A stretch of DNA of 64,000 nucleotides from Candidatus Mycalebacterium zealandia. GTDB taxonomy: Bacteria > Desulfobacterota_D > UBA1144 > Nemesobacterales > Mycalebacteriaceae. The first letter of the stretch is position 1. Each line of letters opens with the position of its first letter. The stretch covers positions 372,001 through 436,000 of the forward strand of contig CP046180.1 in NCBI GenBank assembly GCA_014075295.1, in the 5' to 3' direction. Below are positions 1 through 64,000 of the stretch, in pieces. The translations under genes and the position numbers were made by a program. The notes below the pieces were generated by a model that saw nothing but the letters and a program-made list of their open reading frames with translations, was not told the DNA's origin and made no database searches.

Positions 1-2
1 CA

Positions 3-818
3 ATTGCGGGCGCGGGCGATGTTATTTTCAGCGATGAACTCAACCACGCTTCAATAATAGACGGTTGTTCGCTTTCGGGCTCGGAAGTCAGGGTTTACCG
101 TCATTTGGATTTCGGGCATTTGGAGGATTTGATAGTCGCGGAAAAATCCGCCGCCGCGAAACTGATTGTTACCGACACTGTTTTCAGCATGGACGGAGAT
201 CTCGCCGATTTGTCCGCGCTTTGCGAAATCGCCGAAAAACACAATTGCGCGCTTATGGTTGATGAGGCTCACGCGACCGGGGTTTTGGGCGGGCGCGGCA
301 GCGGCGCGACCGAGCATTTCGGGGTTGAAAGCAGGGTGGGCGTTACAATGGGGACGCTCTCAAAAGCGGTCGGTTCAACCGGCGGATACATAGCGGGGAG
401 CAAAAAACTCATTGAGTTCATACGCAACAGGGCGCGGAGTTTTATTTTTGACACTTCGCCTCCCGCGTCCGCGCTCGCGGCGTCTCTTGCGGCAATAGAA
501 ATTATAGAGCGCGATTCGGCGATGCGATTCCACCTCTGGAGGATGGTTGACATGTTCAAGACGGGGCTTGAAAAAACGGGGCTTGAAGTTCTGCCCTCGC
601 AGTCCGCGATTGTTCCCGTTCTTATCGGAGAACCCGATGACGCAATGAAATTTGCGGCGGCTTTGCGCGAAAACGGCGTTTACACGCCCGCCGTCCGTCC
701 GCCGTCCGTTCCGCCCGGAAAGTGCAGAATAAGGGCGTCAATTATGGCGACTCACGAAAAGACGCATATTGAAAAAGCGGTTAAGGCGTTTGCGAAAGCG
801 AAAACTTCAGTTCTCTGA
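3..818 (+). CDS. bioF: 8-amino-7-oxononanoate synthase family (BioF-like), 5'-truncated by window edge
   Basis: PLP-dependent alpha-oxoamine synthase. The reading frame is open from base 3, so the N-terminus lies outside the window. Visible motifs are the Asp/His PLP site VDEAHATGVLGGRGSG (nt 258-305) and the Schiff-base lysine in TLSKAVGSTGGYIAG (nt 354-398). The C-terminus PPGKCRIRASIMATHEKTHIE, read in two parts, matches the small domain of the family. BioF condenses pimeloyl-ACP or pimeloyl-CoA with alanine in biotin synthesis. The close relative Kbl (glycine C-acetyltransferase) cannot be excluded from this fragment. Kbl usually sits beside a threonine dehydrogenase of the zinc ADH family, and the next gene is a zinc ADH, so that alternative deserves weight. 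No other biotin gene is visible. Confidence 0.8.
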   Translation: MAGAGDVIFSDELNHASIIDGCSLSGSEVRVYRHLDFGHLEDLIVAEKSAAAKLIVTDTVFSMDGDLADLSALCEIAEKHNCALMVDEAHATGVLGGRGSGATEHFGVESRVGVTMGTLSKAVGSTGGYIAGSKKLIEFIRNRARSFIFDTSPPASALAASLAAIEIIERDSAMRFHLWRMVDMFKTGLEKTGLEVLPSQSAIVPVLIGEPDDAMKFAAALRENGVYTPAVRPPSVPPGKCRIRASIMATHEKTHIEKAVKAFAKAKTSVL

Positions 819-853
819 ATTCCTTTGCTTACAGCAGCTTTCTTCGATAGATT

Positions 854-869
854 GAAAGAAGTTTCTTTC
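854..869. promoter_or_regulatory. Perfect 7-bp inverted repeat upstream of the alcohol dehydrogenase
   Basis: GAAAGAA-GT-TTCTTTC, ending 18 nt before the ATG of the dehydrogenase and just upstream of its Shine-Dalgarno AAGGAGG (874-880). It could be a repressor operator or a small mRNA hairpin. It has no following T-run, so it is not an obvious terminator. Function is not shown. Confidence 0.3.
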
Positions 870-887
870 AGTTAAGGAGGCGGTTCA

Positions 888-1934
888 ATGAAAGCGGTTA
901 TCTACAACAAACCCGGCGATGTAAGTGTGGAGAAGATTGCCGACCCGAAAATTCAGGATGAGCGCGATGTCATTCTCCGCGTAACAAAAAGTGCAGTCTG
1001 CGGTTCAGATCTGCATTTTTATCGCGGAATTGTTCCGATGGACGAGGGGTTTGTGGTCGGTCATGAATTTATGGGAGTAATTGAAGAAGTTGGGAAGGGC
1101 GCGCGCGGCTTGAAAAAAGGCGACAGGGTTGTCGCTCCCTTCTGGGTGAGTTGCGGTTCATGCGTTCACTGCAAAAACGGATTGCCTACTTCTTGCGGCG
1201 GCGGTGGCGGATGTTTCGGTTTCGGGGAAGGGTTTGGCGGCTACGGCGGCGGGCAGGCTGAGTTTGTCAGGGTCGCTCTTGCCGACACAACGCTTGAAAA
1301 GGTTCCAGAAAAGATTGAGGACGAGAAACTACTTTTTCTCGGAGATGTGTTTTCAACTTCTTATTACTGCGCCGAACTCGCGGACATTAAGCCGGGGCAA
1401 ACGGTTGTGATTTACGGGGACGGGCCGCTCGGACTTCTTGCCGTGCCTTCGGCGCGGCTTTTTGGCGCGGCGGAAATTATAGTGGTGGGGCATCACAAAT
1501 ACCGGCTTGATATGGCGAAAAAAGCCGGCGCGGACACCGTGATTAACTCCTCAAAAGAGGATGCGACCGAAAGAATAATGGACATTACCGGAGGGGTTGG
1601 CGCCGATGCGGCTCTTGAATGCATCGGCTCTCAGGACGCTTTGCTTGATACATTCAAAGTAACCCGCCCGGGCGGAGTGATTTCTTTCATCGGACTTTTT
1701 CTTGAGCCCGTGCCCGTGCCTATGCTGGATTTTTACCTGAAAAACTTCACTCTTCGCGGCGGCGTGTGCCCCGCGAAAAACTACATAACGAAACTGCTTC
1801 CGCTTGTTGAGAATGGAACGGTTGACCCGTCTTTCATAATCACGCACGACCTTCCCCTTGCGGACACGCCAAAGGGGTATGAAATTATGGATAAACGGAC
1901 GGACAATGCGGTCAAAGTCGTTTTGACGCCTTAA
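888..1934 (+). CDS. Zinc-dependent alcohol dehydrogenase (medium-chain family)
   Basis: 348-residue MDR-family NAD(P)-dependent dehydrogenase. Catalytic zinc ligands fit Cys38 (CGSDLH), His59 and Glu60 (GHEF). Structural zinc is bound by Cys89, Cys92, Cys95 and Cys103 (CGSCVHC...C). The Rossmann motif GDGPLG lies near residue 177. A glycine-rich stretch (about 104-122) follows the last structural Cys, as in some threonine, sorbitol or formaldehyde dehydrogenase subfamilies. The start is supported by AAGGAGG 7 nt upstream of ATG. The substrate cannot be read from sequence. If the upstream gene is Kbl rather than BioF, threonine dehydrogenase is a reasonable guess. The gene converges on coaBC with 6 nt between them. 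Confidence 0.85.
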   Translation: MKAVIYNKPGDVSVEKIADPKIQDERDVILRVTKSAVCGSDLHFYRGIVPMDEGFVVGHEFMGVIEEVGKGARGLKKGDRVVAPFWVSCGSCVHCKNGLPTSCGGGGGCFGFGEGFGGYGGGQAEFVRVALADTTLEKVPEKIEDEKLLFLGDVFSTSYYCAELADIKPGQTVVIYGDGPLGLLAVPSARLFGAAEIIVVGHHKYRLDMAKKAGADTVINSSKEDATERIMDITGGVGADAALECIGSQDALLDTFKVTRPGGVISFIGLFLEPVPVPMLDFYLKNFTLRGGVCPAKNYITKLLPLVENGTVDPSFIITHDLPLADTPKGYEIMDKRTDNAVKVVLTP

Positions 1935-1940
1935 GAGTTT

Positions 1941-3173
1941 TTATCCGTTGTCATATTTACCCTCATAAATTCCCAAAGCCGCGTCCAGAATTTTGTGTCC
2001 GAGCGCGTCTTTGGTCATAAGCGGAAGGGATTGAGGTTCGCCTTCGGGTTTTATAAAAACTGCCTGATTTGTGTCCGTGCCGAAACCCGAGCCTTCGGCT
2101 GAAACGTCATTGGCAACTATCATATCAGCGTTTTTCTTTTTCAATTTTTTTTGAGAGTTTTCAATGATTGACTGCGTTTCGGCGGAAAATCCGACAACAA
2201 CGGATTTTTTTCCACGCCCGTTTTTTTTAAGAGATTTGCCGACCTCTTCCAGAATGTCGGGTGTTTTTTCAAGTTGCAAACACATAGTTTCAGAGGTCTT
2301 TTTAATTTTTTCCTTTTCTTCCTTCGCGGGCGCGTAGTCTCCCACGGCCGCCGCTTTTATGACAAAATCTGCGTCCCCGGCATTTTCCATCACCACATCA
2401 AACATCTCCTGAACGGATTTTGCTTCCACACGCCGCATTCCGGGCAAATCAATTCCCGCGCCCGCGCCCGACACGAGAACAACATCGGCTCCCCGCAACC
2501 AGCCTGCGCGCGCTATGGCGCATCCCATCTTGCCGGTTGACGGATTGGATATGAAACGCACGGGGTCTATGTACTCACGGGACGCGCCTGCCGTAACCAG
2601 CAGTTTTTTTCCTTTGAAGTCATCGGGAGCGACCGCTCTTTCGATTTCAGCGATAATTTCCTCCGTTTCACTCAGCCGTCCCTTTCCTTCCCATCCGCAA
2701 GCGAGGTCTCCCTCCGCCGGTCCCACAATTACAACACCCGCGCCCGTGAGTTTTTCAAAATTGCCGCGCACAAGCGGGTTTGAATACATATTGACGTTCA
2801 TTGCGGGGCACACAACCACCGGGGCTTTTGTGGCGAGAATTACGGCTCCGAGCAGAGTGTCCGCGATTGCGCCCGCCATTTTGCCGATAAATGAAGCGGT
2901 CGCCGGCGCGACAACAATCGCGTCCGCGCCGTCCGCGAGCGAGATGTGTCCTATCTCCGATTCCCATTGTAGGTCAAACGGGTCTGAAACCGCCTTTTTG
3001 CCCGAAAGCGTTTGAAGCGTCAGCGGCGTTATGAATTTTTCGGCGTTTTTTGTCATAACAACCTGAACCTGCGCGCCACGCCGCATCAATTCTCTTGTGA
3101 TTTCACATGATTTGTAGGCGGCGATGCTTCCGGTTACACCGAGCACGATTTTTTTATCTTCAAGAACGCTCAT
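1941..3173 (-). CDS. coaBC: Bifunctional phosphopantothenoylcysteine decarboxylase / phosphopantothenate-cysteine ligase
   Basis: 410 residues, the usual length for the fused CoaBC of coenzyme A synthesis. The N-terminal flavoprotein decarboxylase (1-185) has GVTGSIAAYK, the catalytic His76 (IGHISLADGAD), PAMNVNMY (123-130) and the active-site Cys159 (LACGWEGKGRL). The C-terminal ligase (190-410) begins KKLLVTAGASREYIDPVR and carries the NPSTGKMG loop. It couples 4'-phosphopantothenate to cysteine and then decarboxylates the product to 4'-phosphopantetheine. It lies downstream of ilvD on the same strand with a 40-nt gap, so co-transcription is possible. Confidence 0.95.
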   Translation of the reverse strand: MSVLEDKKIVLGVTGSIAAYKSCEITRELMRRGAQVQVVMTKNAEKFITPLTLQTLSGKKAVSDPFDLQWESEIGHISLADGADAIVVAPATASFIGKMAGAIADTLLGAVILATKAPVVVCPAMNVNMYSNPLVRGNFEKLTGAGVVIVGPAEGDLACGWEGKGRLSETEEIIAEIERAVAPDDFKGKKLLVTAGASREYIDPVRFISNPSTGKMGCAIARAGWLRGADVVLVSGAGAGIDLPGMRRVEAKSVQEMFDVVMENAGDADFVIKAAAVGDYAPAKEEKEKIKKTSETMCLQLEKTPDILEEVGKSLKKNGRGKKSVVVGFSAETQSIIENSQKKLKKKNADMIVANDVSAEGSGFGTDTNQAVFIKPEGEPQSLPLMTKDALGHKILDAALGIYEGKYDNG

Positions 3174-3213
3174 ATTATAAAAATATAGAGAAACGGTGCG
3201 GCAAGGGCAAGTT

Positions 3214-4908
3214 TCAGAAGTCCGCCAGATCCGTTACCGCGCCATCGGAAGCCGAAGACACAAGCCGCGCGTATTTGGCGAGCGTTCCGGTTTTTTCTTT
3301 AGGAGAGGGCTTTTGCCAGCGTGCGGCTCTGCGTTTCAATTCCGCCTTTGAAACCGCGATGTTGATTTCCCGTTTCTTCGCGTCAATGGTGATTTTGTCT
3401 CCCGTTTTTACAAGCGCCAGCGGACCGCCGACCGCCGCTTCGGGTGTTACATGCCCAACAACGAATCCGTGACTGCCACCGGAAAATCTCCCGTCCGTTA
3501 TAAGCGCGACATCGTCTCCAAGCCCACTGCCGACCACAGCAGCGGTTGGTCCAAGCATCTCCCTCATTCCGGGCCCGCCCTTGGGCCCCTCGTAGCGGAC
3601 GACAATTACGTTTCCTTTTTTAATCTTTCCGGCGAGTATAGCTTTCATACTTTGCTCTTCGGAATCAAACACAATCGCGGGGCCGCTGAAAGAGTTTCCC
3701 TCTTTGCCCGTTATTTTTGCCACTGCGCCTTCGGGAGCCAGATTTCCGCGCAGTATTACCAGATGACCGTCTTTTTTGAGCGGTTTTTTGAGCGAGCAAA
3801 CAATTTTCTGACTCGCGGGATATTTTTTCGCTCCGCGCAGATTTTCCTTTAAAGTTTTTCCCGTTACGGTCAGACAGTCTCCGTGCAGAAGCCTGTTCTC
3901 AAGCATTGTTTTCATAAGAGGGAGCAGTCCGCCGATTTTGCAGAAATCCGCCATCATATACGTTCCGCTCGGTTTTAAGTCGGCAAGAACGGGCGTGCGT
4001 TTACCTATTCTGGAGAAATCATCAATTGACAGTTTCACGTTCGCCGATTTTGCCATTGCGATGAGGTGAAGCACGCTGTTTGTTGAACCGCCGAGCGCCG
4101 TTACGACCGCGATGGCGTTTTCAAACGCTTTTTTTGTCATTATGTCGCTCGGCTTAATTCCCTTTTTCATCATATTTAGAACCGCTTTTCCGGCTTCCAC
4201 GCAGTCGGTGTTTTTTTCGCGCGAAATCGCAACCTGAGCCGATGAGCCAGGCAAACTCATCCCCATTGCCTCAATCGCCGATGCCATTGTGTTGGCGGTG
4301 TACATTCCCCCGCACGAGCCGGGTCCCGGTATTGCGTCGGATTCTATTTTTTTTAGTTTGCCCGCGCTTATTTCACCGCTCGCGTGAGAGCCGACCGCTT
4401 CAAAAACCGACACTATGTCCACATCTTTTCCATCGTGGCAACCGGGCATTATCGTTCCGCCGTAAACAAAAACCGCAGGGCGGTTCAGGCGCGCAATCGC
4501 CATCATGCAGCCGGGCATATTTTTATCGCAGCCGCCAATCGCGACAAGTCCGTCAAAACCCTCCGCCGCCGTGACTGTTTCTATTGAGTCCGCGATTACC
4601 TCTCTTGAAACGAGGGAATATCTCATTCCCGGAGTTCCCATTGAAATGCCGTCCGAGACCGTAATTGTGTTGAAAATAACGGCTTTTCCGCCTGCACGGT
4701 TTGCTCCGTTTCCGGCGCGGATTGCGAGTTTATCTATGTGCATATTGCAAGGGGTTACCATGCTCCATGTTGAAGCAATTCCCACAACGGGACGGGAAAA
4801 ATCTTTGTCTTTGAATCCGACCGCCCTCAGCATCGCACGGCTGGGAGCGCGGTCGGGGCCTTCAACGTAAATTGAGGAGAACTTTCTGAGGTTTTTATTT
4901 TTTGCCAT
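3214..4908 (-). CDS. ilvD: Dihydroxy-acid dehydratase
   Basis: 564 residues. IlvD dehydrates 2,3-dihydroxyisovalerate and 2,3-dihydroxy-3-methylvalerate in branched-chain amino acid synthesis. The three iron-sulfur cysteines are present: Cys54 (TPCNMH), Cys127 ([10 protein letters not shown]) and Cys199 ([14 protein letters not shown]). The C-terminal swivel domain has [20 protein letters not shown]. No other ilv or leu genes are in the window. It is the first gene of its run after the pilin cluster, with a 51-nt gap to the pilin stop codon. Confidence 0.96.
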
Positions 4909-4959
4909 TGGTAACTCCGGTTCGCAGGGTTTTTAAGCATATACGCCCGCATATTTCAG

Positions 4960-5295
4960 TCAATTGCACGGGTTTTCGGAGTTTGATGTTACGGTTATTC
5001 TCGCGAAACTTGAGATAGTTATTGTTTTCCAGCGGTTGCGGTTTTTGCTCTCAATGCAGAATGATTTGTTGCTTGAAGTTCCTCTGGGTCTGAAAACTAT
5101 TTTTCTAATTTCGGTTTTTCCGCCTTTCTGAAAAACTTTGTATGGAATTGCGTTTTCAATAATCGGCTTCGTCGCGCCGGAGGGTTCACAATTTTCGCCG
5201 CCTTTTATAGTGAAAAGTTTCCACTCATTTGCCTTGTTTGCTTCTCCGAGCGGAATACAGACCGCGTACGGCTCATGCCTTGTTATGGCGAGCAT
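4960..5295 (-). CDS. C-terminal part of a frameshifted FimT/GspH-like minor pilin
   Basis: 111-residue frame that continues the pilin of 5283-5453 after a one-base shift. Its composition fits the GspH/FimT globular domain: an early PYAVCIPL strand, a FRPRGT turn and a terminal strand pair ITISSFARITV. It has no methylation motif of its own. Its first ATG overlaps the A6 run where the frame is lost, so it could be reached by -1 slippage, by reinitiation at that ATG, or not at all. It is the last cistron of the pilin operon. See the entry at 5283 for the N-terminal half. Confidence 0.6.
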   Translation of the reverse strand: MLAITRHEPYAVCIPLGEANKANEWKLFTIKGGENCEPSGATKPIIENAIPYKVFQKGGKTEIRKIVFRPRGTSSNKSFCIESKNRNRWKTITISSFARITVTSNSENPCN

Positions 5296-5453
5296 TTTTT
5301 CCGCCTTATATGGGTTTCCACCTTTTGCGCCGCGCTTTCAAAACGGGATTTTTCCGCGTATTGGATAAGGAACGGAAGAGATAGCCCGACTGTCACCGCC
5401 GCTACCGTAAGAACAAAAAGCAACTCAATAAGTGAATATCCGCCGTTTTTCAT
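5283..5453 (-). CDS. N-terminal part of FimT/GspH-like minor pilin (type IV prepilin leader), frameshifted
   Basis: Starts MKNGGYSLIELLFVLTVAA: a short basic leader, the prepilin peptidase motif (G/YSLIEL with the +5 Glu) and a hydrophobic helix. ATG at 5453 overlaps the stop of the preceding gene (ATGA), which supports this start over the ATG at 5483. The frame ends soon after ESAAQKVETHIRRKK, whereas homologues continue into a globular domain. That domain is found in the -1 frame at 4960-5295. The switch falls on a run of six A residues (plus-strand T run, 5295-5300). It may be a mutation, a sequencing error in a homopolymer, or a slippage site. Confidence 0.65.
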   Translation of the reverse strand: MKNGGYSLIELLFVLTVAAVTVGLSLPFLIQYAEKSRFESAAQKVETHIRRKKCSP

Positions 5454-5857
5454 TTCGGGTTCCGCTCTAATTTCCGCCGCCACGAATTCATCGTCACATT
5501 TCCGTTTCGCACCGAATAAACCGCTTGTATTTCGGTTGAAAAATTACCCGAGCGCCCGAGCGCGGTAAGTATAAAAGTTTCACTCACGCCCGGAAATTCA
5601 GCGTTCGCGCCCGTCACTTCGCCGATAATTTCAGAAACACATTTTTCGTCGTTTCCTTTGAGGCATTGCTCTATGCTGATTTCCGCTTCAACAAGAACCC
5701 TTTCGGCTTCCCGAAGGGATTTGCCGATCGCGATGCGGTTAAATGATATTTTTAAGTCCGCGACTGAAACGAAAAATCCCGCCGCGACAACCGCAGACAT
5801 TGTCGCCACAATAAGGAGCGCGATTATAATCGCGAAACCGTTTTCATTTTTATTCAT
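5450..5857 (-). CDS. PilX/GspK-like minor pilin component
   Basis: 135 residues with a short leader (MNKNENGF) and a hydrophobic N-terminal helix AIIIALLIVATMSAVVAAG, followed by a mostly polar domain. It lacks a clear Glu+5, like many PilX/GspK proteins. The call rests on this N-terminus and on its place third in a four-gene prepilin operon: PilV-like, PilW-like, this gene, then FimT-like. The order matches minor pilin operons of type IV pili, whose products prime pilus assembly at the inner membrane. It overlaps the upstream gene by 4 nt and the downstream gene by 4 nt. Confidence 0.7.
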   Translation of the reverse strand: MNKNENGFAIIIALLIVATMSAVVAAGFFVSVADLKISFNRIAIGKSLREAERVLVEAEISIEQCLKGNDEKCVSEIIGEVTGANAEFPGVSETFILTALGRSGNFSTEIQAVYSVRNGNVTMNSWRRKLERNPK

Positions 5858-6498
5858 CGTATGTTTCTCGGATTTGCCACGACCGAATAGGTTTTGATTT
5901 CATAAGGGTTTCCGGGATTTTGAAGCGGCGCGGGCGATTTCAGTGTGAGGGTTACCTTTACGGCTTCAAGTGTTTCGCCTCCGGGAACGGAATTTTGAAG
6001 ACCGCCTCCCGAACTTGTGAAAAAACCGATTTGAAAATCCTCAACCAGCAATTCCCCTCCTCCCGTCGTTAGAGACTGATTTCTTGAACTGTCGCTGTTG
6101 CGGATTTTCAAGATTCCCTTTTCAACGAAAAAACTTTTTTTAATCGCAATTTGTCCTTCGTATGACAAACTCTCAAAAGTAATACAGTCCGTGCCTCCTT
6201 CTTTTGCCGAAGACGGGTCGCATTCCCGGCTGTCTCTGTCTATTTTTCCTCCGCCGTCAACAAAACGTATGGGCGGCAACCCGCTTCCATACGCGCCCGA
6301 ATTTTTTATTTCATCGGAAATTATTGAGAGGATTGAATGGGCGACATGGTCCATTTTGCTCGTGTTTATCAAAAATGTTTGAGTTTTTGACTGTTTTGAA
6401 ATCGCTGAAAGCCCGACTGCCGTTAAAACCGCGAGCAATACGGCGGAGAAAAGAAATTCCAGCAGAGTGAAACCGCGCTCTTTATTTCCGCGAAACAC
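5854..6498 (-). CDS. PilW/GspJ-like minor pilin
   Basis: Prepilin-like protein: VFRGNKERGFTLLEFLFSAV holds a basic leader, the GFTLLEF methylation motif with Glu+5 and a hydrophobic helix. A globular domain of about 180 residues follows, with several Gly/Ser-rich turns and a C-terminal strand pair (VKVTLTLKS, IKTYSVVANP). The frame is open from an ATG at 6537, but that overlaps the upstream gene by 56 nt and makes an unusually long leader, so the GTG at 6498 is preferred. Length (about 214) suits PilW/GspJ. It is second in the minor pilin operon. Confidence 0.75.
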   Translation of the reverse strand: MFRGNKERGFTLLEFLFSAVLLAVLTAVGLSAISKQSKTQTFLINTSKMDHVAHSILSIISDEIKNSGAYGSGLPPIRFVDGGGKIDRDSRECDPSSAKEGGTDCITFESLSYEGQIAIKKSFFVEKGILKIRNSDSSRNQSLTTGGGELLVEDFQIGFFTSSGGGLQNSVPGGETLEAVKVTLTLKSPAPLQNPGNPYEIKTYSVVANPRNIR

Positions 6499-6907
6499 GG
6501 ATGAACTGCTCTCCTCTGAATGAGTTTTTTCCCACACAGGCGATGTATTTTATTTTTACCGCACCTTCGGTGGATTCCGGTGCGCGGCAGACTGTGCCGG
6601 AATTTTCCGCGATTTTCTCGCAGTCCAGTCGCGACAGATTTTTACACGAAAGTTCCGAAGTTTGAATGTGGCTGAAAATCTCTTCAATCGGATTTGTCGC
6701 GCCGGATTTTACGAGAGTTCCGAGCCGTCCCCTGTCTCTTTCCATCAGAGATTCAATTTCTGTCTCCGCGACCAGAGCTGCGTTGCCAAGAGCGCGGTTT
6801 TTCAGTGTTGCCGAATGAATTTCAAGCGCCGCCGCCACACCCGCCGAAACAATAAGCATGGCGAACAGCGATTCCAAAAGCGTAAATCCTTTCTCACCGC
6901 GTCTCAT
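6482..6907 (-). CDS. PilV/GspI-like minor pilin
   Basis: Starts MRRGEKGFTLLESLFAMLIV: a six-residue basic leader, a prepilin cleavage site and Glu+5, then a hydrophobic helix. About 141 residues, the usual size for PilV/GspI. The frame is open up to 7081, but that would place a 58-residue extension inside metG. ATG 6907 lies just after GGAAG and overlaps the metG end by 14 nt. Two Cys pairs in the C-terminal half may form disulfides. It is first in the operon that follows metG. Confidence 0.75.
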   Translation of the reverse strand: MRRGEKGFTLLESLFAMLIVSAGVAAALEIHSATLKNRALGNAALVAETEIESLMERDRGRLGTLVKSGATNPIEEIFSHIQTSELSCKNLSRLDCEKIAENSGTVCRAPESTEGAVKIKYIACVGKNSFRGEQFIRVSRK

Positions 6908-8438
6908 CTTCCATTCTGTTGAAAAGGTTGTCGCCTTTTTTGACTTTCGCGCCCGCAGAAAAAATTCCCCATCCGGTTGAAAGATGTTTTTGTGGAGAGT
7001 TTTTGAGCGATTGTTCAAAGCCCAGTTTTCTCCACAGGTTTTCCGCCGTTCCGGGCATAAACGGATATGTGTAAACGGCAATTATTCTCAACGATTCGCA
7101 AAGTGTCCACAGAACCGCCGAAAGTTTTTCCGTATCGCCTTTTTTATGAATTTCCCACGGCTTTGAGTCTTCAACGAATTTGTCCGCCTCGGCAATGAGT
7201 TCCCACAAAAGGGAAAGTGCTTTGCCGGGCTGGATTGCGTCCATTGCGGCGGGAATTCCGGAGGCGCAACTTTCCACGCGTTCTTTTACGGTGGAATTGT
7301 CGCATCCCTCGCCGTCTGAGTCCGGAACCGCGCCTTCAAAATATCTCTCAACCATTCCAAGAGTCCGGCTCGCGAGATTTCCAAGCCCGTTTGCGAGGTC
7401 GGAATTAATTCGCGAAATTAAGGATTTGCGCGAAAAATCCCCGTCTTTTCCAAATGGAATTTCCCTCATCATAAAATATCTGAATGCATCAACACCGAAC
7501 TCGTCCGCAATTTCAACCGGATTTACCGAATTGCCCAGAGATTTTGACATCTTTTCCCCTTCAACCGTCCACCACCCGTGTGCGAAAACCCTCTGCGGCG
7601 GCTCAATGCCGGCGGACATAAGAAAAGCAGGCCAGTAAACCGCGTGAAACCTGATGATGTCTTTGCCTACCAGATGAAGGTTCGCGGGCCAGATTTTTTT
7701 GAATTTTTCCGCGTCTGATTCAAATCCCGCCGCAGTCAAATAATTGGACAGCGCGTCAAACCAGACATACATGACGTGTTGCGGATTTTCCGCAACTCTC
7801 ACACCCCATGAAAATGTCGTGCGGCTTATGCTCAGGTCTTTCAGCCCGGATTCCACAAAGCTGCGGACTTCGTTCATCCGCTCTTTCGGCATCACAAAAT
7901 CGGGGTTCTTTTTGTAATATTCAAGCAGGGGTTTCTCATACGCGGAAAGTTTGAAGAAAAAACACGGCTCCTTGATTTTTTCAATGTTCGGACGTTTTTC
8001 CGGAGGCATTTTATTAATTTCCTCCATCTGTGTTTCCGTGACGAAACTTTCTTCGCGCACGTCATACCAGCCTTCGTATTCACCGAGATAGATGTCTCCC
8101 GCGTCAAGCGAGGCTTTGAACAGTTTTTGAGCGCATTTGATGTGCCTTTCTTCGGTGGTTCTTATGAAATCGTCATTTTCAACGTTCAGTGTCTGCCACA
8201 GCGAGTGAAACCTTTCCACGACCCTGTCTGCGAGTTCTTTTGGCGTTTCTCCCGTTTGCGCGGCGGTTTGCTCAATTTTTCTGCCGTGCTCGTCCGTTCC
8301 GGTCAGAAAAAAAACCGGTTCGCCGCGTAGCCGCCGCCAGCGCGCCAGCGCGTCCGCCGCCACGGTTGTGTAAGCGTGACCTATGTGCGGCAGGTCGTTT
8401 ACGTAATAGATGGGGGTTGTGATGTAGTAGGCTTTCAT
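6894..8438 (-). CDS. metG: Methionyl-tRNA synthetase
   Basis: 514-residue class I aminoacyl-tRNA synthetase. The HIGH motif is PHIGH (17-21) and KMSKS is EKMSKSLGN near residue 300. The connective region GWYDVREESFVTETQ lacks the Cys pairs of the zinc knuckle, placing it in the zinc-free Bacillus/Thermus-like subgroup. There is no C-terminal tRNA-binding (EMAP) domain. It lies 6 nt downstream of the autotransporter and overlaps the first pilin gene, so the three units may share transcripts. Confidence 0.96.
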   Translation of the reverse strand: MKAYYITTPIYYVNDLPHIGHAYTTVAADALARWRRLRGEPVFFLTGTDEHGRKIEQTAAQTGETPKELADRVVERFHSLWQTLNVENDDFIRTTEERHIKCAQKLFKASLDAGDIYLGEYEGWYDVREESFVTETQMEEINKMPPEKRPNIEKIKEPCFFFKLSAYEKPLLEYYKKNPDFVMPKERMNEVRSFVESGLKDLSISRTTFSWGVRVAENPQHVMYVWFDALSNYLTAAGFESDAEKFKKIWPANLHLVGKDIIRFHAVYWPAFLMSAGIEPPQRVFAHGWWTVEGEKMSKSLGNSVNPVEIADEFGVDAFRYFMMREIPFGKDGDFSRKSLISRINSDLANGLGNLASRTLGMVERYFEGAVPDSDGEGCDNSTVKERVESCASGIPAAMDAIQPGKALSLLWELIAEADKFVEDSKPWEIHKKGDTEKLSAVLWTLCESLRIIAVYTYPFMPGTAENLWRKLGFEQSLKNSPQKHLSTGWGIFSAGAKVKKGDNLFNRMEDETR

Positions 8439-8444
8439 CCGGTG

Positions 8445-11400
8445 TCAGAAGCGGACATGAAACTGCGCCGAGCCGGTGTAATGGCGCATATCCTCTCTAA
8501 ATTCAACCTCGTAACCGATTTTCAGAGCGAGGTGTTTATTGTCCGACATTATAATTTTTCCACCGGCGGCATAGCGGAGTTTGTCTTCGGTTCCGTTGCG
8601 GAAAATATTGTAATCGGTGTTGAAGAGGCTTGCGGGCGCGGGTTTGTTGTCCGCAGAGAAATCGTAGTAAATTCCGCCTTCTATTTCCGGCTGCACGGTT
8701 GTTCTGAGAACGGTTTTCAGCGGGTTGAAGGCGATGTTAATTTTCAGCCCCGCTTCAGTGGAAGTGGTTTCTCTTGTTTTCAGGGAAATGCCGAGCCCTC
8801 CGGTTTCCCGGTAAGGGTCAATTGACGACCTTCCGAACATAAAGGACGCTTCGGGTTTTATTCTTACAGGCAAGTTTTTCAACATTTCCACCCCCGCGGA
8901 CACCTTCGCTCCGTAAACAAGGACATCGCTTTCTCCGCTGATTATGCCCGTGGTTGACGCGAACCTTTCCGATTCATAGTCATGCACGCCCGCGGAAACA
9001 ATTCCAGTCGCGGAAAGTCTTCCGTGGTCGTATTTTGTGTAGATTGCTCCGTGAAAACCTTCGGTTTTTTCCGTTACGCGCTCGCCTGTTGTTTCCAGAA
9101 AAGAAGCGGCTCCTGCAATTCCCACGCCCATTCTTTCGTTGAACAACAGTCTGTGAATTCCCGCGAAGAATCCGCGTGAGCCGATTTCATACAAATTCCC
9201 CGAAGAGGTCTTTTCAAAACCGCCGCCGAAAATTCTGTAAGTCGGAGCTGGCTGAGGGCTCTCCCACAGCATAAGATGAACCGCCTCAACCACACGGTCC
9301 TCAATGGAACTGAAGAATTTTCTCTGAAGGTCTATTATTTCGTAGTCAACGCCTCCGTGCTCGCTTGGAATCAGCTCGGTTATCTGCGCTTCCGAAGTGC
9401 GACCATTGCCAATTTCCTCAACCGTTATTGATGAATTCTGGTCAACCCTGCCTGCGACCAGAGATGCTTGAATGACAGTCGCAAGTTCGCGCGGGTTTGA
9501 GCCGTTAAACGCCGTTTCTATCTCCTGACGCGCGCCTTCTGGTGAGTCAAAAGCCACGCGCAATCCGTTGTCTTCGTGCACGACGTCGGTGAAAAGACCG
9601 GGGTCTGTAATTTCAGTGTTCTCGTCTATGCCTGCGGTGTCGCCTTCAAAAATGGGAATTGACATGTTTGCGGTTTGCGAAAGGTCAAACGCGCTCAACC
9701 CCCGCACATTGATTGAGGAATTGGCGGCTGTGTGGATGCTGCCAGCGATTATTTTTCCTGAGTTCGCGGCGGTCCCGTTTCCTCCGCTTGCCGGTATTTC
9801 AATCACTATATTGAATGAGAGATTTCCCTGTTCAACGGACAGATTGCCCGATGTTCCCAAATCAACCGTTCTTTCTATGGAGAGAATTCCCTCTCCCGTT
9901 TTCCTGAGCGATTCAAAGTTTCTGTAAAGCTTGTCCGCGCCAACATTATTTCCGTTCAAAACGCGGGTTGTACCAACGCTCGCGTTCACGTTGATTGTGT
10001 CCGTTCCGTCTAGCGCGTCTATATATTCAATGCCGCTGTCGCTCACGCTAACGGTCCACATGTTGTCATTGTCGGACAGTTCCGCGCGCTCGAAGTTTTG
10101 CAGTCTCGCGAGTGCAGAGCCGTCATGGTTTCCATCTCCGAATATAGCCGTGTCTGTTCCGCCGAGCGCGTCAATGTTTTCAAGCCCGCGACCATTTTCC
10201 GTAACCGTCCACATGTTGTCATTGTCGGACAGGGTTACCTGTTCAAAGTTTCTGTAAAGTCCGTCCGAGGAGTTTATGTTTACCGCGCTGTGGTTGCCGT
10301 CTCCGAACGCGAGCGTGTCTGTTCCGCCGAGCGCGTTTATCCACTGCCATCCCGAAGTTGAGTCACTTGCCGAAACAACCCAGATGTCATTGTTGTCGCT
10401 TGTGGCGACCGCGACCTGTTCAAAATTCGAATAGTTTCCATAGGCGGGCATAGTTAAATCTCCCACGGAGAATGAAGAGTCCGCCGCGTTGAAAGAATTG
10501 TCGTTATTGGCGTCTTCAAGGATTTCTTCAAGCATGTCGGTTCCGCCGCCCGCGTTAATACTTTCAAGGTTCTGGTCGTTGTCCGTAATAGTCCAGATGT
10601 TGTTGTTGTCGGACAGAGTTACACGTTCAAAATTTCTGTAAATTCCGTCTGAGTTTACGTTCACCGCGCTGTGGTTGCCGTCTCCGAACGCAAGCGTGTC
10701 TGTTCCGCCGAGCGCGTCAACTCTTGAGAGACTCCTGTTGTTGTCCGTAACCGTCCACCTGTTGTCATTTTCGGACAGGGTTACCTGCTCAAAATTTCTG
10801 TAAATCCCGTTCGCGCTTACGTTTGATCCGCTACGGTCTCCGAGAGCGAGCGTGTCTGTTCCGCCGAGCGCGTCAATGTACTCAAGGTTGAAATCGCTGT
10901 CCGTTGCCGCCCATGTGTTTTCCGCGTCAGACAAGAACGCCTGTTCAAAGTTTCTGTAAAGCCCGCTTGAGGAGTTTACGTTTACCGCGCTGTGGTTGCC
11001 GTCTCCGAACACAAGAGCGTCCGAGCCGTTCATCGCGTCAATGAAGTTAAGGTCGCTGTCGTTCGCGCCGACAAACCATACGTTGTCTTCGTCCGACAGG
11101 GTCGCCTGTTCAAAATTCCTGTATCTTGACAGCACCTCTCCGTTATGGCTTCCGTTGCCAAACGCAATTGTGTCTGTTCCGCCGAGCGCGTCAATGTTTT
11201 CAAGCCCGCGATCATTTTCCGTAACCGTCCACCTGTTGTTATTGTCGGACAGAATTACCTGTTCAAAGTTTCTGTAGCGTCCGCCTATGCTCATGTTTGC
11301 CGATGAGTGGTTGCCGTCTCCGAGTGCGAGCGTGTCGGTTCCGCCGCGCGCGTTTATCCAAGTCCATTCCGTTGTAAAATCGGCTGCCGAATTGACAACC

Positions 11401-13364
11401 CACGTGTCATTTTCGTCCGTCATGCCAATGGCGATTCTCTCAAAATTTGAGTAGTTTCCGTATTCCGGAGAAGCCAGCAGTTGTTCCGGCGTGGATGATA
11501 TGTCGTCCGCGTTGTAGGAGTTGTTACTTTGGCCGTCCCGGAGCATAATTTCCAGAATGTCCGTTCCGCCAAGCGCGTCAATGCTTTCAAGGTTGATGTC
11601 GTTGCTTGTTTCCGCCCAGGTGTCAGCTCCGTCAGACAGAGTTACGCGCTCAAAGTTTCTGTAGTGTCCGCTTGAATGAATATTATTCGCGCTGTGGCTT
11701 CCCGCGCCGAGAGCGAGCGTATCCGTTCCGCCGAGCGCATCAATGACTTCAAGGTCAGAGTCGCCTACGGTAAAAGACCATGTGTTGTCATTGTCGGACA
11801 GCGTTGTGCGTTCAAAATTTCTGTAAAATCCGTTTAAGGAGTTAATGTTCGCCGCGCTATGGTTGCCGTCTCCGAGCGTGAGCGTGTCCGTGCCGCCGCC
11901 CGCGTTTACCCACTGCCAGCGGGATGTTTCCTCGTTTGTTGAAGCGACCCATGTGTCGTCCGCGTCCGTTGTTGAAACCGCGACCTGCTCAAAATTCGAA
12001 TAGTTCGCGAAAGCCGCGTCGGTCGCCAGAGAGTCCACGGAAAATGCGGAGTCCGCTATGCTTAAAAGCCCGTCTCCGGTTAAGTCCGTTATGGAGGTTT
12101 CAAGAGTGTCCGTGCCGCCGCCCGCATTAATGCTCTCAAGGTTCTGGTCGTTGTCCGTAACCGTCCAGTTGTTGTCGTTGTTTGAAAGGAATGCGCGCTC
12201 AAAATTTCTGTAGCCCCGGCTCTGGGTTAGTTGAGATGAGGTGGTAACCCCGTCTCCCAGTATTACTGTGTCCGTTCCGCCGAGCGCATCAACGTATTCA
12301 AGGTCTGAATCGTTAGAGCCGATAGTCCATGTGTTGTCGTTTTCTGAAAGGGTCGCGCGGTTGAAGTTCAAATATTTCGTCAAATCGTTGCCGCTGTGGT
12401 TGCCGTCTCCGAACACAACCGTGTCCGCCGTTCCGCCGAGTGCGTCAATGACAGAGAGTCCGCCGTCGTTGTCCGTAACCGTCCAGATGTTGTCATTGTC
12501 GGAAAGTGTTACCTGTTCAAAGTTTCTGTAAACGCTTGAGGAGTTGATGTTAACCGCGCTGTGGTCTCCGTCTCCAAGCGCAAGCGTGTCTATTCCGCCG
12601 CGCGCGTTTATCCACTGCCAGCGGGATATCTCCTCGTTTGTTGAAGAGACCCATGTGTCGTTCGCGTCCGTTGTTGAAACCGCGACCTGCTCAAAATTCA
12701 GGTAGTTCGCGAAAGCCGCGTCGGTCATCAGAGAGTTCAGGGAAAATGTGGAGTCCGCTATGCTCAAAAACCCGTCTTCGTTTGAGTCCGTTACGGAGGT
12801 TTCAAGGGTGTCAGTTCCGCCGCCCGCGTTAATACTTTCAAGGCTGGTGTCGTTGCTTGTTCGCACCCAGATGTCGTCTCCGTCCGACAGGGTTACGTGC
12901 TCAAAGTTTCTGTAAAGCCCGCTGGCGCCGATGCCGTCCGAGTTGCGAAGCAGGTTTCCGACCGAAAGCGTGTCTGCGCCTCCGCGCGCGTCTATGAATT
13001 CAAGCAACACGTCGTTGTTGGTTACGGTCCAGGAGTCATTGCCGTTTTCCGACAAGTAAGCGCGTTCAAAGTTTCTGAACACTCCGCCCGGGTGAATTTC
13101 CACTGCGCTGAAGTTTCCGCCCGCGCCCGTAACAGTAATGGAGTCGATTCCGCCTCCAAAGTCCTCAAACGAACCGTTTGTGAAAAACTCCGTGCTCAAA
13201 GAGGGGATTTGGAGTTCGTCATCATCGGCTCCTTCAATAATGCTCATGTTGACGGTTTCGCCGTCTGATATGGTTCTGACAACCGCTTCCGCCGCCGGAT
13301 TATGACAGAAAAGAATGAGCGCGTAAATCAGCAGAAAAACCGGATTGCCAATTATTTTTCTCAT
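8445..13364 (-). CDS. Giant autotransporter with about 18 tandem repeats and a C-terminal beta-barrel
   Basis: 1639 residues. A Sec signal peptide (1-27, ending PAAEA) comes first. Residues about 75-1150 hold roughly 18 repeats of 50-80 residues built on a (Y/F)RNFE(Q/R)-x-x-LSD-x-DN-x-W element and an IDALGGTDTLAFGDGNHS element. Four longer repeats carry a 12-residue loop resembling dockerin/EF-hand calcium sites. A pertactin-like junction is followed by a barrel of about 280 residues starting near YRIFGGGFEK and ending in Phe (SAQFHVRF). This fits type Va secretion: passenger exported through the barrel. Likely role is adhesion or a surface layer. GGAG precedes the ATG. No Cys-rich or protease motif was seen in the passenger. 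Confidence 0.88.
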   Translation of the reverse strand: MRKIIGNPVFLLIYALILFCHNPAAEAVVRTISDGETVNMSIIEGADDDELQIPSLSTEFFTNGSFEDFGGGIDSITVTGAGGNFSAVEIHPGGVFRNFERAYLSENGNDSWTVTNNDVLLEFIDARGGADTLSVGNLLRNSDGIGASGLYRNFEHVTLSDGDDIWVRTSNDTSLESINAGGGTDTLETSVTDSNEDGFLSIADSTFSLNSLMTDAAFANYLNFEQVAVSTTDANDTWVSSTNEEISRWQWINARGGIDTLALGDGDHSAVNINSSSVYRNFEQVTLSDNDNIWTVTDNDGGLSVIDALGGTADTVVFGDGNHSGNDLTKYLNFNRATLSENDNTWTIGSNDSDLEYVDALGGTDTVILGDGVTTSSQLTQSRGYRNFERAFLSNNDNNWTVTDNDQNLESINAGGGTDTLETSITDLTGDGLLSIADSAFSVDSLATDAAFANYSNFEQVAVSTTDADDTWVASTNEETSRWQWVNAGGGTDTLTLGDGNHSAANINSLNGFYRNFERTTLSDNDNTWSFTVGDSDLEVIDALGGTDTLALGAGSHSANNIHSSGHYRNFERVTLSDGADTWAETSNDINLESIDALGGTDILEIMLRDGQSNNSYNADDISSTPEQLLASPEYGNYSNFERIAIGMTDENDTWVVNSAADFTTEWTWINARGGTDTLALGDGNHSSANMSIGGRYRNFEQVILSDNNNRWTVTENDRGLENIDALGGTDTIAFGNGSHNGEVLSRYRNFEQATLSDEDNVWFVGANDSDLNFIDAMNGSDALVFGDGNHSAVNVNSSSGLYRNFEQAFLSDAENTWAATDSDFNLEYIDALGGTDTLALGDRSGSNVSANGIYRNFEQVTLSENDNRWTVTDNNRSLSRVDALGGTDTLAFGDGNHSAVNVNSDGIYRNFERVTLSDNNNIWTITDNDQNLESINAGGGTDMLEEILEDANNDNSFNAADSSFSVGDLTMPAYGNYSNFEQVAVATSDNNDIWVVSASDSTSGWQWINALGGTDTLAFGDGNHSAVNINSSDGLYRNFEQVTLSDNDNMWTVTENGRGLENIDALGGTDTAIFGDGNHDGSALARLQNFERAELSDNDNMWTVSVSDSGIEYIDALDGTDTINVNASVGTTRVLNGNNVGADKLYRNFESLRKTGEGILSIERTVDLGTSGNLSVEQGNLSFNIVIEIPASGGNGTAANSGKIIAGSIHTAANSSINVRGLSAFDLSQTANMSIPIFEGDTAGIDENTEITDPGLFTDVVHEDNGLRVAFDSPEGARQEIETAFNGSNPRELATVIQASLVAGRVDQNSSITVEEIGNGRTSEAQITELIPSEHGGVDYEIIDLQRKFFSSIEDRVVEAVHLMLWESPQPAPTYRIFGGGFEKTSSGNLYEIGSRGFFAGIHRLLFNERMGVGIAGAASFLETTGERVTEKTEGFHGAIYTKYDHGRLSATGIVSAGVHDYESERFASTTGIISGESDVLVYGAKVSAGVEMLKNLPVRIKPEASFMFGRSSIDPYRETGGLGISLKTRETTSTEAGLKINIAFNPLKTVLRTTVQPEIEGGIYYDFSADNKPAPASLFNTDYNIFRNGTEDKLRYAAGGKIIMSDNKHLALKIGYEVEFREDMRHYTGSAQFHVRF
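10479..10514 (-). repeat. Dockerin-like calcium loop in autotransporter (fourth copy in the protein)
   Basis: Encodes DANNDNSFNAAD. Positions 1, 3, 5, 9 and 12 carry oxygen ligands, as in dockerin/EF-hand loops, but Gly6 is replaced by Asn. It sits in an expanded repeat that ends YGNYSNFEQVAVATSDNNDIW. Confidence 0.5.
11502..11537 (-). repeat. Degenerate dockerin-like loop in autotransporter (third copy in the protein)
   Basis: Encodes DGQSNNSYNADD. This is the most degenerate of the four loops: Asp5 has become Asn and Gly6 has become Asn. The expanded repeat around it is preserved and leads into YGNYSNFERIAIGMTDENDTW. Confidence 0.4.
12051..12086 (-). repeat. Dockerin-like calcium loop in autotransporter (second copy in the protein)
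   Basis: Encodes DLTGDGLLSIAD, with Asp1, Asp5-Gly6, a hydrophobic residue 8, Ser9 and Asp12, as in dockerin loops (D-x-N-x-D-G-x-(I/V/L)-N/S-x-x-D). It is followed by an Ala-rich helix-like linker and the next NFE unit. Confidence 0.55.
12753..12788 (-). repeat. Dockerin-like calcium loop in autotransporter (first copy in the protein)
   Basis: Encodes DSNEDGFLSIAD, a full match to the dockerin/EF-hand ligand pattern (Asp1, Asn3, Asp5, Gly6, Leu8, Ser9, Asp12). It lies within an expanded repeat and is nearly identical in context to the copy at 12051-12086, suggesting duplication of a multi-repeat block. Confidence 0.55.
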
Positions 13365-13412
13365 AATGATTTTGCTCCGGCAAATATTTCTGAAACGTGA
13401 AGTGTTTGTTGT

Positions 13413-13424
13413 TTTGTCGACAAA
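13413..13424. promoter_or_regulatory. 12-bp perfect palindrome upstream of the autotransporter
   Basis: TTTGTCGACAAA lies 48 nt upstream of the autotransporter ATG, in the 106-nt gap between it and holB. It could be an operator controlling the surface protein separately from tmk-holB. There is no direct evidence of binding. Confidence 0.3.
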
Positions 13425-13470
13425 CTTTTTACTCTGTTGCGTTCCCTGTTTTTAATACGAATTTCTTACT

Positions 13471-14475
13471 CTATATGTTTGCTATTTTTAATACAAAATT
13501 CTCAAGCGCTATGCGGCAGTTGAGATTTCGCGCTTTTATGCCCGCCATCGTGTTTTCAAATTCAAGCGCTTTCTCAACTATTTCAGAGGGTTTGCGCCGC
13601 CGGGCGAAATCGGCGGAAACATCGCTCAAAGCGCCGTATGTGAATTCATTTGCTCCCGCGCTTGCCCGTAGCAGGTCGCGAATCCACAACGCCGTGAATT
13701 CGGCGAAGTTTTCTGCTTGAACTCTCTGTTCCGCGTTTCCTTTCGCTTTGCCGAGCAGATTTTCCACGAAAGCGAAAACCTCAGACGGTTTGCGCGCGTC
13801 AATTCCGGCAAGGGCTTTGACCGTTTCCACTATTTTGCCCGCCTCTTCGGAGGTGATTTTTAACGCCTTGCCGGGGCTGCCGTCGGTGATTTTTACCGCG
13901 AGTTCAATCTCTTCCGCCGAAAGTTCGCCCTTTTCGTTGAGTTTTTCGCGCGCGACCGTTCCGTCAAGTTTTCCGAACCCGACTGTGTGGCATCTTGAGC
14001 GTATGGTTGGCAGAATCATCAGAGGCAGGTCGGTTATGAGAATTATGACCGAGTAGGGAGGCGGCTCTTCAAGTGTTTTCAAAAACGCGTTCTGCGCGTT
14101 TGAGTTCATTCTCTGCGCGCCGTCAACAATGAAGATTTTGTATTGAGATTCAAAGGGTTTGAGAAAGATTCCCCTCTCAATCCCGTTCCGCACGTTGTCA
14201 ACCGTGATGGCGTTTTTGTCTTTGTATTCAAAAAGTGAAACATCGGGATGGATTTTGGCGTCAATCCTTTCGCAGACCGGGCAATCCCGGTGCGCGCTTT
14301 CCGCCCGCCCGCGCTTTTCGGGGCATATCAACTCTTTTGCGAATGATATGGCGGTGAGTTTTTTTCCAACGCCTTCTGGACCGGAAAACAGGTAGGCGTG
14401 AGCAATCCGTTCGTCCGAAGCTGCTCTTTGAAGGGTTTTTTTCGCAAGCGAGTGTCCGTCTATTTCTTCAAACAT
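13471..14475 (-). CDS. holB: DNA polymerase III delta' subunit
   Basis: Clamp-loader AAA+ subunit, 334 residues from MFEEIDGHSLAKK. The P-loop is GPEGVGKK (32-39). Cysteines near 52, 65 and 68 (ICPEK, CPVC) belong to the zinc module. NAQNAFLKTLEEPPPYS is the sensor/SRC-type region of the family, and TIRSRCHTV carries the SRC motif. The frame stays open 86 codons upstream, inside tmk, but those residues are not delta'-like, and the ATG at 14475 lies only 4 nt after the tmk stop. The tmk-holB pairing is common in bacteria. Confidence 0.9.
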   Translation of the reverse strand: MFEEIDGHSLAKKTLQRAASDERIAHAYLFSGPEGVGKKLTAISFAKELICPEKRGRAESAHRDCPVCERIDAKIHPDVSLFEYKDKNAITVDNVRNGIERGIFLKPFESQYKIFIVDGAQRMNSNAQNAFLKTLEEPPPYSVIILITDLPLMILPTIRSRCHTVGFGKLDGTVAREKLNEKGELSAEEIELAVKITDGSPGKALKITSEEAGKIVETVKALAGIDARKPSEVFAFVENLLGKAKGNAEQRVQAENFAEFTALWIRDLLRASAGANEFTYGALSDVSADFARRRKPSEIVEKALEFENTMAGIKARNLNCRIALENFVLKIANI

Positions 14476-14479
14476 ATTC

Positions 14480-15106
14480 TTAACCAATTTCCCTTTTGAC
14501 CGCCGCGCAAACCGCTTTGTGGGTGTCCGCAATTTCCCCGGTCGCATCAATGACTTTGATTCTCTCGGGCGAGTTTTCCGCTTCGGACAAAAATCCCGAA
14601 CGCAGGAGGCTGTAAAAGTTTTTCGTTTCCCTGTCCATTCTGTTGGAGTCTTTGACGGTTTTTTTCCTGTTTTGTAAACGTTGCATGCACTTCTCAATGG
14701 GCACATCAAGAAACAGTGTGATGTCCGGCACAACTCCGAGCGCTGACTTTTTTGCCACCGATTTTACAAATTCAAGGTCAATACCCCTTCCGTAGCCCTG
14801 ATAGACGACCGTTGAGTCAAAGAATCTGTCCGAAATGACGGTTTTCCCTTCGTCCAGAGCAGGTTTTACCACTTTTTGAACATGGTGGATTCTGTCGGCG
14901 CAAAACAGAAAAATCTCCGCGAGAGGGTCTATTTTTTTCATCCCCTCCATAAGAATTGTGTTTCTTATGCTTTGCCCTATTTCCCCGCCGTCTCCGGGCT
15001 CGTGTGTAAGCGCAGTTTTTTCGCCCTTTTTTTCAAGGCGGTCGTGCAACAACGCGGCTTGCGTTGATTTTCCGCAACCGTCAATTCCCTCAAAAGTGAT
15101 AAACAT
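14480..15106 (-). CDS. tmk: Thymidylate kinase
   Basis: 208 residues from MFITFEGIDGCGKST, whose P-loop lies at residues 7-15. It phosphorylates dTMP to dTDP. DRFFDSTVVYQGYGRG is the DRY/dTMP-binding region and FLDVPIEKCMQRL is typical. An upstream in-frame ATG at 15139 would add 11 unlikely residues. It is the first gene of the tmk-holB pair. The 104-nt gap to the divergent cofG must carry both promoters. Confidence 0.94.
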   Translation of the reverse strand: MFITFEGIDGCGKSTQAALLHDRLEKKGEKTALTHEPGDGGEIGQSIRNTILMEGMKKIDPLAEIFLFCADRIHHVQKVVKPALDEGKTVISDRFFDSTVVYQGYGRGIDLEFVKSVAKKSALGVVPDITLFLDVPIEKCMQRLQNRKKTVKDSNRMDRETKNFYSLLRSGFLSEAENSPERIKVIDATGEIADTHKAVCAAVKREIG

Positions 15107-15210
15107 AGGACTGATTGGCGGCGCGATACCGTTTAACATTCTTGAAATAACACGCCTTATATGTGAGTATAACTGCTGAATTGCGCCGGTGAGGGGGCGG
15201 CAGTAGTGAT

Positions 15211-16470
15211 ATGGGGTTTGAGTGTTCCGAAAATGAGATTTTTGACCGTTCGCGTTTGGAGTTTATGGCGCGTGTTGCGGGGCTTAATGCTTCGGAGATT
15301 CCGACTCCTGACCCGCAAGTGGCGAGGATTTGCGAAAAAGCCGCCCGCGGAGACGGGATTTCCCCGGGTAACGCCCTGTTTCTCGCCGGAATCGCGGAGC
15401 CTCAGATTCCCGTTCTTTTAAGTGCCGCGTCTTTTCTCGCCGTCCGCTCGCACGGCAAAGAACTCACATACTCAAAAAATGTTTTCGTTCCCCTTACACG
15501 TCTTTGTAGAAATCACTGCGGATATTGCACTTTCAAGATAGAGCCCGGAGACGCGGAGTTGTTCATACCTCCCGACGAGGTTGATGAAATAGCCCGCAAG
15601 GGCGCGGAACTCGGTTGCACGGAGTTGCTTTTCGTTCTCGGAGACAAACCCGAAGCCGTTTACGACGAATACAGGAAAGAACTTGGCGGTCTCGGATGCT
15701 CAACAACCGCTGAATATCTCGCCGAGGTGTGCGAGTCCGCCGTGGGGCGCGGGATTTTTCCCCATTCAAACCTCGGTCTTGCCACCAAGGAAGAGCTTTC
15801 GCGCCTCAAACAGAGCAATCCGAGTATGGGACTTATGCTTGAGAACATCAGCCCCCGTCTTCTCAAACCCGGAAACGCGCACCACCGTTGCGCGGACAAA
15901 GTGCCAAAACTCAGAATGGAAACCATGGAGCGCGCCGGAAACTTGAGAATTCCCTGGACGAGCGGAATCCTTGTTGGCATAGGCGAGACGCGCGCGGAAA
16001 GAGTTGACTCGCTTTTCGCTCTCAAAGATTTGTCAGACCGGCTGGGGCATATTCAGGAGATTATAATTCAGAACTTCAGCCCGAAAGACGGCATCGCGAT
16101 GGAGGGTTTTCCGCCGCCGGATTTTGCCGACATGCTCAAAACGGTCGCGGTCGCGCGTCTTGTATTCGGGGGCGGGATGAACATTCAGGTTCCTCCCAAC
16201 CTCAACGGCGAAACCTACGCGAATTTCATTCCCGCCGGAATAAACGACCTTGGCGGAGTGTCGCCGCTCACGATTGACTATGTAAATCCCGAAGCCCCGT
16301 GGCCTCTGCTTGAAGAGATGAGCACGCAGGTTTCGGCTCTGGGATTTGAACTTAGGGAGCGGCTTCCAGTCTATCCCCAATACATGAACACCGAGTTTCT
16401 TGAACCGCAGATGCTTGAAATGGTAAAAGCCCGCGTTGATGAGCGGGGGCTTGTTCCGGAGGCGAATTGA
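15211..16470 (+). CDS. cofG: 7,8-didemethyl-8-hydroxy-5-deazariboflavin synthase, CofG subunit
   Basis: Radical SAM enzyme, 419 residues, with the cluster motif at Cys99, Cys103 and Cys106 (CRNHCGYC). The following TFKIEPGDAELFIPPDEV and ELLFVLGDKPE are characteristic of CofG. With CofH it makes Fo, the deazaflavin chromophore of coenzyme F420, from tyrosine and 5-amino-6-ribitylaminouracil. The first about 80 residues are longer than in some CofG proteins. GAGGGGG lies about 15 nt before the ATG, so the exact start is not certain. cofH follows with a 2-nt gap. Confidence 0.93.
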   Translation: MGFECSENEIFDRSRLEFMARVAGLNASEIPTPDPQVARICEKAARGDGISPGNALFLAGIAEPQIPVLLSAASFLAVRSHGKELTYSKNVFVPLTRLCRNHCGYCTFKIEPGDAELFIPPDEVDEIARKGAELGCTELLFVLGDKPEAVYDEYRKELGGLGCSTTAEYLAEVCESAVGRGIFPHSNLGLATKEELSRLKQSNPSMGLMLENISPRLLKPGNAHHRCADKVPKLRMETMERAGNLRIPWTSGILVGIGETRAERVDSLFALKDLSDRLGHIQEIIIQNFSPKDGIAMEGFPPPDFADMLKTVAVARLVFGGGMNIQVPPNLNGETYANFIPAGINDLGGVSPLTIDYVNPEAPWPLLEEMSTQVSALGFELRERLPVYPQYMNTEFLEPQMLEMVKARVDERGLVPEAN

Positions 16471-16472
16471 AT

Positions 16473-17705
16473 ATGTCCGCTCAGTTGAAAGATTTGATGG
16501 ATTTGATAAATGACCGGCGCTCTTCCGGGCTTGAGGCGTGTCTCGCGCGCGTGGATTCGGGGCTTGCAAAAATTATAAGCAAGCCGTTTGAGTCAAAAGA
16601 GGTTTCGGTTTCCGATGCGGACGCGCTTTTTGCGATTACCGAGCCCGACGAAATTGCCGCCCTTGCAATTGCCGCGGACGATTTGAGAAAAGAGGATGTC
16701 GGTGATGTTGTTACGTACGTTGTCAATAGAAACATAAACTTCACAAACATCTGCGACGTTTATTGCGGTTTTTGCAATTTTATGGCGCCCGAAGGCGACG
16801 ATAAAGCGTATTTCCTCTCAATGGAGGAGATAGCGGCAAAAACAAAAGAGGCGTGGGAAATAGGCGCGACCGAGGTGTGCATGCAGGGCGGAATGCACCC
16901 CAAGATTGACGGCAACTACTATGTGGATTTGATAAAGAACGTCAAAAAAGCGGTTCCGGGAATGCACACTCACGCGTTTTCGCCCTACGAAGTCTGGTAT
17001 GGTGCGCACACTCTCGGCATTGAGGAAACTGATTTTATCAACATGCTCAAAGACGCGGGGCACGACACTTTTCCCGGTACCGCCGCCGAGGTGCTTGTTG
17101 AGGAAGTAAGAAAGAAAATCGCTCCGCGCAAAATTCCGACTGAAGTATGGATTCGGGTCGTTGAAAAAATTCACAAAGCCGGCATGAGAACCACCTCAAC
17201 AATAATGTACGGACATCTTGACGAGCCGCGCCACTGGTCTGTCCACCTCGGAGTTCTGCGCGACATACAGAAGCGCACAGGGGGCTTTACCGAGTTTGTT
17301 CCACTGCGTTTTATTCCTTGGGAGACGCGCATTTTTCAGAAATCAAAAGGCAAGGTTCACGAGGGTCCGACGGACTTGCACCAACTTAAAATGTATGCCG
17401 TCTCGCGCCTTTTCCTGCGCGGCTGGATAGACAATATTCAGGTGTCGTGGGTGAAGCAGGGACCGGAGTTTGCGCAGTTTTCACTCACCGCCGGAGCCAA
17501 TGATTTCGGCGGAACGCTTATGGAAGAGCAGATTTCACGAAAAGCGGGCGCGAGTTACGGGCAGTATTTCCCTCCTGAGCAGTTCCGCCGCCTTACGCGT
17601 GAAATAGGGCGTATTCCGGCTGAAAGAAATACGGTTTATGGCATTTTGAAAACATTTGACGAAAAGTTCGAAGACACAAGCGCGGATATGCGGAAAAACC
17701 TCTGA
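16473..17705 (+). CDS. cofH: 5-amino-6-(D-ribitylamino)uracil-L-tyrosine 4-hydroxyphenyl transferase, CofH subunit
   Basis: Radical SAM protein, 410 residues, cluster motif Cys94, Cys98, Cys101 (CDVYCGFC). MQGGMHPKIDGNYYVDL and FPGTAAEVLVEEVRKKIAPRK are typical of CofH and set it apart from the related menaquinone enzymes MqnE and MqnC. It joins the tyrosine-derived group to the ribityl-uracil before CofG closes the ring. ATG 16473 is 10 nt after GGAGG (16458-16462). A TTG at 16467 is in frame but too close to the ribosome site. CofC, CofD and CofE are not in the window. Confidence 0.93.
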   Translation: MSAQLKDLMDLINDRRSSGLEACLARVDSGLAKIISKPFESKEVSVSDADALFAITEPDEIAALAIAADDLRKEDVGDVVTYVVNRNINFTNICDVYCGFCNFMAPEGDDKAYFLSMEEIAAKTKEAWEIGATEVCMQGGMHPKIDGNYYVDLIKNVKKAVPGMHTHAFSPYEVWYGAHTLGIEETDFINMLKDAGHDTFPGTAAEVLVEEVRKKIAPRKIPTEVWIRVVEKIHKAGMRTTSTIMYGHLDEPRHWSVHLGVLRDIQKRTGGFTEFVPLRFIPWETRIFQKSKGKVHEGPTDLHQLKMYAVSRLFLRGWIDNIQVSWVKQGPEFAQFSLTAGANDFGGTLMEEQISRKAGASYGQYFPPEQFRRLTREIGRIPAERNTVYGILKTFDEKFEDTSADMRKNL

Positions 17706-17706
17706 A

Positions 17707-19056
17707 ATGGCGACCAGAAAATCCATTAACATCAAAGATTTTATGCGCGGTGTTGAGCGGCGCAACCCGTCCGAGCATGAGTTTCACCAAGCCGTAAGGG
17801 AGGTTTCGGAATCCCTTGTTCCTTTCATAGCGAAAAATCCGATTTATATGAAAAAACAGATTCTTGAGCGGCTGACCGAGCCGGACAGAATTGTGTCTTT
17901 CAGAGTCTGCTGGGAGGATGACGAAGGCAACATCCGCACAAATCGCGGATACAGGGTGCAGTTCAGCGGCGTTATAGGTCCGTACAAGGGCGGTTTGCGT
18001 TTTCATCCATCCGTCAGCCTCAGCGTAATGAAGTTTCTGGGGTTTGAGCAGATTTTTAAAAACAGTTTGACGGGCTTGCCGATGGGCGGCGGAAAGGGCG
18101 GAAGCGATTTCAATCCGCGCGGCAAATCCGATGGCGAGGTTATGCGTTTCTGTCAGGCTTTTATGACCGAGCTTGCCAGACACGTGGGTGAAGATGTTGA
18201 CGTCCCCGCCGGAGACATAGGGGTCGGTGGGCGCGAAATTGGCTATATGTTCGGTCAGCACAGGCGTATTTCGGGCGCGTTCACGGGCGTTTTGACGGGC
18301 AAAGGCATATCTTTCGGAGGCAGTTTGATTCGTCCCGAAGCGACCGGCTACGGAAGTGTGTTTTTTGTGAGAGAAATTCTCAAATCTTCGGGCGACGATT
18401 TGGATGGCAAAACCTGCGTGGTTTCGGGTTCGGGCAATGTGGCTCAATACACTGTTGAGAAACTGACCCAACTCGGCGGCAAGGCGGTTACGATGTCCGA
18501 TTCAGACGGGTTTATTTATGATCAGGATGGAATTACTCCCGAAAAACTCGCGTGGGTGATGGATTTGAAAAACAACAGGCGCGGGCGCATAAGCGAATAT
18601 GCGAAGAAGTTCAAATGCAAATTTTACAAGGGCAAAAAGCCGTGGAGCGTGAAATGCGATGTGGCGTTTCCGTCCGCGACTCAAAATGAACTTATGGGCG
18701 CGGACGCAAAAGTTCTTATCAAAAACGGCGTTAAAGTTGTGGGTGAGGGGGCAAATATACCGTGCGACCTTGACGCGGTTCACGCTTTTCAGAAGGCGGG
18801 CGTTCTGCTTGCTCCGGCAAAGGCGTGCAACGCGGGCGGCGTGGCGGTTTCGGGTCTGGAAATGACGCAGAACAGCATGAAACTTTTCTGGAGCCGCGAA
18901 GAGGTTGAGGAGAAACTTCAGAACATTATGGTCGGCATCCACGAACGCTGTCTTGAATTCGGCAAAAAAGGCAAAAAGGCTGACTATGTCGCCGGAGCGA
19001 ACATCGCGGGCTTCAAAAAAGTTGCGGACGCGATGGTGGCGCAAGGGGTGGTTTGA
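17707..19056 (+). CDS. gdhA: NADP-type glutamate dehydrogenase
   Basis: 449 residues, the length of the hexameric NADP-specific enzyme. PMGGGKGGSDFNPRGKSD holds the catalytic lysine region, the dinucleotide fold has SGSGNVAQY, and NAGGVAVSGLEMTQNS is the C-terminal signature. It makes glutamate from 2-oxoglutarate and ammonia. It begins 1 nt after the cofH stop, so it is likely in the cofG-cofH transcript. The upstream in-frame ATG at 17656 lies inside cofH and adds residues not seen in the family. Confidence 0.96.
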   Translation: MATRKSINIKDFMRGVERRNPSEHEFHQAVREVSESLVPFIAKNPIYMKKQILERLTEPDRIVSFRVCWEDDEGNIRTNRGYRVQFSGVIGPYKGGLRFHPSVSLSVMKFLGFEQIFKNSLTGLPMGGGKGGSDFNPRGKSDGEVMRFCQAFMTELARHVGEDVDVPAGDIGVGGREIGYMFGQHRRISGAFTGVLTGKGISFGGSLIRPEATGYGSVFFVREILKSSGDDLDGKTCVVSGSGNVAQYTVEKLTQLGGKAVTMSDSDGFIYDQDGITPEKLAWVMDLKNNRRGRISEYAKKFKCKFYKGKKPWSVKCDVAFPSATQNELMGADAKVLIKNGVKVVGEGANIPCDLDAVHAFQKAGVLLAPAKACNAGGVAVSGLEMTQNSMKLFWSREEVEEKLQNIMVGIHERCLEFGKKGKKADYVAGANIAGFKKVADAMVAQGVV

Positions 19057-19085
19057 GATTTTTGTCAGTTAAACTTTGACTGACG

Positions 19086-21911
19086 ATGCCCCTCTCAACC
19101 GACCTCGCAAAAACTCTCCGGTCCCGCACAAACTCCGAAGTCCGTTTTCGTAAAATAGACCGCATTATTTACGCGACTGACGCGAGCAACTACCGTGTTG
19201 AGCCGCTCGGCGTTGTTATTCCGCGCACGGCGGAGGATGTTGCGGAAACGGTCAAAATCGCCGGAGAATTCGGCGTTTCAATCCTTCCGCGCGGCGGCGG
19301 AACGGGGCTTGCGGGGCAATGCCTCGGAGACGGAATTGCCGTTGATATGTCCAAATATATGGACGGGGTTGTGGAGATTGATGCGGAAAACAGAACCGCG
19401 ACCGTTCAGCCGGGAATATGCCTCGGACGGTTAAACTCCATAGCTGGAGAAAAAGGGCTTATGTTCGGTCCGGACCCGGCAAGCGCGAAAGTCGCCACTG
19501 CCGGCGGGGTTGTGGCGAGCAACGGCACGGGCGCGCACTCAATTCTCTACGGAATGGCGGGTGACAATGTTGTTTCGCTCCGGTCTGTTCTTCACACGGG
19601 CGATCAAACTTCATTCTCCGTAGAGGGTTGTTCTGATGCCGACCTCGCCCGCGCTCTTGAAAACTTCAAAAACACAAACCGCGCGCTTGTCGCGGAAAAA
19701 TTTCCGAAGCACTGGCGGCGGGCTTCGGGGTATTCGCTTAACTACCTGCTTGATGACGAATTCAATCCCGCAAAACTTTTCGCTTCGTCAGAGGGCACTT
19801 TCGGAATCACAACCGAACTGACGCTGAAACTGGTGGAAAAACCCGCTTGTAAATGCCTCGCCGTGTTGCAGTTTGACAACCTTTTGCGCGCGATTGAGAC
19901 GACTCCTCTCATCTTGGAACGTGCCCCCTCGGCGATTGAACTTGTGGATGGAATGCTCATCGGGCTTACGCGAAAACACGGTGGTTTTTCGCATCTTCTG
20001 TCATTTGTGAAAGGCAACCCGGAGGCGGTTCTTGCCGTTGAGTTCTTCGGAAAAACTGCGAATGAGTGCCGCCTGAAAGCCGAAGGGCTTATCACTTTTC
20101 TGAACGAAAAAGGTGTTGTGTGCGAAAAGGGGCTCGCGCTTTCCGAACAGGATCAGGCAAAGGTATGGGGCGTGCGGACCGCGGGGCTTGGTCTTTTAAT
20201 GAGTTCGCGCTCTCCTGCTAAACCGATTCCATGCATTGAAGATGTGTCTGTGCCGGTCGCCTCGCTCGCCGCATACACGCGCGACATATCGCAAGTGTTT
20301 TTCTCTCTGGGTCTCAAAGCCGGTTTTTACGCCCACGCGAGCGCGGGCTGTCTGCATATCCGCCCTCTCATTGACCTTTCAACGCGCAAGGGCGCTCAGA
20401 TGATGGAAGAGGTATCCGAAGCCGCGCTTGGCCTCGCGCTGAAACACGTCGGAGTAATGAGCGGCGAGCACGGTGACGGATTGCAGAGAAGCCATGTGAA
20501 CCGGCGGCTTTTCGGCGATGAAATCTACTCGGCAATGACGGATTTGAAAGGAATCTTTGACCCGCAAAACAGGTTCAATCCCGGAAAGGTTGTGAACCCC
20601 TTCCGCAACGCGGCGGACAATCTCAGAAACTTGAAAAAAAGCGAAACGCCGTTGCCCGCGCTTCTTGACTGGACGGAAGAGGGCGGTTTTGAGTCCGCCG
20701 TTTATTCATGCAACGGGCAGGGGGTTTGCAGAAAAATCTCAGATGGCGCGATGTGCCCGTCTTTTATGGCGACCCGTGACGAGGTTGACACCACAAGAGC
20801 GCGCGCGAATCTTTTGCGGAGCGTTTTGAGCGGCGATGCAGGAGAGGATTTTCTTTTGAGTGATGAGGCGGAGGATGTTTTCGGTTTCTGCGTCGGGTGC
20901 AAGGCGTGCAAAAGCGAATGTCCGTCATCGGTGGATGTGGCGAAGATGAAAACCGAGTTTCTGGCGCGCAGAGCGGAGAAACTGGGTTTTTCCTTTGCGG
21001 ACAGATTTTTCGCCGATGTTCACACAATTTCATCCGTGCTGTCGCGGGTTCCTGTGGTGAACCGCGTGGTAAATTCCGCGATTTCAAAAAACCTGCTTTC
21101 GCTCGCGGGCATAGACCCGCGCAGATCTCTGCCGCAGTTGAATGCACGGCGTTTCAGCGATTGGTTCTCCGGCCGTAATCCGGTTTCAAAACAGAAAAAG
21201 GCGGTTTATTTTCACGACACATGGGCGGAATTTTACAATCCCGGCGCGGGCGCGGGCGCGGTGAAAATTCTTGAAGCGCTCGGCTACGAAGTTGTGATTG
21301 AAAAAAGAAGGGTGTGTTGCGGAAGGCCCATGCTCAGCCGCGGAATGATTGACAAAGCGCGCGCCGCCGCCGAAATCAATATTGGCGTTCTCCATCCCTA
21401 CGCGGACAAAGGGATTGAGATAATCGGAACCGAGCCAAGTTGCGTTTCAATGTTCAGGGACGACTACGCGGACATCCTGCCCGCGAGCGAAAAACGCGAC
21501 ACGGTCGCACGGATGTTTTTCACGCTTGAAGAGTTTGTAAAACCGCGCGCCGCGGAACTTGCCGCGAAAATTGAGCCGCCCGCAGAGACGGTTCTCGCTC
21601 ACACTCATTGCCACGCCAAAGCGGCCGCGCCGGATTCGGGGCTTGTTTCCGTTTTGAGAGCGCTTGGTTTTAACGCGGTTGATTCGGGCGCCGGATGCTG
21701 CGGAATGGCCGGCGGGTTCGGTTACGAAAAGAAAAATTACGAGGTTTCAAAAAAAATCGCCGAAGACCGATTGCTTCCGGCTATTGAACGGATTGGACGG
21801 TCCGCGCGGGTTTGCGTTACCGGAATATCGTGTACGGAGCAAGTACGGCATTTTTCCGGTGGAACGCCGGAGCATTTTGCCGAAATTGTGTCGGCAAGCA
21901 TCAGGGATTAG
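19086..21911 (+). CDS. FAD-linked oxidase / Fe-S oxidoreductase fusion (D-2-hydroxyacid dehydrogenase, YdiJ/GlcDF-like)
   Basis: 941 residues. The N-terminal FAD_binding_4 domain has LPRGGGTGLAGQC and DPASAKVATAGGVVASNGTG. A FAD-oxidase C-terminal domain follows (VMSGEHGDGLQRS). Next comes a 4Fe-4S region (CNGQGVC; CVGCKACKSECPSSVDV) and two CCG domains (RVCCGRPMLSRG; GAGCCGMAGGFGYE). This is the architecture of YdiJ, which oxidises D-2-hydroxyglutarate, and of D-lactate/glycolate dehydrogenases. The substrate is uncertain. It follows gdhA by 29 nt, which would fit a 2-oxoglutarate link. One P of the usual CP motif is retained after the third cluster Cys. Confidence 0.88.
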   Translation: MPLSTDLAKTLRSRTNSEVRFRKIDRIIYATDASNYRVEPLGVVIPRTAEDVAETVKIAGEFGVSILPRGGGTGLAGQCLGDGIAVDMSKYMDGVVEIDAENRTATVQPGICLGRLNSIAGEKGLMFGPDPASAKVATAGGVVASNGTGAHSILYGMAGDNVVSLRSVLHTGDQTSFSVEGCSDADLARALENFKNTNRALVAEKFPKHWRRASGYSLNYLLDDEFNPAKLFASSEGTFGITTELTLKLVEKPACKCLAVLQFDNLLRAIETTPLILERAPSAIELVDGMLIGLTRKHGGFSHLLSFVKGNPEAVLAVEFFGKTANECRLKAEGLITFLNEKGVVCEKGLALSEQDQAKVWGVRTAGLGLLMSSRSPAKPIPCIEDVSVPVASLAAYTRDISQVFFSLGLKAGFYAHASAGCLHIRPLIDLSTRKGAQMMEEVSEAALGLALKHVGVMSGEHGDGLQRSHVNRRLFGDEIYSAMTDLKGIFDPQNRFNPGKVVNPFRNAADNLRNLKKSETPLPALLDWTEEGGFESAVYSCNGQGVCRKISDGAMCPSFMATRDEVDTTRARANLLRSVLSGDAGEDFLLSDEAEDVFGFCVGCKACKSECPSSVDVAKMKTEFLARRAEKLGFSFADRFFADVHTISSVLSRVPVVNRVVNSAISKNLLSLAGIDPRRSLPQLNARRFSDWFSGRNPVSKQKKAVYFHDTWAEFYNPGAGAGAVKILEALGYEVVIEKRRVCCGRPMLSRGMIDKARAAAEINIGVLHPYADKGIEIIGTEPSCVSMFRDDYADILPASEKRDTVARMFFTLEEFVKPRAAELAAKIEPPAETVLAHTHCHAKAAAPDSGLVSVLRALGFNAVDSGAGCCGMAGGFGYEKKNYEVSKKIAEDRLLPAIERIGRSARVCVTGISCTEQVRHFSGGTPEHFAEIVSASIRD

Positions 21912-21919
21912 AGGACTTT

Positions 21920-22108
21920 TCAGGCGGTGGCAAAAGCGAAAATCACGCTTAAAACCACGAGTGCTACAAAGATGCCCATCATGTAAAACGGGTAGTTGGG
22001 GTTGTATCCCTTTTTGATGTTTGGCACGCGAAGTTGCCCGAACACAACCTCTCCTTTATCTTTCGGAGTTTCACCGTCCGGGGTTTCCTGTTTTTCTTCT
22101 TCAGACAT
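21920..22108 (-). CDS. Small single-pass membrane protein, unknown function
   Basis: 62 residues: an acidic/polar first half (MSEEEKQETPDGETPK) and a C-terminal membrane helix (YPFYMMGIFVALVVLSVIF). A clear AGGAGG precedes the ATG, so it is a real gene despite its size. It lies 17 nt downstream of the CBS protein on the same strand. The family is not recognised. Confidence 0.7.
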   Translation of the reverse strand: MSEEEKQETPDGETPKDKGEVVFGQLRVPNIKKGYNPNYPFYMMGIFVALVVLSVIFAFATA

Positions 22109-22125
22109 TTTAGCCTCCTGTGTTT

Positions 22126-22611
22126 TCAGTCCTTTCCAGAAGGATATGGACCGAATGCGTATTGTTGTGTTATTTCAAGCATATTTTTCAGATTTTCAAG
22201 CATTTTGTCCTGCATGTCTTTCTGCGACACAACACCGTAGTAGTTTCCATCCTTATCTTCAACGACAAGGTGCGAGATGTTGTGCTGTCCAAAAATTTCA
22301 AGACATTCGGAAAATGTGTTGTGCAGGTTTACTTTGATGACATCGGGCGTCATAACATCTTTTACTTTTGTGGCGTTGGGGTCTTTGCCTTCCGTAACCA
22401 CTTTTGTTGAAACATCGTAGTGGCTGAAAACTCCGACAAGCTTTTTGCCTTCGAGAACACCAGTCGCGCGGATGTGAAGCCGTTTAAGTGTGGAAGCGGC
22501 TTCTTTTACTGTATCGTCCAAGGAAACAGAGTAGAAAACCTCGCGGTTTTTCACCATGTCCTTGACGGTAACCCGACTCAAATCTTTGCCAGACATTACC
22601 ATTTCCCTCAC
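22126..22611 (-). CDS. CBS-domain protein
   Basis: 161 residues made of two CBS motifs: the first around VKDMVKNREVFYSVSLDDTV and GVFSHYDVSTK, the second around VMTPDVIKVNLHNTFSEC and GVVSQKDMQDK. Stand-alone CBS pairs bind adenosyl nucleotides and act as regulatory modules. No catalytic domain is attached. ATG 22611 gives an N-terminal MREMVMSGKD; ATG at 22599 is also possible. The divergent neighbour starts at 22710. Confidence 0.85.
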   Translation of the reverse strand: MREMVMSGKDLSRVTVKDMVKNREVFYSVSLDDTVKEAASTLKRLHIRATGVLEGKKLVGVFSHYDVSTKVVTEGKDPNATKVKDVMTPDVIKVNLHNTFSECLEIFGQHNISHLVVEDKDGNYYGVVSQKDMQDKMLENLKNMLEITQQYAFGPYPSGKD

Positions 22612-22645
22612 TAACTATTCTATTGTATGAGAGCGGGGGGCGCAA

Positions 22646-22673
22646 TTGAAATGGACTTGCAGTGTGTTATAGT
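22646..22673 (+). promoter_or_regulatory. Predicted sigma-70 promoter for the rhodanese-sufE-sufU operon
   Basis: TTGAAA (22646-22651), a 16-bp spacer and TATAGT (22668-22673), about 36 nt before the GTG start. Each box has 5 of 6 consensus bases. Predicted by eye only. Confidence 0.4.
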
Positions 22674-22709
22674 CCACCTTGAAAGAGAAAAGTTGCACCG
22701 GAGACGCAA

Positions 22710-23552
22710 GTGGCTGAATACAAATATCCTGAAGTTCTCGTTTCAACCCAGTGGGTTGAAGACCATAAAGACGACCCGGACGTTGTAATTGTTGAGTCCG
22801 ATGAGGACATTCTTCTCTACGAAGTGGGACACATTCCCGGCGCAATCAAGCTTGACTGGCAGGTTGAACTGCAAGATCAGACCATCAGAGACTATCTCGC
22901 AGTTGAAAATTTTGAGAAACTTATGTCCGAAAAGGGCATATCAAACGACTCAAAAGTTGTTTTCTACGGAGACAAAAGCAACTGGTGGGCGTGCTACGCT
23001 TTCTGGACTTTCAAGGTTATGGGGCATAAAAACTGCCTGATAATGGACGGCGGAAGGCAGAAGTGGGTTGACGAAAAAAGAGAGATAACACGGGACGTTC
23101 CAAAACTCCCGAAGACCGGATACAAGGTTGGAAAGGTTGACGAATCCATAAGGGCTTTCCGCGATGACGTTATGAAGCACATGGAGGCGCGCGGCGCGCT
23201 TGTGGATGTGCGCTCGCCTCAGGAGTTCACCGGTGAGTTGCTTCACATGGAGGCTTATCCGCAGGAAGGTTGCCTCAGAGGCGGGCATATTCCCGGCGCG
23301 AACAGCGTTCCGTGGGCGAAGGCGGCAAATGAGGACGGAACCTTCAAATCGGCTGACGAACTTGAGCAGATATACGGAAAAGAGCAGAAACTTAAGCCCG
23401 CTGAGGATGTCATAGTTTATTGCAGAATAGGTGAAAGATCTTCTCATACATGGTTTGTTCTGACCTATCTTCTGGGCTACAAAAACGTCAGAAACTATGA
23501 CGGCTCATGGACGGAATGGGGCAATATGGTGCGTGCTCCGATAGAAAGGTGA
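22710..23552 (+). CDS. Thiosulfate/3-mercaptopyruvate sulfurtransferase (tandem rhodanese)
   Basis: 280 residues in two rhodanese domains. The first (about 10-130) is catalytically inert. The second has the active-site loop CRIGERS in [15 protein letters not shown]. The basic loop after the Cys favours thiosulfate sulfurtransferase (TST type) over 3-mercaptopyruvate. It starts at GTG 22710 behind GGAG. It is followed with a 1-nt gap by sufE, then sufU, suggesting that its persulfide feeds Fe-S or sulfur transfer. No signal peptide, so it is cytoplasmic. Confidence 0.9.
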
Positions 23553-23553
23553 A

Positions 23554-23973
23554 ATGGATCTCACTGAGATTGTTGAGCAGTTCAGGGATTCCGATTTCCA
23601 GACCACGCTTGATATGCTGGTTGACTATTCAGACGACCTTCCGCCACTTCCTGAAAAATACATTCCTCTTCTTGAAAAATCAGAAAACAGGGTTCCCGAA
23701 TGTGAAACACCCGTTTTTATCTGGATTGAAGTGAACGGTGGAAAGGTTGCAATTCACGCTCACGTGCCCGAAGAGTCGCCCACGGTTCGGGGTTTTGTGT
23801 CAATACTTGTTGACGCTTTCACCGGAGTATCTCCCGAAGAGGTGGCGGACGCGCCGCCAAACCTTCTAAATCGTCTCGGTCTTGATAAAAAACTCGGAAC
23901 AAGGCGCATGTACGGGCTCGGAGCCGTTTACGCGAGAATAAAAAAAGAGGTGGGCGAAAAAGCCCGAAATTAA
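23554..23973 (+). CDS. sufE: SufE-like sulfur acceptor protein
   Basis: 139 residues. The acceptor cysteine is Cys50 in NRVPECETPVFIW, matching the position of Cys51 in the E. coli protein. SufE takes sulfur from a cysteine desulfurase and hands it to the scaffold. No sufS is present here, while a rhodanese directly precedes it. Translational coupling on both sides is likely because gaps are 1 and 3 nt. Confidence 0.9.
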   Translation: MDLTEIVEQFRDSDFQTTLDMLVDYSDDLPPLPEKYIPLLEKSENRVPECETPVFIWIEVNGGKVAIHAHVPEESPTVRGFVSILVDAFTGVSPEEVADAPPNLLNRLGLDKKLGTRRMYGLGAVYARIKKEVGEKARN

Positions 23974-23976
23974 ACC

Positions 23977-24366
23977 GTGATTCACCACAAACTGATGGAC
24001 ACCCTGATGGACCACTACGAGAACCCCAGAAATTTCGGGGCTCTGGACGGCGCCGATTTCGTGCGGAGCGGAGGCAATTCCGGTTGCGGAGACACCATAA
24101 CAATCTATCTCAAAATGGACGGTGACGTTTTAAGAGACATTGGTTTTGAGGGTAAAGGGTGCATGGTAAGTCAGGCGGCGGCTTCACTTATTTCGCTCAA
24201 AGTCAAAGGAATGAAAGCCGAAAAAATTTCCGCAATGGGCAGGGAGAACATGATTGAGATTCTCGGCAAAGAGATTGTAGTGCGTCGTCCCAGATGCTCA
24301 ACACTTGTTCTTGACACTCTAAAAGGCGCGCTCCTGAAAGGTCAGAACGGGAAAAACCGCATCTGA
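23977..24366 (+). CDS. sufU: SufU/NifU-type Fe-S scaffold or sulfur-transfer protein
   Basis: 129 residues, GTG start. The three conserved cysteines are Cys37 (GNSGCGD), Cys62 (GKGCMVSQAAASL) and Cys107 (RRPRCSTLVLDTL). The SufU/IscU fold is clear. SufU proteins usually carry an insertion of about 18-20 residues before the last Cys. The spacing of 45 residues between Cys62 and Cys107 suggests that insertion is present. Its 3' end overlaps uppP on the other strand by 25 nt. Confidence 0.87.
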   Translation: MIHHKLMDTLMDHYENPRNFGALDGADFVRSGGNSGCGDTITIYLKMDGDVLRDIGFEGKGCMVSQAAASLISLKVKGMKAEKISAMGRENMIEILGKEIVVRRPRCSTLVLDTLKGALLKGQNGKNRI

Positions 24367-25154
24367 ACAAAAATCAGAATCAGCGCGGCTATCGCGACCC
24401 TGTAAATCACAAAAGGCGCGTAAGTCCGGTTCCGGACAAAGCGTAAAAGAAACCTTATGGAGACAATGCCCGTAAGAGTCGCGGCAATTGTTCCCGCGAT
24501 AAACTCGCTTTCATTGGGAATTACCAAACCGTTTTTCCAGACCGTTCGCGCAATGGCGGCCGTAATCACGGGAACTCCCATCATAAAAGCGAATTTCGCC
24601 GAATCCTCCCTTGTGTATCCGAGGAACATTCCTCCGGCTATTGAGACGCCCGACCTTGAAAAGCCCGGCACCAGAGCGAACGACTGCGCCACTCCGAAAA
24701 ACACGCAGTCTTTGACTGAGAGGCTCGTGAGCCGTTTTGTTTTTCCTTTTTTTCTGTCGGCGGCAAACAGCGCGGCGCTTCCCGCAAGTAGCGCACCCGC
24801 GACCACAACCGGATGCCTGAGCGCGCCCGCGACCACATCCTCAAAAATCAATCCGCACACGGCCGCCGGTAGAATTGTAATCGCGAGTCCGGCGCCCATT
24901 TTCGCGTCCGCGCTTTCAAACGAGCCGCTCCGCGCCGAGAGCAGTAAAGCGCCCGCGATTGCCGCCCATTCCTTTCTGAAACAGAACAAAATAGAGATAA
25001 GAGTCCCAAAATGGAGCCAGACCGCGAGGTCAAGCCCTCCGTCCCGCCACGACAAAAGCCATGAGAAAATCAGAAGGTGCGCCGTGCTGCTTACGGGAAG
25101 TACCTCTGTTATTCCCTGTACGACCCCGAGAGCGGCGGTTTGATGGTTCTCCAA
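24342..25154 (-). CDS. uppP: Undecaprenyl-diphosphatase
   Basis: 270-residue polytopic membrane protein of the BacA/UppP family. The first active-site motif is VVQGITEVLPVSSTAH (12-27), the second PGFSRSGVSIAGG. It recycles the undecaprenyl lipid carrier for peptidoglycan and is linked to bacitracin resistance. The start is directly abutting the uvrA stop, so it is probably co-transcribed with uvrA. Confidence 0.95.
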   Translation of the reverse strand: MENHQTAALGVVQGITEVLPVSSTAHLLIFSWLLSWRDGGLDLAVWLHFGTLISILFCFRKEWAAIAGALLLSARSGSFESADAKMGAGLAITILPAAVCGLIFEDVVAGALRHPVVVAGALLAGSAALFAADRKKGKTKRLTSLSVKDCVFFGVAQSFALVPGFSRSGVSIAGGMFLGYTREDSAKFAFMMGVPVITAAIARTVWKNGLVIPNESEFIAGTIAATLTGIVSIRFLLRFVRNRTYAPFVIYRVAIAALILIFVQMRFFPF

Positions 25155-27917
25155 TCAATCTCTCCTCTTTTTGCCAAGAGCCTTTTTGAGATATTTGCCC
25201 GTGAGTGATTTTGCCGCCCGCGCCAACTCTTCCGGTCTGCCCTTGGCTACTATTTTTCCGCCGTTCTTCCCGCCTCCGGGACCCAGATCGATCACATAGT
25301 CCGCGCTTTTTATTATGTCCATGTTGTGCTCTATCACTATCACTGTGTTGCCTTTTTGAATCAATTTCTCAAGAGCCGCGAGCAGTTTTTTAACATCGTT
25401 GAAATGCAGACCGATTGACGGCTCGTCAAGCACGTAGAGTGTTTTGCCCGTTTCTTTCTGCGAAAGTTCTCTGGCGATTTTAATCCTCTGCGCCTCGCCG
25501 CCTGAAAGAGTGTTTGCTTCCTGTCCGAGACTGACGTATCCGAGTCCGACTTGTTCAATAATGTCCAGTTTACGTTTTATCTGCGGATGTTTTGAGAAGA
25601 ATTCCGCCGCTTCGGAAACCGTCATTTGCAGGACGTCCGAGATATTTTTGTCCCTGTATGTTATCTCAAGCGTTTCGCTCTCAAAACGTTTTCCTCCGCA
25701 CCGCTCGCAAGTTGTGTAAACATCCGGCAGGAAGTGCATTTCCACTTTAACGCTTCCCTTGCCGCCGCACAGACCGCAACTGCCCTCCCTGACGTTGAAA
25801 CTGAAACGTCCCGTTCCGTAGCCCCGCAGTTTCGCTTCGGGAGTCATCGCGAACAGTTCGCGTATGGGAGAGAAAATTCCCGTATATGTTGCCGGATTTG
25901 ACCTTGGGGTTCTTCCTATGGGCATCTGGTCTATTTTGACAACCTTGTCCGTGTGGCGCGCTCCGCAGACGGCCTTGAAACCTCCTCCCGCCGCTTTTCC
26001 ACGCCGCGCTAATTCAATCGCGGGACACAGGGTTTCGTGAAGAAGGGTGCTTTTCCCCGACCCTGAAACCCCCGTGATGCAGGTAAAAGCCCCGACGGGA
26101 AAAGACACGTCCAGCCCGGCAAGGTTGCGCTTTGCCGCGCCTTTGAGAGTGATAAATTCTTCCGGCCTTCTTCTTTTCAGAGGAATATCTATCTTCTCCT
26201 TGCCGGACAGATATTTGCCCGTGAGCGATTCCTCGCAGGAAATCAGTTCCCGCACCGTTCCGAATCCCGTAATCTCTCCGCCGCGCCGTCCGGCTTCGGG
26301 TCCCATGTCCAGCACAAAGTCACTGTTTCGTATCATGTCTTCATCGTGTTCAACGACCACTATTGTGTTGCCGTTGTCCCTCATTGTTTTCAGGGTGCAT
26401 ATCAGTTTGTCGTTGTCTGACGGATGCAGACCGATTGACGGCTCGTCAAGCACATAGGTAACACCTGTCATTTTGGAACCAAGTTGGGTTGCGAGCCGGA
26501 TTCTCTGCGCCTCGCCGCCCGAAAGCGTTGCCGCCGAGCGGTCAAGCGCGATGTATCCGAGCCCGATATCTTTGAGAAAACCTATCCGTGATTTGATTTC
26601 CTCCACGATTCCCCCGCCGATTTCCGTTTCGTATTTCCTGAACTTGAGGTCGGTGAAAAACCGCAGAGAGTCTTCCACGTCAAGGCGCGATATGTCGTAA
26701 ATGGTTTTTTGGTTTACAAAAACCGACAGACTTTCCCTGCGCAGTCTCGCTCCGCCGCAGGAAGGGCAATCGCCCTTTTTCATATACTCCGCAAGCCCGG
26801 ACTCAACTTCGGAGGACGAGGTTTCGCTCCGCCATTTTGACAAAGCGCCGATGACGCCCGGAAAATCGTCCGCGTTTCCGTTGCCGTAGAGAACCGTGCT
26901 CCGCGCTTTCGAGGGAAGTTTTTCAAACGGCACGTCCGTGCTGAAACCATAATATTCCGCGGTTTCCTCCATAAGCCGTTTGTGATACCGCGAATTCTTC
27001 CACGGCTTTATCGCGCCGTCCCGTATTGACAGCGACGAATCTACAATCAGTTCGGGGTCAAAATCGGTTTTTATGCCGAGCCCCGAGCACTCGCCGCACA
27101 TTCCATACGGGCTGTTAAACGAGAAAATTCGCGGTGATATTTCGCCGTATGCTTCGCCGCACGAAGGGCAGGAAAAGGTTTCACTGAAATTCATAGTTTT
27201 GTTTCCGAACGCGCACACGGCGCTGCCTCCGGACTTTTTGAGCGCGAGAGTGAGAGAATCTTCAAGCCTTTTTCGTGCGCCCGCGCCCGAAGTTCCGACC
27301 GTGTCCACAATCACTTCAATGTTGTGCGTTTTGTTTCTGTCCAGAACAATTTCTTCGTCAAGGTCTCTTTCCTCTCCGTCTATGAACGCGCGTACAAACC
27401 CTTCTCTTTTCAGGTCTTCAATCTCTTTGCGGTAAAAACCCTTTCTGCCCCGCACAACCTGTGACATCACGGTAACTTCCTCTCCGCCCGCGGAGGACAA
27501 AATTCTTTTCGCCATCGCCTGCGCGGTTTGCGGGCTGATTTCCTCTCCGCAGCGGTGGCACATAGGTTTGCCCACGCGCGCGAAAAGCAGCCGCATGAAG
27601 TCGTAAATCTCCGTTATTGTTCCGACCGTTGAACGCGGGTTGCGGTAAAAGGTTTTCTGATCAAGCGATATTGACGGCGAAAGCCCGTCCATGAAGTCCA
27701 CATCCGGTTTTTCAAGTTGCTCGACAAACTGTCTTGCGTATGCCGAAAGAGACTGCATAAACCTGCGTTGCCCCTCGGCAAACAGCGTGTCAAACGCAAG
27801 GGATGATTTGCCTGAGCCGCTCACACCCGTGATTGTTACAAGTTTTCCGCGCGGGATTTTCGCGCTTATGTTTTTAAGGTTGTGGCTTCTCGCGCCTTTT
27901 ATGGTGATGAAACTCAA
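25155..27917 (-). CDS. uvrA: Excinuclease ABC subunit A
   Basis: 920 residues. Two ABC ATPase modules with Walker A GVSGSGKSS (N-terminal) and GVSGSGKST (C-terminal), two signature motifs LSGGEAQR and two DEPSIGLH Walker B motifs. Zinc-finger cysteines are present: CHRCGEE, CPSCGEAYGE with CGECSG, CPSCGG, and CGLCGG with CERCGG. UvrA finds bulky DNA lesions in nucleotide excision repair. Length is close to the family norm of about 940. Mfd, which recruits UvrA, is encoded at the right end of the window. Confidence 0.98.
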   Translation of the reverse strand: MSFITIKGARSHNLKNISAKIPRGKLVTITGVSGSGKSSLAFDTLFAEGQRRFMQSLSAYARQFVEQLEKPDVDFMDGLSPSISLDQKTFYRNPRSTVGTITEIYDFMRLLFARVGKPMCHRCGEEISPQTAQAMAKRILSSAGGEEVTVMSQVVRGRKGFYRKEIEDLKREGFVRAFIDGEERDLDEEIVLDRNKTHNIEVIVDTVGTSGAGARKRLEDSLTLALKKSGGSAVCAFGNKTMNFSETFSCPSCGEAYGEISPRIFSFNSPYGMCGECSGLGIKTDFDPELIVDSSLSIRDGAIKPWKNSRYHKRLMEETAEYYGFSTDVPFEKLPSKARSTVLYGNGNADDFPGVIGALSKWRSETSSSEVESGLAEYMKKGDCPSCGGARLRRESLSVFVNQKTIYDISRLDVEDSLRFFTDLKFRKYETEIGGGIVEEIKSRIGFLKDIGLGYIALDRSAATLSGGEAQRIRLATQLGSKMTGVTYVLDEPSIGLHPSDNDKLICTLKTMRDNGNTIVVVEHDEDMIRNSDFVLDMGPEAGRRGGEITGFGTVRELISCEESLTGKYLSGKEKIDIPLKRRRPEEFITLKGAAKRNLAGLDVSFPVGAFTCITGVSGSGKSTLLHETLCPAIELARRGKAAGGGFKAVCGARHTDKVVKIDQMPIGRTPRSNPATYTGIFSPIRELFAMTPEAKLRGYGTGRFSFNVREGSCGLCGGKGSVKVEMHFLPDVYTTCERCGGKRFESETLEITYRDKNISDVLQMTVSEAAEFFSKHPQIKRKLDIIEQVGLGYVSLGQEANTLSGGEAQRIKIARELSQKETGKTLYVLDEPSIGLHFNDVKKLLAALEKLIQKGNTVIVIEHNMDIIKSADYVIDLGPGGGKNGGKIVAKGRPEELARAAKSLTGKYLKKALGKKRRD

Positions 27918-27940
27918 AGCGCGATTAATTTAACACCTAT

Positions 27941-28789
27941 TCACCCGACCGGAGTCATCGCTTCAAGGCGGGCTATACGCTCTTCGGTTGGCGGGTGGGT
28001 GCTGAACAGTTTAGCAAAAGCGCCGCCAATCATCGGGCTGACAATCATCATATGCGATGTGCTTTCCGCCGTCTGCTCACTCACGCTCAAAGGAATCTGC
28101 TTCGCGTAATTGTCCATTTTTCTCAGTGCGTTCGCGAGAAACATCGGGTTTGAGCATATCTTTGCGCCTTCTCTGTCAGCTCCAAACTCCCTTGTGCGCG
28201 ATATGGCAAGGCGCACTATGGTTGCCGCGAGCGGAGCCACAATCGCCATTGCCAGAAGGACAAAAACGTTGTTTCTGCCACGTCCGCCGCCGAAAATCGC
28301 CGCAAACTGCGCCATCCAAGCGATGTAACTGATTGCCGCCGCGATTGTTGCCGCGACGGAGCCGATGAGTATGTCGCGGTTTTTGATGTGGGCGAGTTCA
28401 TGCGCAAGGACTCCTTTGAGTTCGTACCTGTCAAGGATTTTCATAATTCCCTGAGTTACCGCGACCGCTGAATGGGACGGGTTTCTTCCGGTCGCGAACG
28501 CGTTGGGAGACTGTTCGGGAACGATATATACCTTTGGCATTGGAAGCCCCGAATTGTGGGCGAGTTCGCGCACATCTGCGTAGAGTTCCGGCGCTGAGCT
28601 TTCGTCCACCTCCTGAGCCTTATACATTTTCAGCACAATTTTGTCGCTCCACCAGTAACTGGCGAAGTTCATAACTCCCGCGAAAACAAGAGCTATAACC
28701 GCTCCCTGCTGTCCTCCGAAAGCCCCTCCGCACCACACAAGAATCGCCGACATAACGGCGAGCAAAACAACGCTTTTCAAAGTGTTCAT
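27941..28789 (-). CDS. htpX: HtpX-type M48 membrane metalloprotease
   Basis: 282 residues. Two N-terminal membrane helices, the zinc motif HELAH (LAHELAHIKNRD), two more hydrophobic segments (AATIAAAISYIAWM and VLLAMAIVAPLAATIV), then the third-ligand region TREFGADREGAK. HtpX degrades damaged inner-membrane proteins. It is 23 nt upstream of uvrA on the same strand. The ATG is preceded by GGAGG (AGGAAAAAAG is also nearby). Confidence 0.95.
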   Translation of the reverse strand: MNTLKSVVLLAVMSAILVWCGGAFGGQQGAVIALVFAGVMNFASYWWSDKIVLKMYKAQEVDESSAPELYADVRELAHNSGLPMPKVYIVPEQSPNAFATGRNPSHSAVAVTQGIMKILDRYELKGVLAHELAHIKNRDILIGSVAATIAAAISYIAWMAQFAAIFGGGRGRNNVFVLLAMAIVAPLAATIVRLAISRTREFGADREGAKICSNPMFLANALRKMDNYAKQIPLSVSEQTAESTSHMMIVSPMIGGAFAKLFSTHPPTEERIARLEAMTPVG

Positions 28790-28832
28790 TCTTTTTTCCT
28801 CCGGGCGTCCGCGCCCTCATAAAGTATTATAA

Positions 28833-29022
28833 TCACCCCACCTTGCGGTTCAATGTTTGCGAGTCCTTTATCTTGCGCCATTGAGGTATATGAGCGCTCA
28901 GCATCCGTTTGAAAAGTTTTCTGTGGTTGGGAATTTTCAAGTGCAAAAGCTTGTGGGCTATGACGAAATTGCGGAAAGTTTCCGGTCTTTTTTGAAACTG
29001 TCTGTATTTCAACGGGCAATTA
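28833..29022 (-). pseudogene. Remnant of YgjP/DUF45 M48 metallopeptidase with altered zinc motif
   Basis: A 60-odd residue open frame (NLSN...FRNFVIAHKLLHLKIPNH...FKRMLSAHIPQWRK) matches the C-terminal third of YgjP/DUF45 metallopeptidases, whose motif is HELxH followed by a third His in PNH. Here Glu has become Lys (HKLLH), which removes the catalytic base. The N-terminal about 150 residues are missing. Homologues are often encoded directly after hsdR in type I restriction loci, and an hsdR tail lies immediately upstream. No start codon or ribosome site is convincing, so it is read as a dead fragment. Confidence 0.6.
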
Positions 29023-29178
29023 CTCAAATTCAAAGTTTTTTATCACAATGTCATACATGTCGCACAGGGTTTTTATAGTCGTCAAAGACCTCTTGAGTTT
29101 TTCATCGGGCGAAAGGATTTCATAGAGAGTCTGTGCTTTCCTGAAAAACTCAATGAATTTCTTTCTTTTTCCTTTGTC
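29020..29178 (-). pseudogene. C-terminal remnant of type I restriction subunit HsdR
   Basis: A 52-residue open stretch with no start: KKFIEFFRKAQTLYEILSPD followed by EKLKRSLTTIKTLCDMYDIV, ending at TAA (29020-29022). The F-x-x-LYEILSPD element and the following L-x-x-x-Y/MY-x-(I/L)V helix are typical of the extreme C-terminus of HsdR. The rest of hsdR, and hsdM and hsdS, are absent. It sits in the same frame just after the stop of the PhoD-like gene, which is probably chance. It overlaps the start of the DUF45 remnant. Confidence 0.55.
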
Positions 29179-29181
29179 CGA

Positions 29182-30804
29182 TTATCCTCTCCCAGCGGGC
29201 GACCAGTTTATGTTTTCTTTGTGCGATGAATCTATCAAGTCAAAAATTACTATCTGCGGCTCGGGAAAATCTTCAAGGTAAAACTTCACTTTCAAAAACT
29301 GTCTCCTGCCGTTGTCTCTTATCCTTACGGAGCAAACCACCACATTCCTGTGAGAATGATGATGGCTAACCTGCGCGGTGTATTTATTCTGTGTTCCCAG
29401 TTTTACTATTTTGGAAAGAGATCTGTAAAACGCTTCAAGTATCCACGGGAAAGGTTTGGAGCCGACCGGAGAGGAGACTATGTGAGGTATAACGGAACGG
29501 CTTTCGTGTTGTGCCGAGGAGGAGTAAATTGAGGCATATCCGGCTGTGTGAATGTCTCCGCTTAAAACTACGGTGTTAATGTTTTTTTCATTTTGCAGAG
29601 AAAAAAGAAAGTTAAGTATATTATCGGTTTCCGCGGCGTTTGCTTCCGCTTCCCACGAATCCCTGATGTCATCTCTTATATCTCCGAGATGTATTCTTTT
29701 AAGAAATTTCTTCGCGTATTTGTTTATAACGGGGGTCTTATAAAAGAAATTCCATGCTTTCATTAATAATCCTTCCGCAACCGGATCTCCATGCGCCATT
29801 ACCACCGGAGTAACGAAAAACAAGGTGTCAATTGAACCAACTCTGCCTTCCACCCACTCCTTTATAGAATCCAGTTGTTCCGGTTTCCATAAAACCCCCT
29901 TCTTCCCGTCCTTGCCATCCGCAAAAAGATTTCTGTTGCTGCGCAAGTCCGCCATGACGAAACCGCAACGCCCGACAGTAAAACAAAAATCATGGCTTTT
30001 AACTCCGTTTTTTACGGTCAGACTGTCAGTCGGATTTCTTATTGCCTGCATATACGCAAAGGCTTTGTCCGCCGCGGAGAAAAGATCTTTGGCTTTTTCA
30101 TTAAAATCGGTTTTTTCCTTGTTGAAAAACTCAATGCTACTTCCCCATCCGTCCATAATTTCATGGTCGTCCCACATCAAATATGAGGGGAGACGGCAAA
30201 GTATTTTCCGGTAAGAAATATTGCTCCAGTAATGTCTGTATACTTCCAGATAGATTTTTTCTCTTTCCTCCGGACTTCCGGCTTTTTCAATCTTTGTTCT
30301 CCACTTATCCGCATACACTTGGTCGCCGCCAAGTAGCGCAAATCTGACGCAATAATCACTTCCCTTGTTTTCTTCCAGAATTTGCGGGAGAGCTGACCAA
30401 ACTCTGTATCCTTCGTTTTCCGATTTGGCGTAATCAGGGTCGTGGCAACTCATAATTAGAAAATCAACCCTGTCATTTTCACCTTTATCTTTTTGATTTG
30501 GCAAAGTTTTGAAAAAAAGATCTTCTGCGTTAAGCCCTTGAAGATCAAAGGATTGTGTGCGCCGTTCATCTTGCCATATCCGGTATTCGTACACTGTTTC
30601 AGGCTCCAAATTTTTCAACTCAACGCAATCGGAAAACAGATTTTCTTCCTTGAAAACAAATTTTTGAACACGAAGAATTTCTTCCGTTCCCTTTTTTGCA
30701 AGCGACAGCCAAAGGGTTTCCCTTTCGGGATTATGAATCCAGATTTTTGTGGAATCCTTTGTTGTGTGACCAATGAAAGGTCCTAAAAAAGAATGATTTG
30801 ACAT
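29182..30804 (-). CDS. PhoD-like metallophosphatase, cytoplasmic
   Basis: 540 residues. An Ig/Fn-like N-terminal domain (GPFIGHTTKDSTKIWIHN ... LEPETVYEYRI) precedes a calcineurin-type metallophosphatase core: IMSCHDPD, FALLGGDQVYAD, YLMWDDHEIMDGWG and VLSGDIHTAGYAS. It has no Tat or Sec signal, unlike secreted PhoD, so the substrate is probably intracellular. ATG 30804 has GGAGG 7 nt upstream. An earlier ATG at 30828 lacks one. Codon use is AT-richer than in the flanking housekeeping genes. It lies between restriction remnants and an accessory ATPase, so it is probably accessory. Confidence 0.8.
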   Translation of the reverse strand: MSNHSFLGPFIGHTTKDSTKIWIHNPERETLWLSLAKKGTEEILRVQKFVFKEENLFSDCVELKNLEPETVYEYRIWQDERRTQSFDLQGLNAEDLFFKTLPNQKDKGENDRVDFLIMSCHDPDYAKSENEGYRVWSALPQILEENKGSDYCVRFALLGGDQVYADKWRTKIEKAGSPEEREKIYLEVYRHYWSNISYRKILCRLPSYLMWDDHEIMDGWGSSIEFFNKEKTDFNEKAKDLFSAADKAFAYMQAIRNPTDSLTVKNGVKSHDFCFTVGRCGFVMADLRSNRNLFADGKDGKKGVLWKPEQLDSIKEWVEGRVGSIDTLFFVTPVVMAHGDPVAEGLLMKAWNFFYKTPVINKYAKKFLKRIHLGDIRDDIRDSWEAEANAAETDNILNFLFSLQNEKNINTVVLSGDIHTAGYASIYSSSAQHESRSVIPHIVSSPVGSKPFPWILEAFYRSLSKIVKLGTQNKYTAQVSHHHSHRNVVVCSVRIRDNGRRQFLKVKFYLEDFPEPQIVIFDLIDSSHKENINWSPAGRG

Positions 30805-30924
30805 TTTACTGCCTCCTTGTTTTCTCATCTGTTAGTTCCTATTCATTTGAAAATTTTCTCAACTTCCCTGTCCGTTTTCTTTGCTTCGTATTGTTCAATC
30901 TTTCTGTCAAGCACTTATGTCAAG

Positions 30925-32397
30925 TCAGGTTTTCCCCTCAAGTAATTTTTTGACAAAAGATTCTCTGAAGTCCTTACTGTTCAAAATCTTTCCCAACTCA
31001 AAACAGAACAGACTTGTGGGATAGAAAAAGACGGTTCCATTTTTATAGGGTTTGACGCCAAATCTACTTTTTGTCAGGCATGCCAACTTTCCGTCATTTT
31101 CAATATTGTGTTTTTTTGCAAAATCAAGAAGTCCTTTAATTTCTGACAAATCGTCATAAGGTTTGTCCGACCATTTGATTTCAATAGCGGCTTCAGCTTT
31201 TGTTCCGGATTCATCCATCATTATCAAGTCCACCTCTCCGGACTTCCAACGCGCATAGTAAGGGGCTTCCGCTCCTCTTATCAGGTGAAACAGATGGCTG
31301 AATACCGCAGTTTCCACGAGTCTGCCCAAAACCGCATTGTTTTTGCTGCCGTCCGTCAACCCGAAAAGCGCCGCATACATTGAAGGGTTTGTAAGGTAAA
31401 TCTTGAAAGTGTGATCTCTTTTGAACTTTTTGATGTTTTTGTCCACCCTGCGGACGCGCCTTATCAGGAAGGCGGCTTCAAGATATTCCAAATATCTCGA
31501 TATTGTGGCTTTAGCCACATTTGCACCTTGTGAGAGGTCGCGCAGATTGATTTCCTTTCCCGTATTGTGGGCGATGGTCACAAAGAGTCGATTGAGCTCA
31601 GGAATGTCACTTATGCCGTAAAGACTTGGTAAGTCTCTTAACAGAACCTTTTCTATTACGTCGCTTTTGATGAAACGAGCGAGGTCTTTTTTTACCTCTT
31701 CTGAGAAAACGGCTTCAGGATAGCCGCCGAAATTGAGGTAGTCGACAAAATGCTCATTGATTTTATCGATGTTTTGCATTGCTTTGCCGGCATTAACAAA
31801 CAGCCCGGCATCTTGCTCAAACAGTTTTTCTTCTTCGCCCGAAAACTTCATATATTCATGGAACGTCAAAGGAGGAAGAATGAAGTCCGTGAACCTTCCG
31901 GCTCCGGATTCAGTGCTTTTCAATTTTAATGCAGCAGCCGCAGAACCGGTTGCGACAAAGCGATGTTGCGGGTATGAGTCCACAAGAGATTTTAGATGAA
32001 TCTCCCACTCTTTGAGGTATTGGATTTCATCAAAGAAAACATAAACGGTTTCACCTTGCGGAATTTTGTTGAGTTCAAGAAAAGCAACGAGGATTTTTTC
32101 AAGTGGCATTCCTGCATACAGAGGGTTGTCCAGAGGGGTATAGAGTATGTTTTTTGGATTGATTTCTTCTTTTATCAATCCGGCGATTGCTTGATACGCC
32201 ATAACAGTTTTGCCAACCCTGCGGGGTCCCATAAGAACAACGGCGCGGTTAACCTCGGTTTTGCGTATCAGTTCGTAGAATAGAGCAAAGTAGACACGCT
32301 TAGTGAATTCTTTCCATCTTACATCGTTCGGATCTTGCCACCACGGATTGTCTGTCACCAGACGCTGATTTTTCTCTTCCGTTGAAACTTCCAGCAT
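30925..32397 (-). CDS. AAA ATPase with DUF4143 C-terminal domain
   Basis: 490 residues. Walker A is GPRRVGKT (57-64), Walker B is YVFFDEIQYL (about 128), and ATGSAAAALK is a sensor region (AAA_14). A winged-helix segment and the DUF4143 domain follow. The end contains GEVDLIMMD then AAIEIKW, the spacing of a PD-(D/E)xK nuclease-like fold. The biological role of this family is largely unknown; members are scattered in accessory DNA. The start is set at ATG 32397, since the longer frame from 32442 would run through the predicted promoter. The gene is AT-rich. Confidence 0.8.
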   Translation of the reverse strand: MLEVSTEEKNQRLVTDNPWWQDPNDVRWKEFTKRVYFALFYELIRKTEVNRAVVLMGPRRVGKTVMAYQAIAGLIKEEINPKNILYTPLDNPLYAGMPLEKILVAFLELNKIPQGETVYVFFDEIQYLKEWEIHLKSLVDSYPQHRFVATGSAAAALKLKSTESGAGRFTDFILPPLTFHEYMKFSGEEEKLFEQDAGLFVNAGKAMQNIDKINEHFVDYLNFGGYPEAVFSEEVKKDLARFIKSDVIEKVLLRDLPSLYGISDIPELNRLFVTIAHNTGKEINLRDLSQGANVAKATISRYLEYLEAAFLIRRVRRVDKNIKKFKRDHTFKIYLTNPSMYAALFGLTDGSKNNAVLGRLVETAVFSHLFHLIRGAEAPYYARWKSGEVDLIMMDESGTKAEAAIEIKWSDKPYDDLSEIKGLLDFAKKHNIENDGKLACLTKSRFGVKPYKNGTVFFYPTSLFCFELGKILNSKDFRESFVKKLLEGKT

Positions 32398-32404
32398 TGC
32401 CCTC

Positions 32405-32432
32405 ACAATACACCAAACTCTCAAAAAGTCAA
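32405..32432 (-). promoter_or_regulatory. Predicted promoter of the DUF4143 ATPase
   Basis: On the minus strand, TTGACT (32432-32427), a 16-bp spacer and TATTGT (32410-32405). The predicted transcript start falls at or next to the ATG at 32397, so the mRNA could be leaderless or nearly so. A palindrome abuts the -35 box. Confidence 0.35.
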
Positions 32433-32433
32433 A

Positions 32434-32455
32434 TAAGAACAATAAATTAGTCTTA
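32434..32455. promoter_or_regulatory. 22-bp palindromic operator-like site, copy 1
   Basis: TAAGAAC-N9-GTCTTA with flanks that extend the arms to AATAAGA and TCTTATT. It abuts the predicted -35 box of the ATPase gene. Copy 2 at 32523-32544 differs at only three internal positions. The pair looks like a repressor or activator binding array. Confidence 0.45.
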
Positions 32456-32522
32456 TTTGTTATTTCGCTAATTTCTCTAATAAAATCAATGTGTTACAAA
32501 TACCAAATAGTATAAAAACCAC

Positions 32523-32544
32523 TAAGAACAGTGAATTGGTCTTA
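32523..32544. promoter_or_regulatory. 22-bp palindromic operator-like site, copy 2
   Basis: TAAGAAC-N9-GTCTTA, starting 89 bp from copy 1 (about 8.5 helical turns). Matches copy 1 at 19 of 22 positions, with changes confined to the spacer. It lies between the divergent ATPase and mnmG genes. Confidence 0.45.
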
Positions 32545-32741
32545 ATGGACATTAATGTAATAAAGTCAGTTATAACAATGAGTTAGATGATGCAAATAGT
32601 AGAAGGCGGTTTTAGAGGGGATTTGATAATCTGATACGGTATCTGTAGCCAATCCTCACGGTTTTGTATGGTTCTGCATTCTTCCCTTTTGACCTTTTCC
32701 CTTGTTTTCTTTACACTTTCCGCCGTTTCCGGGACGGATTT

Positions 32742-34652
32742 ATGAGCGGAGAAAAACCCCATAATGTTATTGTCATAGGCGGCGGGCATGCCGGTTGCGA
32801 AGCCGCGCTCGCGGCGGCGCGCATGGGGCGCAAGACTCTTCTGCTTACAGCCAATATTGACACAATCGGTGTTATGTCGTGCAACCCTTCCATTGGCGGG
32901 GTGGGCAAAGGTCATATCGTCAGGGAAATAGACGCGCTTGGCGGAGAAATGGCAAAAGCCGCCGATGTGAGCGCGATTCAATACAGAACGCTAAATACCC
33001 GCAAGGGCGCAGCGGTGCGCGCAACGCGTTCGCAGGCGGACAGGCAGGTTTACAGGTCTTACATGCGCCAAACGCTTGAAGGGTGCGAAAATCTTGACAT
33101 AAAACAGAGGATGATTGACGGCTTTCTTGTGTCGTCCGGCTCGGTGCGCGGCGTGAAAACAAGCCTCGGCGAAAGTTTTTTCGCGGATTCTGTGGTGGTA
33201 ACCCCAGGGACTTTTCCCAATGGACTAATACACGTTGGAGATGAGAGTTTTTCCTCAGGGCGCGCCGGAGAGGGCGCGGCGATGACGATTTCAAAATCAT
33301 TCAGGGATTTGGGGATTGAAGTGGGAAGGCTCAAAACCGGCACTCCTCCACGCTTTGACGGGAGAACAATCCGCTGGGACGCGCTTCAGGAGCAAAAAGG
33401 GGACGAAAAACCCCGCGCGTTTTCTTTCTCAAATGAGCGCGTGAACTTGAACCAGATGTCGTGCTTTATTACTCACACCAACGAGAAAACGCACGAAGTG
33501 ATAAGAAAAAACCTTTCGCGCTCGCCACTTTATTCAGGCGTCATAAAAGGTGTGGGACCGCGCTACTGTCCGTCCGTTGAAGACAAAATCGTGAAGTTTC
33601 CCGACAAAACACGGCATCAGATTTTCCTTGAGCCGGAAGGGCGGAACACCTATGAGATTTATCCAAATGGTATATCAACCAGTTTGCCGCTTGATGTTCA
33701 GGTAGAGATGGTGAGAACGGTTGAAGGGCTTGAAAATGTGGAGATAATGCGTCCGGGATACGCGGTTGAATACGATTTTATCAACCCGACTCAGTTGAAT
33801 TCGTCGCTTGAGTGTAAATACGCGAGCGGACTGTTCTTCGCAGGGCAGGTGAATGGGACAACGGGTTATGAGGAAGCCGCCGGGCAGGGGATTGTCGCCG
33901 GAATAAACGCCGCGCTTTACTCACGCGGAGACAACACATTTGTTCTTGACCGCTCGGACGCCTACATAGGAATCATGATAGATGATCTTGTTACGAAAGG
34001 GGTTGATGAGCCGTACAGGATGTTCACTTCGCGCGCGGAATACCGTTTGGTCTTGCGCGAAGACAACGCGGACTTGCGCCTTATGGAAAAAGGGCGCGCG
34101 GTGCGGCTTATAAGCGATGAGCGTTACGAGAAACTTATTATGAAAAAAAAGGCGCTTGACAGTGAGTTTGAGCGACTTGAAGCGACAAAAGAGGTTCCCG
34201 GCGGTCGCGCGGACGCCGTACTCAAAAGTTTGAATTCACCCGCGCTTAAAAAACCTCACTCACTTGCCGAGATTCTCAGAAGACCCGGAATCACATACTC
34301 CGAACTTGCTCTTTTTGACCCCCGGTGCGCCGAGATTGCAGGTTCGGACATAGCCGCGCAGGCGGAGATGAGCGTGAAATATGCCGGTTATGTAAAAATG
34401 CAGACCGAACAGTTGAAGCGGTTCAAGCGGTTTGAGAGCATGTCAATTCCCGCCGCTTTTGACTACTCAAAAGTTTCCGGTCTTTCCAGAGAGATTGTCC
34501 AAAAACTGTCAAGTGCCAAACCCGGTTCTCTCGGTCAGGCGGGAAGAGTTTCAGGCGTGACGCCCGCCGCCGTTTCAGTTCTTATGTTGTACTTGAGAAA
34601 AGGAATGAGCCGGGAAAGTCAGGAAATTTCCGCGCCGTCTTCTTCCTCGTAG
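32742..34652 (+). CDS. mnmG: tRNA uridine 5-carboxymethylaminomethyl modification enzyme MnmG
   Basis: 636 residues from MSGEKPHNVIVIGGGHAGCE, the FAD-binding GxGxxG motif. NPSIGGVGKGHIVREIDALGG, GVGPRYCPSVEDK and NGTTGYEEAAGQG are hallmarks of MnmG (GidA). With MnmE it modifies U34 of certain tRNAs. The open frame extends upstream to 32664, but those residues lie before the conserved start. Its 3' end overlaps a small gene on the other strand by 34 nt. Confidence 0.97.
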   Translation: MSGEKPHNVIVIGGGHAGCEAALAAARMGRKTLLLTANIDTIGVMSCNPSIGGVGKGHIVREIDALGGEMAKAADVSAIQYRTLNTRKGAAVRATRSQADRQVYRSYMRQTLEGCENLDIKQRMIDGFLVSSGSVRGVKTSLGESFFADSVVVTPGTFPNGLIHVGDESFSSGRAGEGAAMTISKSFRDLGIEVGRLKTGTPPRFDGRTIRWDALQEQKGDEKPRAFSFSNERVNLNQMSCFITHTNEKTHEVIRKNLSRSPLYSGVIKGVGPRYCPSVEDKIVKFPDKTRHQIFLEPEGRNTYEIYPNGISTSLPLDVQVEMVRTVEGLENVEIMRPGYAVEYDFINPTQLNSSLECKYASGLFFAGQVNGTTGYEEAAGQGIVAGINAALYSRGDNTFVLDRSDAYIGIMIDDLVTKGVDEPYRMFTSRAEYRLVLREDNADLRLMEKGRAVRLISDERYEKLIMKKKALDSEFERLEATKEVPGGRADAVLKSLNSPALKKPHSLAEILRRPGITYSELALFDPRCAEIAGSDIAAQAEMSVKYAGYVKMQTEQLKRFKRFESMSIPAAFDYSKVSGLSREIVQKLSSAKPGSLGQAGRVSGVTPAAVSVLMLYLRKGMSRESQEISAPSSSS

Positions 34653-34792
34653 AGTTCCTCTTCCGGCTCGCCGAGCTCCATGTCGTAGAGTTCCATTTCG
34701 TCAAGTTCATCGTTTCCCGCCAAAGATTGCTCTTCGGGGTCCTCAATCAAACTGACGAGGTCCTTTATTCTTTCATCTTTTGAAAAAGCCAC
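34619..34792 (-). CDS. Small acidic protein, unknown function
   Basis: About 57 residues, strongly acidic at the C-terminus (EPEEELYEEEDGAEIS). GTG 34792 follows GGGGGAGG by 8 nt, so this start is preferred over in-frame ATG 34810 or TTG 34825. It overlaps the mnmG 3' end antisense by 34 nt and lies 72 nt after the DUF255 gene on the same strand. The family is not recognised. The good ribosome site argues for a real gene. Confidence 0.5.
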   Translation of the reverse strand: MAFSKDERIKDLVSLIEDPEEQSLAGNDELDEMELYDMELGEPEEELYEEEDGAEIS

Positions 34793-34864
34793 CTGAATTT
34801 CCTCCCCCATTAATCGGGTAACCAACCCATTTTGACCCCATAATGATTGCGGTCAAAGTAAAAA

Positions 34865-36946
34865 TCAACCTTTTTTTTCGGTTTTTATGTGCTTGCCAAT
34901 AAATTCAGACGCTTCAACCGGTAGCCCGCAAGCGCCATTTTCGCACACATATACCGCCGCCGTTCCGTTCACGGGTTTGCAGTTCACGGCAAATGGCGCG
35001 ATTTTGTCAATCTCTGTGTCGTCCGTTTTTTTGAGCACGGCAGTTCTGTTTGGGTCGTAGATTGTCTCAATATTTCCGGCAACCGTTTTTATCTCGTCTT
35101 CATCGTCGCACGCGATAACAATCTCGGTTGCCGCGCCCGCTTCAAATTCCATCGCGCAGAGTAGCATCGTGTGGGAAGACGGAATTTTTTCAATCGAAAG
35201 TGAGAGCGAGCGAATGGTTTCAAAAGCTGTTTGCGCAAACTCTGGATTGCCCGTAATTCGGGAAATTTTTACAAGATTCATCGCCGCGACCGAATTTCCG
35301 CACGGAACCGCGCCGTCATGAAATTCTTTTTTTCTGACAATCAACTCTTCGGAGTCTTCGGGAGTGAAGAAGAAACCGCCCTTTTGCGGGTCTGAAAACA
35401 GCGTCATCATTTTTTCATTCAGCGTGAGGGCGGTTTTGAGCCGTCCTGTTTCAAACTCCGCTTCATACAACTCCAAAAGCCCCCATACCGTGAACGCGTA
35501 GTCATCCAGATTGGCGCGTATTGCCGCCTCTCCGTCTCTGAATCTGTGAACAAACCCGTCCGCTCCAAGCATTTTGTTTTCAATGAAGTCCGCGGCTTTG
35601 CGGGCGGCCGCCGTGTATCGCGGTTCTGAGAATACTCGTCCCGCTTTGGCAAAAGCGGCTATCATCAATCCGTTCCAGTCAGTGAGGATTTTGTCGTCCT
35701 TGTGCGGGCGCGGGCGTTTTTCCCTTTCCGTGAAAAGTTTTTTTCGTGCCGATTCCAGAGATTGCGCCGCCTGTTCCACGGACATTTCGAACTGCGCCGC
35801 GAGTTCGGAAACCTCACGCGTTAAGTGAGCAATGTTTGTGCCGGGCATTGTTCCGGAAGCCTCGTCGGTAAAGTTGCCGCCGTCCTTAATGTTCAAGGTT
35901 TCCGAGGCAAAAACAGCGTGTTCTCCGGCAATCTTTTTGAATTCCTCATATTCCCACAAATAGAACTTCCCCTCTTCTCCTTCGCTGTCTGCGTCTTCTG
36001 CGCAGAAAAACGCCCCGTCGGGAGAGGTCATATCACGCATTACGTATTCGAGGATTTTTTTCGCGCCGTCCGCGTAAACGCTATTTTTTGTGGCGAGCGC
36101 GAGTTCGGTCAGCGCGAAGGACACAAGCGCCTGGTCGTAAAGCATCTTTTCAAAATGCGGAACGAGCCACCGGCGGTCAGTTGAATAGCGGTGAATTCCG
36201 AAGCCGATGTGGTCGTTTATTCCGCCTTTAAGCATTGCCGTGAGAGTTTTTTCCGCCATTTCAAGCGCTTTTCTCTCTCCGGTTCGTTTCCAATACCGTA
36301 TGAGAAAAATCAGGTTGTGAGGCGAGGGGAATTTGGGAGCGTCTCCAAAGCCGCCAAAATCGGGGTCGAAATTCGCGGCAAGCTGGGCGAAGCCGTTTTT
36401 CAGCATTTCTTCCGCGTTCATTTCCCCTTTCGACTGTATCAGGGTTTGCGCATCTTTAATTGCGCGCGATATTTCGGCGGCTGATTTCTCAATTTCTTCG
36501 CGTCTGGAGCGCCACACTTCATTTATTCGCGGTATGAGTTCAATCATTCCCGCCCGCCCGTATTTGTTGTTTTTCGGAATGTATGTCGCGGCGAAAAACG
36601 GCTTCTTTTCAGGCGTCATCACAACGTTGAGGGGCCATCCGCAATTGCCCTGTGAAATCATCTGGCACACACTCATAAGCACGCCGTCTATGTCCGGTCT
36701 TTCCTCGCGATCAACCTTGATTGACACGAAAGATTCATTCATCTGCGCCGCGACTTCGGTGTCTTCAAAAGACTCTTTTTCCATCACATGGCACCAATGG
36801 CAGGTTGAGTACCCGACCGATACAAGAACCGGCTTGTCTTCCCGCGCCGCTTTTTCAAACGCCTCGTCGCACCATGGATACCAGTCCACCGGATTACCCG
36901 CGTGCTGAAGAAGATAGGGGCTTTTTTCTTTTGAGAGTTTGTTCAT
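34865..36946 (-). CDS. DUF255 thioredoxin-domain protein (YyaL family)
   Basis: 693 residues. The N-terminal thioredoxin-like DUF255 domain starts [21 protein letters not shown] and has a CHWC redox motif in [17 protein letters not shown]. The rest is an alpha/alpha toroid resembling glycosidase or N-acylglucosamine epimerase folds ([25 protein letters not shown]). The family is widespread, from bacteria to human SPATA20, and its function is not established. Length is typical. Confidence 0.92.
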
Positions 36947-36995
36947 GAGTTTTTTGAGTTCGTACTTATGGTAACATTAAACCGTTTTTTGAGAT

Positions 36996-37397
36996 ATGAG
37001 CGCCGAATCCGGAAAAGTTTACCGTAAGGCGGGCGTGGTTGTCCGCCGGAGTGGAGAGGATGGTGAGGATGAAATTCTTCTCGTGAGCGCGCGCAGGCAT
37101 GCGGGCTCATGGGTTTTTCCGGCGGGAACGGTTGAAGATGGGGAAATTCCCGAACAAACCGCCGTGCGCGAGTGCGCGGAGGAAAGCGGATATGTCGTTA
37201 AAATCGGAGATGAAATCGGCACGGTTACGGTTTCCGAAGGTGAATGGACAAAGAATTTCACCTTTTTCTCCGGAACCGTTACGGCGGAAACGGAAAGCAA
37301 GGAACAGGACAGGCAGGTCAAATGGATTGGCGTTTCCGACCTTGAAAGCGAGATTGTCGCAGTGTTTGCGCCCATCGCCCGGAATGTAAAGCGGTAA
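36996..37397 (+). CDS. NUDIX hydrolase
   Basis: 133 residues with a complete Nudix box: G-TVEDG-E-IPEQTAV-RE-CA-EE-SGY, matching GX5EX7REUXEEXGU. The short beta-sheet domain VVVRRSGEDGEDEILLVSAR resembles diphosphoinositol polyphosphate or Ap4A-type hydrolases. The substrate is not determined. It diverges from the DUF255 gene with a 49-nt gap. Confidence 0.9.
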   Translation: MSAESGKVYRKAGVVVRRSGEDGEDEILLVSARRHAGSWVFPAGTVEDGEIPEQTAVRECAEESGYVVKIGDEIGTVTVSEGEWTKNFTFFSGTVTAETESKEQDRQVKWIGVSDLESEIVAVFAPIARNVKR

Positions 37398-37454
37398 TGT
37401 TTCGCTTTAATGGCGGCTCTCTGTTAGAATTCGTTCCAAAGTCTCCAAACAGGT

Positions 37455-38225
37455 ATGGAAAATTACTCTAAAAACCTTGAAAACCTTGCCAGCAGGTACA
37501 GAAGCCTGCGAATTACGGACAAAGAACCCGTTGATTTCGTGATCAACAATCTTCCGGCGTCCGGAGTTATTCAAGCCACCGATACCGGGTGCGGAGCCGG
37601 ACGATACGCGAAACTTTTTCTTGAGGCATTAGGGGAAAGAGTTTTTCTCAACTGCTTTGACACAAACGAATATATGCTTGATCAGCTCAAGACCTATCTC
37701 ACGGAAGGGGGCTTTTCAAACTTTTCCGCAAAACTCGCGGACGCGAGGGATGTTCCTCTTGAACAATCCTCTGTTGATGCGGTTTTCTGCTTCAACTCAA
37801 TTCATCACATAGGAATTGTCGGGTTTCTGCAAGAGGTTTCAAGAATTCTCAAAACCGGCGGGCGGGTTTTCATCTACACAAGATCAAGAGTCCAGAACGA
37901 CCGTACTGTCTGGGGGCTGCATTTTCCGCTTTTCCGGCGCAAGGAGTCTCGTCTTTATGAACCGGACGAGTTTGAGTTCAAGGTGGAAAAGTTTCCCGAG
38001 TTTGAGATTGAACTGACAAAAACCTTCACTTACGACCGCGTGAATTCGCCCGAAGATCTTGCCGAAAAAGCGTCCGAGAAGGCGTATTCCGCTTTTCTTT
38101 TCTATGAACCTGAAGAGTTTGTCAGGGCGTTTGAAAGATTTCGCGCAAACCTAAAACAGAGTTTTGACGGCGATATTGAATGGGAGGACGGAAAAATAAT
38201 GTATGTCCTCACAAAAACCTCTTAA
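37455..38225 (+). CDS. Class I SAM-dependent methyltransferase
   Basis: 256 residues. Motif I is ATDTGCGAGRYAKLF (residues 41-55), the acidic loop is CFDTNEYML, motif II is LADARDVPL and motif IV is VDAVFCFNSIHHI, with the usual VSRILKTGGRVFIYT after it. The C-terminal third is family-specific. The substrate is unknown. The gene ends 4 nt into znuA on the other strand. Confidence 0.85.
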   Translation: MENYSKNLENLASRYRSLRITDKEPVDFVINNLPASGVIQATDTGCGAGRYAKLFLEALGERVFLNCFDTNEYMLDQLKTYLTEGGFSNFSAKLADARDVPLEQSSVDAVFCFNSIHHIGIVGFLQEVSRILKTGGRVFIYTRSRVQNDRTVWGLHFPLFRRKESRLYEPDEFEFKVEKFPEFEIELTKTFTYDRVNSPEDLAEKASEKAYSAFLFYEPEEFVRAFERFRANLKQSFDGDIEWEDGKIMYVLTKTS

Positions 38226-39106
38226 TTGCTCAGGCAGTTCTTCAGAGAGCGCGCGAGGTTTTCCATCATTTCAAAATAAAGATTCGGGCCGGGTTCAATG
38301 CCCACGCCCAGAGGGTCAAGAAACGCGGTTCTCGCTCCGCTTCCCTCGGCCGCCGCCCGCATCCGTTTCTCACTGTATTGCGGTTCGCTGAAAACGCACA
38401 CTGCCCCGCTTTCGCGGATTTTGGCGCGGATATGTTTCAACCCTGCGGCTGATTGAGGAATTTCTGGATTTTCCGTTATTGAGCCTATCCCGTTCATGCT
38501 GTATTCGCTCTCAAAATAACGGTAGGCATCATGAAAGACGGCGTATGGGATGTCGCTGACGCCAGCAACTTCTTTCCGTATTGTTGCGTCCAGTTTTTTG
38601 AGTTTTTTAATGGTTTCCCGAGCGTTTTTTTTGTAAACATTTCTTTGGCGCGGATTGATTCTTGCCATCCATTTTGCCGCCGTTCTTACAATTTTTTCCG
38701 CATTTTTCGGAGACAGCCACACGTGCGGGTCGTTTTGTCCGGTGCTGTTTTTCAGGAGCGTGATGCCGGAAATTTCCGCGACCTCCGCCTTTGCAACTCC
38801 GGCAGGAAGCGAACGCAAAGGGTTGTGAAGAAAGGTCTCAAGCCCTTTGCTTACAAAAAAAACCGCTTTTGCCTCCGTGATTTTTTTCATCTGAGAGGGT
38901 TTCATACTAAACTCGTGGGGCGACTCGCCCGCAGGAACAATAAGAACCGTTTCGTTCACGCCGTGCGTAACCCCCGATACAAGCGAATGGAGCGGGGCAA
39001 TGCTTGCCGCAACCTGCAAACGCTCATTTGAGAGTGAGTTCGCCGCGGGCGCGAGAACGAGAAAAATCATGGTGAAAACCGCCGATATTTTCAAAAAAAG
39101 CCGCAT
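38222..39106 (-). CDS. znuA: Zinc ABC transporter substrate-binding protein
   Basis: 294 residues with a signal peptide (1 to about 24, ending AANS). Zinc ligands of the cluster A-I family are visible: His in GESPHEFSM, His in NDPHVWLSP, His in VFHDAYRYFE and Asp in FLDPLG. The charged His-rich loop of E. coli ZnuA is missing. It is periplasmic and delivers zinc to ZnuBC. It is transcribed away from zur-znuC-znuB across a shared Zur operator. Confidence 0.94.
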   Translation of the reverse strand: MRLFLKISAVFTMIFLVLAPAANSLSNERLQVAASIAPLHSLVSGVTHGVNETVLIVPAGESPHEFSMKPSQMKKITEAKAVFFVSKGLETFLHNPLRSLPAGVAKAEVAEISGITLLKNSTGQNDPHVWLSPKNAEKIVRTAAKWMARINPRQRNVYKKNARETIKKLKKLDATIRKEVAGVSDIPYAVFHDAYRYFESEYSMNGIGSITENPEIPQSAAGLKHIRAKIRESGAVCVFSEPQYSEKRMRAAAEGSGARTAFLDPLGVGIEPGPNLYFEMMENLARSLKNCLSN

Positions 39107-39120
39107 AATGTTCTCCTTGA

Positions 39121-39152
39121 CAAAAGAATGTTACATTATAACATTACTTTTG
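39121..39152. promoter_or_regulatory. Zur operator between znuA and zur
   Basis: Core AATGTTA-N5-TAACATT (39127-39145), flanked by CAAAAG (39121-39126) and CTTTTG (39147-39152), so the dyad covers about 32 bp. It matches the Fur/Zur family layout of a 7-bp inverted repeat. It lies in the 61-nt divergent region of znuA and zur, and can repress both directions when zinc is replete. Confidence 0.8.
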
Positions 39153-39167
39153 TTGAGCGCAAACTGA

Positions 39168-39632
39168 ATGAAGAACGGATGCAAAAATCATGACCGTTGT
39201 GTCGGAGAAATAACAACCTACGCCGAGCGCGTGTGTTCGGAGCGCGGGGTTGCGCTTACGCCTTTGAGGAAGCGCGTTCTGCGGATAGTTTCGCGCAGTC
39301 ACCGACCCGTGAAGGCTTATAAGGTGCTTTCCGAACTTTCACGCTCCGCGAAGCCGCCCACCGTTTACCGCACCCTTGATTTCCTGATTGAAAACGGTCT
39401 CGTTCACAAACTGTCAAGCATGTCTTCTTACTGCGCGTGTTTTCATCCCTCAAGCGGTCATTCCGAGTGCTTCTTTCTCATCTGCTCGGACTGCGGCGAG
39501 TCAAGGGAATTTTGCGGCTCCGCGCTTTCAAAAGCCGTTGACTCCGCGGTCACCCGCGAGGGTTTCAGCAAGGTGGAGACTGTTCTGGAAGTGCGGGGAA
39601 CCTGTCTTGAGTGCGGGAGAAGAAAAAATTGA
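39168..39632 (+). CDS. zur: Fur-family zinc uptake regulator
   Basis: 154 residues. The winged helix spans about 20-80 (TPLRKRVLRI and PPTVYRTLDFLIENGLVHK). Structural zinc is bound by two Cys pairs, CSDC (106-109) and CLEC near the C-terminus. A His/Cys-rich regulatory region (CACFHPSSGHSECFF) fits zinc sensing rather than iron. The assignment as Zur rests on the znu neighbours and the operator. It overlaps znuC by 4 nt if znuC starts at TTG 39629. Confidence 0.92.
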   Translation: MKNGCKNHDRCVGEITTYAERVCSERGVALTPLRKRVLRIVSRSHRPVKAYKVLSELSRSAKPPTVYRTLDFLIENGLVHKLSSMSSYCACFHPSSGHSECFFLICSDCGESREFCGSALSKAVDSAVTREGFSKVETVLEVRGTCLECGRRKN

Positions 39633-40366
39633 GCGAAGTTTTTATGGAATCGCACGAAGTTTCGTTTTCAAGGGACGGAAATCTGATTCTTCAAGATGTT
39701 TCGCTTGAAATTGCCAAAGGTGATTTTGTGTCTGTTGTCGGTCCCAACGGAGCGGGGAAAACCACTTTGATTAAGGTTCTCACGGGCGTTCTGTCTCCGG
39801 ATTCGGGTGTGTGCGAGCGCGACCCCGGAGTCAAAATCGGCTATATGCCGCAGAGAATTGAGAGGATGGACTACATTCCCATTTCGGCGGGGCGGTTCAT
39901 CGGGCTCGGCGGAGCGGCGCGCCCGGAACTTGAAGAAGCGTGCCGCCGCGCGGGAGTTTCGGGAATTCTGGACAGCGAAATGAGCGCGCTGTCGGGCGGC
40001 GAGATTCAGCGTGTTCTGCTTGCCCGCGCACTTGCGGCGGGTCCGCATCTTCTTGTGCTTGACGAGCCCGCGCAAAATCTTGACGTTTCGGGGCAACTGG
40101 AGTTTTACAAACTCATTGAAGCGATTCACCGCGAGCACGGCGTGGCGGTTTTAATGGTGTCGCATGATCTCCATATGGTTATGGCTTCAACAAAAAAGGT
40201 GGTCTGTCTTTACGGGCATGTGTGTTGCGCGGGCGAGCCGAAAGAGATTGCCAGAGACCCCGAATTTATTTCAATGTTCGGCGAGGACATGGTGCGTCTT
40301 ATGTCCGTTTATTCCCACGCGCATGAGCATACTCATGGGCATCGCATGAAAGGGGGCGCGGAGTGA
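39629..40366 (+). CDS. znuC: Zinc ABC transporter ATP-binding protein
   Basis: About 245 residues. Walker A GPNGAGKTT, signature LSGGEIQRV, Walker B LLVLDEPAQNLD and the switch His in MVSHDLH. The C-terminus is His-rich (HAHEHTHGH), which may bind zinc. The start is uncertain: TTG 39629 has GGGAG upstream and overlaps the zur stop; ATG 39644 and GTG 39611 are in frame. Confidence 0.93.
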   Translation: MSEVFMESHEVSFSRDGNLILQDVSLEIAKGDFVSVVGPNGAGKTTLIKVLTGVLSPDSGVCERDPGVKIGYMPQRIERMDYIPISAGRFIGLGGAARPELEEACRRAGVSGILDSEMSALSGGEIQRVLLARALAAGPHLLVLDEPAQNLDVSGQLEFYKLIEAIHREHGVAVLMVSHDLHMVMASTKKVVCLYGHVCCAGEPKEIARDPEFISMFGEDMVRLMSVYSHAHEHTHGHRMKGGAE

Positions 40367-41178
40367 CGGAACCATTTATCATTCGCGCCGCGCTTGCGGG
40401 AATCGGGGTTGCTCTTGCCGCTGGCATACTCGGCTGTTTTGTCGTTTGGAGAAGAATGGCTTACTTTGGCGACTCTCTTTCTCATTCGGCGCTTGCGGGA
40501 ATTCCACTCGGACTGCTTGCGGGAATGAATCCGGACTACGGGATTTTTGCGGTTGTTATTGTTTTCTCTTTTCTGCTTGCCGTTGTTTTCCGGGGCGGGG
40601 CTATCGCTCCCGACACCGTTCTCGGCATCATCGCCCACGGCTCTCTCGCGGTTGGAATAGTGGCGATTTCTCTGTCCGGAGTTCCGGTTTTCCACCTTCA
40701 TTCAACTCTCTTCGGCGATATTCTGACCGTGGGCGCGCGCGACATCGTGTGGATATACGTCTGTGCCGCCGTGGTCATTGCCGCGCTCGCGCTCAACTGG
40801 GACTCGCTTGTGCTTATGACAATCAGCGACGATTTGGCGAAAGCCGAAGGCGTCAACACATTCCGGCTCGGGTTTCTTCTGATGTTTCTGATGGCGGTTG
40901 TGGTGGCGGTGTCTTTGCGCGCCGTGGGTGTTTTGCTGGTTACTTCAATGCTGATTATTCCCGCCGCCGCCGGGCGGATGTTCGCGCGGTCGCCCGAAAT
41001 GATGGCGGTTTTATCATGCGCGGTTGGAGTCGCGTCCGTTCTGGCGGGAATCTACGGCTCTTTGCTTTACGACACGCCTTCGGGTCCGTCGATCGTTACG
41101 GCGGCCGCAGTGTTTTTTGTCATTTTATTTGCCGGCTCAATCATGTTTGAGCGGGTGTTCAAAAAAAGGAGAATTTAA
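40363..41178 (+). CDS. znuB: Zinc ABC transporter permease
   Basis: 271 residues, ABC-3 type permease with about 8 hydrophobic segments. DSLSHSALAGIPLG near residue 38 is the conserved cytoplasmic motif of the ZnuB/MntB family. GTG 40363 overlaps the znuC stop (GTGA). It carries zinc across the inner membrane. It is followed by a His-rich outer-membrane protein gene with a 1-nt gap. Confidence 0.94.
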   Translation: MTEPFIIRAALAGIGVALAAGILGCFVVWRRMAYFGDSLSHSALAGIPLGLLAGMNPDYGIFAVVIVFSFLLAVVFRGGAIAPDTVLGIIAHGSLAVGIVAISLSGVPVFHLHSTLFGDILTVGARDIVWIYVCAAVVIAALALNWDSLVLMTISDDLAKAEGVNTFRLGFLLMFLMAVVVAVSLRAVGVLLVTSMLIIPAAAGRMFARSPEMMAVLSCAVGVASVLAGIYGSLLYDTPSGPSIVTAAAVFFVILFAGSIMFERVFKKRRI

Positions 41179-41182
41179 GATA

Positions 41183-42352
41183 ATTACCATATTCAAACCG
41201 GTTTTTGCGGGTTTTGTCCTGCTGTGCGTTTTTACTCTTACCGCTTTCGGGGCGGTTCATGTTGACGGGCATTTTGATGTGAGAATTCATATGGACAGGG
41301 TTGTGGAGTCAAACGAGACGAAGGTTTACGAAGCGTATTCCGATTCCCACTTTACCGCCGAACTGTTTTTAGGCAAAGGGTTTTCCATTTCGGCGGAACT
41401 GCTTGTTGAAGGAGAACCCGCCGGGCATCAGCACGAGCATGGAGATGACCAGGTTGATCCGCCGCCCGCAAGCGGGCTTTTTTTCACGGACCACACGGTT
41501 TCTCTGGACGGGTTTGCGCTGAATTTTGCGCGCGGCTTCGGAAACAAAAACGCCGCTTTTTACGGCGGCAAGTTCACGCCGGTTGTCGGTTTGGACGTGC
41601 ATGATTTCCCCGGAGTGTACTCATACCGGGCGATTCACGAATATGAAATAGAGTCGCGCATCGGACTTGGCGGGCTGTTGGGTTTTGACGGCGGCGGACT
41701 GGGCAGGCACGGCATTGATTTTTCAGCCTTTGCCGAGGACACAACAATTTTCAGCAATGGGGAACAGCGTCTGCGCAAGAGAGACGGAGGGGTTTCCAAT
41801 ACGGGAGACCTGTCATCTTTCGCGTTTTCACTCGGAGGCGGGGATTTCTTTCCTCTAAAAGAAGGCTTTTTTGCCGACTGGCTTTCGGGTTTTTCCTACC
41901 GTTTGGGCTACGCACGGCAGGCACAAGGGGTGGGCAACGAAACGGACGAGGGCAGATTTTCTTTTTCAGCGCAGGGTATTTACCAACTCACCGAAAACCT
42001 CTCCGTACGTTCCGTAAACGAATATGTCCGCATCAAAAATCTTGAGGGGCATTCCGGGCATGACCGCTCTCATTACACTTCCGCGGTCGGTTTTGACTGG
42101 AAATTGTGGACGTTCGCGTGTAGCGCGTCTTTAACCGGAAACAAGGGAGCGTCCGAACCCGATGAAAATCTTGACGGCTCGGCTTTCAGCTTTTCCCTGT
42201 CTCGCAAAATAGGAAACGCGAAAATCGGAGCCGGTTACCGGAGGGTAAAAGAGGAAGGGGAACACACGGGCAGGATAGGTGTTCTTTTGAGTTTTGACGG
42301 CGGCTTTTCGTCACTTGCCCCCGGCGCGTCGCACGACGGACATGTTCATTAA
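41183..42352 (+). CDS. His-rich outer-membrane beta-barrel protein of the zinc operon, non-canonical start
   Basis: About 390 residues. A signal peptide (FKPVFAGFVLLCVFTLTAFG) is followed by alternating strands typical of porin-like barrels. A His/Asp loop (GHQHEHGDD) lies near residue 80, and the protein ends SHDGHVH. No ATG, GTG or TTG occurs in frame between the znuB stop and the signal peptide. AAGGAG (41166-41171) is followed by ATA at 41180 and ATT at 41183, suggesting an AUU or AUA start. The nearest in-frame ATG (41024) lies inside znuB. Probably under Zur. Zinc binding or outer-membrane uptake is inferred from His content and context. Confidence 0.75.
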   Translation: MTIFKPVFAGFVLLCVFTLTAFGAVHVDGHFDVRIHMDRVVESNETKVYEAYSDSHFTAELFLGKGFSISAELLVEGEPAGHQHEHGDDQVDPPPASGLFFTDHTVSLDGFALNFARGFGNKNAAFYGGKFTPVVGLDVHDFPGVYSYRAIHEYEIESRIGLGGLLGFDGGGLGRHGIDFSAFAEDTTIFSNGEQRLRKRDGGVSNTGDLSSFAFSLGGGDFFPLKEGFFADWLSGFSYRLGYARQAQGVGNETDEGRFSFSAQGIYQLTENLSVRSVNEYVRIKNLEGHSGHDRSHYTSAVGFDWKLWTFACSASLTGNKGASEPDENLDGSAFSFSLSRKIGNAKIGAGYRRVKEEGEHTGRIGVLLSFDGGFSSLAPGASHDGHVH

Positions 42353-42356
42353 TTCC

Positions 42357-42728
42357 TTATACGATTAAGAACGCGAAAAAGAACCCGACCGCGTAAACCG
42401 CGACTGAAAACAGCACAATCACAAGGCTCAAACGTCTGAGGCGCATACACATTTGCGCCGCCCGCGGCTCAATCGGGCACGGGGCGTTTCTCTGCGCGTA
42501 GCGCGCCGCCGCCGCGATTGCGAGCAAAAGCCCGGCGACCGTGAAAACCAGAGTCTTGTGCTCCGAAAGCCACACAAGTTCCGGAAACGCGCTCACAAGC
42601 CCTGCTGTTACGGCGCCAAGCCCAACGCTTACAAAAAGCGCGGGCAGTGCGCAGCACACAAGCGTTCCCGTGGATGTCAGCAGGGAGAAAAACGGCAGAA
42701 CCGCATCTTTCCAGCCAATCTGTTTCAC
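42357..42728 (-). CDS. MerT-like heavy-metal transport membrane protein
   Basis: 123 residues, three predicted membrane helices (about 10-38, 55-76, 98-121). A vicinal Cys pair (Cys25-Cys26) sits in the first helix, as in MerT, where it carries Hg2+ inward. A further Cys84 and Cys93 lie in the loop before helix 3. ATG overlaps the stop of the HMA gene (ATGA). Paired with a MerP-like protein directly upstream. The metal is not known. A decayed partial copy is at 44221-44324. Confidence 0.7.
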   Translation of the reverse strand: MKQIGWKDAVLPFFSLLTSTGTLVCCALPALFVSVGLGAVTAGLVSAFPELVWLSEHKTLVFTVAGLLLAIAAAARYAQRNAPCPIEPRAAQMCMRLRRLSLVIVLFSVAVYAVGFFFAFLIV

Positions 42729-43111
42729 CGTTTGCCTCCTTTCTTATAGCGCGAGATTTTAGCGCTCGCGTAGCCTGAATCTTCCAGAAATTTTCTTACC
42801 TGCTTATCGGAAAGGTTTTTTCCTTTTTTTACATAAAGGGTAACGGACTTGTGTTTCAGGTTGACATACGCTTCCTCAATCGCGCCGGTTTTGAGAAAAA
42901 CCTTTTGTATGGACCGTGCGCAGAAATCACACACAAGCCCGGTTACCTTAATGTGAATTATTTCTTCCGAAGAAATCGGGCTGTCCGGTTCTTCAATCCG
43001 CGCTTCTTCCGAATGTTTGTGCGAGTGGTCTTCGTCATGCCCGGCGTTTGCCTGACCAAAGGCGACAGTCGTGATGACCACTGCCGTTAAAATTGTTTTT
43101 TTCAGTTTCAT
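42725..43111 (-). CDS. Periplasmic HMA-domain (MerP-like) metal-binding protein
   Basis: 128 residues. Signal peptide 1-23 (ending ANA), a His/Asp-rich linker (HDEDHSHKHSEE), then a heavy-metal-associated domain with the CxxC at Cys61 and Cys64 (TGLVCDFCARSIQK). It probably passes a soft or transition metal ion to the MerT-like protein encoded next, with which it overlaps by 4 nt. GGAG precedes the ATG. Confidence 0.85.
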   Translation of the reverse strand: MKLKKTILTAVVITTVAFGQANAGHDEDHSHKHSEEARIEEPDSPISSEEIIHIKVTGLVCDFCARSIQKVFLKTGAIEEAYVNLKHKSVTLYVKKGKNLSDKQVRKFLEDSGYASAKISRYKKGGKR

Positions 43112-43130
43112 TTTTCTTTCTCCTTTTTGT

Positions 43131-43766
43131 TTAAAATCGCCTTATGAAATTCAGCGTCAATTTTCCGTTAAAACTCCAGCCGATCTCAAAAAGCGAATCT
43201 CCTTTGAAAAAACGCGCGAGTGGCGTTATTTCAGTCTTATCTTCATAGTCCGTAGACGGATAGTGCGAAACTTCAAGCATCAACCATGTGTGAAGAGAGC
43301 CAAAATCGGCGACATAAGGCGCCAGTCCGGCCCTCGCGGACTGCCGGAAAGAGTTTTCCCGCCCGCCGATTGTGCCAACCCGGTTTTCGTAGCGGATAAA
43401 CAGCCTTCTGGTTTCCCAGTCCGCAGCCAATCCCGAAAAACCCGTAAAGGAAATGTCATCATTATCCCACGCGGCCCCCCCCCCCCCTTTGAAGTAGAGA
43501 TTTGCCTGCGATTCCCGATTGTTAACCCGTTTCAGCAGAACATTGACCTGCAACGCGCCGGCGAAAGCGTTTTTATCACGAATGTGAAACCCCCTGACCC
43601 CGACCGAATGTCGCGCGGACGGCGAATAATGCAGATGAACTGAGGTGTTTGCTCTGTTGTGCATCTGCATAACCGTCCATCCTCCCGGATATGACACGGG
43701 TCTTGCCAGCGTTGCGGGCGACTGCATTAACGCAATTACGATAATTGCTATATTTCTCTTTCTCAT
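43131..43766 (-). CDS. Outer-membrane-type protein with a 13-G phase-variation tract
   Basis: 211 residues. Signal peptide 1-22 (ending LARP region), then a conserved core with VSYPGGWTVMQM, VHLHYSPSARHSVG and YENRVGTI; it ends in an aromatic residue (NFIRRF), as outer-membrane barrels do. The family resembles conserved proteins of metal-resistance clusters, with no established function. A run of 13 G encodes Gly94-97 and the first base of Ala98. With 13 G the frame is full length, with 14 it stops four codons on, and with 12 it ends after about 69 foreign codons. ATG 43766 is chosen because it starts the signal peptide. Confidence 0.75.
   Translation of the reverse strand: MRKRNIAIIVIALMQSPATLARPVSYPGGWTVMQMHNRANTSVHLHYSPSARHSVGVRGFHIRDKNAFAGALQVNVLLKRVNNRESQANLYFKGGGGAAWDNDDISFTGFSGLAADWETRRLFIRYENRVGTIGGRENSFRQSARAGLAPYVADFGSLHTWLMLEVSHYPSTDYEDKTEITPLARFFKGDSLFEIGWSFNGKLTLNFIRRF
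43475..43487 (-). repeat. Poly-G(13) contingency tract inside the outer-membrane protein gene
   Basis: Thirteen uninterrupted C on the plus strand (G on the coding strand). It is the only homopolymer of this length I saw in the window. Such tracts change length by slippage and switch genes on and off. It could also be miscounted by sequencing. Confidence 0.75.
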
Positions 43767-43826
43767 AAAATCTCTGCTTGAAAAATTTCGCAAGCCGAAT
43801 TTCACGGCCCAAAAACGGCGGAGATA

Positions 43827-44186
43827 TCAGACGAGTATGTGTTTTGTGAGCAGAAAAATCGGTCGGTGCCGGTTTTGAGTGACGGCGCGCGGCGCTGTTT
43901 TTATTTCCGTGTCTGTTAATTTGTAGAAAACAAAACGCGGAGTGTTCTCCAAAAGATGTTTTGTTTTTCCTGATTGCTTGTTTTCGACTGACGACTGCTG
44001 TGTGTTAAGACAGTCTGCAAAGGACACGTGTCCGCAGTCCTGACGAGAATTATGACCCGGGCAGTCTGCGGCGCTGGAATGTCCCGTGTGCTCCGCCCCG
44101 CCCGACATCGGGCACGGCATTGCGCTTGAACCCGCAAGGGAGCCCGCGAAAACAAAAGCGAAAACCAAAACCGCCACACGCAACAT
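43827..44186 (-). CDS. Cys/His-rich periplasmic small protein of the metal operon
   Basis: 119 residues. Signal peptide 1-22, then MPCPMSGG, HTGHSSAADCPGH and DCGHVSFADC: four Cys and several His within about 40 residues, likely metal ligands. The C-terminal half is unrelated basic sequence. No named family is recognised, though it resembles small proteins in copper or mercury loci. It is first in the minus-strand run of four envelope genes. No strong Shine-Dalgarno is visible. Confidence 0.6.
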   Translation of the reverse strand: MLRVAVLVFAFVFAGSLAGSSAMPCPMSGGAEHTGHSSAADCPGHNSRQDCGHVSFADCLNTQQSSVENKQSGKTKHLLENTPRFVFYKLTDTEIKTAPRAVTQNRHRPIFLLTKHILV

Positions 44187-44220
44187 TACAATAAAACTTT
44201 AAGGGTTTATGAGTTTTTAT

Positions 44221-44324
44221 CAATGGATGTTGTTTGTGTTTTTCTGCGCATAGCGTGTGACCGCCGCGATTGTGAGCATAAAACCCGCGACCGCGAAAAC
44301 CCGAACAAATTCGGGAAACGCTGC
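44221..44324 (-). pseudogene. Decayed partial copy of the MerT-like gene
   Basis: The stretch AAFPEFVRVFAVAGFMLTIA then AVTRYAQKN aligns with SAFPELVW...VFTVAGLLLAIAAAARYAQRN of the MerT-like gene, with an in-frame loss of about 9 codons. DNA similarity to 42483-42597 is visible directly. It ends at TGA (44221-44223) and has no start. The copy stops next to tRNA-Arg. Confidence 0.6.
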
Positions 44325-44331
44325 GGAAAGA

Positions 44332-44409
44332 TGGAGCGCCCGAGAGGATTTGAACCTCTGACCCTTGGCTCCGGAGGCCAATGCTCTATCCGGACTGAGC
44401 TACGGGCGC
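44332..44409 (-). tRNA. tRNA-Arg (anticodon CCG)
   Basis: Cloverleaf: acceptor GCGCCCG/CGGGCGC, D arm GCTC...GAGC, anticodon stem TTGGC/GCCAA with loop CTCCGGA (anticodon CCG, U33 present), T arm CAGAG-GTTCAAA-TCCTCT region. CCA is encoded (plus strand 44332-44334). It reads codon CGG. It starts 4 nt after the uracil-DNA glycosylase stop. Confidence 0.93.
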
Positions 44410-44413
44410 TTTT

Positions 44414-45178
44414 TCAAGTTTTCTTCAACTCCGCCATAACCGTCTTCATATCTTCCCACATGGGGCGCTTGAACCCCGGGTTTCTGAGAAGCGCGGCGGG
44501 GTGATAGGTTACCATAAGTTTTGTTTTGCCGTATCTGTGAAACACTCCGCGCAGTGAACCGAGAGACGGACTTCCCTGAAGTTTTAAAACCGCCTTTGCC
44601 GCCACAAGACCGAGACAAACTATCACGCGAGGCGAAACGCAACTTATCTGTTTCATTAAAAACGGCTCGCAACTCGCGACTTCGTCCGTTTCGGGATTGC
44701 GGTTTTCAGGCGGACGGCATTTGACCACATTGCAGATATAGACCTCTTCGCGCTTCATTCCCATCGCTTCTATAACCTTGTTCAGCAGTTTTCCCGCACG
44801 CCCCACAAAGGGTCTGCCCTGTTCATCTTCATCTTTTCCCGGTCCTTCGCCCACAAAAACCACCTTTGCTTTCGGGTTTCCTTCACCAAAGACAATGGTT
44901 TTTCTTCCCGCGTGGAGTTTGCACCTTTCGCACTCTCCCATTTCCGTCCTGATTTCTTCAAGACTGTTCGCGCCGCCGTTTTCAAACAAATTTCCTTCAA
45001 AAGGGATGGAAATGACCGGTGTTTTTTTGTTTGTTTTGGAAGGTCCCGGCGCGGGTTCGCGCTCAGGCGGAGCATCTTTCCGCTCCGTGCGGATTTTCCC
45101 GTTTCCCATGCGCCCCTGAAACTCAAGATAGCCTTTCAGGTCTGTCATCAGCTTTTTTGTTTCTCCGTTTTCCGTCAT
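44414..45178 (-). CDS. Family 4 (Fe-S) uracil-DNA glycosylase
   Basis: 254 residues. Motif A is GEGPGKDEDEQGRPFVGRAG, motif B is TYHPAALLRNP. Fe-S cysteines: CERC at the start of the domain, Cys in VVKCRPPENRNP and Cys in VASCEPF. A low-complexity N-terminal tail of about 75 residues (PPEREPAPGPSKTNKK) precedes the domain, as in many family 4 enzymes. It removes uracil from DNA. It is divergent from leuS. Confidence 0.92.
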   Translation of the reverse strand: MTENGETKKLMTDLKGYLEFQGRMGNGKIRTERKDAPPEREPAPGPSKTNKKTPVISIPFEGNLFENGGANSLEEIRTEMGECERCKLHAGRKTIVFGEGNPKAKVVFVGEGPGKDEDEQGRPFVGRAGKLLNKVIEAMGMKREEVYICNVVKCRPPENRNPETDEVASCEPFLMKQISCVSPRVIVCLGLVAAKAVLKLQGSPSLGSLRGVFHRYGKTKLMVTYHPAALLRNPGFKRPMWEDMKTVMAELKKT

Positions 45179-45235
45179 GAACTGATTTGAAAGCCAATAC
45201 CCGTTAATCTACAATACACACTTTTACGGGCGGCG

Positions 45236-47656
45236 ATGAAGTTTTCCGCCGCGAATGTCCCGATGGAAAAAACCTACAACCCCTCAGCAGTTGAAAGAAA
45301 ATGGCGCGAAATATGGGAGCAAAGCGGCTCTCACACGGCTGCCGGGGATTCCGGAAAGCCGAAATACTACGTGCTTGAGATGTTTCCGTATCCGTCCGGG
45401 CGCATACACATGGGGCATGTGCGCAACTACACAATAGGAGACGTCATCGCGCGTTACAAGCGCGCCCGCGGCTTTGATGTTCTTCATCCCATTGGCTGGG
45501 ACGCTTTCGGACTTCCCGCGGAAAACGCCGCGATTCGTAATGCCGTAAACCCCGCCGAGTGGACAAAAACAAACATTGACCAAATGCGCGTCCAACTCCG
45601 GAGGCTCGGATTTTCCTACGACTGGTCGCGCGAGATTGCGACCTGCGACCCCTCATACTACAGGTGGGAGCAGTGGCTTTTTACAAAAATGCTTGAAAAG
45701 GGTCTCGCGTATCGCAAAAAAACCTTCGTAAACTGGGACCCCGAAGATAAAACCGTGCTTGCCAACGAGCAGGTTATTGACGGAAAGGGGTGGCGCTCCG
45801 GCGCCGTTGTTGAGCGCAGAGAGGTGGAACAGTGGTTTTTCCGCATAAGCGACTATTCCGATGAACTGCTGGAAGGTCTCGGCAATCTCGCCGACTGGCC
45901 TGATTCGGTCAAAACCATGCAGGCAAACTGGATAGGGCGCTCCGAAGGGGTTGAGATGGAGTTTTATTCGGAGAAACTCGGCTATGCAATTGAGGTTTTT
46001 ACCACAAGGCCCGACACCGTTATGGGTGCCACGTATCTTACGGTCGCGCCGGAGCATCCGGCGGCTCTCAAGGCGGCGGAGGGCGACGCGAAAATCGCAG
46101 ATTTTATAGAAAAGGCAAAAAACCTGCCCGTTTCCGAAGCAAAAATGGAGATGGTTGAGAAAGAAGGTCTGCCGCTCGGATTTTCCGCCATTAATCCGGT
46201 TTCGGGAGAAGAAATTCCTGTCTGGACGGCGAATTTTGTTCTTATGAGTTACGGAACCGGAGCGGTAATGTCCGTTCCCGCTCATGACAGGCGTGATTTT
46301 GATTTTGCCAAAAAATACAATCTCCCCGTAAAACAAGTTGTTTTTCCGAAAGATGGGGATTTTGATATTCCAGAAGGCGTGTTCACCGAAAAGGGCGTTC
46401 TTCAAAATTCCGGCGATTTTAACGGTCTTGATTTTGATGAGGTGTCCCGCGCAATTGTGGATTTTCTTCAAAAACAGAAAAAAGGCGGGAAGGTTGTCCA
46501 ATACCGACTCAGAGACTGGGGCATTTCCCGCCAGCGTTACTGGGGAGCGCCGGTTCCTGTTATTCACTGCGAAAAATGCGGTGCAGTTCCCGTTCCCGAA
46601 AAGGATTTGCCCGTGAATTTGCCCGAAGATGTGGATTTTTCAAAAGGAGATATACCCTCGCTCGCGAATTCAGAGTCGTTTATTTCAGCCTCATGCCCCG
46701 CCTGCGGCGCGGACGCGAAACGGGACACGGACACAATGGACACTTTTGTGGAGTCTTCGTGGTATTTCCTGCGCTATGCGTCTCCGGATTTTGAGAAGGG
46801 AATGTTTGACAAAAAAGCGGTGAAAAAATGGCTTCCCGTTGATCAATACATCGGCGGTGTGGAACACGCGATATTGCATCTGCTTTATTCAAGATTTTTT
46901 ATCCGCGTTCTCAGAGATTTGAATTTGTGCGATTTTGACGAACCCTTCGGCGCGTTACTTACACAGGGAATGGTTATCAAGGACGGCGCGAAAATGTCAA
47001 AATCCACCGGTAACACGGTTGACCCCGATGAAATGATAGAGAAATACGGCGCGGACGCGGTTCGGCTTTTTATTCTTTTCGCCGCGCCCGCGGAAAAATC
47101 TCTGGACTGGAATGAAAAGGGTATTGAGGGGATGAGCCGGTTTTTGAGGAGGTTATGGAATCTTACGGTTTCCGCTTCGGAACAGCCGGACCCCGCGAGC
47201 GAAAAATTTTTGAATCAAACTCATAAAACAGTCAAAAAAGTGACTGAAGATATTGAGCGTTTCCATTTCAACACCGCGATTGCCGCGCTTATGGAATTGT
47301 TGAACTCAATTGAAAAATCACCCTCGCCCGAAACAGTCGGGACAATAGCGAAACTTCTTTCGCCGATAGCTCCGCATTTTTCCGAAGAAGTCTGGGAAAT
47401 TCTCGGTAATAAAAAATCGGTTTTTCTTGAAGATTGGCCCGGGTGGGAAGAATCTCTAATTAAATCCGACACGGTTGAGGTTGTTTTTCAGGTTAACGGG
47501 AAATTGCGTTCTCAAATGCAGATGCCTTCGGATGCGGCAACGGATGAAATGGAATCCGCCGCTCTTGCCGATGAAAGAATTAAAAAATTAACCGAAGGCA
47601 AAAAAATCAAAAAAATAATCGTTGTGCCGGGAAAACTTGTGAATATTGTGGTTTGA
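45236..47656 (+). CDS. leuS: Leucyl-tRNA synthetase
   Basis: 806 residues, class I. HIGH motif HMGH in [18 protein letters not shown], editing (CP1) domain with [12 protein letters not shown], and KMSKS in [10 protein letters not shown]. Bacterial-type single chain. ATG 45236 adds nine residues before [14 protein letters not shown] (ATG 45263), where most homologues begin, so the start may be 45263. Next gene is 18 nt downstream. Confidence 0.97.
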
Positions 47657-47674
47657 AAAAGGAGATTTACGAAA

Positions 47675-48730
47675 TTGACTAAAAAACTTCCGAGCGAAAA
47701 AGTAAAAGCGATTGAAGTGAAAAAGGGCAGAAGCGTTTCAGACTTGATTTCCGCTATGTCAAAAACCGGTTTTCAGGGCGGAAGTCTTTCCCGCGCGGTT
47801 GAGGTTTTTCAAAAAATAGTTGCCGACCCCGAAGTTACGATTTTTCTGGGTTACGCAGGTTCCCTTTCCACAACGGGGCAGTGGAGAATAATAAATTGGC
47901 TGATTGAAAACCGTTTTATTGACGTGCTTGTTCCCACGGGCGCGAACATATCCGAAGACATAATAGATGCGATGGGTTATGACTATTTTCAGGGTTCGCA
48001 CAGAGCCGATGACGAAAAACTGTTTTCCGAAGGAATAAACCGCTATTACGATGTTTACGGGAAAGAAACCGACTATCTTGAAATGACGGAAATGATAGCG
48101 GATTTCATTCTGACTCTGGATAAAAAACAAAACTATTCATCGCGCGAATTTTTGGAACTGTTCGGGCGGCATCTGGGTAAAAAGGAAATAAATTCCATTG
48201 TCGCGACTGCGGCAAGGTTCGGAGTTCCGGTTTTCTGCCCCGCGATTGCGGACAGTCCATACGGGGACGCGGCTCTTATAGCCGAAAGCAAAGGTTTTCA
48301 TCTTACAATAGACGCGATGAAAGACTATGTGGAATTTATGAAGATGGGCGAAAAAGTTAAGCAGACCGCCGTGATTTACATTGGTGGCGGGGTTCCGAAG
48401 GATTTTATTCAGTTGTTTGCCGTAACGGGCGATTTGCTTTACGAAGACCGTTCTATTCCCGGAAGAAAGGACGGAATGAACAGAAAAGGGACGGGACCCG
48501 AAGAAACTTATTATCCGCATAAATACGCGATTCAGATTACTACAGATTCTCCTCAGTGGGGCGGGCTCAGCGGGTGCACTTTTGAAGAGGCGGTTTCGTG
48601 GGGCAAGGAAGACCCCGAAGGCGGTCTTGTGCAGTGTTATTGCGATGCGACAATTGCGCTGCCGATAATTTCTCAGGCTCTTGCCGAGAGGGTTGAAAAA
48701 CCGCGAAAGGGCAAACGGTTTTTTGATTGA
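47675..48730 (+). CDS. Deoxyhypusine synthase-like protein
   Basis: 351 residues, starting at TTG behind AAAAAGGAG. NAD-binding and active-site segments of the DHS family are present: VFLGY-type Rossmann strand, SNIxEDI-like ANISEDIIDAM, and GLSGCTFEEAVSWGK containing the lysine that forms the enzyme-spermidine imine. In archaea and eukaryotes DHS modifies eIF5A, which bacteria lack. Bacterial members have been linked to polyamine synthesis such as homospermidine. The substrate here is unknown. Followed by a strong 24-bp inverted repeat. Confidence 0.85.
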   Translation: MTKKLPSEKVKAIEVKKGRSVSDLISAMSKTGFQGGSLSRAVEVFQKIVADPEVTIFLGYAGSLSTTGQWRIINWLIENRFIDVLVPTGANISEDIIDAMGYDYFQGSHRADDEKLFSEGINRYYDVYGKETDYLEMTEMIADFILTLDKKQNYSSREFLELFGRHLGKKEINSIVATAARFGVPVFCPAIADSPYGDAALIAESKGFHLTIDAMKDYVEFMKMGEKVKQTAVIYIGGGVPKDFIQLFAVTGDLLYEDRSIPGRKDGMNRKGTGPEETYYPHKYAIQITTDSPQWGGLSGCTFEEAVSWGKEDPEGGLVQCYCDATIALPIISQALAERVEKPRKGKRFFD

Positions 48731-48739
48731 AAGCTGAGA

Positions 48740-48763
48740 CGCAAGTGAATATATTCATTTGCG
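48740..48763. promoter_or_regulatory. 24-bp near-perfect inverted repeat after the DHS-like gene
   Basis: CGCAAGTGAATA/TATTCATTTGCG with a single mismatch, which would be a G-U pair in RNA. It lies 9 nt after the DHS-like stop. No T-run follows, so it may be an operator for the downstream SDR or an mRNA-stabilising hairpin. Confidence 0.4.
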
Positions 48764-48865
48764 GCGACCTGAAATCAGACCGAGCAGGTTGAAGAGGGTG
48801 GAAAACTGTCCGGGGATAAATTTAATTTTTAATTAGAGGATTAAATAAAAACGAGAGAAATCAAA

Positions 48866-49627
48866 ATGAGACTAAAGGGAAAAACCGCTTTAATTACCGG
48901 AGGAAGCGAGGGGATAGGAAGGGCGACCGCGTTGCTTTTTCATAAGGAAGGCGCGAAAGTAGGGATTATGTCCAGAACTGCGAAAAATCTGCGCAATGTT
49001 GTTTCCGAAGCGAAAGGCCGCCGGAAAATCAAAGCGTGGAAGGGTGATGTTTCAAATGAAAAAGATGTAAAAAGAATTGCGAACGCATTTTACAGAGAGT
49101 TTGGCAAAATTGACATTCTTTTCAACAATGCGGGAATTTTTGAAGGCGGAACGGTTGTTACAACCACAAACTCGGTCTGGAATAGAACTATGGATATAAA
49201 TGTGAAAGGGGTTTTTCTGATGAGCAAATACGTTGTTCCGCTGATGGCAAAACACGGCGGCGGCTCAATAATAAATAATTCAAGCGTTCTCGGAATTGTC
49301 GGAATGGAGGACTGCATGGCGTATAACGCCTCAAAGGGTGCGGTCAGACAAATTACGCGCAGCATGGCGCTTGACCACGCGAAGCAGAACATAAGGGTTA
49401 ATTCCGTCTGCCCGGGCTACATAAAAACAAAAATGGATGTTGAATTTATGGGCAATCCGCCCGATGCCGAAGAACAACTTGACGAAATAGCGGCGGGAAT
49501 GATTCCGATGGTCAGAAGAGCCGAAGCGGATGAGGTTGCACAGTCGGTTTTGTTTCTCGCGAGCGAAGAATCAAGCTATATGACAGGGTCAGATCTTGTA
49601 ATTGATGGCGGCTGGACGGTTTTGTAG
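48866..49627 (+). CDS. Short-chain dehydrogenase/reductase
   Basis: 253 residues, classical SDR. TGGSEGIGRA is the cofactor motif, NNAGIFEGG follows, and the catalytic Ser and YNASK (SSVLGIVGMEDCMAYNASKG) are intact. It ends SYMTGSDLVIDGGWTVL, typical of the family. A basic residue after the first strand (SRTAKN) suggests NADP(H). The substrate is unknown. A 135-nt AT-rich leader precedes it. Confidence 0.9.
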   Translation: MRLKGKTALITGGSEGIGRATALLFHKEGAKVGIMSRTAKNLRNVVSEAKGRRKIKAWKGDVSNEKDVKRIANAFYREFGKIDILFNNAGIFEGGTVVTTTNSVWNRTMDINVKGVFLMSKYVVPLMAKHGGGSIINNSSVLGIVGMEDCMAYNASKGAVRQITRSMALDHAKQNIRVNSVCPGYIKTKMDVEFMGNPPDAEEQLDEIAAGMIPMVRRAEADEVAQSVLFLASEESSYMTGSDLVIDGGWTVL

Positions 49628-49640
49628 GCACGTAATGTTT

Positions 49641-49652
49641 GTTGCCAGCAAC
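49641..49652. terminator. Weak hairpin after the SDR gene
   Basis: GTTGC-CA-GCAAC, 13 nt after the SDR stop, without a T-run. The 121-nt gap to the convergent thiE end shows nothing else. It is a poor candidate for a terminator. Confidence 0.2.
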
Positions 49653-49748
49653 GGCGGGAGTAAAACCTCATTTGAAATTCGGGTCAGTATAATTTCCATG
49701 TTGTATAGTAAGACCGAGTTCCGAAGCAAGTATTCTGAGTCCTAATTT

Positions 49749-50372
49749 TTATTTTGTTAAAGTCAGCCGCCGCGCTGCTTTTTCAGTGTCTTCCTCTCCA
49801 AAAATCGCCGTAATTACGGCAATGCCGTCAACGCCGGTTTTTAGAACATCAGCAACATTTTCGGGCGTAATTCCACCGATGGCGAATACGGGTATTTTCA
49901 GTTTCGCTTTTGCCTCTTTCAAAACCTCAAACGGTGTGGGAACTCTGTCCGGTTTTGTGGGTGTAAAATAAGGAGTTCCGAAAGCAACATAATTCGCGCC
50001 CGCTTTTTCGGAGGCAATTCCCCTTTCAATCTCTCCGTAGCATGAAACGCCGATAATCGCGTTTTCACCGAGCAGTTTTCTTGCGTTTTTTACATTCCCG
50101 TCCTCTCCGCCGAGGTGAACGCCGTCCGCGCCTGTTTTTTTCGTTATTTCAGGACTGTCGTTAATTATGAGCGGGATTTTATATTTTTGCGTAATTTCCG
50201 CGAGCATTTTTCCTTTTCGGATAATTTCCGCTTTTTCTGAGTTTTTTTCGCGCAGTTGAATAATTGTCGCGCCGCCTTTTATTGCGGCTTCAACAGTTTC
50301 GGCGAAACCGTTTTCCGCAATCAGTTTTGAGTCTGTTATGGCGTAAAGTCCGCGCAATTTAAATGCGGGCAT
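49749..50372 (-). CDS. thiE: Thiamine-phosphate synthase
   Basis: 207 residues, TIM barrel. Visible motifs: IQLREKN near residue 38, INDSPEITKKTGADGVHLGG, and the phosphate-binding AIGGITPENV. It joins HMP pyrophosphate and thiazole phosphate into thiamine phosphate. Its ATG overlaps the thrC stop (TGATG). No other thi gene is in the window. Confidence 0.93.
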   Translation of the reverse strand: MPAFKLRGLYAITDSKLIAENGFAETVEAAIKGGATIIQLREKNSEKAEIIRKGKMLAEITQKYKIPLIINDSPEITKKTGADGVHLGGEDGNVKNARKLLGENAIIGVSCYGEIERGIASEKAGANYVAFGTPYFTPTKPDRVPTPFEVLKEAKAKLKIPVFAIGGITPENVADVLKTGVDGIAVITAIFGEEDTEKAARRLTLTK

Positions 50373-51748
50373 CAGGATTCAACCCGGCTGAATATGGCAT
50401 CCCGCACGGCGTTGTAGTTATTTGGCAATTCTATGGGGTTGTTACGGAGTTTTTTGCCCACTCCCGCGATTTTGCCCTCATGGTATCCGGTTTTAAATTC
50501 AACAAATTTAAGTCCGTGAGCGGTTGAAATAATTACCACTTTGTCTTTCTTTTTGAAGGTTTTTTTCGCTTGAAGTTTCAGAAAAACCGCAAGCGCCACG
50601 CCCGTGTGCGGGCAACTGAAAATTCCGGTTCTGTCCGCCATCGCGGCGGCGACGGAAAGTTCTTTTTCAGATGCCTGTTCAACAATTCCGTTAAATTCTT
50701 TAAGGGTTTTTATCGCCTTGTTCACGCTTACCGGATTTCCGATCTGAATCGCGTTGGCGAGAGTTGTTTTCGCTTTTACCGGCTTGAATTCCTTAAATCC
50801 TTTTTTGTAACTCAGGTAAAGCGGGTTGGCGTTTTTTGATTGCGCGCAAACAATTCGCGGCAGTTTTTTTATTAATCCCAGATCGCGCATTAAAAGAAAA
50901 CCCTTGCCGAGAGCGGACACGTTGCCCAGATTGCCGCCCGGAATTATTATCCAGTCCGGCACGCTCCATTTGAATTGCTGGCACAGTTCAATGCTTATGG
51001 TTTTCTGCCCTTCAATGCGGAGCGAATTTATGGAGTTTGCCAGATAGATGTTGTTTTCTTCCGTCATTTTCTGAACCATTTTCATGCAGCCGTCAAAATC
51101 GGTGTCAAGCGAAAGAACAATCGCCCCGTTTGCAATTGGCTGAACGAGTTGAGCAAGGGAAACTTTTCCTTTCGGCAGAAAAACAATCGCCGGAATATCC
51201 GCCGCCGCGCAGTAGGCGGCAAGCGCCGCCGAGGTGTCTCCGGTGGAGGCGCAGGCAACCGCCGGAATATCGCGTTTTTTTCTGCGCATATGCTGCACCA
51301 CCGAAACAAGAACCGTCATTCCGAGGTCTTTGAAAGAGCCCGTGTGGCTGTTTCCGCACATCTTTATCCAGATGTCATTCATTCCGACCTGTTTACCTAA
51401 ACGCTCCGCCCAGAAAAGGTTTGTTGAGCCCTCATACATTGAAACAATGTCATCATCCTTCACAACGGGACAAACCCATTCCTTTTTGCCCCAAACCGAA
51501 CTGCCGTGGGGCCATGACTGGTTTTTGTAGCGTTCATCAAACAGTTTTTTCCACTGTTGAGACGATTTTTTGGCAAGCAGTTTGCGGTCGTGCGTAACTT
51601 CAAGCAGTTCGTTGCACTCTCCGCAACGGTAAATCACTTCGTCAATTTTGTAGGTTTTACCGCATTCGGGGTTGATGCAACTGAGCCACGCACGGTATTC
51701 GGTTATGTTTTTGCCGCCGCGCGCGGATTTTGAAGCGGTTTTGGGCAT
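50372..51748 (-). CDS. thrC: Threonine synthase
   Basis: 458 residues. The PLP lysine is in GNSHTGSFKDLGMTV. A zinc-ribbon-like N-terminus (CINPECGK...YRCGECNELLEV) is seen in the class of threonine synthases closer to archaeal and plant types. PTS-like GSTNLFWAERLG precedes the active site. ATG 51748 gives MPKTASKSARGG; the longer frame from 51802 adds an unlikely extension. It makes threonine from O-phosphohomoserine. Confidence 0.94.
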   Translation of the reverse strand: MPKTASKSARGGKNITEYRAWLSCINPECGKTYKIDEVIYRCGECNELLEVTHDRKLLAKKSSQQWKKLFDERYKNQSWPHGSSVWGKKEWVCPVVKDDDIVSMYEGSTNLFWAERLGKQVGMNDIWIKMCGNSHTGSFKDLGMTVLVSVVQHMRRKKRDIPAVACASTGDTSAALAAYCAAADIPAIVFLPKGKVSLAQLVQPIANGAIVLSLDTDFDGCMKMVQKMTEENNIYLANSINSLRIEGQKTISIELCQQFKWSVPDWIIIPGGNLGNVSALGKGFLLMRDLGLIKKLPRIVCAQSKNANPLYLSYKKGFKEFKPVKAKTTLANAIQIGNPVSVNKAIKTLKEFNGIVEQASEKELSVAAAMADRTGIFSCPHTGVALAVFLKLQAKKTFKKKDKVVIISTAHGLKFVEFKTGYHEGKIAGVGKKLRNNPIELPNNYNAVRDAIFSRVES

Positions 51749-51842
51749 AGCGAAAAATACCGCACTGCAAGGGCGGGTGTCAATGTTTGCGGCTTGACAC
51801 AAAAACGCTTTTGAAAGACAATACAGCCTCTTTGAGAGACCC

Positions 51843-51914
51843 GAGCGCGTAGCTCAGCGGGAGAGCGCTTGCCCGACACGCAAGAGGTCGCTGGTTCAAT
51901 CCCAGCCGCGCTCA
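51843..51914 (+). tRNA. tRNA-Val (anticodon GAC) with C at position 33
   Basis: Acceptor GAGCGCG/CGCGCTC, D arm GCTC...GAGC, anticodon stem CTTGC/GCAAG, T arm GCTGG/CCAGC. The anticodon loop is CCGACAC, so position 33 is C where almost every elongator tRNA has U. Anticodon GAC reads GUC/GUU. CCA is not encoded. Confidence 0.9.
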
Positions 51915-51963
51915 CGGATTACTTTGACTTTTAGCCCAAATTCAAAACAATATACGCGTTTCA

Positions 51964-52035
51964 GGCCCCGTAGCTCAGGGGGAGAGCGTTCGCCTCACAC
52001 GCGAAAGGTCGTTGGTTCAATTCCAACCGGGGCCA
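51964..52035 (+). tRNA. tRNA-Val (anticodon CAC)
   Basis: Acceptor GGCCCCG/CGGGGCC, anticodon stem TTCGC/GCGAA, loop CTCACAC with the normal U33, T arm GTTGG/CCAAC. Anticodon CAC reads GUG. CCA is not encoded. It is 49 nt after the other tRNA-Val and similar in sequence, so the two are probably old duplicates. Confidence 0.93.
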
Positions 52036-52046
52036 AGTGAATAAAA

Positions 52047-52673
52047 TTGGAAACTTCAACTGCTCCTTTAGTTTTCTCTCTGGTTGCTATCACATGTTCT
52101 TTAGCAACTCTTTACTTTCAGTTTTTTTATAAACCTCGCCGCATTAGAGTTGTAAGTCTGGGGGTAGAACGTGTAGGACCGGAAAATCGTATGTCCCATA
52201 GATATGCGGTTTGTAATGATGGCAAAGAAGCTATTTACTTGTCGGGTGTGTCATTTCATTATTCTTATGCTTTCTTGCCTGATTCATATCCTGGAGCAAA
52301 ATATCCTGGAGTAAGTATGTCTAGCGAAATTCAAATTGAAGGCTTTATATTTCCACAGAATAGAACAGTTCTACCTCATGGTATTGCTGAGGTTGGATAT
52401 GTGGAAGACGAAGCCGTCCGTAAAAAAATTTGGGAGAACTTTCTGGAGGGTGTCAGAGACGGCAGAATATCATCGCAAGATAAGATAGCCATTATGGCTA
52501 CTGTGCATATCGCTTTTCCGGATGGTTCTATTTTTTACAATAAGTTTAAATTTGCTGAAATGAGATTTCCTGAAGACAAGTCCGCTAATATAACTTTCTT
52601 TCTTGTGAATTTTGATTTCTTGAAATCTGCTGAAAAACTAGGTTCTCAAGATGTAGAACAGAAACCAATGTAG
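52047..52673 (+). CDS. AT-rich orphan protein with one N-terminal membrane helix
   Basis: 208 residues, starting at TTG 52047 (no strong ribosome site). One N-terminal membrane helix (about 6-28, PLVFSLVAITCSLATLYFQF), then a soluble domain. The family is not recognised. Codon use is much AT-richer than thrC and thrS on either side, and it begins 12 nt after the 3' end of tRNA-Val, a classic insertion point. It separates the tRNAs from thrS. Likely acquired. Confidence 0.65.
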   Translation: METSTAPLVFSLVAITCSLATLYFQFFYKPRRIRVVSLGVERVGPENRMSHRYAVCNDGKEAIYLSGVSFHYSYAFLPDSYPGAKYPGVSMSSEIQIEGFIFPQNRTVLPHGIAEVGYVEDEAVRKKIWENFLEGVRDGRISSQDKIAIMATVHIAFPDGSIFYNKFKFAEMRFPEDKSANITFFLVNFDFLKSAEKLGSQDVEQKPM

Positions 52674-52691
52674 CCAGACCAAATTTGTCCA

Positions 52692-54608
52692 ATGCCTCAA
52701 ATAACAATCACACACAAAGATAAATCCGCCGAAATTGAATCCGGCGCGACTGTTGCCGAAGTGCTTGCCGCCGTTGGCGCGGATAAAGGCGCAATCGGGG
52801 CGACCGCGGACGGCGCACTTATGGATTTGACGCAAAATATCAGCGCGGACACAAAACTTGAGCCCGTAAAGCAAAATTCCGCCGAAGGTCTGGCGCTCAT
52901 CCGCCACACCGCCGCTCATGTTATGGCTGAAGCGGTTCAGGGGCTTTTTCAGAATGTGAAGGTTACAATCGGTCCCGTGATTGAGGACGGGTTTTACTAC
53001 GATTTTGACACGCCCGAGCCGTTCACGCCCGAAGATCTTGAAAAGATTGAAAAGCGCATGGAGGAGATTGTTTCCGAAGACCGCCCGCTTGAGCGCAAAA
53101 CCGTTTCGCGCTCGCAAGCCGTTAAAACTTTCTCGGATATGGGCGAGACATACAAAGTGGAAATAATCAACGATTTGCCCGAAGATTCTGAAATAACAAT
53201 TTATGACCAGGGCAAATGGTTTGACCTGTGCAGAGGTCCCCACGCGCCTTCAACCGGTGCGGTTAAAGCGTTCAAACTCACATCTTCGGGCGGCGCATAT
53301 TGGCGCGGCGTTGAAACCAACCCAATGTTACAGCGCATATACGGTACGGCGTTTGCGGACAGAAAAGATTTGAAAAAGCATCTTGCGATGCTTGAAGAGG
53401 CGAAAAAACGCGACCACAGAAAACTCGGCAAAGAACTGGGGCTTTTCACGCTCACCGATGAAGTGGGACCGGGGCTTGTCCTGTGGCACCCGAAAGGCGC
53501 GCGGGTGCGTGGAATTATTGAGGATTTCTGGCGCACGGAACACAGAAAGGCCGGCTATGACATTCTCTACACTCCGCATCTGGCGCGGCTTGACCTCTGG
53601 AAAACAAGCGGACACACCGATTTTTACACCGAAAGCATGTTCGCGCCCTCGCAGATTGATAACTCTGATTATCAAATCAAGCCGATGAACTGTCCGTTTC
53701 ATATTCTGATTTACAAATCCGATGTCAGAAGCTACCGCGAACTGCCTTTGCGGTGGGCGGAGATAGGCACGGTTTACAGATATGAGCGTAGCGGCGTGCT
53801 TCACGGGCTTCTCAGAGTGAGGGGTTTTTCTCAGGATGACGCTCATATATTCTGCCGTCCCGACCAGATAGGAGATGAAGTGGGCGGCGTTTTGGATTTG
53901 ACGCTTTTATTCTTGAAAAAATTCGGGTTTGACAATTTTGAAGTTTTCCTCTCAACCCGCCCGGACAAGTTTGTCGGAAGCGAAGAAGATTGGGAAACCG
54001 CAACCGAAGCGATGAAGTCCGCTCTTGCCGCGAAAGGGTTTGAATACTCCATAGATGAAAAAGGCGGGGCTTTTTACGGGCCCAAGATAGACCTCAAAAT
54101 CAAGGACGTTCTCGGAAGGTCTTGGCAGTGTTCCACGGTTCAGTTAGACTTCAACCTCCCGAAAAGGTTTGACATGGCCTTTGTGGGCGAGGATAATTCC
54201 CGCCACGTTCCGATAATGATTCATCGAGCGATATTCGGTTCGCTTGAGAGGTTTTTCGGGATTTTAGTAGAGCATTACGGCGGAGCGTTTCCTCTGTGGA
54301 TGAGTCCGACACAGGTAAGAGTTGCCACGGTGACGGATAAGCAGATTGATTACGCGAAATCAGTTGCCGATGCTCTAAAGGAGAAAGGGATAAGGGTTGA
54401 AGAGGATTTTAGAAACGAAAAACTTGGTTACAAGGTCAGAGAAGCTCAGGTTATGAAAATACCGTATCTGCTTGTAATCGGAGAAAAGGAAGCCGCTAGC
54501 GCGGTTGTGGCGCCGAGAAAATATGGAAGTGAAAATTTGAACCCGATGGGGATTGGTGAGTTTATTGAGATGTTAGACGCCGAAAGCGGCGGGGAGACGT
54601 CGTTATAA
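52692..54608 (+). CDS. thrS: Threonyl-tRNA synthetase
   Basis: 638 residues: TGS domain (1-60), editing domain with the HxxxH motif (RHTAAHVMAEA), class II catalytic core (MNCPFHIL, RVRGFSQDDAHIF, STVQLDFNLPKRFDM) and a C-terminal anticodon domain. Full length. Its stop overlaps the presumed AUA start of infC. thrS-infC-rpmI-rplT is a widely conserved order. Confidence 0.97.
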   Translation: MPQITITHKDKSAEIESGATVAEVLAAVGADKGAIGATADGALMDLTQNISADTKLEPVKQNSAEGLALIRHTAAHVMAEAVQGLFQNVKVTIGPVIEDGFYYDFDTPEPFTPEDLEKIEKRMEEIVSEDRPLERKTVSRSQAVKTFSDMGETYKVEIINDLPEDSEITIYDQGKWFDLCRGPHAPSTGAVKAFKLTSSGGAYWRGVETNPMLQRIYGTAFADRKDLKKHLAMLEEAKKRDHRKLGKELGLFTLTDEVGPGLVLWHPKGARVRGIIEDFWRTEHRKAGYDILYTPHLARLDLWKTSGHTDFYTESMFAPSQIDNSDYQIKPMNCPFHILIYKSDVRSYRELPLRWAEIGTVYRYERSGVLHGLLRVRGFSQDDAHIFCRPDQIGDEVGGVLDLTLLFLKKFGFDNFEVFLSTRPDKFVGSEEDWETATEAMKSALAAKGFEYSIDEKGGAFYGPKIDLKIKDVLGRSWQCSTVQLDFNLPKRFDMAFVGEDNSRHVPIMIHRAIFGSLERFFGILVEHYGGAFPLWMSPTQVRVATVTDKQIDYAKSVADALKEKGIRVEEDFRNEKLGYKVREAQVMKIPYLLVIGEKEAASAVVAPRKYGSENLNPMGIGEFIEMLDAESGGETSL

Positions 54609-55234
54609 GGGGTCCCAGAAGAAAACCCGAAAGACGCGCTCCTGCGACTCGCGTAAACCGTAGGATACGAGCTCCTAAGGTGAGAATGATTGACGATGAG
54701 GGAAATCAGCTCGGTGTTATGACTATAGAGGACGCTCTTGCCAAAGCCGGGGAGAAAGACCTTGATTTGGTTGAGATTTCTCCGGATTCAAATCCTCCTG
54801 TTTGCAGGCTTGTTGATTATGGAAAATACAAATACTTGCAGAAAAAGAACACGCGCAAGCAGAAGCCCAGCCCGATTAAGGAGATTAAATTGAGGCCGCA
54901 CATAGGACAGCACGATTTGGCGGTGAAAATGGGGCGGCTTAAAGGATTTCTTCAGGACGGTTGCAAAGCGAAACTCAGGGTTATGTTCAGGGGAAGGGAG
55001 TTTGTGCATCAGGGCAACGGATTTGAACTTATTTCCTCAATAGTTGAGGAGGTTGCGGATTTGGGTAAAATTGATTCTCCCGCGAAGCTTGAAGGCAGAA
55101 ACATTGTGGCGGTTTTGTCGCCCGTGAAATCTCCGTCTTCGGGCGGACGTCCGGAGGGCCGCGAGGGTAACAATGAAGACCGTGGTGGCAAGAAGCCGGA
55201 GGAAAACGTCAGAGAGGGTGGTGCGCAGTTGTGA
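54605..55234 (+). CDS. infC: Translation initiation factor IF-3, AUA start
   Basis: 209 residues if it starts at ATA 54605. Conserved IF-3 N-terminal sequence (VNRRIRAPKVRMIDDEGNQL) runs upstream of the first GTG (54680), so the gene must start earlier. No ATG, GTG or TTG lies between the thrS stop and that region, while ATA overlaps the thrS TAA and has GGGGAG (54591-54596) 8 nt before it. E. coli infC uses AUU, and IF-3 represses its own mRNA through that codon. The C-terminal domain has KEIKLRPHIGQHDL. A low-complexity acidic/Gly tail (about 25 residues) ends the protein. Confidence 0.85.
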   Translation: MRGPRRKPERRAPATRVNRRIRAPKVRMIDDEGNQLGVMTIEDALAKAGEKDLDLVEISPDSNPPVCRLVDYGKYKYLQKKNTRKQKPSPIKEIKLRPHIGQHDLAVKMGRLKGFLQDGCKAKLRVMFRGREFVHQGNGFELISSIVEEVADLGKIDSPAKLEGRNIVAVLSPVKSPSSGGRPEGREGNNEDRGGKKPEENVREGGAQL

Positions 55235-55431
55235 AAAACAAGATGAAAACAAACAGAAGCGCGGCGAAGCGGTTTTCCTACACCGGAAGCGGAAAGGTGA
55301 GGATGTCAAGAGGGGGCAAGTCCCATCTCAATGTCAAAAAGAACGCCAAGAGAATGAGGCGTTTGGGTTCAGACCTGCATTTTGAGGGAGCGGCGGCGAA
55401 AAGAATCGCTACGTATGTTCCGAATAAATAA
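55231..55431 (+). CDS. rpmI: Ribosomal protein L35
   Basis: 66 residues, very basic: MKNKMKTNRSAAKRFSYTGS matches the L35 pattern. GTG 55231 overlaps the infC stop by 4 nt; ATG 55243 is the alternative. Part of the thrS-infC-rpmI-rplT operon. Confidence 0.95.
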   Translation: MKNKMKTNRSAAKRFSYTGSGKVRMSRGGKSHLNVKKNAKRMRRLGSDLHFEGAAAKRIATYVPNK

Positions 55432-55449
55432 TTTCGGGAGTTTGAAAAG

Positions 55450-55812
55450 ATGAGAGTAACACCTTCAGTAGCGTCCAGAAATAGACGCAAAAAGATTATT
55501 AAACAGGCCAAAGGGTACTGGGGACGCAGGAAAAACAACCTCAGAAAAGCCAAAGAAACCCTTTTGCGCGCCATGGCGTATTCATACCGCGACAGGCGGA
55601 ACAGAAAGAGGGATTTTAGAGCGCTTTGGATAACAAGGATTAATGCGGCGGTCAGGCCCTACGGTTTTTCATACAGCCGTTTCATTGCGGAACTAAAAAA
55701 ATCCGGCATTGAGCTTGACAGAAAATCCCTTTCCGAACTTGCCATCAGAGACCCGCAGGCTTTTGAACAGGTTGTAAAAACCGCGAGAGACGAACAGGTC
55801 TCCGCAAACTGA
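55450..55812 (+). CDS. rplT: Ribosomal protein L20
   Basis: 120 residues, typical L20 ([20 protein letters not shown] and [19 protein letters not shown]). L20 represses the operon in other bacteria. Last gene of the operon, converging on the DNA glycosylase with a 20-nt gap. Confidence 0.97.
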
Positions 55813-55832
55813 AACCCCTTCCACCAAAACAT

Positions 55833-56507
55833 CTATGGATGTGTTGCGCCTGAATGCGTGAGGTCGTTCTTGAGTGGACAGTTTTCACAGTCAGGCTCTT
55901 TTTTATGACAAAACTGCTTCGCGGTTCGCACAATCAGGGCGTGATATTCGTTAAACAACTCCGTTTCGCGCGGCAGGTTTACGGCAAACAATTCCTGCGC
56001 TTCGCCGTATGAGGCGCTTTGCGGCGCGAAGCCGTGCCTTGAAGCGATTCTTTTCGTATAAGCGTCTATGACAAAAACGGGTTTTTCCGCGGCGTAGAGA
56101 ATTATGCTATCCGTCGTTTCGGGACCGATTCCTTCAAGAGCCAGAAGGATTTTTCTGAGTTTGCCCGTTTCTTCGGTGAGTAGCGCGCCGATGTTTCCGC
56201 CGTAGTCGCGCGCAACAAAGCGGGCGAAGATCTTCAGCCTCCTTGCCTTCTGATTGAAGTAGCCGGACGGTTTTATAAGACGCGCCAGTTTTGCCGCAGG
56301 CATTTTGTCAATTTTTCCGGGAGTAATTTCCGTTTCGCTTTTTAGTTGCGCGATGGCTTTTTCAACATTCGTCCACGCCGTGTTCTGGGTCAGAATGGCT
56401 CCGACCACGCACTCAAAAGCGGTTTGCGCGGGCCACCAGTTCTGCGCGCCATAACGCTCAAACATCGCGCCGTATATGTTCAGAAGTCTCCGCCGGATTT
56501 TGCTCAC
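55833..56507 (-). CDS. Endonuclease III-like DNA glycosylase without the catalytic lysine
   Basis: 224 residues, HhH-GPD fold. The hairpin is LEGIGPETTDSIIL and the conserved Asp is in VFVIDAYTKR. The lysine that follows GxG in Nth is replaced by Glu (GIGPETT), suggesting a monofunctional glycosylase as in MagIII/COG2231. The C-terminal Fe-S motif has three Cys (CHKKEPDCENC) but the usual fourth is missing, so a cluster may be incomplete or absent. The substrate is not known, alkylated bases being a guess. Confidence 0.82.
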   Translation of the reverse strand: MSKIRRRLLNIYGAMFERYGAQNWWPAQTAFECVVGAILTQNTAWTNVEKAIAQLKSETEITPGKIDKMPAAKLARLIKPSGYFNQKARRLKIFARFVARDYGGNIGALLTEETGKLRKILLALEGIGPETTDSIILYAAEKPVFVIDAYTKRIASRHGFAPQSASYGEAQELFAVNLPRETELFNEYHALIVRTAKQFCHKKEPDCENCPLKNDLTHSGATHP

Positions 56508-56582
56508 GGCGGCAATAATACACTGAAAGCAAACCGTTTTATTGACAACTTCACTCTGTAATGTTTAATGATATGCTTTCCG

Positions 56583-57677
56583 ATGAACCGCACAGCCCTT
56601 CATAAGAACCACACCGAAAGCGGCGCTAAAATGGTTGAATTTGCGGGTTGGCAGATGCCGCTTTTTTATTCCTCCATAATTGACGAACACCGTGCCGTGC
56701 GCTCCGGATGCGGCATTTTTGACGCAAGCCACATGGGAGAGATAGAGATAACCGGACCGGACGCGCAAGCCCTTTGCCAGCGGCTTGTTACAAATAACAT
56801 AGAGCAAATGGGAGAACTGAGCGCTCAATACAACCTGCTTTGCAACGAGGATGGCGGAATTCTTGACGACCTGATGGTTTACCGGTTTTCGCCCGAAAGG
56901 TTTGTTCTTTGCGTCAACGCTTCCAACACGCAAAGCGATTTTGAGTGGATAGCCGCGCAAACAAGCGGATTTTCCGCCGAAGTGAACAACATAAGCGCGC
57001 GGGTTGCGCTTGTGTCCGTTCAGGGACCGAAATCCGCCGAAATTGTAAGCCGTGTTCTGGGCTCCGAAGTTGAGATGCCCGCAAGGTTTTCTTTCACGGT
57101 TTTCGGACCGACGGACTCTTTTGTTTCACGAACCGGCTATACCGGCGAGGACGGTTTTGAGATTTTTCTTCCTCCGCAAGACGCGCCGGAACTCTGGAGC
57201 CACATCATTTCAGACGGCGGCGCGGCAATGTGCGGTCTCGGGTGCAGGGACACTCTGCGCCTTGAGATGGGGTATTCTCTTTACGGGAACGAAATCTCGC
57301 AAAGCGTAACCCCGTTTGAAGCCAATCTTGGAAGATATGTAAAAATGGACAAGGGAGATTTCTGTGGCAGGGAGTCGCTTGAAAAAGCGCTTGCCGACGG
57401 CGCGCGCTACGCCCTGTGCGGTATTGAAATGGTTGAGCCGGGAATCCCGCGCCACTCATACAAGGTGTTTTGCGAAGATACGGAGGCTGGAGAGGTAACG
57501 AGCGGAACGATGTCTCCGAGTCTGGAAAAACCAATCGGGCTCGCGCTGATTGACTGTTCCGCGCTTCAGACTGCCCGGCGCAGCGGCGTTGAAATCCAGA
57601 TTAGAAACGCCCGCAAAAAAGCCGTTCTTACGGACCCGCCGTTTTACAGAAAGAACACAAAGGAGGAGCAGCAATGA
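56583..57677 (+). CDS. gcvT: Glycine cleavage system T protein (aminomethyltransferase)
   Basis: 364 residues from MNRTALHKNHTESGAKMVEF. FAGWQMPLFYSS, DASHMGEIEITG, and the folate-binding RTGYTGEDGFEI are GcvT motifs. It moves the methylene group from lipoyl-GcvH to tetrahydrofolate. First gene of gcvT-gcvH-gcvP. A weak ribosome site precedes ATG 56583. Confidence 0.95.
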   Translation: MNRTALHKNHTESGAKMVEFAGWQMPLFYSSIIDEHRAVRSGCGIFDASHMGEIEITGPDAQALCQRLVTNNIEQMGELSAQYNLLCNEDGGILDDLMVYRFSPERFVLCVNASNTQSDFEWIAAQTSGFSAEVNNISARVALVSVQGPKSAEIVSRVLGSEVEMPARFSFTVFGPTDSFVSRTGYTGEDGFEIFLPPQDAPELWSHIISDGGAAMCGLGCRDTLRLEMGYSLYGNEISQSVTPFEANLGRYVKMDKGDFCGRESLEKALADGARYALCGIEMVEPGIPRHSYKVFCEDTEAGEVTSGTMSPSLEKPIGLALIDCSALQTARRSGVEIQIRNARKKAVLTDPPFYRKNTKEEQQ

Positions 57678-58060
57678 GCATTCCGGATAATTTGAGATAC
57701 ACAAAAGAGCACGAATGGGCTTTGCTTGAAAGGGACATTGTAACGGTTGGTCTGACGGACTACGCGCAGCAGTCTCTGGGTGAAATAGTTTTTGTGGAAG
57801 CCCCTTCCGAGGGCGCCGGTTTCAGTAAAGGCGATGTGCTGGGAGCCGTTGAGTCCACAAAGGCGGTGTCGGATATTTTTAGCCCCGTTACGGGCAAGGT
57901 GGTCGAGGTGAACGAAGCCCTTCTTGACTCTCCCAACACAATCAACAACTCTCCCTACGGAGACGGCTGGCTGGTTAAGATCGCCCCTGACGGCTCTTCT
58001 TTGCTTGAAGATTTGATGGATTCCGAAGCGTATAAAAAATTTCTGGAGACCGCCACATAA
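57674..58060 (+). CDS. gcvH: Glycine cleavage system H protein
   Basis: 128 residues. The lipoylated lysine is Lys63 in GAVESTKAVSDIFSP. ATG overlaps the gcvT stop by 4 nt behind AAAGGAGGAG. It shuttles the aminomethyl group between P, T and L proteins. Confidence 0.97.
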   Translation: MSIPDNLRYTKEHEWALLERDIVTVGLTDYAQQSLGEIVFVEAPSEGAGFSKGDVLGAVESTKAVSDIFSPVTGKVVEVNEALLDSPNTINNSPYGDGWLVKIAPDGSSLLEDLMDSEAYKKFLETAT

Positions 58061-58082
58061 CCCCTCCCTCAAAGGTTTTTTG

Positions 58083-60974
58083 ATGAGTAAAACTCACCAT
58101 TCAGACGGTTTTGAGTTTAGGCATATCGGGTCTGTCGGCGCGGACTCGGAACAGATGCTTGCCGCTATCGGTGTCAAATCGCTTGATGAACTCATTGAGC
58201 AGGCGGTTCCCCGCGACATTCTTAATGACAACCACCTTTCCCTGACGCCCGCTGAGGATGAGCACTCTTTCGCCGTGCGCATGAGGAAAGCTGCTTCGCT
58301 CAACAAGCAGTTCAAATCTTTCATCGGGCTTGGCTATTACGGTTGTAAAACGCCGGAGGTGATTAAAAGAAACATTCTGGAAAACCCCGGCTGGTATACG
58401 CAATACACTCCCTATCAAGCGGAAATCGCGCAAGGGCGGCTGGAAGCGCTTCTCAATTTTCAAACCGTTGTGTGCGATTTGACCGCTATGGATATTGCCA
58501 ACGCTTCTCTGCTTGACGAATCAACGGCGGTGTGTGAGGCGATGGCGATGTTTCACAGAATCGCTTCCGGAAAATCGCGCTCCGGAGCGCCGAACAGATT
58601 TTTTGTTGATTCCGGCTCCTTTCCGCAGACGATTGAAGTTTTGAAGTCGCGAACCGAGCCGCTCGGAATAGAAATGGTTGTTGGTGATTTTGAGGATTTT
58701 GACCCCGCGGGCGGTTTTTTCGGCGCGTTGCTTCAGTTTCCGGACCGCTACGGGCGTGCGCGCGATTACTCCGATTTTATTGAGAGAGCCCACAAAGAGG
58801 GAGTTTTAGTGGGGGTCGCGGCGGATATTTTGTCTCTTGCGATTTTGACTCCTCCCGGAGAGATTGGAGCGGACGCCGTTGTGGGCTCAACCCAGCGGTT
58901 CGGCGTTCCTATGGGTTGCGGGGGACCCCACGCGGCATATTTCGCAACCCGAAGCGAGTTTCAGCGTCAGGTTCCGGGCAGGATTATCGGTGTTTCGGTT
59001 GACCGCGACGGCGCGCGCGCTTACAGAATGTCGCTTCAGACGCGTGAACAGCACATAAGAAGGGAAAAGGCGACTTCCAATATCTGCACCGCGCAATCCC
59101 TACCCGCGATTATGGCGGCGATGTATTGCGTGTATCACGGCGCCGGGGGCATTGAGAAAACGGCGCGGAAAATTCATTCCTCCGCAGTTGTTCTTTCAAG
59201 CGAACTTGAGAAAATCGGATTTTCGTGCGACGGCGGGTGTTTTTTTGACACACTCTCGTTTGATATTTCGCGAATGCCGGGAGGAACCGCGGAGAGGATC
59301 AGGGAAATTTCGCTCAAAAACGGCGCAAACTTTCTTCACGACCGCGGCAGGGTTGGCATTTCGCTTGACGAGACGACCGGAACGACGGAGTTGAACCTGA
59401 TTTTACGGATTTTCTCAGAAGCGGTTTCAGCCGCCGCGCCCGAAATACAGCAGGGTGCGGTTTCGGAAGAAAAAGACATGCGCGGCAACCTCGCGAGAAA
59501 AACCGGTTTTTTGTCCCATTCGGTTTTTAACGCACACCGCTCGGAAACCGAGATGGTCAGATACATTAAACGGCTCGAAAACAAAGATCTTTCGCTTGCC
59601 CATTCCATGATACCTCTGGGTTCATGCACGATGAAACTCAACTCCGCTTCGGAACTTGCTCCCGTAAGTTTGAGCGGTTTTGCGAACATCCACCCGTTTG
59701 CCCCGCGCGACCAACTGAAGGGTTATGAGAGTCTCATAACCGAACTCGGCGCGAGTCTTTGTGAAATAACAGGGTTTTCCGCCGCGTCCCTGCAGCCGAA
59801 CTCCGGCGCTCAGGGAGAGTTCGCAGGGCTTATGGTCATCAGGGCTTACCACGGGAGCAACGGCGATGAGGGCAGGAACGTGGTTCTTGTGCCGTCTTCG
59901 GCTCACGGAACAAATCCCGCGAGCGCGGCCGCCGCAGGAATGAAGGTTGTTATTGTAGGCTGCACGCAGGGCGGCTCAATAGACATCAAAGACCTTGAGA
60001 AAAAATGCTCCGAGCACTCCGCCTCTCTTGCCGCGATAATGATTACCTATCCATCCACGCACGGGGTTTTTGAGAGGGATATAAAACGGGTCTGCTCAGT
60101 TGTTCACGAACACGGCGGGCAGGTTTATATGGACGGTGCAAACCTCAACGCGCAGGTCGGAATCACAAACCCCGCGTTCATAGGGGCGGATTTGTGCCAT
60201 GTTAATCTGCACAAGACTTTCAGCATACCGCACGGCGGCGGCGGTCCCGGAATGGGCCCCATCTGTGTTGCGGAGCATCTGGCTCCGTTTTTGCCGGGGC
60301 ACCCGTTTGAGGAGTCCGGAGCAGGCGGAACCGCTCCGGTCGCTTCGGCTCCGTGGGGAAGCGCGAGCATAGCGATAGTTTCCTACGCATATATCAACTT
60401 GCTCGGCTCGCAAGGCGCGCGACGCGCCACCACGCACGCCATTCTCAACGCCAACTATATGAAACAGCGGCTCGCACGAACTTACAAGGTTCTGTACGAG
60501 GGCGACATGCAGAGAGTTGCTCACGAGTTCATTCTGGATTTGAGAGAGTTCAAGAAGACCGCTGATATTGAAGTTGAGGATTTTGCCAAAAGGCTTATGG
60601 ACTACGGGTTTCACGCGCCGACCGTTTCATGGCCTGTTGCGGGCACGATAATGATAGAGCCGACTGAGAGTGAATCAAAAGCCGAGATTGACCGTTTCTG
60701 CGAGGCGCTTGAAAAAATCCGCGCTGAAATAGCCGAGATAGAGGATGGCTCGGAGGATAGGGCTGACAATGTGCTGAAAAACAGCCCGCACACGGCGAAA
60801 AGTGTTACATCCGAGAAGTGGAACTTGCCTTATTCACGGCAGAAAGCGTGTTTTCCGGCTGATTTTGTCGCTGAAAACAAGTTCTGGCCCGCGGTTTCGC
60901 GCATAGACAACGCCTACGGAGACAGAAACCTGTTCTGCACCTGTCCGCCGCCGGATGCGTATGAAGAGGATTAG
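58083..60974 (+). CDS. gcvP: Glycine dehydrogenase (decarboxylating), single-chain P protein
   Basis: About 963 residues, the full-length homodimer type rather than split GcvPA/GcvPB. The PLP lysine is in HVNLHKTFSIPHGGGGPG, and MIPLGSCTMKLNSASELAP is conserved. ATG 58083 is preferred to TTG 58080. The L protein is not in the window. Its stop overlaps the surA stop on the other strand by 4 nt. Confidence 0.97.
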   Translation: MSKTHHSDGFEFRHIGSVGADSEQMLAAIGVKSLDELIEQAVPRDILNDNHLSLTPAEDEHSFAVRMRKAASLNKQFKSFIGLGYYGCKTPEVIKRNILENPGWYTQYTPYQAEIAQGRLEALLNFQTVVCDLTAMDIANASLLDESTAVCEAMAMFHRIASGKSRSGAPNRFFVDSGSFPQTIEVLKSRTEPLGIEMVVGDFEDFDPAGGFFGALLQFPDRYGRARDYSDFIERAHKEGVLVGVAADILSLAILTPPGEIGADAVVGSTQRFGVPMGCGGPHAAYFATRSEFQRQVPGRIIGVSVDRDGARAYRMSLQTREQHIRREKATSNICTAQSLPAIMAAMYCVYHGAGGIEKTARKIHSSAVVLSSELEKIGFSCDGGCFFDTLSFDISRMPGGTAERIREISLKNGANFLHDRGRVGISLDETTGTTELNLILRIFSEAVSAAAPEIQQGAVSEEKDMRGNLARKTGFLSHSVFNAHRSETEMVRYIKRLENKDLSLAHSMIPLGSCTMKLNSASELAPVSLSGFANIHPFAPRDQLKGYESLITELGASLCEITGFSAASLQPNSGAQGEFAGLMVIRAYHGSNGDEGRNVVLVPSSAHGTNPASAAAAGMKVVIVGCTQGGSIDIKDLEKKCSEHSASLAAIMITYPSTHGVFERDIKRVCSVVHEHGGQVYMDGANLNAQVGITNPAFIGADLCHVNLHKTFSIPHGGGGPGMGPICVAEHLAPFLPGHPFEESGAGGTAPVASAPWGSASIAIVSYAYINLLGSQGARRATTHAILNANYMKQRLARTYKVLYEGDMQRVAHEFILDLREFKKTADIEVEDFAKRLMDYGFHAPTVSWPVAGTIMIEPTESESKAEIDRFCEALEKIRAEIAEIEDGSEDRADNVLKNSPHTAKSVTSEKWNLPYSRQKACFPADFVAENKFWPAVSRIDNAYGDRNLFCTCPPPDAYEED

Positions 60975-61906
60975 TTTGCCTTTGCGATTCTTATGTCTAT
61001 ATGGGAATTTTCAATTCCCTCTTCTATGAGGGAGGCGATTATGCGTTCGGATTCAATCATGGCAATTTCATCTATCAGAGCGTTTTTCAGTTCAGGCGGA
61101 ACAAAAGTCCCGCCTTTCTTGACGGCTATCACTTTGACTATATGAAATCCGGCTTTTGACTCAACGGGTCCATTGATGTCGCCCGCCTGCGCTCCGTCCA
61201 CGGCTTCGCGCAAGGGTTTAATCAGTTCATCGTAGGTGAAATATCCGAGGTCTCCGCCCTTGTCCGCGGTTCGGATATCCGTTGAGTGCCGGGAGGCGAG
61301 GGCGGCAAAATCCGCGCCTTTGGCTTTTGCCTTGTCCGCTATTGAGAGCGCTTTTTCAATTGAGCCGGAATCCTTCTTGGACAAAAGAATGTGCGCTATT
61401 CTCACCTGAGATTTTTTGCTTGCGTCCGGATTGCGGCGCAGGTAGAACTCTTCAACTTTTTTCTCGTCCACCGAAAAACCCAGGCGTTCCACCTCATGCC
61501 GGACGAGTTTTGAGGTCAAAAGTTGAATCTTTATCTCGTTGAAAAACTCATTCAGTGTGGTTTGTTTTTCCGCAAGAAACTTGACGAGCCCCTCGTCGTT
61601 GAATTTCTGTGACTCTTTGAAGATTTCCACCGCGCTGGCGAGTTCGGTTTTTGAGACACTCAAGTTTTTTCTCTCCGCCGTCTGTAAGAGAATCATTTCC
61701 TGCACAACGGCATTTACTATGTCTTTGCGGTTTGCTTGAGGAAACCGGCTTTTTATCTCTTTCTCTTTTTTCCCGTATTCGGAAAGAGTGATAACGGAAT
61801 CGTTGACGATAATCGCTATGCCGTCAACGGGTTCGGCGGTTGACAGCCCCGGCAGAGCGAACACAACCGCAAGCGCGAATGTTAAGATGATTTTAGAGCG
61901 TTTCAC
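60971..61906 (-). CDS. surA: SurA-like periplasmic peptidyl-prolyl isomerase
   Basis: 311 residues from GTG 61906: signal peptide (KRSKIILTFALAVVFALPG), an N-terminal chaperone domain (SurA_N-like) and one parvulin domain (VRIAHILLSKK ... GDLGYFTYDELIKP ... GPVESKAGFHIVKV). E. coli SurA has two parvulin domains; single-domain versions are common elsewhere. It escorts outer-membrane proteins, fitting the barrel proteins in this window. The longer frame to 61960 lacks a good start. Confidence 0.85.
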   Translation of the reverse strand: MKRSKIILTFALAVVFALPGLSTAEPVDGIAIIVNDSVITLSEYGKKEKEIKSRFPQANRKDIVNAVVQEMILLQTAERKNLSVSKTELASAVEIFKESQKFNDEGLVKFLAEKQTTLNEFFNEIKIQLLTSKLVRHEVERLGFSVDEKKVEEFYLRRNPDASKKSQVRIAHILLSKKDSGSIEKALSIADKAKAKGADFAALASRHSTDIRTADKGGDLGYFTYDELIKPLREAVDGAQAGDINGPVESKAGFHIVKVIAVKKGGTFVPPELKNALIDEIAMIESERIIASLIEEGIENSHIDIRIAKAN

Positions 61907-61922
61907 AATCGTTATTATACCT

Positions 61923-64000
61923 CTAAACCTGTTTGATAGAAGACAGGAGCCGCGCCGCACTTTTGGCGGCCGGTTCGGGCAACCCTCCGAGAGAGCGTAT
62001 TTTCCAGCCGTTCCGGGTTTTGGAAAAGAGCGCTTTCGTGTCCGTGCCGTCTTTTGTCGCGTAAGCGCCCGCGTTTTCAGCGTCTATTTTCATAAAGCCG
62101 ACCGAGTGTTTTTTAAGCACTGTTTTAAGCTCTGTAAGCGCGAGCAAGTTGGCGAGGCGGCATGGAACGGGACCGAAGCGGTCCGTGAGTTCATCTTTAA
62201 TCTTTTTGACCTCACTCATTGTGGCCGCCGATGAAATTCTTTTGTAAAACACAAGTCTCTCACCGCTGTTTTTCACATAGTCTTCGGGAATGCGCGCTTC
62301 AATTTTTGTTTTGATTTCCGGCTCAACCTTGCGGTGCGACTTGCCGGTTTTCAGTTTCTCCACCGCCTCGCGCAACATATCAAGATAGAACTCAACCCCG
62401 ACAGCGGCGACATGCCCGGACTGCTCTACACCGAACAGGTTTCCCACTCCTCTCATTCGCATGTCAGAGAAAGCGAGTTCATATCCGGAGCCGAAATCCC
62501 ACAGTTCGGCAAACCTTTCAAGTCGTTTCCACGCGGTTTCGGTGAGCAAGTGTTTGTCGCGCACCAGCAGGCAGGCGTATGCCTGTTCTCTACCTCTGCC
62601 CACGCGCCCCTTGAGTTGGTAAAGGTCCGCGATGCCGAAGGTGTGCGCGTCATTTATGATTATTGTGTTGGCTCTTGTGATGTCCAGTCCGGACTCCACT
62701 ATGGAGGTTGTTATCAACATGTCCACGTCTCCGCGCGCGAACTTTTCAATCTTCGTTTCAAGGTCTTTTTTGCCCATTCTTCCGTGAGTAACCTCGGTTG
62801 AAACATGCGGAACTATCTCTTTGAGGCCCTTTGCCACCGTGGCGATGGTTTCAATCCTGTTATGAATAAAAAACACGCCGCCGCCGCGCTCAATTTCCCA
62901 CTCAACAAGGTCGCGTATGAGGGGAGCGTCCCATTTCTGAATCTGTATTTTCACGGGGAGCCTCCCGTGCGGAGGGGAATGAATTGTGCTTATGTCCCTT
63001 ATTCCCGTGAGAGACAGTTGGAGCGTTCGCGGAATTGGAGTCGCTGACAGCGAAAGCACATCAAGGTTCGCTTTCAGCGTTTTGAGTTTTTCCTTGTGCC
63101 TGACACCGAATTTATGCTCTTCGTCTATTATTAGAAGACCGAGATTTTTGAATTTAATTTTGTTGCCGAGAAGTTTGTGTGTTCCAATTACGATGTCCGC
63201 AGTTCCGCGCTCCATGCCTTCAAGAACAGCTTTTCCCTCACTCGGAGAGTTGAATCTTGAAAGTGCGGCTGCGTTCACGGGAAACTTTTCAAGACGGCTC
63301 CGCGCGGTTTTAAGATGTTGCGCCACAAGCAGCGTGGTGGGTGCTATGAAGGCGACCTGAAAGCCGTCCATAACGGCTTTTACGGCCGCCCTTAAAGCCA
63401 CTTCGGTTTTGCCGAAACCGGTGTCGCCGCAAATCAGCCGATCCATCGGGCGCGGCGATTCCATATCTTCCATAACGTCTTCAATGGCTTTTTTCTGGTC
63501 GGGCGTTTCTTCAAACATAAAACCCATTTCAAACTCGCGAAACTCCGAGTCCGGCTTGGAAAAACCGTGTCCGTCATCGGACTTTCTGCTTGCGTAAAGT
63601 TCAAGCAACTCTCTGGCTACCGTTTCAGTCGCCTGTTTTGCGCCTCGCACGGTTTTTACCCAGACGGCGGAGCCCAGTTTGTCAATTTTGGGCGTTCCGT
63701 CTTCGTTCCCGACATATCTGTGCAGAAGTTTGAACTTTGACACGGGCACGTAAACGCTGTCGCCACCGTGATATTCGCACTCTATAAAATCGGCTTTTAC
63801 TCCTCTTATGGTCAGATTTTTCAGACCCCGGAATATCCCGATACCAAATTCGCGGTGGACTATGAGGTCGCCATCTTTTATATCTCCGAAATCCGCTTCA
63901 AACACGGACATCGGGGATTTCACCTTCGCGCCGTGGGGTTTTACGGCGGGGATTTTTTCAGCAAAATCGTGCTCGTCTATAAAAGCCGTTCCGATGTCGG
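61923..64000 (-). CDS. mfd: Transcription-repair coupling factor Mfd, 5' part outside the window
   Basis: The frame is open to the window end, giving 691 C-terminal residues. It starts within the RNA polymerase-interacting region (DGDLIVHREFGIGIFRGL), followed by RecG-like helicase motifs: GDTGFGKTEVALRAA (Walker A), DEEHKFGVRHKEKL (DEEx), SATPIPRTLQLSLTGI, and the TRCF C-terminal domain. Mfd removes stalled RNA polymerase and recruits UvrA. It is 16 nt upstream of surA on the same strand. Confidence 0.96.
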   Translation of the reverse strand, partial: DIGTAFIDEHDFAEKIPAVKPHGAKVKSPMSVFEADFGDIKDGDLIVHREFGIGIFRGLKNLTIRGVKADFIECEYHGGDSVYVPVSKFKLLHRYVGNEDGTPKIDKLGSAVWVKTVRGAKQATETVARELLELYASRKSDDGHGFSKPDSEFREFEMGFMFEETPDQKKAIEDVMEDMESPRPMDRLICGDTGFGKTEVALRAAVKAVMDGFQVAFIAPTTLLVAQHLKTARSRLEKFPVNAAALSRFNSPSEGKAVLEGMERGTADIVIGTHKLLGNKIKFKNLGLLIIDEEHKFGVRHKEKLKTLKANLDVLSLSATPIPRTLQLSLTGIRDISTIHSPPHGRLPVKIQIQKWDAPLIRDLVEWEIERGGGVFFIHNRIETIATVAKGLKEIVPHVSTEVTHGRMGKKDLETKIEKFARGDVDMLITTSIVESGLDITRANTIIINDAHTFGIADLYQLKGRVGRGREQAYACLLVRDKHLLTETAWKRLERFAELWDFGSGYELAFSDMRMRGVGNLFGVEQSGHVAAVGVEFYLDMLREAVEKLKTGKSHRKVEPEIKTKIEARIPEDYVKNSGERLVFYKRISSAATMSEVKKIKDELTDRFGPVPCRLANLLALTELKTVLKKHSVGFMKIDAENAGAYATKDGTDTKALFSKTRNGWKIRSLGGLPEPAAKSAARLLSSIKQV

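Follow-up and report, generated by a model that had tools for sequence, protein, structure and literature searches.

A candidate poly-G contingency locus in an outer-membrane barrel gene of a metal-type operon of Candidatus Mycalebacterium zealandia

Does a run of 13 G residues inside a small outer-membrane protein gene of Candidatus Mycalebacterium zealandia act as a switch of this gene, or is it a passive feature of a glycine-rich site? Most documented cases of repeat-driven phase variation come from host-adapted pathogens and commensals, and a literature search on Dadabacteria (the presumed phylum) and phase variation found no paper. The locus was analysed within a window of 64,000 nucleotides (contig CP046180.1, positions 372,001 to 436,000), to which coordinates given without a prefix refer, and was compared with related genomes.

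The tract and its effect on the reading frame

The tract is located at positions 43475-43487 (C1:415475-415487), where 13 C on the plus strand correspond to 13 G on the coding strand of a 211-codon gene (positions 43131-43766, minus strand). At its present length the reading frame stays open over 211 aa from the ATG, and on both points the preliminary description of this DNA was accurate. The run covers codons 94-98, which together with the flank read AAA GGG GGG GGG GGG GCC. It is the longest G/C run of the window (the runner-up has 6 residues), and a first-order Markov model, with G and C taken together, predicts approximately 0.001 runs of at least 13 residues per 64 kb and 0.017 per 1.16 Mb. 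GGG constitutes 16% of glycine codons, the probability of four consecutive GGG codons is ~7e-4, and every other glycine run of the window is composed of mixed codons; the amino acids alone are therefore insufficient to explain the tract. Within the window there is nothing notable among other tandem repeats, and a search of viral contigs with the tract and its flank gave no match.

Simulation of altered lengths revealed that 14 G yield a product of 101 aa, ending with RVG and a stop, as expected from the earlier proposal that one extra G would end the protein within about four codons. A wrong tail followed by a stop had also been proposed for one fewer G, and this was found for 12 G (161 aa), the tail being of about 65 residues and not 69. 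The frame is brought back at 10 G and 16 G. In the structural model described below, the break falls inside strand 5 of 12 (strand 87-101), and the frameshifted products would lose the last seven strands. The locus thus combines properties by which contingency loci are recognized: gain or loss of one unit alters the reading frame (at 12 or 14 G the product is cut short), the repeat (13 G) is far beyond chance length, and the gene is intact and conserved, being open in all homologues found.

A conserved outer-membrane barrel of no named family

Searches of Pfam and NCBIfam assigned the 211-aa protein to no family, and comparison with PDB sequences gave no match better than E=0.44. An AlphaFold2 model built from 32 homologues (mean pLDDT 88) comprises an N-terminal helix, corresponding to a signal peptide, and 12 beta-strands. 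Its Foldseek matches are outer-membrane barrels, with KdgM-type porins among the best, and the outer-membrane location suggested initially is consistent with this predicted 12-strand barrel. The fold resembles those of the small monomeric porins KdgM and NanC (Foldseek E ~3e-4 for KdgM; TM-scores of 0.52 and 0.62), but at 7-11% identity this is a generic barrel resemblance with no sign of a shared function. A TonB-dependent receptor of the hmbR/HpuB type, which would be a large barrel with a plug domain and be evident from its sequence, was also considered and rejected, given the length of 211 aa, the 12 strands, the lack of a Pfam match and the best PDB E-value of 0.44.

Homologues of the barrel are encoded in 19 of the 58 genomes of the class (source genome included) and in 39 further named contigs, mostly alpha- and gammaproteobacterial. 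None of those from the 18 related genomes and the 39 contigs contains an internal stop. The barrel shares ~62-63% identity with its counterpart in the sister species, a value between those of the HMA-like (53%) and MerT-like (75%) proteins encoded downstream. Since the frame is intact and the conservation lies between those of the operon neighbours, the gene is not decaying.

The metal-type operon

The presumed operon, read on the minus strand, begins with a gene for a small secreted Cys/His-rich protein of 119 aa (positions 43827-44186), whose sister-species orthologue is 38% identical. The barrel gene is followed by a gene (positions 42725-43111) for an HMA-like protein with a signal peptide and a GLVCDFCA motif, which matches CopZ models at E ~1e-6 and PF00403 at E=1.5e-4 (22.5 bits, under the curated cut-off of 24.8). 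The next gene (positions 42357-42728), overlapping the HMA stop by 4 nt, encodes a MerT-like small membrane protein with a weak match to the MerTP model. Adjacent to these genes is a zinc-uptake block (positions 38222-42352), composed of znuA (minus strand) and of genes for a fur-type regulator, ZnuC, ZnuB and a His-rich barrel-like protein (plus strand), which is syntenic in the sister species.

In most homologous loci the HMA-like gene follows the barrel gene, and the MerT-like gene is a conserved neighbour in 43 loci. The order barrel, HMA-like, MerT-like recurs in most homologous loci and is often preceded by a gene for a small secreted protein rich in Cys, His and Met. Gene content and this conserved order are in keeping with the metal-type setting recognized earlier. 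They suggest copper or a similar metal, a reading kept at that strength because the HMA match is just under the curated cut-off. In one homologous locus (L018) a metal-sensitive repressor (PF02583) is encoded near the barrel gene. In many proteobacteria the whole four-gene set, which here spans positions 42357-44186, is kept as a unit.

Origin of the tract

At the site of the tract the sister species, in which the gene order is conserved, has KWAAGAG. Relatives carry K-[GS]-G-x-G or K-[SGA]-G-x-G, and other class members K-[GST]-G-x-G, in agreement with the Gly/Ser stretch that the preliminary description had placed in related proteins. The codons of relatives are mixed at this site (e.g. GGC GGC CTT GGC), and no G run longer than 6 occurs in any barrel homologue checked. 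Since these homologues are without the tract, it is recent and particular to the source species among those compared. Judging from the aligned residues, it arose in the source lineage without gain or loss of a residue; with no residue gained, 13 would be the length that keeps the barrel in register.

Other long G tracts in the genus

A census of the source genome by pattern searches revealed five G runs of at least 9 residues (14, 13, 10, 9 and 9). The longest (C1:543499-543512; L052:7500-7513) precedes by 30 nt the ATG of a gene (L052:5610-7469) whose 619-aa product matches PF05658 (E=6.5e-41) and PF03895 (E=9e-7), both over the cut-off, and is thus a YadA-type trimeric autotransporter adhesin. 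One of the 9-G tracts (C1:2504-2512; L121:2504-2512) is upstream of a promoter-like site, TTGACA-17-TATTAT, and of a second YadA-type adhesin gene. Among the YadA-head matches listed for the source genome, all fall in these two genes. The probability that two of five G runs would fall at most 200 nt upstream of two adhesin starts is ~1e-6 under random placement, a value computed post hoc. Promoter scans around the adhesin tracts gave nothing informative. The repeats of the second adhesin run off the contig start.

The other 9-G run (C1:18634-18642; L122:3635-3643) is inside a fused CbiG/CobJ/CbiJ cobalamin biosynthesis gene, at about residue 512. It lies between two domain matches, and slippage there would uncouple the domains.

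The sister species carries an 11-G tract (G001:C54:8446-8456; L084:3047-3057) 31 nt before the ATG of a gene for a Calx-beta repeat surface protein of at least 2804 aa. No long G run was found upstream of the six YadA-type genes of this species whose upstream DNA was read, and no adhesin at the orthologous TauE neighbourhood. Among 100 other genomes searched, 36 contain runs of at least 11 G, several of them at contig ends and artefact-like.

Switch or passive homopolymer

Taken together, the observations indicate that the 13-G tract is probably a simple-sequence-repeat contingency locus of a known kind, placed in a gene family and a lineage that are both undescribed. This reading is favoured because of the outlier length and the all-GGG codons where relatives have mixed ones, and because the frame is intact, the conservation of the gene is on a par with that of the operon neighbours and a truncated product would break off in the fifth of 12 strands. 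It is further favoured because adhesin-side G tracts, independent of the barrel tract, exist in the same genus. At a run of 13 G slipped-strand mispairing is to be expected; within the barrel coding region it would leave the gene ON at 10, 13 or 16 G and turn it OFF at any other length. In the OFF state, expression of the HMA and MerT-like genes, co-transcribed with the barrel gene, may be dampened as well. The companion G tracts, mainly upstream of large adhesin genes, would tune transcription by their length. What we infer is that the tract slips, that switching is reversible and that it brings a selective benefit; the benefit could be a varied exposure of the surface barrel to phage, predators or a host or, alternatively, a tuned passage of metal.

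Several observations count against a switch. The tract length comes from one assembly, the barrel gene of the sister species is without a tract, as are the upstream regions of its six YadA-type genes, and the run inside the cobalamin gene indicates that a long tract need not be a surface switch. The source genome encodes MutS, with which slippage may be held down, and classic in-ORF tracts are often nearer the 5' end.

The main alternative is a neutral or mildly harmful homopolymer, in which a glycine-rich beta-strand drifted to GGG codons and was tolerated, slippage being mutational load only. The site is ancestrally glycine-rich, the tract is limited to one species and the cobalamin biosynthesis gene also harbours a 9-G run, all of which would fit such a drift. 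However, runs of such length are extremely rare in the source genome, its other glycine-rich stretches retain mixed codons and the remaining long tracts cluster at adhesin genes, which makes this explanation rather unlikely.

A sequencing or assembly artefact, by which the true length would be different or the poly-G spurious, is very improbable. Long reads are error-prone in homopolymer length, and spurious-looking poly-G of up to 51 G occurs at contig ends of some draft relatives, where it was set aside as a probable artefact. The barrel tract, in contrast, is inside a single 1.16 Mb contig, has unique flanks, is in frame and exactly matches the ancestral residue count, although its assembled length could be off by one.

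Long homopolymers can also slip in expression, giving a fixed mix of full-length and short protein from unchanged DNA, but the shifted frames encode unrelated ends (the 101- and 161-aa products) and no conserved alternative product, and relatives are without the tract, so that this explanation can hardly be entertained.

Precedents and significance

Of the initial proposal of phase variability, the barrel, the metal-type operon and the truncating tract have stood, and the adhesin-side G tracts add to it; its premise that such variation would be unusual in metal handling fails, since hmbR and hpuA of Neisseria meningitidis are switched by poly-G within the ORF, hpuA being ON at 7, 10, 13, 16 and 19 G (PMC3786947). 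The likeness lies in the poly-G placed within the coding region of outer-membrane haem iron uptake genes and in ON lengths that differ by threes (PMC3786947). The Neisseria proteins are of other kinds, two large transmembrane receptors (HmbR and HpuB) and a lipoprotein (HpuA), whereas the gene studied here encodes a 211-aa, 12-strand barrel, with no sequence relative detected among solved proteins, in an HMA/MerT-type operon.

The companion tracts have a parallel in uspA1 of Moraxella catarrhalis, in which an upstream G tract gives low mRNA levels at 8-10 G and high levels at 11-12 G (PMC7302503). The same layout is seen in the source genome, where 14 G precede a YadA-type adhesin gene, and in the sister species, where 11 G precede the gene for the Calx-beta protein; length-dependent transcription would be uspA1-like. 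This likeness, drawn across lineages, concerns the companion tracts as known from their sequence and not the barrel gene. It is conceivable, though we would not count on it, that phase variation in this genus of small-genome uncultured bacteria is compact and comprises three or four poly-G switches, of which two or three would belong to giant adhesins and one to the barrel of the undescribed, conserved metal operon. If so, this would add a functional class to the known phase-variable genes, in a lineage for which the mechanism does not seem to have been reported.

The novelty lies in the gene family and the lineage and not in the mechanism. Phase variation in a small uncultured genome, with adhesin companions, would hint at surface pressure from a host, phage or predators. 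It would also mark an unnamed barrel, conserved with HMA-like and MerT-like proteins in many alpha- and gammaproteobacteria, as worth switching off.

The 10-G run of the source genome (C1:1049204-1049213; L050:3205-3214) has no clear gene around it. It is flanked by sequence (TTTTTTGGGG...GAGTC) similar to that next to the 14-G adhesin tract and is perhaps a relic copy of the upstream region of a lost adhesin gene. A 14-G tract of the sister species (G001:C8:57-70; L083:57-70) lies next to a type II CRISPR array that is accompanied by cas9, at one end of its contig, and its flank, TAAAA(A/G)C..CCCTC, resembles the flank of the Calx-beta tract.
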